Virus record (IMG/VR): IMGVR_UViG_3300025079_000037 | Coordinates: 1-20,251 of that record | Source: a virus | Reading direction: 5' to 3' (one strand) | DNA: 20,251 nt | In this document: one piece after another, positions 1 to 20,251 of the stretch | Layout: every line of letters begins with the position of its first letter | Position numbering within the stretch: position 1 is the first letter of the stretch | Made by a program: the position numbers and the translations under genes | Notes under the pieces: generated by a model | Told to the model about the DNA's origin: nothing | Databases searched by the model: none | Seen by the model: only the letters and a program-made list of their open reading frames with translations

Positions 1-1
1 T

Positions 2-436
2 TATATAGTCTTAGGATTTACCGCAGAAGAAAAACACCGATACGATAGATTCAAGAAGTTTGAACGGGATGACATTATTCCAATCTTGATAGATAACAAA
101 ATTACTAAAGCTGACTGTTATCAGATCATCACAGAGGCCGGACTGAGGCTTCCAAAGATTTACCACTTGGGTTATCCCAATGCTAACTGTATTGGTTGTG
201 TAAAAGCAACATCTGTCACTTATTGGAACCATGTTAGAAGGGTTCATCCAGAAATTTGGGAACAACGCAATGCTCAAAGTCGAGAAATTGGATGCCGGCT
301 AGTTAAATATAAAGGCGAAAGAATATTTCTTGACGAACTTCCAAAAGATGCAGTAGGAAGGCCAATGAAAAACTTAGACTTTGAGTGTGGGATATTTTGC
401 ATGGAGCAACCTGAGGAGGAAACCTGTGATAATTAA
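2..436 (+). CDS. PAPS reductase-like PP-loop protein, 3' part (5' end outside window)
   Basis: The frame is open to the left edge and reads YIVLGFTAEEKHRYDRF before the first possible internal start (TTG at 86), so this is the C-terminal part (144 residues visible) of a longer protein. The segment GYPNANCIGCVKATSVTYWN, then the aromatic/basic stretch VRRVHPEIWEQR, AQSREIG and finally IFLDELP, is the pattern of phage-borne phosphoadenosine phosphosulfate reductase-like proteins (adenine nucleotide alpha-hydrolase, PP-loop superfamily). The PP-loop itself would lie upstream of the window. True family members reduce PAPS to sulfite; the role of phage copies is not settled, and sulfur assimilation or nucleic-acid modification are both possible. 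The next gene starts inside its last 11 bases. The family is fairly certain; the reaction is not. Confidence 0.8.
   Translation, partial: YIVLGFTAEEKHRYDRFKKFERDDIIPILIDNKITKADCYQIITEAGLRLPKIYHLGYPNANCIGCVKATSVTYWNHVRRVHPEIWEQRNAQSREIGCRLVKYKGERIFLDELPKDAVGRPMKNLDFECGIFCMEQPEEETCDN
413..419 (+). promoter_or_regulatory. Strong Shine-Dalgarno fixing a GTG start
   Basis: GAGGAGG lies six bases before GTG at 426. It supports 426 as the start of the 72-aa gene over the upstream TTG at 381 or the downstream ATG at 453. It is the only textbook ribosome-binding site I see in the window; most other starts have A-rich leaders instead. Confidence 0.7.
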
Positions 437-644
437 ATTAATACAAAAACATATGAACTACGAAGATTATAAAATCGAAACAGCAAAAGTAAGAATTGAT
501 CTTTTGCGGGACGAAAGTCTATACACATCTCATCGCATTGAGATGTTATCTGATAAAAGAAAAAACATTAACGAAGAAATAAAAAGCTTGAAACTTTTTA
601 TAGAAGATAAGGAAATAGCTAAACATGAATCAACAACAACGTAA
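426..644 (+). CDS. Small charged helical protein, unknown function (72 aa)
   Basis: I do not recognise a family. Starting at GTG 426 gives about 72 residues, rich in Lys, Glu and Ile with regularly spaced hydrophobics (for example RRDE-like and KNINEEIKSLKLFIEDKE segments), which suggests an amphipathic helix or short coiled coil and no membrane segment. The start rests on the Shine-Dalgarno at 413-419. The frame overlaps the end of the PAPS reductase-like gene by 11 bases and its own end overlaps the next gene by 20 bases, so it belongs to a tightly packed early operon. A later start at ATG 453 would give 63 residues. Confidence 0.6.
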   Translation: MIIKLIQKHMNYEDYKIETAKVRIDLLRDESLYTSHRIEMLSDKRKNINEEIKSLKLFIEDKEIAKHESTTT

Positions 645-828
645 ATGGATCGAGGACGATATATACGACCTCATAGCAGAAGTTAAAATAGCCGAGAAAA
701 GCTTGAACGAACTTCTTTGTAATATTGGAACGCTTCTCAGTGTAGTGCATGCAGAAGTTGATGCGAATGATACTTTAAATAAACTGATTAAAAAAATTGA
801 AGATGAAAAAACTAAACTTAATAAATAA
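625..828 (+). CDS. Small coiled-coil-like protein, unknown function (67 aa)
   Basis: No family is recognised. The protein is acidic and lysine-rich and looks entirely helical, with segments such as DIYDLIAEVKIAEKSLNELL and DTLNKLIKKIEDEKTKL having heptad-like hydrophobic spacing. AAGGAAA at about 608-614 is a weak ribosome-binding site about ten bases before the ATG. The gene overlaps the preceding frame by 20 bases and the following membrane-protein gene by 26 bases. Packing and codon use match its neighbours, which favours a real early-region gene. It may be an accessory or host-takeover protein, but nothing in the sequence shows this. Confidence 0.55.
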   Translation: MNQQQRKWIEDDIYDLIAEVKIAEKSLNELLCNIGTLLSVVHAEVDANDTLNKLIKKIEDEKTKLNK

Positions 829-982
829 TTGTTTGTTATATTTTCTTGTAGCATCAATGCAAATCTTGTGGATACCCATTGCCGCGCTTGGTTTTGTTTT
901 TTGGTGTGCTTCTGCTATTATTGAAATAGCTCACATTGAATTGTGCGGGGTTGTCAGCTCAATGCGAAAGAGACTTAAATGA
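803..982 (+). CDS. Small inner-membrane protein (59 aa)
   Basis: Starting at ATG 803 (a TTG at 797 would add two residues) gives a 59-residue protein with a basic N-terminus (MKKLNLINN), a long hydrophobic stretch from about residue 10 to 43 (CLLYFLVASMQ, ILWIPIAALGFVFWCASAII) and a basic C-terminus (MRKRLK). This fits one long or two short membrane helices. It could also be read as a signal-peptide-like segment, but there is no obvious cleavage site or mature domain. The start lies inside the previous gene and its stop overlaps the endonuclease start in an ATGA arrangement, which suggests translational coupling. Function is unknown. Confidence 0.5.
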   Translation: MKKLNLINNCLLYFLVASMQILWIPIAALGFVFWCASAIIEIAHIELCGVVSSMRKRLK

Positions 983-1440
983 TGTATCTCAAGCATAACC
1001 AAATAGCACAGTTTCGTGAGGATTTTACTCCTGAAGAATGCCCGGTGCTATTAAGGGAAAGCAATGATTGGTGTTTAGACCACGATCACCAGACTGGCTT
1101 GGTTCGCGGTGTGCTATCCAGGGAGGGAAATTCTTTGCTGGGTAAAGTTGAGAACTTCTATCTTAATATGTGCCGAGGAAAGAAATCAGATCTACCTATA
1201 GTGCTACGTGCTATGGCTGATTACCTAGACTTTCCTGCTATGAAAGTTATGCACCCCGTAGGATTAACACAGCTAGTAAAAAGATTCGGAAGAGACTTGA
1301 CAGCTAGTGAACAAGTGGACAAGTTAAAGGGTCTTGGGGCTGACGAAGAAAATCTTGATGCCTGCAAGAATGAAAAAACAAGGAAATTGTATTATAGGCA
1401 ACTATTAATACAATCATACAATAATCAAAATAATGAGTGA
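979..1440 (+). CDS. Endonuclease VII-like HNH nuclease (153 aa)
   Basis: The core CLDHDHQTGLVRGVLSREGN (about residues 32-51) matches the recombination endonuclease VII family (Pfam Endonuclease_7), whose T4 member gp49 cuts branched DNA before packaging. The catalytic Asp-His-x-His (D34, H35, H37) and the downstream Asn (N51) are present. The zinc-binding cysteines of T4 gp49 are mostly absent: the pair before the motif is reduced to one Cys (C21) and the LCxxCN segment has become LSREGN. A continuing helical part (LLGKVENFY, LRAMADYLDF) and a basic C-terminus follow. ATG at 979 or 982 are both possible; the first overlaps the stop of the preceding gene. The place next to an annealing protein fits recombination-dependent replication or branch resolution. 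Confidence 0.85.
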   Translation: MMYLKHNQIAQFREDFTPEECPVLLRESNDWCLDHDHQTGLVRGVLSREGNSLLGKVENFYLNMCRGKKSDLPIVLRAMADYLDFPAMKVMHPVGLTQLVKRFGRDLTASEQVDKLKGLGADEENLDACKNEKTRKLYYRQLLIQSYNNQNNE

Positions 1441-1999
1441 CGAAATAATCAAGCTTACTAAAAAGCTACAGAGGATACAATGTAACCTCAAGGCCCCTAA
1501 AGGTCAGAAAAACAACTTTGGCAACTACAACTACCGTAGTGCTGAAGATATACTAGAAGCGATTAAGCCTCTACTAGAAGAAAACAATGTTGCCCTGCTT
1601 TGCTCCGACAGGATCGAGATGCGCGGTGACTGTATGTTTAATGTAACCACGGCAATCTTGTTAGACTGCGATACCGATCAGCAAATTGCTACAGAGAACT
1701 GGGCTATGCACAGCGAATCCAAGAAGGGTATGGACTCGGCACAAATATCAGGGTCTACAGCATCATACAGTCTTAAACGAGCGTTGGGTAATTTATTTGC
1801 CATTGACAATGAGAAGGATGCTGATGCTACTAACAAGCACGGGTCTGCATCAAAGGTTTCAGCTGTCGATCTTATCAATGATACAAAAACCATTGAAGAT
1901 CTCGCAAAAACTTGGAAGTCTTTTCCAAAAGAAATAGCAGCTATGCCGCAAGTTATAGCAGCTAAGGACAAACAAAAACAAAAACTAGAAAACAAATAA
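1433..1999 (+). CDS. ERF-family single-strand annealing recombinase (188 aa)
   Basis: The N-terminal half has the ERF hallmark order: KKLQRIQCNLKAPKGQKNNFGNYNYRSAEDILEAIKPLL, then a beta-rich core and the GMDSAQISGSTASYSLKRALGNLFAIDNEKDAD segment (about residues 99-132). ERF proteins (P22 Erf is the type member) anneal complementary single strands and promote phage recombination and circularisation. The C-terminal 55 residues are charged and variable, as is usual. The ATG overlaps the end of the endonuclease gene by eight bases and no Shine-Dalgarno is seen. The following gene starts one base after the stop (TAATATG). Being between a branch-cutting nuclease and a possible SSB supports the role. 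Confidence 0.88.
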   Translation: MSDEIIKLTKKLQRIQCNLKAPKGQKNNFGNYNYRSAEDILEAIKPLLEENNVALLCSDRIEMRGDCMFNVTTAILLDCDTDQQIATENWAMHSESKKGMDSAQISGSTASYSLKRALGNLFAIDNEKDADATNKHGSASKVSAVDLINDTKTIEDLAKTWKSFPKEIAAMPQVIAAKDKQKQKLENK

Positions 2000-2000
2000 T

Positions 2001-2282
2001 ATGTCAAAACTACTATCATTAAAAATTAACCTAGATAAGGTCGATAAGAGCAAACTATACAAAGGCTCCAAAGGAACTTATCTTGACCTAGATGTCTGGA
2101 TTAACGATGAGCCTGACAACTACGACAACGACGCTTCTGCAAGCCTTAACCTATCCAAGGAAGAGCGTGAGTCAGGTGCTAAGAAGGTATATGTTGGCAA
2201 CGGCAAGAAACTATTTGGCTGGGGTTCGAGCACTGACTCTGCCTCTAGCGTTGATATTAATTCTACTGCGGTTCCTTTTTGA
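2001..2282 (+). CDS. Small acidic protein, possible ssDNA-binding protein (93 aa)
   Basis: The protein has a lysine-rich N-terminal half with alternating hydrophobics (LLSLKINLDKVDKSKLYKGS, then TYLDLDVWINDEPDNYDND) suggesting a small beta fold, a linker rich in Ser and charged residues, and the C-terminus DINSTAVPF. The ending resembles the tail tip of bacterial SSB proteins (acidic residues then a terminal PF), which recruits other replication proteins. No full OB-fold signature can be seen by eye. It starts one base after the ERF gene, which is a common place for phage SSBs. I treat SSB as a hypothesis; the sure part is a conserved-looking small replication-region protein. Confidence 0.6.
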   Translation: MSKLLSLKINLDKVDKSKLYKGSKGTYLDLDVWINDEPDNYDNDASASLNLSKEERESGAKKVYVGNGKKLFGWGSSTDSASSVDINSTAVPF

Positions 2283-2300
2283 TTTGCCCCGAGTATAAGT

Positions 2301-2355
2301 CCTCTCCCTTAACGATGTAGCGAGCCGAGTTGAGCGAGCCGAGTTGGGGGAGGGG
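2301..2355 (+). promoter_or_regulatory. Long intergenic hairpin upstream of the exonuclease gene
   Basis: The arms at 2301-2313 and 2343-2355 pair over 13 positions without a mismatch, counting three G-U pairs, around a 29-base loop. TGCCCC (2285-2290) can compete for the GGGGCA at 2352-2357. No T-run follows on either strand, so it does not look like a simple intrinsic terminator. It fills most of the 93-base gap between the 93-aa gene and the exonuclease gene, and could be an mRNA-processing, stability or translation-control element. The pairing is seen directly; the function is a guess. Confidence 0.5.
2319..2346 (+). repeat. Perfect tandem repeat, 2 x 14 bp
   Basis: AGCGAGCCGAGTTG occurs twice back to back (2319-2332 and 2333-2346). 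It makes up most of the loop and the inner right arm of the hairpin at 2301-2355. The repeat is richer in G and C than its surroundings and has no counterpart that I see elsewhere in the window. It could be a small iteron-like protein-binding site or a recent slippage duplication. Confidence 0.75.
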
Positions 2356-2375
2356 CATCTTAACAAAAACTTATT

Positions 2376-3209
2376 ATGAATAGATTATTTTGGGATATAG
2401 AAACAAGTCCGAACATCGGATTTTTTTGGAGACCGGGTTATAAAGTTAACTTGTCCCATGATAACATCATTACGGAGCGTGCTATTATTTGCATCTGCTA
2501 TAAGTGGGAAAAAGAAAAGAAAGTCCATTCGTTGTCTTGGGATGAAGGATGTGACATAAAGCTCTGCAAGGAGTTTATGGATGTCATGCAGAATGCTGAC
2601 GAGATGGTGGCCCACAACGGGGATAAGTTTGACATGAAGTGGTTTCGAGCTAGATGCTTAAAGCACAACCTTGGGATTCCAAAGGATGTTACCACTGTAG
2701 ATACACTAAAGTTATCACGAGCCAATTTTGAGTTTAACTCTCATCGCTTAGATTACATTGCAAAGTTTTTGCTTGGATACGGAAAGATTGACACTAGCTT
2801 TGGACTATGGAAAAGAATAGTGCTAGATAGCTGTGAGAAATCAATGTCCCACATGGTTCGATACTGCAAGAGAGACGTAGTCATACTCCAAGAGATTTAT
2901 GAATACATAGCGAAACACACAAAGATGAAAACTCACATTGGGGTTCTCGAGGGTAACGACGGATGGACTTGCCCTTCCTGTGGTTCTAGTAACGTAATTA
3001 GATACGGAAAGAAGATCGGTGCGACTGGCGTAGTTCGACAAAGGATGCAGTGTCAGGACTGCGGTCACATGTATACCATCTCTAATTCTAACACCATGAA
3101 ATACGCGGAACATATTTTAGATAAGAAAGAAAAAGAAAATCAAATCAAAAGAAAAACAAAAAATAATGGTAAAAGAAATAACAAAAAGAAAGAAACCAAT
3201 TCACGCTAA
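2376..3209 (+). CDS. DEDDy 3'-5' exonuclease with C-terminal zinc ribbon (277 aa)
   Basis: Residues 1-180 form an RNase H-like DnaQ-type exonuclease. Motif I is FWDIETS (D7, E9), motif II AHNGDKFDMKW (D86) and motif III YCKRDV (Y163, D167), giving the DEDDy set of proofreading-type exonucleases. Residues 199-229 form a zinc ribbon (CPSC at 199-202 and CQDC at 226-229). The last 40 residues are a very basic Lys/Asn tail that probably binds nucleic acid. No polymerase domain is attached, so this is a stand-alone nuclease that may proofread in trans, trim ends for the ERF protein or degrade RNA/DNA hybrids. The ATG has no Shine-Dalgarno; it follows an A-rich leader after the 2301-2355 hairpin. 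Its 3' end overlaps the helicase gene by 44 bases. Confidence 0.85.
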   Translation: MNRLFWDIETSPNIGFFWRPGYKVNLSHDNIITERAIICICYKWEKEKKVHSLSWDEGCDIKLCKEFMDVMQNADEMVAHNGDKFDMKWFRARCLKHNLGIPKDVTTVDTLKLSRANFEFNSHRLDYIAKFLLGYGKIDTSFGLWKRIVLDSCEKSMSHMVRYCKRDVVILQEIYEYIAKHTKMKTHIGVLEGNDGWTCPSCGSSNVIRYGKKIGATGVVRQRMQCQDCGHMYTISNSNTMKYAEHILDKKEKENQIKRKTKNNGKRNNKKKETNSR

Positions 3210-4512
3210 TGTTGAAGCAGAAAGAATTTTAATTGGATGTTGTTTATTCCCCGACAAAGAGCAGTCGGTTGATGCTTATGACAACATAATACAAATCGTT
3301 AACGATAATGATTTTTACGACCGATCGAACAAGATATTTTTTACTAGCATAAAAGAGCTTCACAACAAGGGTGAGGAAGTAAATGATATCAGCTTGTATG
3401 AAATGCTTCGTAAGAAGGATCTTATAGATGAGGTCGGAGGTATGCCTGCTATTTTTGCTATATCTAGTTTGTGTGAGAGCACCATGCAATCTAAGGCTGC
3501 CGCTAAAATCGTCAGAGAGCGTAGTAACGCCAGAAAAATTGTGCGTAGTTCACGTTTAGCAATAGAGAAGATAGACGCAGGTGCTGATGCTGATGAAGCT
3601 AAAGCGTATGTTGAGTCAGAGGTGGCTAAGATCGACGGGTTCCAAGATGATGATGTGTCATTGGGCAATGTCGGGTCAGAGTTCATTAGCCAAATCCAAT
3701 CAATGCAAGACGGGACATACGCCCCGGTGCGGATTCCTACTGGTATAAAGTCTCTTGATTCAAAGCTTCCAGAAGGTGGTATTGGAAAGGGTGAAGTGTT
3801 TGTTATCTCTGCTCCAACGTCCTGCGGTAAATCTCAGCTTGCTTTAAATATAGCATTGCGACTAGCTATTCGTGACAATAAAGGTGTAGCGTTGTTTTCT
3901 CTAGAGATGCCTCCAGAGCAAGTGTTTAAACGTATGGTGCAGATATCATCATGCTGTAACATTGAAGAGGCAAACAATAGCACCGACAAGGAAGAGGCTT
4001 TTAAGCCCATCGTAGAGGCTACTGAGAAGATTAAGAAGTCGCCTATATATATCTACAATCATATTAGGAACATGCACGACCTTAGAGCCAAGTGCAGGAA
4101 CCTGAAGAGGAAGCACGGAATATCTATGATAGTCATAGACTACTTGCAGTTGATACCTTGGGACGGCAAGATGCAGAAGCACGACGGGATAGCAGAGGTC
4201 AGTCATAGCATAAAGCAGATGGCTATGGAACTTAACCTTCCAGTGATACTACTAGCTCAGGTAAATAGAGAGGGTGCAAAGAGAGGTAAGTTATCTATAT
4301 ACGACCTGAAAGACTCAGGTGACATCGAGAACGACGCTGATGTTATCCTGATGATGTGGCCCACTTGTTTCGACATGGCTAAGAGCAAAAAACTTGACAA
4401 AGCAGGTAAGCCATATATTGATTTATCATACAGTCTCGTTAAGAATCGAGAGGGTGAACGAGACGTTGTAGACAAGTTTATATTCGACAATTCAGTCGGC
4501 AGGATTTACTAA
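3166..4512 (+). CDS. dnaB: DnaB-type replicative DNA helicase (448 aa)
   Basis: The length and layout match phage DnaB helicases: an N-terminal helical domain (ANVEAERILIGCCLF, DNDFYDRSNKIFFTSIKELH, about residues 14-115), a linker, then a RecA-like motor. Walker A is APTSCGKS at 216-223 and Walker B is MIVIDYLQLI at 321-330. The later motif VILLAQVNREGAKR and the LKDSGDIENDADVILMM segment are also typical. It would form a hexamer, encircle one strand and unwind the fork. The start lies inside the exonuclease gene's basic tail, and an A-rich leader precedes the ATG. No primase domain is fused and no separate primase is visible. The stop is followed by a structured gap of about 85 bases. Confidence 0.93.
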   Translation: MVKEITKRKKPIHANVEAERILIGCCLFPDKEQSVDAYDNIIQIVNDNDFYDRSNKIFFTSIKELHNKGEEVNDISLYEMLRKKDLIDEVGGMPAIFAISSLCESTMQSKAAAKIVRERSNARKIVRSSRLAIEKIDAGADADEAKAYVESEVAKIDGFQDDDVSLGNVGSEFISQIQSMQDGTYAPVRIPTGIKSLDSKLPEGGIGKGEVFVISAPTSCGKSQLALNIALRLAIRDNKGVALFSLEMPPEQVFKRMVQISSCCNIEEANNSTDKEEAFKPIVEATEKIKKSPIYIYNHIRNMHDLRAKCRNLKRKHGISMIVIDYLQLIPWDGKMQKHDGIAEVSHSIKQMAMELNLPVILLAQVNREGAKRGKLSIYDLKDSGDIENDADVILMMWPTCFDMAKSKKLDKAGKPYIDLSYSLVKNREGERDVVDKFIFDNSVGRIY

Positions 4513-4520
4513 TTTTTATT

Positions 4521-4586
4521 GGGAGAGGGGTAGCGGTAACGCCCCCACGGAGTTTTTAGATTATTTATACTCCGCTTTGATCTCCC
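4521..4586 (+). promoter_or_regulatory. Structured RNA element with three-way-junction potential
   Basis: Three nested pairings are visible. GGGAGA (4521-4526) pairs with TCTCCC (4581-4586) and encloses two hairpins. Hairpin 1 is GGGG (4527-4530) with CCCC (4543-4546), then GCG/CGC closed by a GTAA tetraloop at 4536-4539. Hairpin 2 is CGGAGT (4548-4553) with ACTCCG (4569-4574). The short T-run at 4553-4557 would follow hairpin 1 at a distance of six bases, so an imperfect terminator is the simplest reading. The position at the end of the helicase gene and just before the convergent late block also fits a terminator. A regulatory leader for the next small gene is the alternative. Confidence 0.5.
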
Positions 4587-4597
4587 TACTTTTTCCT

Positions 4598-4828
4598 TTG
4601 AACAGATACAAGATCACCTACGTAAACTTTGACATGAAGGAAGGTGAGAGCTCTGTCGCATCGAAGTGGGCTCACGATGAGAAATCCGCAGTTAGGTTGC
4701 TTCTTGCAAAGAACCCAGACAAAAACGGGTATTGTGTGTTTAAGCGAGGAGGAAGCGGCAGGATTCTTAATGTAGAACAAGCTAGTTTTCTTGCTATTGA
4801 GCCGGTTCGTTCATCTGCCCGCGACTAA
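4598..4828 (+). CDS. Small protein of unknown function at the convergent junction (76 aa)
   Basis: I do not recognise the family. From TTG 4598 the protein begins MNRYKITYVNFD and continues with VASKWAHDEKSAVRLLLAKN and GYCVFKRGGSGRILNVE, a mixed alpha/beta pattern without membrane segments that reads like a compact fold beginning near NRYKI. Other possible starts are TTG 4577 (inside the structured element) and ATG 4634, which would remove the first predicted strand. No Shine-Dalgarno is seen at any of them, so the start is uncertain. Its last 35 bases overlap the end of the oppositely oriented 985-aa gene, which makes this the meeting point of early and late transcription. Confidence 0.55.
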   Translation: MNRYKITYVNFDMKEGESSVASKWAHDEKSAVRLLLAKNPDKNGYCVFKRGGSGRILNVEQASFLAIEPVRSSARD

Positions 4829-7751
4829 TAGCAGCTTTATCTTGCTCCATAGCTAGATTACCAAGGTTAGCTAATTCTTCTTGCAGGTAGACAGCCAGTT
4901 CTGGATGGTCTCTTGAGTATAAAGCTAAAGATTTTAATCCTTCGTCCGTAGCCATATAAAATGGTAGCCACTGTCTAAATACCATGGCAGCTTCGTCAGG
5001 TGTTTTTCTTGTTAGAATTTGTTTTAGACCTGGTGTAGCAGCAATTCTTCCATACAGGAATCGACCTATGTCTGGCAATAAATCCCCCATTACGAATGTT
5101 GTCTGCATTCCCCCCGATCCAGGTGAGATAACGGGTCTGACACCAGGTGCTTTTGCGGGCCGAGCAGTGCTATATTTTATTACTCTTGCTATTTCCTCCA
5201 TGTTATCGACCCATTGTTTGCCCAAAACTTCTATTGCAACTTTTCTGATCTTAACATCTTTTAATTTTGTTAGCATTATATCACCGTCAAACAATGGTTT
5301 TCCTCTGCTAGTAACTGGATAGTTAACTTTAGTGGGTCTAGCTAATTCTACGATCTCTGTAGATAGTTTATTTTGCAATGTAAGTATACCATATTCTGGC
5401 GAAGACTCTTGGATTACCTTTAGTAACGATGATATTTCATCGGAGCTGTAGTTAAGCAAAGAACCAACAGCTTCTACTGCATCTTCTGCTGACAGATTTC
5501 CTTGTTTTTTGATTATAGCTTGAAACAGTTTGTTTTGTTCTACCGTCGCTAGTTTAATAGCAGATTTTACTCTTTCTTCTGCTATTCTTAAAGCGTTCTT
5601 TGCTTGCGTCGGTGTACCCAGTTTAAGTATTTCTACAAAAATAGCATCGTCTAACTCAATAACTTTACCCGACGACTTAGCCAAATCGTTCAATCGGTCT
5701 ATTGCTGCTACTTTAATATCCCAGGTTTTACCAAATAGCTGACTCATAACGTCTCTATTGACATTAATCTTCATTCCTTTTCCTAATTTAATTGTTCCGT
5801 TAAGACCAAGTTCAGATATATAAGATGATTTAAGTAACTTTTCAGCTTCCGATTTGGTAAGAGTTCCAGCGGGTGCAGCATCTGGAAAAGTCTTTAAAAC
5901 TTCTCTGATTGTTTTTGGATCAGAAAGCACATATTTAAGCGTAGCTTCTGCCCCCATAACTTTATATGTTTCTGCTACGACATTTCCATTTCCACTACCA
6001 AAGTCTGGTTTTATTATAGGTTTTACGTTTGTTCTAAGAAACTGTCCGTATTTACCTCTGTAAAATTTATTGGCTTCCTTTAAGGCTTCTTTTGTCTTTG
6101 TGCTTTTTAATCCTTTGTCCCGAACTTTTGAAAGTTGTCTGAGCATAAGCCTGGAAAATCCAGCGGTTTCGCCTACCGCTGCTATTGCTCCAAAATCTGA
6201 TCTTTCCGCATACTTTTTAATAAGTGTATTTAACTGCTTGTAAGATAGGGTTTTGACTGCTTTAAAGTCTTTCATGCCACCCTTAAACTCTAGGGGTAGT
6301 TTTTCCCTTAATGCTTTTAATACAGCTTCGTCAGATAAACCAGATTTTTCCATAGACGTAGCAAAAGCTCTGGCAGCTATGCTTTCGTCTATTCCACTGC
6401 CACCCTCAGATATGGCTTTTCTAATAGCTTTTAAGACGGAATCTACGTCATAAAATATTCCTTCGTCAGTTGCTACTTGAGTTACCTTATCGAAAAGTCT
6501 TCTTTTTTCTACTCGAGCAGCTTGAAATTCTTTTTGTATTGAATTTTGAATTTTTCTACCAGCTGGTAAGCGACGATACAGACGCTCAGTTCCACCTATT
6601 TTCTTTAACTTAGTTTGCAATATTTTCTGCACTGCACCCTGCAATTGCGGATCAAATGATGCTACGTCGTCACTCAACTTTGTTAACATTTGGGTTAGTC
6701 TATCTCTAGCAACTTCTACCACCTCTTGTATGGGCTTTGGTGAACCACCATTAAGGGCGTTTATCATACCATCTACCTCATCAAGGTTGTTTTGATATAT
6801 CTTTCTAAGAGCAGGACTCATTGCACTAGCAGCTTGCTCCGTAGCAGCTCCGGCTCTGCTAGTTAGACCTCCAAGACCAGCCTGCAAGTTTGGAACTAAC
6901 TCAGTCCCGTCGTCTAAGACTTTAGTAAATGTAGTTTTTAAGCTTTGAAAGTCGGCTCGTAGCAGCTTTGCTACATCATCCGCGCCTGAACCAGCAAAGC
7001 CACTTAGCCATTGACCACCCCGGATCATTGCCATTTCGGGAACAAAAGCAAAAGCTGATTCTACCCCTCTTCGTTTAGCAATTTCCGCAAAATCAGGAAC
7101 GCTTCCGTCGTATGCTGCTACTGCGCTATCTTGTAGCATACCGGCTCCAAAGTATGATCCCGCAGAAACGGTTGCTAATGCAGCAGCTGAACCCCACCCA
7201 GCAACAGCTAGGGCAGGAAGCATGACTGGGGCTGCAACTGTAGCAATTGTAGCAGCGACTATAGGAATAGTAGCTCCAGCTGCAAACTGTGTAATATCAC
7301 CAAAATCTAAACCCTCTTCGTTTACATATTTGTATTTGGAGTTTTCACCTTCGCCTTCAGTCTTTATTATAAGCCTATAACTTCCATTTACTGGAACAGC
7401 TTGCACGTTTCTATAACCATATTCCATGCGAAGATGTTCAATCTTTTGATCCATAGTAGGTCTAAGACCCAACGCTAACCTGTCAGAGTCGCTTATGCCA
7501 CTGGTAGCATCTACATTTTCTATAGGAACTCGAAGCTGTAGTGCCGTATTTCTTTCAAGTCTTTTAACGGCAGTTAAATCGTCTACATCATTGCCGATGG
7601 CATCTTGTTTATAAGATCCATCTAATAATTCTTGACTAGCTTCGACAATAGATGCTCCTATTAGCTCTCTAGAAAGTGCAGGAGTTATGGGTCGATCTCC
7701 ATAGAATGCAAATTGATCTCCAGTTAAAGGGTCATTAACGTATACAGGCAT
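4794..7751 (-). CDS. Putative internal virion / DNA-ejection protein (985 aa)
   Basis: This is the last gene of the late block. The N-terminus (MPVYVNDPLTGDQFAFYGDR) is followed by a charged region and a long Ala/Gly-rich hydrophobic segment at about 155-207 (GATIPIVAATIATVAAPVML, AVAGWGSAAALATVSAGSYF) able to form membrane helices. The remaining 750 residues are largely helical and Lys/Glu/Ala-rich. No lysozyme, peptidase or fibre motif is visible. Large helical proteins with one buried hydrophobic patch, encoded beside tail genes, are typical of podovirus ejection proteins that leave the capsid and help form a channel through the envelope. The start directly follows the previous stop in TAATATG and no Shine-Dalgarno is seen. 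Virion origin is likely; the ejection role is inferred from context and composition. Confidence 0.6.
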   Translation of the reverse strand: MPVYVNDPLTGDQFAFYGDRPITPALSRELIGASIVEASQELLDGSYKQDAIGNDVDDLTAVKRLERNTALQLRVPIENVDATSGISDSDRLALGLRPTMDQKIEHLRMEYGYRNVQAVPVNGSYRLIIKTEGEGENSKYKYVNEEGLDFGDITQFAAGATIPIVAATIATVAAPVMLPALAVAGWGSAAALATVSAGSYFGAGMLQDSAVAAYDGSVPDFAEIAKRRGVESAFAFVPEMAMIRGGQWLSGFAGSGADDVAKLLRADFQSLKTTFTKVLDDGTELVPNLQAGLGGLTSRAGAATEQAASAMSPALRKIYQNNLDEVDGMINALNGGSPKPIQEVVEVARDRLTQMLTKLSDDVASFDPQLQGAVQKILQTKLKKIGGTERLYRRLPAGRKIQNSIQKEFQAARVEKRRLFDKVTQVATDEGIFYDVDSVLKAIRKAISEGGSGIDESIAARAFATSMEKSGLSDEAVLKALREKLPLEFKGGMKDFKAVKTLSYKQLNTLIKKYAERSDFGAIAAVGETAGFSRLMLRQLSKVRDKGLKSTKTKEALKEANKFYRGKYGQFLRTNVKPIIKPDFGSGNGNVVAETYKVMGAEATLKYVLSDPKTIREVLKTFPDAAPAGTLTKSEAEKLLKSSYISELGLNGTIKLGKGMKINVNRDVMSQLFGKTWDIKVAAIDRLNDLAKSSGKVIELDDAIFVEILKLGTPTQAKNALRIAEERVKSAIKLATVEQNKLFQAIIKKQGNLSAEDAVEAVGSLLNYSSDEISSLLKVIQESSPEYGILTLQNKLSTEIVELARPTKVNYPVTSRGKPLFDGDIMLTKLKDVKIRKVAIEVLGKQWVDNMEEIARVIKYSTARPAKAPGVRPVISPGSGGMQTTFVMGDLLPDIGRFLYGRIAATPGLKQILTRKTPDEAAMVFRQWLPFYMATDEGLKSLALYSRDHPELAVYLQEELANLGNLAMEQDKAAISRGQMNEPAQ

Positions 7752-7752
7752 A

Positions 7753-9795
7753 TTACTTTGTTTGTATGTTACTTATTTCTTTACTATACGATTCAGTCTG
7801 AGCACTTCCATCTGGAAAGAAGTTATATAGCTTAGGAGCTATGTATGTTGCAGCTATAGCAGGAATGCTTTGGGGGCTCATCATTCCCGCTCCTACCATA
7901 GCAGCGGTTTTTAAACCTTCAACACTTCGTGCTTCTTTTGCTGCCTTTTTTCGTTCAAAGACCTCTTCCGCAGCTACTACAGCCTGCTCGTTCCTTTGTT
8001 CGCGACTTATTGTGGGAACAGGGACAGGTTCTGCTCCACTTGGCCCCGATTGAATTGTACGAGGAGCTTGCGGAACTCCTACGTTATCTATAAAGTATCC
8101 ATTTCTTGCTGCAGCCGTTATGCCCACGGCATCGGTCATTTCATAGGTGTTTATATCTTCCAGGATTCTAGATATTTGACGGCTTGAAATTCCTGGTTGG
8201 CTATTAACGGCAGCTGCTCCATACTGATCGACCATTGATCTATAGGTGCTATATGCAGCTTTATTTCTATCGTAAACATATAGACCAACTGCGGCTTTAA
8301 GATCTTTTGGTGATAGATATTGATTTATGGAACTTGCTTTGTCCATAAGGGCTTCAAATTCCTTGACGGCTACTTGACCCAATCCAGTAGCTCCTTGCTT
8401 GGAATTATCCTTTAGCTCCTGCATTGTTCCGAGCGCAGAACTAGATGTAAGCTGGCTAATAGCCCTTTGCATTTCTACGGCATTTCCACCATCAAAGGGC
8501 CAATCCATGCCTAATTTAACAGCAGAAGCACCAAAGAATCCAGAACTGAAGAATGCAATGTTATCATCAACTCTGCCTTTCGCATTTTGAATAACTTGCG
8601 TATCTGAAAGAAGAGAAGCCAGACCACCTATTTCTTTATCATAAGCTCCTTTAAACTCTTTTTCACGCTCTGCTTTTTCCTTGCTTGTAGGCCCAGCGTA
8701 TACAAGACCTTGTGAAATGGCTGCCTCTGTTTGTTCTCTTGCATCGTCCAAATCGCCAGTAGCAGCATATAATTGAGCCGTATATATGTTAGCAGTTGGC
8801 AAGTTGTCAGTATTGCCCCTTCCATTTACATATTCGTTCATGCCCTTTTTAAGCTCTATTCTGCCCTGAACTTTCTGTATTGCGTCTCCTTCGGTTAAGC
8901 CCTTAGCCATTTCTTGTGCAACTTCTGGGCTGTTTACAGCTTGAGAAGAAGCTACTACCACGTTGCCCTCACTGTCCGTCCAGTACCCTTCATTAGGGTC
9001 TACCTCTGACGATGGCACGGGAGCCGCTACAGGGGCTTGTGGAGCCGTCGTAGGATACATTTGTTTGCTAAGATTAATAAGATTGTTGCCAGCTTCTTGT
9101 GGAGTTGTTGGTATAGAACTAGGTTGAGGTAATGCTACCCCTTCAACTGGTCGAGCAACTGGATCATTAGTAGCAGTCGCGTTAATATTAGCGACTGGAG
9201 GAACAGGAGCTCCTCCGCCTGCATTGGCTACAGGAGCCGCTGAACCCGGTGGATTGCCTAGCAAAGTATTTATGGTTCTTTGCTGTGGACTCATTGTTCC
9301 AGGAGATGGATTTAAAGCACTCAGTTCAGCATTAGATACATTCATCTTAGCTGTGCTTGCATCACGACTCGCTTCAGCTTGTGCTATTTGAGCTTGGACT
9401 AATTCATTATTAAGATTTCCAGATGCTGTTTTTTTCTCCAATTCTATCTGGCTTTGAATAGATCTCAAGTAAGACGATATAACTGAATTGTCTTCTAGTG
9501 TAGCACGACCCTGAGTAGCCCTGCTGTAGGCTTTTTGTATACGAGGAGGAGCTTTATTTAGAGCATTTAACAGGTCTTCATTTTTGTCTATAGCCCCCAT
9601 CCATGCGGCTTGGGCATCAGCGGAAGTCCTGTTGTTCATTGTCACTTCAGCCAAAGAAGCCCGAATGCGAGCATTCTTTTCTTTGCTTGCTTGCAACTTT
9701 GTGTCTTCACCTCTAATGACGGCATTTGTCAATTGACTATAGTCCGCAGCAGCTACCTGTGGATTTATCATTGCTTGATTATTTACTTGAACCAT
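7753..9795 (-). CDS. Putative internal virion protein (680 aa)
   Basis: The N-terminal 160 residues are helical and rich in Ala, Gln and Lys. Residues of about 160-270 form a Pro/Ala/Asn/Ser linker (for example GGGAPVPPVANINATATNDP). A helical domain follows that contains GTMQELKDNSKQGATGLGQV (about 450-470); this ELKxxSKxGATGLGQV type of motif is frequent in large internal or tail-associated virion proteins of phages. The C-terminus has a charged helix (VVAAEEVFERKKAAKEAR) and a mildly hydrophobic stretch (AAMVGAGMMSPQSIPAIAAT). It is encoded between two other large virion proteins with tiny gaps, and its ATG follows an A-rich leader without a Shine-Dalgarno. Structural role is likely; the precise place in the virion is unknown. 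Confidence 0.6.
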   Translation of the reverse strand: MVQVNNQAMINPQVAAADYSQLTNAVIRGEDTKLQASKEKNARIRASLAEVTMNNRTSADAQAAWMGAIDKNEDLLNALNKAPPRIQKAYSRATQGRATLEDNSVISSYLRSIQSQIELEKKTASGNLNNELVQAQIAQAEASRDASTAKMNVSNAELSALNPSPGTMSPQQRTINTLLGNPPGSAAPVANAGGGAPVPPVANINATATNDPVARPVEGVALPQPSSIPTTPQEAGNNLINLSKQMYPTTAPQAPVAAPVPSSEVDPNEGYWTDSEGNVVVASSQAVNSPEVAQEMAKGLTEGDAIQKVQGRIELKKGMNEYVNGRGNTDNLPTANIYTAQLYAATGDLDDAREQTEAAISQGLVYAGPTSKEKAEREKEFKGAYDKEIGGLASLLSDTQVIQNAKGRVDDNIAFFSSGFFGASAVKLGMDWPFDGGNAVEMQRAISQLTSSSALGTMQELKDNSKQGATGLGQVAVKEFEALMDKASSINQYLSPKDLKAAVGLYVYDRNKAAYSTYRSMVDQYGAAAVNSQPGISSRQISRILEDINTYEMTDAVGITAAARNGYFIDNVGVPQAPRTIQSGPSGAEPVPVPTISREQRNEQAVVAAEEVFERKKAAKEARSVEGLKTAAMVGAGMMSPQSIPAIAATYIAPKLYNFFPDGSAQTESYSKEISNIQTK

Positions 9796-9815
9796 AATTT
9801 TATTTTATCTTAATT

Positions 9816-12800
9816 TTAATCATCAAAGAAGAAGCCCCATACTGTATCCCATACAGCCACGGCTGTGTCAGCGGCGACTTCTACGACATCCATTGTAACT
9901 CCAGCAGTAGCTTTTACGACATCCACGGCTCCTCCGACGACAGCTCCTCCTGCACCAAGCGCAATATTACCGCCTGTAGATAGAGCGTCTTTACCTGCCC
10001 CAATAAGGGTTTGACCTAAATCTATTGTCCCATCCATTAAAGTATTCGCACCGCTAAGAATAGGGTTTGAACTGCTGCTCTGATTTTGGTTAATATTATA
10101 AGGTGTGTTAAGCCCATTGCCACCAGGATTGAGTAAGTTCCCAGTCATTGGGTCTACTGCAAAAATATCAGCGGGGCTTGAGTTGCCAGTAAGTAGATCT
10201 CCAGCATTGTTTGTTCCAAACGCACCATTAGCAAGAGAACTAGTGTAATCAATAACAGTTTCTGCCGCACCTGCTGCAGTGCCAAACGAGTTTATATTAA
10301 ACTGTGAGTTGGGATCGTAAGTAGTGGCGGGAAGAGGAGCAGTACCGAACGTGTTAGTATTAACAGGAACAGTAGCTGTAGTTACTGCTTGTGTGTTAGT
10401 ATTAACAGGAGTTTGTGTGTTAGTATTAACAGGAGCGGCAGTCTGTGCATTTTCGTTGCCTCCCGGTAACGCATCAACAGCTTTATTCCCAAATCCTGAT
10501 ACGGCAGTTGCCGCAGCTCCTACTGCATCGACAGCTCCCGCTCCAGGGATACCAACTTTTCTCATTGCGTCTGCAATGCCTCCAACTGCTCCACCGAAGC
10601 CACTTAATGTGTCGAGAACAGCCGTGGCTGTTTGTTTCCCAGTGTTAAACTGGTCAAGCACGTAGTTTACTTCTTCTAGGAGCGTTAGATCGTTATCCGC
10701 CTCTGCTTGTTTTCTTGCGTCTACAAGAGCTGCTTGAGCCCTAGCATTATCCAAGAAGTTTTGATTATTCTGATAATTTTGTTGAGCTGCACCTGCTGCA
10801 TCAACAGTGCCATATGGAGGACTAATTGTTCCAACACCTCTTTCGTAAGGGGAACTTCCAGCTCCTAGCAACAAATTAGGTATTTGGTCTGTAAAGTTAC
10901 GACTCATGTTGAAGGTGTTTCCACCTGCTACTTGAGCTCTTGCTTCTCGGTTTGCTCTAGCGTCCTCTGATCCAATAAGACGCTCGTAAAGCATACTAGG
11001 ATCTCTTTCTCTTCCTTGCAAAGCAGAGGTCTGGAAAGCGTCTTCTGTAATTTGAGCCTGCCTTGACTCGGAGAAGTTACCTTCCGCCTCATCATACAGT
11101 CGATTCGACATTGTATTTTGTTGCAGAAGTTGATTTGAAGCAATTGGGTCAGTGTTATACAACGCTGCTGCGTATTGTGGCCCGTAGTCTTGAAGCAGTC
11201 CCAAGTCATTGCCGCGCTGAATTTCTCTTAGATCATTTACTAGACCCTGTTCTTCTCCCGCGAGGGTAGCAGTCCTATCAAAAGCAAGTTTGTTAATCTG
11301 CCTTGTATACCTATCTATCAGGTTTTGTGCATCTACTTGAGCCAGTCCTCCGCCCTTGTATCTATTTGCAATTTCAGTTCCATAAATAACTTCTAGTAGA
11401 CCAAAGATAGGGTCATACGATTCACCGTATCCAACTTCTCCCGAGCCAGTTCCACCTGGGCCTCCTGTAGTAAATTGTGGGGGCAGGTTGAGATCTGCGT
11501 CGGTATAGGTAGGATCTCCAGTCGCATTAGTATTGATTACTGGGGTAGTAGAAGTTCCCGTTTCTGATGCACCTCCGTAAACTTGAGCATAAGCTTCTGT
11601 AATGGTCGCTCCTTCACCCAATAGCCTATTAAATTTAGCTTCTTGAGACTCACCTGTAATTACAGAATTATTATTTCCCGTTACATCAGCATTATTACCT
11701 GCGGTATTTTGGTCAGTTACTTGGGTATTTTGGTCAGTTACTTGGGTATTCTGATTATTACCTTGGGTATTATCTTTAGTTACAGTAGTTTTGTCGGGTT
11801 TTCGCGGATCTATAGATATAAACGTATCGTTTACCGAATCGTAAAACGTGCCAAATTGATCCTCTTGACGGTCGCTGAGATAAGTAATACCTTCTGCATT
11901 TGCTCGTTCTTCATTTGCTGTTATAGTTCCTGTTCCAGTAGTTCCATCTGTTCCAGAATTATTGTCAAATGAGACTCCAGTGTATTGCGACCATGCCGCA
12001 TACGCAGCCCGAGCAAAAGCCTCATTTCGAGACATTCCTTCCTCGTTCATCAATCTTACTGTTTCAGTTTCTATATATTCTCTATATTGAGGATCGTTAT
12101 CAAAATCGTCAAAACTAAGGTCGGTATTTGGCTCCGTTACCCCCGTCGTATTTATGTTATCTATGCTTACATGTATATCCCGAATTTCATCATAAAAAAT
12201 GCCAGATTCACCTTCTTTGCGTTCACTAAGGTTAGTAAATACTTCATCGGTTGGCCCCGTGTATAGTGTTCCGTCGGATGTCTCGTCGACGTACCAGCTT
12301 GTTGGGCCGGTATATTCAGGGTTAATATTCACTGTCATGCCCTTAGCTGCCATTTCAGCTACAGTAACAGTCCCGTCACGATTTGCATCTATCTTGTCAA
12401 ATTGCGCCCGAACAGCAGGTTCGATACTTGAATGGAGACCTCCATTCGCACTCCCACTATATCTTCGTTTAAAATCATCAAAACTTATTACTCCATCACG
12501 GTTTAGGTCTGCTTCCTTGAAGACCCCCGCACCGAGCGGCACGTCGGAGGGGTATATCCAATCGTAGCCCTGGAAGCCTCGACCGTCTTCTCTTGCCCCG
12601 TTAGCTATGCCTGTGTTTGCATTTCCACTTGCTGCCCCGTTAGCTATGCTTGTGTTTGCATTTGCCCCGCCAGCTATGCTTGTGTTGACATTTGCATTTG
12701 TATTTGTGCTTGTGCTGACATTTGCATTTGTATTAGCCAATGTAGTCTTTGCAGCATCCGCTGCAGCTAGAGCATTATCAATTGTTTTTTGGTCAATGCT

Positions 12801-15596
12801 ACCGCCACCGCTACTGACACTGCTACCGCCACCGCTACTGCCGCCACCGCTATTGTTGTTGTTGTTTTCTTGCTGTTCTCTTTGTTCATCCCGTTCTTCT
12901 TGTTCTCTCCTAGCGTTTGCAACATCGCTATTAGATGCGTTTGTGCTGGAGTCTTGAACTGTGTCAGGATGCCTTTCAACAGTATCATTAAAATTAGAAC
13001 GAGTGCTGGGGTCGTCAGGAACATTTGTAAAGCCACTACCAGGTTCATTGCTCTGAGTGTTTGTTACTCCACCATCATAATTTGGCTCGGTATAATTTCC
13101 ATCTTGGTCAAAAGTTCCGCCCTGTTCGTAACCTGCTTGAGCTCTGACTCCATCTTCATTTGCGTAAGCAGTGTATGGCTCTCCATTACTATCATACATA
13201 GTAATTTCATTGGGAGTCTCTTCGCTCCACTCATCGCCATAAGCAGGTGTCCACGTGTCATCATCGTTTAATCCTGGCCCTGTCTGACCCCAAGCCCCGT
13301 CGTCGGGATCCCAACCCATGTCTCTCAGTTCTTGCTCTGTAGGCCCTTCGCCACCATTGCCATCATCCTCACCTTGCCGATAGGTGCGCAGATAATAATC
13401 ATCTAGACTTTCACCCGGCAGCATATCATCTAACTGAGATTGAGTAGGCCCTCCATAATCCCCATCTCCATCGGGGTTATAGTCTTTCAGTGCCTGAGCC
13501 ATTCCTTCCGCTTCTAATCGTGCCTCTCTTTCTTCAGGTGACTCAAAAGGATTGTAGGGAGTGCCATCTTCATTACGCGGGCCGCTTCCATCGTCTACTA
13601 TATTACTGCCAAAATCAGCTGCTGCTGCTGCTGCACCCTCAGCCTCCATTTCAGCCCACTCAGCTGGTGTTAAATCTATACCCATTGAATCAAGCCAATC
13701 TTGACTAACACCTTCGCCACCGTTATTCCAGTCCCCATTTGCGTTTTGAGCATCTGCTCCCGCTTGCGCGTCCGCCATTGCCTCCGCTTCTAATCGTGTG
13801 TTTCTTTCCTCTTCTGACTCGAAGGGATTATAAGCAGTGCCATCTGCGTTACGCTGTCCGCTTCCGTCGTCTACTATATTACTGCCAAATCCTGATCCAT
13901 AGCGAGCCATGCGCCGGGCACGCGCCTCATCGCTCTCGCCACTACCGCCGCCGAACGCGCCACCCTTATCGCCTATAATATCAACTGAACCCCCAGGGAA
14001 CAGGTTATTGGCAGCATTAGTAAAATTATCTCCAGCATCATAGACTGATTGCAGATATTCATCTCGAGTTAGACCCTGCGTGGGAGGCAACATATTGCCA
14101 TCATCATCAAACTGAAGCGAACTATCATATACACTTCCATCAGCGTTATATAGCTCTTCAGCATTAGTATTACCACCATTTACTCGAGTTGGAAGCCCCT
14201 GTTCATTTACTATCTCTGGAAATTGTTCGTCGTAGTAATTGTCAATTTTTTTTACTAATTCTTCATATGTCTCAGGAACATCAGATGTCCTGTCTAGATA
14301 TTCTTGAAGCTGCTCTGGTGTTGCATTAAGAACATCCTCTGCAAGTTGGTTATAAGCAGCTTGTGTAATTAGCTCATTTTGAGCTGCAACTTCAGCTGGA
14401 GTTGGGTTTTCTCTGTCTTTTGGCCCAAATATTCCAAACGGGTTTGCAAGCACATCGCCTACGATGGGAATAGGCGTAATAACATTGTCGTAAAGGTTTT
14501 CTACAAGTTTGATTGGATTTGCAGCTAAATCTAAAATGTTAGCCATTCCCTCAACTGGAGCCGGCAGTTCTCCTGAAAGAATTGTCATATCCTGAAGTGT
14601 AAGTTCCTGACCTTCTGGAACTTTGTCCAGTAATCCAAAAATCCTATCTTCACTTAAAATATCTCTTACTTCTTGACCGTCCTTAGGAGTTAAAATATTG
14701 GAAAGATTTTTTAATGCTGGATAAATAAGAACTGATAGTGGAATTGCCGCTCCCCCTACGCTAAGATATCCTAAGCTTGAACTTTGGATTCCAAGCTTAA
14801 TTACGTTTTGAGCAACCTCACCTCCAAGATACTTTTTGTATACAAGGTTAATTTCTTTTGCAGTTTTATAAGCCCCTGTTCCAAGAGCCTTAGCAAACCC
14901 CGCAACTGCTTTTAAAGCACCCGCGTCGGTTTCTGCGTATTGTGGGTCTAAGCCTTGGCTTTCATAATACTGATTTATTTGTGCTTCACTTTGACCCAAT
15001 TCATTTTTAAGATAATCATTTACTACATTTTCGTTGCTAGTTGTAGATGTTAATGGCGAACCAAATCGCACTAAATTTACGTGCATTGGGTCAGCAGCCA
15101 TCTGTTGGATGAAACTTATGTTTGAAGTATCTTTAAGATCAAACTTGTTTGCGTTTGGCCCAAAAGCAGTTACAACATTAGATCCTATCTTTGCTTGAGC
15201 TTCGGTCAAAGTCCCATTCATTTGTGCAGCAAAAAGGGCAAGCTGCACCCCTCCAGCCATAAGTCCATTGCTGCCCTCAAGTTTATTTTGAAGTTGTTTT
15301 GGGACAAACGTCTCGTAACTTCTACTAATTAAATGACCAACGTGAGGCAAGTTTGCGAGCTCTGACCCAGCCCGACGCTCAAGCTCATTCATGGCAAAAT
15401 CATGAGCAGCTAATCCGTCTAATCCTCCATCGGTAAGGATGTTGACAATATTATTAAAAGACGTATCCCTGTTGGTTGTAACATCGTCTCTTGGGAAAAG
15501 TAAGTCGTCAATTGCTCCGCCAACGGAATCGGATAATTCTCGTCCTTCGGCAGTATTGCGGTAATTATGAAAATCGTATCTTTCTGAGCTAGTCAT
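9816..15596 (-). CDS. Giant mosaic virion protein with EF-hand pair and repeats (1926 aa)
   Basis: This is by far the largest gene (5.8 kb). Residues 1-470 are helical with one hydrophobic segment near 270-300 (LGYLSVGGAAIPLSVLIYPA). Residues of about 480-960 are acidic, Gly/Asn-rich and repetitive, including two 40-residue copies starting with FGSNIVDDGSG (near 568 and 661) and a GGGSSGGGSS linker. An Asn/Ala/Thr repeat tract follows. A paired EF-hand has loops D1030-D1041 and D1070-E1081. Two modules sharing an LSxRxExxxGxFYDxxxDxxxSID pattern lie near 1117 and 1237. YGPQYAAALYNTDP at 1471 and the helical region after it resemble large marine-phage internal virion proteins. The C-terminal 50 residues are Gly/Ala/Val-rich and end in WGFFFDD. 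A long flexible ejection or tail-associated protein is the best reading. Confidence 0.6.
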   Translation of the reverse strand: MTSSERYDFHNYRNTAEGRELSDSVGGAIDDLLFPRDDVTTNRDTSFNNIVNILTDGGLDGLAAHDFAMNELERRAGSELANLPHVGHLISRSYETFVPKQLQNKLEGSNGLMAGGVQLALFAAQMNGTLTEAQAKIGSNVVTAFGPNANKFDLKDTSNISFIQQMAADPMHVNLVRFGSPLTSTTSNENVVNDYLKNELGQSEAQINQYYESQGLDPQYAETDAGALKAVAGFAKALGTGAYKTAKEINLVYKKYLGGEVAQNVIKLGIQSSSLGYLSVGGAAIPLSVLIYPALKNLSNILTPKDGQEVRDILSEDRIFGLLDKVPEGQELTLQDMTILSGELPAPVEGMANILDLAANPIKLVENLYDNVITPIPIVGDVLANPFGIFGPKDRENPTPAEVAAQNELITQAAYNQLAEDVLNATPEQLQEYLDRTSDVPETYEELVKKIDNYYDEQFPEIVNEQGLPTRVNGGNTNAEELYNADGSVYDSSLQFDDDGNMLPPTQGLTRDEYLQSVYDAGDNFTNAANNLFPGGSVDIIGDKGGAFGGGSGESDEARARRMARYGSGFGSNIVDDGSGQRNADGTAYNPFESEEERNTRLEAEAMADAQAGADAQNANGDWNNGGEGVSQDWLDSMGIDLTPAEWAEMEAEGAAAAAADFGSNIVDDGSGPRNEDGTPYNPFESPEEREARLEAEGMAQALKDYNPDGDGDYGGPTQSQLDDMLPGESLDDYYLRTYRQGEDDGNGGEGPTEQELRDMGWDPDDGAWGQTGPGLNDDDTWTPAYGDEWSEETPNEITMYDSNGEPYTAYANEDGVRAQAGYEQGGTFDQDGNYTEPNYDGGVTNTQSNEPGSGFTNVPDDPSTRSNFNDTVERHPDTVQDSSTNASNSDVANARREQEERDEQREQQENNNNNSGGGSSGGGSSVSSGGGSIDQKTIDNALAAADAAKTTLANTNANVSTSTNTNANVNTSIAGGANANTSIANGAASGNANTGIANGAREDGRGFQGYDWIYPSDVPLGAGVFKEADLNRDGVISFDDFKRRYSGSANGGLHSSIEPAVRAQFDKIDANRDGTVTVAEMAAKGMTVNINPEYTGPTSWYVDETSDGTLYTGPTDEVFTNLSERKEGESGIFYDEIRDIHVSIDNINTTGVTEPNTDLSFDDFDNDPQYREYIETETVRLMNEEGMSRNEAFARAAYAAWSQYTGVSFDNNSGTDGTTGTGTITANEERANAEGITYLSDRQEDQFGTFYDSVNDTFISIDPRKPDKTTVTKDNTQGNNQNTQVTDQNTQVTDQNTAGNNADVTGNNNSVITGESQEAKFNRLLGEGATITEAYAQVYGGASETGTSTTPVINTNATGDPTYTDADLNLPPQFTTGGPGGTGSGEVGYGESYDPIFGLLEVIYGTEIANRYKGGGLAQVDAQNLIDRYTRQINKLAFDRTATLAGEEQGLVNDLREIQRGNDLGLLQDYGPQYAAALYNTDPIASNQLLQQNTMSNRLYDEAEGNFSESRQAQITEDAFQTSALQGRERDPSMLYERLIGSEDARANREARAQVAGGNTFNMSRNFTDQIPNLLLGAGSSPYERGVGTISPPYGTVDAAGAAQQNYQNNQNFLDNARAQAALVDARKQAEADNDLTLLEEVNYVLDQFNTGKQTATAVLDTLSGFGGAVGGIADAMRKVGIPGAGAVDAVGAAATAVSGFGNKAVDALPGGNENAQTAAPVNTNTQTPVNTNTQAVTTATVPVNTNTFGTAPLPATTYDPNSQFNINSFGTAAGAAETVIDYTSSLANGAFGTNNAGDLLTGNSSPADIFAVDPMTGNLLNPGGNGLNTPYNINQNQSSSSNPILSGANTLMDGTIDLGQTLIGAGKDALSTGGNIALGAGGAVVGGAVDVVKATAGVTMDVVEVAADTAVAVWDTVWGFFFDD
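10351..10434 (-). repeat. Three exact 18-bp repeats encoding PVNTNT
   Basis: GTGTTAGTATTAACAGGA occurs at 10351-10368, 10393-10410 and 10417-10434 (plus-strand reading). On the coding strand it encodes Pro-Val-Asn-Thr-Asn-Thr in the giant virion gene. Identity at the base level, including third codon positions, points to recent duplication or gene conversion and not to protein-level convergence. Confidence 0.8.
11703..11765 (-). repeat. 21-bp tandem repeat encoding QVTDQNT heptads
   Basis: A 21-base unit is repeated exactly at 11703-11723 and 11724-11744, with a diverged third copy at 11745-11765. It encodes a seven-residue Gln/Val/Thr/Asp/Asn unit in the giant virion gene. The exact pair suggests recent slippage and probable length variation among relatives. 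Confidence 0.8.
12596..12693 (-). repeat. Three 29-bp repeats encoding an Asn/Ala/Thr tract
   Basis: Near-identical 29-base copies lie at 12596-12624, 12635-12663 and 12665-12693, the first two differing at one base. They encode repeats of the type NANTSIANGA just before the EF-hand region of the giant virion protein. Shorter Asn/Thr/Ser repeats continue to about 12760. The tract is low-complexity and probably a flexible spacer. Confidence 0.7.
13490..13893 (-). repeat. Duplicated ~40-residue module in the giant virion gene
   Basis: Two copies of a module of about 40 codons lie at roughly 13490-13614 and 13773-13893. Both begin FGSNIVDDGSG and continue with a YNPFES then E/R-rich and RLEAE segment; a stretch of more than 20 bases around TACTATATTACTGCCAAA is identical in the two. 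The copies are about 93 residues apart. Between and after them a shorter degenerate motif with an L-D/R-D/S-M core occurs three times (SQDWLDSMG, SQLDDML, EQELRDMG). Confidence 0.7.
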
Positions 15597-15614
15597 GATA
15601 TTATAAAATGTAAA

Positions 15615-16694
15615 TTAAGAAACGGTTCCTAGTGATAGTGATTTAATCGTTCCAGCATCGTTAAAATGCAGTGTAACTGCATCTGATGTGTCTTTTTGAA
15701 TGGTATACATTCCGCGAGATAATGCTCCAAGCACTTCAGCACCAGAAGTTGCTCCTCCATCAGTTGGTATCGTGTCAGAATTGTTTATTGTAAAAGCAAC
15801 CTGACCAGTTTCTTGCATATTTAAAGCAGCGTTTCTTTTGCCTGAGCCAAACTCATTCCACTTTCCTATTTCTACTACATTTTTACCACCAGTTTGTTGC
15901 TGAATATTTGCACCAATAACAGTGCCATACATATAACTAACTTTAGTGTTGTAACCAAAACACGATGCAAATCCACCACCAGCATTGTTACCAAATCCAA
16001 CAGCCGTGTTTTCTGAATCTCCAGAACTCCCAGCTGAACAGCTTATACCTGCCGCAAAACTTCGCGCTCCTACAAGTGCTTCCCCATCTGCACTACATTG
16101 CCTTCCGATTGCTACACAACCTGCTTTGGCAATAACATTTTGTCCTATGGCTACTGCCCTCCCGGTTTCACCCTCGCTGGAAGGAGCACTTGACGCAAAT
16201 GCTTCATATCCAATTGCTATGGCTTTTGCTCCAGTAGCTGTAGCCTTATGTCCCATTGCTACTGAATATTCATCTGTTACACCTCCCGCTGATCCTGCCG
16301 TTGATCCATACCCATAAGCAACTGATTGTAATCCCTCCGCCTTAACATCATTTCCAACTGCTACTGATGATTCTCCCCGGGCAACATAGGCAGAACTTAC
16401 TTGGGTTGTGGTTAAAGTTAATGAATTGGCTCCATATGAACTAGCTGAATTTTGAAGTCCACCAACATATGCAGTTCCAATATTTTGAATAACTCCCCTC
16501 AACTTAGGTTGTTCAAGTTTATTAGTAGTAATACCACCGTCCCGAACAATTATTGCTCCCGAGGCAAGTTGCGTAGTTGCTCCGTCAACAACTGCGGATG
16601 TAAACGTAGCTTTCTTTACTAAATCGTTGAGATTTGTAGAAGTTACAGTGTCTTGATCCTCGTAAGGAGTTTGGATTGATAGTATGTCTGACAT
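15615..16694 (-). CDS. Trimeric tail fibre with YadA-like head repeats (359 aa)
   Basis: Residues of about 105-265 are a series of imperfect 14-residue repeats of the type SVAVGxxxxAxGxxS (ESSVAVGNDVKAEGLQSVAYG, EYSVAMGHKATATGAKAIAIG, GRAVAIGQNVIAKAGCVAIG). This is the left-handed beta-roll of trimeric autotransporter heads such as YadA, which many phage fibres share. The N-terminus has the SAVVDGATTQLASGAIIVRDGGITTNKL stretch seen in phage fibre shafts, and would attach to the tail. The C-terminal 80 residues end in a beta-rich segment with HFNDAGTIKSLSLG and no chaperone domain. Host receptor binding is the likely job. The ATG overlaps the upstream stop in TAATG, which couples it to the 710-aa tail gene. 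Confidence 0.8.
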   Translation of the reverse strand: MSDILSIQTPYEDQDTVTSTNLNDLVKKATFTSAVVDGATTQLASGAIIVRDGGITTNKLEQPKLRGVIQNIGTAYVGGLQNSASSYGANSLTLTTTQVSSAYVARGESSVAVGNDVKAEGLQSVAYGYGSTAGSAGGVTDEYSVAMGHKATATGAKAIAIGYEAFASSAPSSEGETGRAVAIGQNVIAKAGCVAIGRQCSADGEALVGARSFAAGISCSAGSSGDSENTAVGFGNNAGGGFASCFGYNTKVSYMYGTVIGANIQQQTGGKNVVEIGKWNEFGSGKRNAALNMQETGQVAFTINNSDTIPTDGGATSGAEVLGALSRGMYTIQKDTSDAVTLHFNDAGTIKSLSLGTVS

Positions 16695-18826
16695 TATATT
16701 GCTGTGTTTGTGGAGTTAAATGATACGCCCCCAGATGTTTTAATTGATTTTATCCTAGGTCTTCCAGAGAAATTATTTAAAGTAAACTGAATAGAGTAAG
16801 CTCTACTATTACCTATTCTACCACGGATGGATACATCTTCATTTATTGCTAGTGGATTATTGTTTAATCTAGAAGATAAACTCCCTAATTGTAAGTTGTA
16901 ATCTATGTTTTTTGTTTCTGCTGAAATGTTAAAATCAGACTTTTCTACGCTGGAAGACTGAACTTGCATCTCAAAAGTGTTCCACTTTTTTCTGTCAGTC
17001 GTCCCAAGGGTAAAATCTCTAGTCGTTAAGCTGGACTCAATAGGCTGCGTTGTAACTAAATTTGAAGCTGAAGGATCGACAGAAATTCTATCATTTCCGT
17101 CACTTCTGCTTTCTAGCAAATGAACTCCACCAAATGAATTTATACAATATACTCCTCGTTTTTCTCCATCCCCGGCAATGATTAATTTTTCAAAATCAAA
17201 AGATGAAACTGAATCAATAGATTCCCATTGTTTGTTTATAAAATTATAAACTATAATTGCATTGTTGTTTGAAGCAGTAACAAGGTTACCTTCGCTATCA
17301 AGGGAATTTAGGGGAACGGCAATGTAATATTTGTTATCAAAATATACAGCAGAAGAGTTTTGCCATAGATCCCTATTTATTGATTTAATTGTGCCGTCGA
17401 TTGCTTCACTCAAAGGAACTTCATTGCCTCGAAGATTATATAAATCTTGGAAAGAAGCCCCGTATATTCCGCTGTCGGACAAGAAAAACAAATTACTTCC
17501 TACTTGAACTATGCTGTCTTTTGCTACGCATCCTATTTCTCCAGTAACAAGACTTGTTACTGCCTGAGATATATTTATAGTGCTAGTAATCGTATGGATG
17601 CTATTTCGATTAAATATTAATAATTGATCGTCAGAAAAAGAATGAAGACCTACAATAAAATCAGCGGTTCCCGCAGTTAATTGTTTTGTGTTAGGAACAT
17701 CGTCATAAGTGTTAATGTCTAGTCCGTTAGAAAAAATTACTTCATCTTTAGTTTCCCTGTCGGAGTAAGTTTCTTGAGTGCTTTCTACCGTATATTCGTA
17801 GGGAACGACTAGCCTTCCACCGTGATAAGTTCCAAACGGGGGAGCTGGCATACGCACGTATCCTACACCTTGAGATACTGGTTTTGTGAAATGAGCTTCG
17901 GTGTCTGAAGAATCATTTTTTTCTGCAAGAAACGCAAATCCGTTAACACTAGCAACAAATGAAACAAAATATTTTTCACCCGTAATCAATGTAGTTGATC
18001 CAGGGTCTACGACAACTATCTCATCTCCTACTTTAAGACCATGATTAGTTGATACTACCGAAACAACATTATTTGTTATTACTGTATTATTTACAAGAGG
18101 ATTTCCAAGTCTTTCGGGTTGTTCGTAAGTTCCACTTTTTACTTTCGTAAATCCAGAAAATGCAGTTCCAGTTCCAGTCCCTGCTGCGGATGCAGTAAAA
18201 ATTTCACCTACCGTTGGAGTTGCGGAGGCTCCTACATTTGCCCAGACCGTGTCTCCTATTGAATCAATTTTATAAGTTTTCCCAACATCAAACTTGTCAA
18301 CGGTTACAGAAGTAACAACTCCATCCCAAACTAAAGAGGTTTTTCCTCCTATAAAAAGAATTACTTGCCTGAATGCTTGAGTTAAACTGGACAATCTTCC
18401 CAATGTGTAAGACGGAGGATAAGCGACTTTTACCGCTGTGCTAGTATCAAGATTGCTTGCGATTGCTTCGGTGTTTTGAGCGGTAACAATATACTGGCTA
18501 GAAGTTTCGTTTGGGTTAGAGTAAGCACAAGAGGCCCAAATTCTAGGCTGTGCATTATTATTTATTACTGGAGCAGTGCCAGTGTCATCTAATAAAAAAT
18601 TAAGAACTACCCCAGTGGTTCCAGAAATTAATTCACTAGTAATGTTTTCAATGCCTTTTCTGACTTGCCATTCGCCATTTAGATCCATTCTGCCGTTGCG
18701 AGAGTCCGCAAGGACACCCGGCTTCAACTGATCGGGTCGAAACCTATTATTAAAGCCAAAGTATCCAGTGTCGAACTCGTCGGCAATCTTGGAATCATTT
18801 GCTCCGTATCCAGAATATCGTGGCAT
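16694..18826 (-). CDS. Tail protein, beta-propeller/stabilisation type (710 aa)
   Basis: The start, with GYFGFNNRFRPDQLKPGVLADSRNGRMDLNGEWQVRKGI, matches the opening pattern (RPxxLxxGxxxxxxNxRxxxxGxxxxRKG) of large beta-rich phage tail proteins often called stabilisation, nozzle or tail-tube-associated. The remainder is beta-strand-rich with blade-like repeats such as DDQLLIFNRNSIHTI, SNLFFLSDSGIYGA and NAIIVYNFINKQWESID. Residues of about 174-224 are a short insert (FDVGKTYKIDSIGDTVW, then GEIFTASAAGTGTGTAF) of a type scattered through many phage virion proteins. It most likely closes or extends the tail just behind the fibre encoded next. A 12-base gap separates it from the 34-aa gene upstream. 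The exact tail position is inferred. Confidence 0.7.
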   Translation of the reverse strand: MPRYSGYGANDSKIADEFDTGYFGFNNRFRPDQLKPGVLADSRNGRMDLNGEWQVRKGIENITSELISGTTGVVLNFLLDDTGTAPVINNNAQPRIWASCAYSNPNETSSQYIVTAQNTEAIASNLDTSTAVKVAYPPSYTLGRLSSLTQAFRQVILFIGGKTSLVWDGVVTSVTVDKFDVGKTYKIDSIGDTVWANVGASATPTVGEIFTASAAGTGTGTAFSGFTKVKSGTYEQPERLGNPLVNNTVITNNVVSVVSTNHGLKVGDEIVVVDPGSTTLITGEKYFVSFVASVNGFAFLAEKNDSSDTEAHFTKPVSQGVGYVRMPAPPFGTYHGGRLVVPYEYTVESTQETYSDRETKDEVIFSNGLDINTYDDVPNTKQLTAGTADFIVGLHSFSDDQLLIFNRNSIHTITSTINISQAVTSLVTGEIGCVAKDSIVQVGSNLFFLSDSGIYGASFQDLYNLRGNEVPLSEAIDGTIKSINRDLWQNSSAVYFDNKYYIAVPLNSLDSEGNLVTASNNNAIIVYNFINKQWESIDSVSSFDFEKLIIAGDGEKRGVYCINSFGGVHLLESRSDGNDRISVDPSASNLVTTQPIESSLTTRDFTLGTTDRKKWNTFEMQVQSSSVEKSDFNISAETKNIDYNLQLGSLSSRLNNNPLAINEDVSIRGRIGNSRAYSIQFTLNNFSGRPRIKSIKTSGGVSFNSTNTAI

Positions 18827-18838
18827 ATTTTTAAATTA

Positions 18839-18943
18839 CTACTTGCGCTTACGTGCTGCTCGTTTCATTGGACGTTTATTCATGGCTTTTTTAGCGGGGG
18901 GACGACCTACTTTACTTCCGTATGTTCCTTTTCCTTGTGGCAT
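18839..18943 (-). CDS. Tiny Lys/Arg-rich protein, KGTYGSKVGRPP type (34 aa)
   Basis: The gene encodes 34 residues beginning MPQGKGTYGSKVGRPPAKKA and ending in KRAARKRK. Almost half the residues are Lys, Arg or Pro. I know this KGTYGSKVGRPP start from many marine phage genomes, where it lies beside structural genes and has no assigned function. The GRPP core resembles an AT-hook (GRP flanked by basics), so minor-groove DNA binding is a reasonable guess. AAGG about 11 bases upstream of the ATG is a possible ribosome-binding site and lies within the 3' end of the preceding gene. Confidence 0.75.
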   Translation of the reverse strand: MPQGKGTYGSKVGRPPAKKAMNKRPMKRAARKRK

Positions 18944-18945
18944 AT

Positions 18946-19095
18946 CTATTTTTTCCTTAGTTGTTTTAGTTTAATGTTTTTTTGACAGTAGCATGAGTCT
19001 TTAAGCTCACACATCTGAATAGATTTTAATATGGCGTTTTTTGCTTTTCGCCCTTCCGTTTCGTTTAAAGCTTGTCCTAGAGGACATTTTTTCAT
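18946..19095 (-). CDS. Tiny four-cysteine basic protein (49 aa)
   Basis: Read on the minus strand from ATG 19095 to TAG 18946, the gene encodes 49 residues: MKKCPLGQALNETEGRKAKN, then AILKSIQMCELKDSCYC and a basic tail. Four cysteines (positions 4, 29, 35 and 37) could bind a metal, though spacing fits no named zinc motif that I recognise. The start overlaps the previous stop in TAATG and its end carries the ribosome-binding site of the 34-aa gene. No function can be assigned. Packing and the intact frame support it as a gene. Confidence 0.55.
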   Translation of the reverse strand: MKKCPLGQALNETEGRKAKNAILKSIQMCELKDSCYCQKNIKLKQLRKK

Positions 19096-19223
19096 TACTT
19101 AGATTTCTTTTTAGGAAAACCTTTTTTCATATTACTGAATGCTTTTTTACTAACAGTAGATTTGCTTTTGGATCGGCTGGTTCCCGCTTTTTTGCGTTTG
19201 TTTATGTTTTCGTATAAGCTCAT
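19095..19223 (-). CDS. Tiny Lys/Ser-rich protein, MSLYENI type (42 aa)
   Basis: The gene encodes 42 residues, MSLYENINKRKKAGTSRSKS followed by KSTVSKKAFSNMKKGFPKKK. Short proteins that start MSLY(x)NI and are packed with Lys and Ser are frequent beside structural genes in marine phage genomes, which is the main support. Nothing in the chain suggests an enzyme; nucleic-acid or capsid-interior binding are possible. Its ATG overlaps the stop of the 22-aa frame (ATGA) and its stop overlaps the next start (TAATG), which indicates coupled translation through this string of micro-genes. Confidence 0.75.
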   Translation of the reverse strand: MSLYENINKRKKAGTSRSKSKSTVSKKAFSNMKKGFPKKKSK

Positions 19224-19288
19224 TTTAAAGTTTTACGTGACATTTTCTTTCCGCTACCGGGATTACGTGGCTTACAGCTTGTTTTCAT
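19220..19288 (-). CDS. Possible micro-gene, basic peptide (22 aa)
   Basis: A frame of 22 codons, MKTSCKPRNPGSGKKMSRKT then LK, fills the gap between the membrane-protein gene and the 42-aa gene. It starts one base after the upstream stop (TAATATG) and ends overlapping the next ATG. Composition (basic, Gly/Pro/Ser) matches its micro-gene neighbours. It is short enough that chance cannot be excluded; if it is not translated, the gap is simply a leader of 67 bases. Confidence 0.45.
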   Translation of the reverse strand: MKTSCKPRNPGSGKKMSRKTLK

Positions 19289-19289
19289 A

Positions 19290-19688
19290 TTATTTAATTT
19301 GAGATGAACCAAAGTAAAATCCTACAATGGCTAAGGCAGTCTGCCTAATTTCGGGTAAAATGACGAATCCTTGCACGGTGTCCCATTGTAGGCTCTTAAA
19401 TAGCCCTAGAAAGCCGTTTGTCTCTCTACCTATGGTAACCCCTACATTTGTCCATGCAAAGACGAATGGGGCTATTACAATGGCAAAGACGGTTGCTATT
19501 ACTAAAAACCTGCGGACTAGGACTCCTCCATCACGTTTTGCAGCAGCATCAGCCGAGGCATCTGCCATCTGTTGAGACGTAATCATGCGCTCAAACTGAC
19601 GAGCTTGATTGTCCATCTGTGTGCCAATAAGCTTCATTATGAAGCCACTGACACCTCCTCCGAGCATTGCTAGTAGTTCTGGGGTCAT
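19290..19688 (-). CDS. Holin-like membrane protein (132 aa)
   Basis: The protein starts MTPELLAMLGGGVSGFIMKL, has a charged helical part (about 22-52, QMDNQARQFERMITSQQMAD), a basic pair and then a clear membrane helix at about 60-80 (FLVIATVFAIVIAPFVFAW). The C-terminal part has GFVILPEIRQTALAIVGFYF, a second hydrophobic helix, and ends GSSQIK. I know this layout from many marine phages, generally without a proven function. Size and two membrane helices would fit a holin or other lysis-timing protein, but no endolysin is nearby in the window to support this. The ATG overlaps the upstream stop in TAATG. Confidence 0.75.
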   Translation of the reverse strand: MTPELLAMLGGGVSGFIMKLIGTQMDNQARQFERMITSQQMADASADAAAKRDGGVLVRRFLVIATVFAIVIAPFVFAWTNVGVTIGRETNGFLGLFKSLQWDTVQGFVILPEIRQTALAIVGFYFGSSQIK

Positions 19689-19852
19689 TATTTGTCTTTA
19701 AGTTCTTTGATTACTTTAATTGCAGATGCAGCCATGTAAATAAAGGTTGCAAGACCTACGCAAAAACCAAGGACTTCATTAATAGGAGAAAGCTCTATGG
19801 TGGCTATAAAACCGCCAGTTCCAACCGTAGACCTGTATATGATATCGTTCAT
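19688..19852 (-). CDS. Small membrane protein (54 aa)
   Basis: Read from ATG 19852 to TAA 19688, this gene encodes 54 residues: MNDIIYRSTVGTGGFIATIE, then LSPINEVLGFCVGLATFIYM, then AASAIKVIKELKDK. One clear membrane helix (about 27-45) is preceded by a weaker hydrophobic stretch and followed by a basic C-terminus. It starts overlapping the stop of the gene upstream (TGATG) and ends overlapping the start of the 132-aa membrane protein (TAATG). Such a pair of small membrane proteins could be a holin with a partner, though the sequence cannot prove it. Confidence 0.65.
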   Translation of the reverse strand: MNDIIYRSTVGTGGFIATIELSPINEVLGFCVGLATFIYMAASAIKVIKELKDK

Positions 19853-20251
19853 CAGAAAGTTGTTGAGTCGAAGACCCTGTATTTGATTTTTAGTTTTACG
19901 CTAACAAAATTATCTGGAAAGACGTTTGATTCTCCAGCTCCATTAGTCGCTCGAATAGTCATAGGAACATCAAATCTATAAATTCTTGCAAGGTCTGGAA
20001 CATCACGATGATACAGTCCAAATGGGCTAGTTGATACCCCGTCAGTATATGCTGTCTTTAAGATTTCTGCTACTTGATTGAGATTAGCGGCAGTAATTTG
20101 TGTTGCTACTGAATTTGCATTTACTCCAAGCATCTCGCACTTAAGATTAACGTTAGTTGCTTGATATGCTTTTGTAAGGTCTACCTCTATGAACCAGTTA
20201 GTTTCCTCAACTACAACGCACTTACCAGCTCCTGGACTATTTAATAAATTA
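19852..20251 (-). CDS. Small virion-type protein, 3' part (5' end outside window)
   Basis: The frame stays open to the right edge. Visible residues run NLLNSPGAGKCVVVEETNWF, IEVDLTKAYQATNVNLKCEM, then LGVNANSVATQITAANLNQV to a stop at 19852. The ATG at 20133 is internal: 39 residues of good coding sequence precede it in the same frame. SPGAGKxxVVEE followed by beta-strand pattern is something I associate with small hypothetical structural proteins of marine phages. The rest is beta-rich with no membrane segment. It is the first gene seen of the late block and is presumably translated together with the membrane-protein genes that follow. Confidence 0.65.
   Translation of the reverse strand, partial: NLLNSPGAGKCVVVEETNWFIEVDLTKAYQATNVNLKCEMLGVNANSVATQITAANLNQVAEILKTAYTDGVSTSPFGLYHRDVPDLARIYRFDVPMTIRATNGAGESNVFPDNFVSVKLKIKYRVFDSTTF

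Follow-up and report, generated by a model that had tools for sequence, protein, structure and literature searches.

The middle of the giant protein P0001, encoded on the minus strand of the window (i.e., the whole 20,251-nucleotide stretch of viral DNA analysed here), carries a genuine two-EF-hand domain resembling a lobe of calmodulin, as far as sequence and prediction go. In the reading that we favour and regard as fairly probable, the pair acts as a lineage-specific folding node that Ca2+ stabilises, placed in the acidic, disordered linker of what is probably an ejection protein. As a domain, it is a further case of a known EF-hand type; what most deserves following is that EF-hands turn up repeatedly in phage proteins that are ejected. 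The features discussed below are listed in Table 1.

Table 1. Positions of P0001, its domains and the neighbouring genes of the structural block in the window
Feature	Position	Strand	Basis and remarks
P0002, 985 aa, last gene of the structural block	4794..7751	-	No PHROG match, no significant PDB match
P0003, 680 aa, large co-oriented gene adjoining P0001	7753..9795	-	No PHROG or PDB match
P0001, 1926 aa, 204 kDa, pI 4.08; probable virion (ejection) protein	9816..15596	-	Uninterrupted ORF, composition, relatives, synteny with C75C1
P0001, conserved C-terminal domain, residues 1395-1616	10749..11414	-	Homologue also in C75C1
P0001, EF-hand pair domain, residues 1008-1085	12342..12575	-	Pfam, PDB sequence matches, AlphaFold2 and fold comparison, conservation in L002/L003
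P0001, EF loop 2, DANRDGTVTVAE	12354..12389	-	PROSITE-type pattern; fully canonical here and in L002/L003
P0001, EF loop 1, DLNRDGVISFDD	12474..12509	-	PROSITE-type pattern; position 12 is Asp here, Asn in L002/L003
P0001, acidic low-complexity linker before the EF domain, residues 471-1004	12585..14186	-	Charge; length varies among relatives
P0001, conserved N-terminal domain, residues 1-470	14187..15596	-	Identity 78% to L002, 62% to L011; dN/dS about 0.5
P0004, fibre-like, YadA-head repeats	15615..16694	-	Pfam YadA_head 1.5e-9; slot of the C75C1 tail fibre
P0005, nozzle/head-closure (Hc3)-like	16694..18826	-	Upstream of P0001; PHROG about 1e-4; 36% identical to C75C1 head closure

The giant protein and its genomic setting

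The minus-strand genes follow the order P0005, P0004, P0001, P0003 and P0002, and the plus strand carries a replication module of endonuclease VII, Erf, exonuclease and DnaB helicase. Among 50,697 phage records, the only one matching P0001 was phage C75C1 (OQ984151, 39.5 kb), the layout of which is that of the window: an Hc3 head closure gene, a tail fibre gene, a giant gene, two large genes and DnaB on the opposite strand. The giant gene of C75C1 (WJE88192.1) encodes 2769 residues, and its C-terminal domain is 26.9% identical to that of P0001. C75C1 is unclassified, its record gives no host, and a literature search retrieved no paper on it. Since this single unclassified phage was the only relative at the giant protein in the collection, the window apparently represents an undescribed group of phages. 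P0004, the protein with the YadA-head adhesin repeats, had no counterpart in the phage collection.

Gene order and synteny with C75C1 make P0001 a probable virion protein and thus support the sequence-only reading, made earlier from this DNA, in which the EF-hands were assigned to a giant phage virion protein. In short-tailed phages of the T7 type, large genes at this place typically encode ejection proteins. By analogy with them, P0001 would most likely be the first in a set of three large ejection proteins, the phage being uncultured and podovirus-like. PHROG, PDB-profile and fold searches identified none of P0001, P0002 and P0003 as an ejection protein.

P0001, with a computed net charge of about -178, consists of conserved N- and C-terminal domains separated by an acidic linker that is rich in Gly, Asn, Ser and Thr and variable in length. 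Through most of residues 451-950 the linker has a net charge of -4 to -13 per 50 residues. The EF-hand pair is situated in this linker downstream of both a Gly-Ser run and an Ala/Asn/Thr-rich stretch, and the low-complexity surroundings described in the earlier reading are indeed there. The linkers also contain in-frame short tandem repeats at 11695-11771, 10389-10435, 12633-12734 and 12798-12842 (units of 21, 24, 30 and 12 bases, respectively), and the corresponding linker of the relative L011 has a long poly-Gly run. The C-terminal domain was predicted to be mostly helical at low confidence, its model being too poor to interpret. In genome contigs no host relative of the C-terminal domain was found, and the sole EF-hand match of the EF domain came from one member of Myxococcota.

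Identity of the EF-hand pair

Loop 1 (residues 1030-1041) and loop 2 (residues 1070-1081) are spaced by 40 residues, and both match the consensus D-x-[DNS]-x-[DNS]-G-x-[ILV]-x-x-x-[DE]. Upon re-reading of P0001, the two loops proposed from the sequence alone proved exact in their residue numbers, spacing and position 12 (Asp in loop 1, Glu in loop 2); the nucleotide span given for them, 12363-12518, was 9 bases off, the true span being 12354-12509 on the minus strand. These loops were the only PROSITE-type EF-hand matches among the nine window proteins examined. Shuffling of the whole protein produced 0.009 single loops per shuffle, and no pair of loops 25-60 residues apart appeared in 20,000 shuffles; a chance motif was rejected on these grounds.

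The loops lie within low-complexity, Asp- and Asn-rich sequence, and this composition is what could favour the view that the domain is not an EF-hand at all, the motif being due to chance or belonging to a different DxDxDG domain (dockerin or lanmodulin, for instance). The shuffles without a pair speak against this view, as do four Pfam EF-hand models that recognized P0001 above their curated cut-offs: EF-hand_5 (8.4e-11; 41.3 bits, cut-off 25.9), EF-hand_1 (2.5e-8; 33.3 bits, cut-off 25.4), the 'pair' model EF-hand_7 (2.1e-7; 31.6 bits, cut-off 30) and EF-hand_6 (2.3e-6). Dockerin type I was sought both as a profile match and as a loop plus F helix without an E helix; since no dockerin profile was matched at E-values of up to 1 and an E helix is predicted for each loop, the domain is not a dockerin. 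In lanmodulin, loop position 2 is Pro and the loops follow one another at 12-13 residues; this reading was rejected, as P0001 has Leu and Ala at that position and loop starts 40 residues apart. Considering these facts, we regard a non-EF-hand identity of the domain as highly improbable.

A phmmer search of PDB returned the calcium-binding proteins KChIP, Entamoeba CaBP, CaBP4, calcyphosin and calmodulin (best E-value 6.9e-6). The AlphaFold2 model, built on an alignment with three rows only and having a pLDDT of about 70-85 over most of the domain, predicts helix-loop-strand-helix twice (H-E-H, H-E-H), with both E helices present. Foldseek placed this model on calmodulin lobes with a probability of up to 1.0, at an E-value of only 0.03 (all its E-values for the model were above 0.001), and in VIA-align 2 the model matched a calmodulin lobe with a Z-score of 7.2 over 61 residues at 2.6 A. 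The BFVD fold search gave weak matches only, of which the top ones were EF-hand proteins of giant viruses and an entomopoxvirus. Thus, the EF-hand pair claimed by the sequence-only reading was borne out by family profiles, by sequence matches in PDB and by the predicted fold, the checks by profile and by structure prediction being among those it had proposed.

Distribution, rate of change and possible function

L001 shows no difference from the window over the part that it covers. In L002, which spans the full length of the protein, and L003, the proteins of which share 99.5% identity, both EF-hands occupy the corresponding position; their loops are DQDGDGSITFDN and DANGDGIVTRGE. Their EF domain is 43% identical to that of the window, the calcium-ligand positions being mostly kept. 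Position 12 of loop 1 is Asn in both, which leaves loop 2 as the one loop that is canonical in the lineage of the window and in theirs alike. L011 likewise spans the full length of the protein and shares its N- and C-terminal domains, but it contains no EF-hand, and none was detected with Pfam EF-hand_5 on its whole 35-kb record. EF-hands are also absent from C75C1 and the C75C1-like loci L014 and L015, as well as from the part of the gene covered in L013. In the other close relatives, the contigs stop short of the linker or start only past it, and three further scans for relatives spanning the linker found none beyond L001, L002, L003 and L011.

The EF domain is therefore present in two lineages and absent from one close lineage. 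Absence of the loops from close relatives had been named beforehand as grounds for rejecting the pair. On this point the outcome is mixed: the pair is kept in L002/L003 and missing from L011 and C75C1, which means that it cannot be essential to the basic job of the protein family. A tblastn search for EF-hand pairs in the 50,697 phage records found none, which is no evidence of rarity, because the search was insensitive (a plasmid control gave only 8 weak hits). With the L002 EF domain as a query, tblastn gave one weak match (E 0.5).

Between the window and L002, identity amounts to 78% in the N-terminal domain (dN 0.14, dS 0.30), 70% in the linker preceding the EF domain, 43% in the EF domain itself (12342-12575 vs L002:4711-4980; dN 0.47, dS 0.48), 29% in the linker after it, where the alignment is doubtful, and 75% in the C-terminal domain. 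Constraint on the EF domain is thus much weaker than on the folded parts of the protein, yet the ligand positions are mostly retained; with two lineages, a dN close to dS over the EF domain is compatible with relaxed constraint as well as with diversifying selection.

Such a rate of change, together with the absence of the domain from L011 and the lack of the normal residue at position 12 of loop 1, would suit a decaying or near-neutral passenger domain that was acquired by chance in a tolerant linker and has no selected function. We consider this unlikely, as loop 2 and most of the ligands were kept at an overall identity of 43%, whereas a functionless domain would lose its ligands as fast as other positions. 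The faster change of the EF domain in comparison with the N- and C-terminal domains could also reflect a partner. In that case the Ca2+-loaded pair would grip a helix of a virion or host protein in the manner of a calmodulin lobe, which its predicted fold resembles. L002 and L003 differ at 14 codons; three of these lie in the EF domain, helix E2 included, and are counted in favour of such binding. Against such a module stand the lack of a known partner, a rate comparison drawn from two lineages and a clustering of L002/L003 differences that amounts to three codons, and we give it little weight.

The folding-node reading builds on the sequence, family and predicted fold of the pair, on the ligand positions mostly kept in L002/L003, on the very acidic linker and on the gene order shared with C75C1. 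Points against it are the absence of the pair from L011 and C75C1, the degenerate loop 1 of L002/L003, the near equality of dN and dS over the EF domain, the three-row alignment and modest Foldseek E-values behind the model, and the negative searches for ejection-protein matches of P0001, P0002 and P0003. Judging by its residues, loop 2 would bind Ca2+ with normal EF-hand chemistry. Asp or Asn at EF position 12 lowers the affinity for Ca2+ or shifts it towards Mg2+, and loop 1, with Asp here and Asn in the relatives, is probably a weaker or Mg2+-tolerant partner site. If P0001 is carried in the virion, the EF domain would be folded in Ca2+-rich medium, compacting or stiffening one point of the floppy polyanionic chain, and, once ejected, would loosen at the Ca2+ level of the cytoplasm. 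Besides stiffening, the sequence-only reading proposed a trigger that might sense seawater calcium outside the cell against low calcium inside: loaded with Ca2+ outside the cell, the pair would lose it in the cytoplasm, and the unfolding would drive or time ejection. The occurrence of an EF-hand pair in a probable ejected protein agrees with this proposal, as do the EF-hands in tape measure proteins (see below), which other phages eject. However, the close relative L011 and C75C1 do without the domain, and loop 1 is weak in both lineages that carry the pair; both points argue against a trigger being essential to the P0001 family, and we doubt that the pair acts in this way. To us the EF domain has the look of a module that is optional and folds in a calcium-dependent manner, and not of an established trigger of infection.

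EF-hands in other phage proteins and comparison with known systems

Viral contigs were surveyed with a DNA pattern for F-D-x-I-D-x-[DN]-x-D-G-x-I, which was matched by 41 loci. EF-hands were thereby found in tail tape measure proteins, as assigned by PHROG, at L026:6803-10975, L034:1-4911, L061:725-6400 and L064:4088-8401, where they occupy mostly the last third of the protein and match Pfam EF-hand_7 with E-values as low as 6.8e-23. In L026, L034 and L064, the neighbouring loops of a pair are spaced by 33 or 36 residues. The partial locus L053 has one loop that fits the pattern, in an ORF similar to L026 on visual inspection, and gp77 of EBPR siphovirus 2, annotated as 'similar to tail protein', matches the EF region of L034 (E 4e-9).

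Low-complexity large proteins beside nozzle-type genes were encountered at L040:256-3066 (the same protein in L024 and L044) and L047:3-2195; each has one EF-type loop, and Pfam recognized none of them at 1e-3. Neither the C-terminal domain of P0001 nor the protein P0002 had detectable homology to the structural cassette of L040. Closely spaced EF-type loops (2-4 loops, 20-26 residues apart) were seen in L025/L042 (303-aa ORF), L037/L038/L045 (617-621 aa), L056 (504 aa) and L032 (984 aa), and those of these ORFs that were tested fell into no PHROG family.

In the literature, the putative structural proteins of phage TP-84 were screened for the EF-hand signature because its virion falls apart with EDTA, and none was found (PMC5889276), and phage phiAC-1 has a predicted EF-hand protein with no stated role (PMC5795418). 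Our literature search, which covered few subscription journals, returned nothing on EF-hands in proteins of the ejection or tape measure kind.

Considered jointly, the podoviral giant protein and the siphoviral tape measure proteins invite a broader reading, in which EF pairs are recurrent, independently acquired calcium sensors in ejected phage proteins. The pairs would be folded where Ca2+ is plentiful (medium or periplasm) and loose in the cytoplasm, helping in this way to set the timing or direction of protein and DNA passage. We put this forward as a speculation with a small chance of being right. Many phages need Ca2+ for infection, and, to our knowledge, the Ca2+ sites in phages are mostly unknown. 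The pair of P0001 and the EF-hands of the tape measure proteins offer concrete residues for testing the action of calcium on ejected proteins.

With the lobes of calmodulin and neuronal calcium sensors (EF-hand_7/EF-hand_5) the pair of P0001 shares the loop consensus, the paired helix-loop-strand-helix arrangement and the predicted lobe fold. Unlike a standard EF-hand pair, it has no Glu at position 12 of loop 1 and is embedded in a disordered linker of a giant phage protein, and its 40-residue spacing differs from the 33-36 residues of the other phage pairs found here. The tape measure proteins of L026, L034, L061 and L064 have in common with P0001 the presence of EF-hands in a very long phage virion protein; they belong to long-tailed phages, carry two to several loops, mostly in the last third, and display no other homology to P0001. 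The giant protein of C75C1 shares with P0001 the gene slot, the neighbours and a homologous C-terminal domain, but it lacks EF-hands and has a coiled-coil and repeat-rich middle. The likeness to the ejection proteins of T7-type phages is by analogy only, no sequence, profile or fold match to P0001, P0002 or P0003 having been found; it consists in the slot after a nozzle-like gene within the structural block, and in a block of large co-oriented genes preceding a replication module on the other strand.
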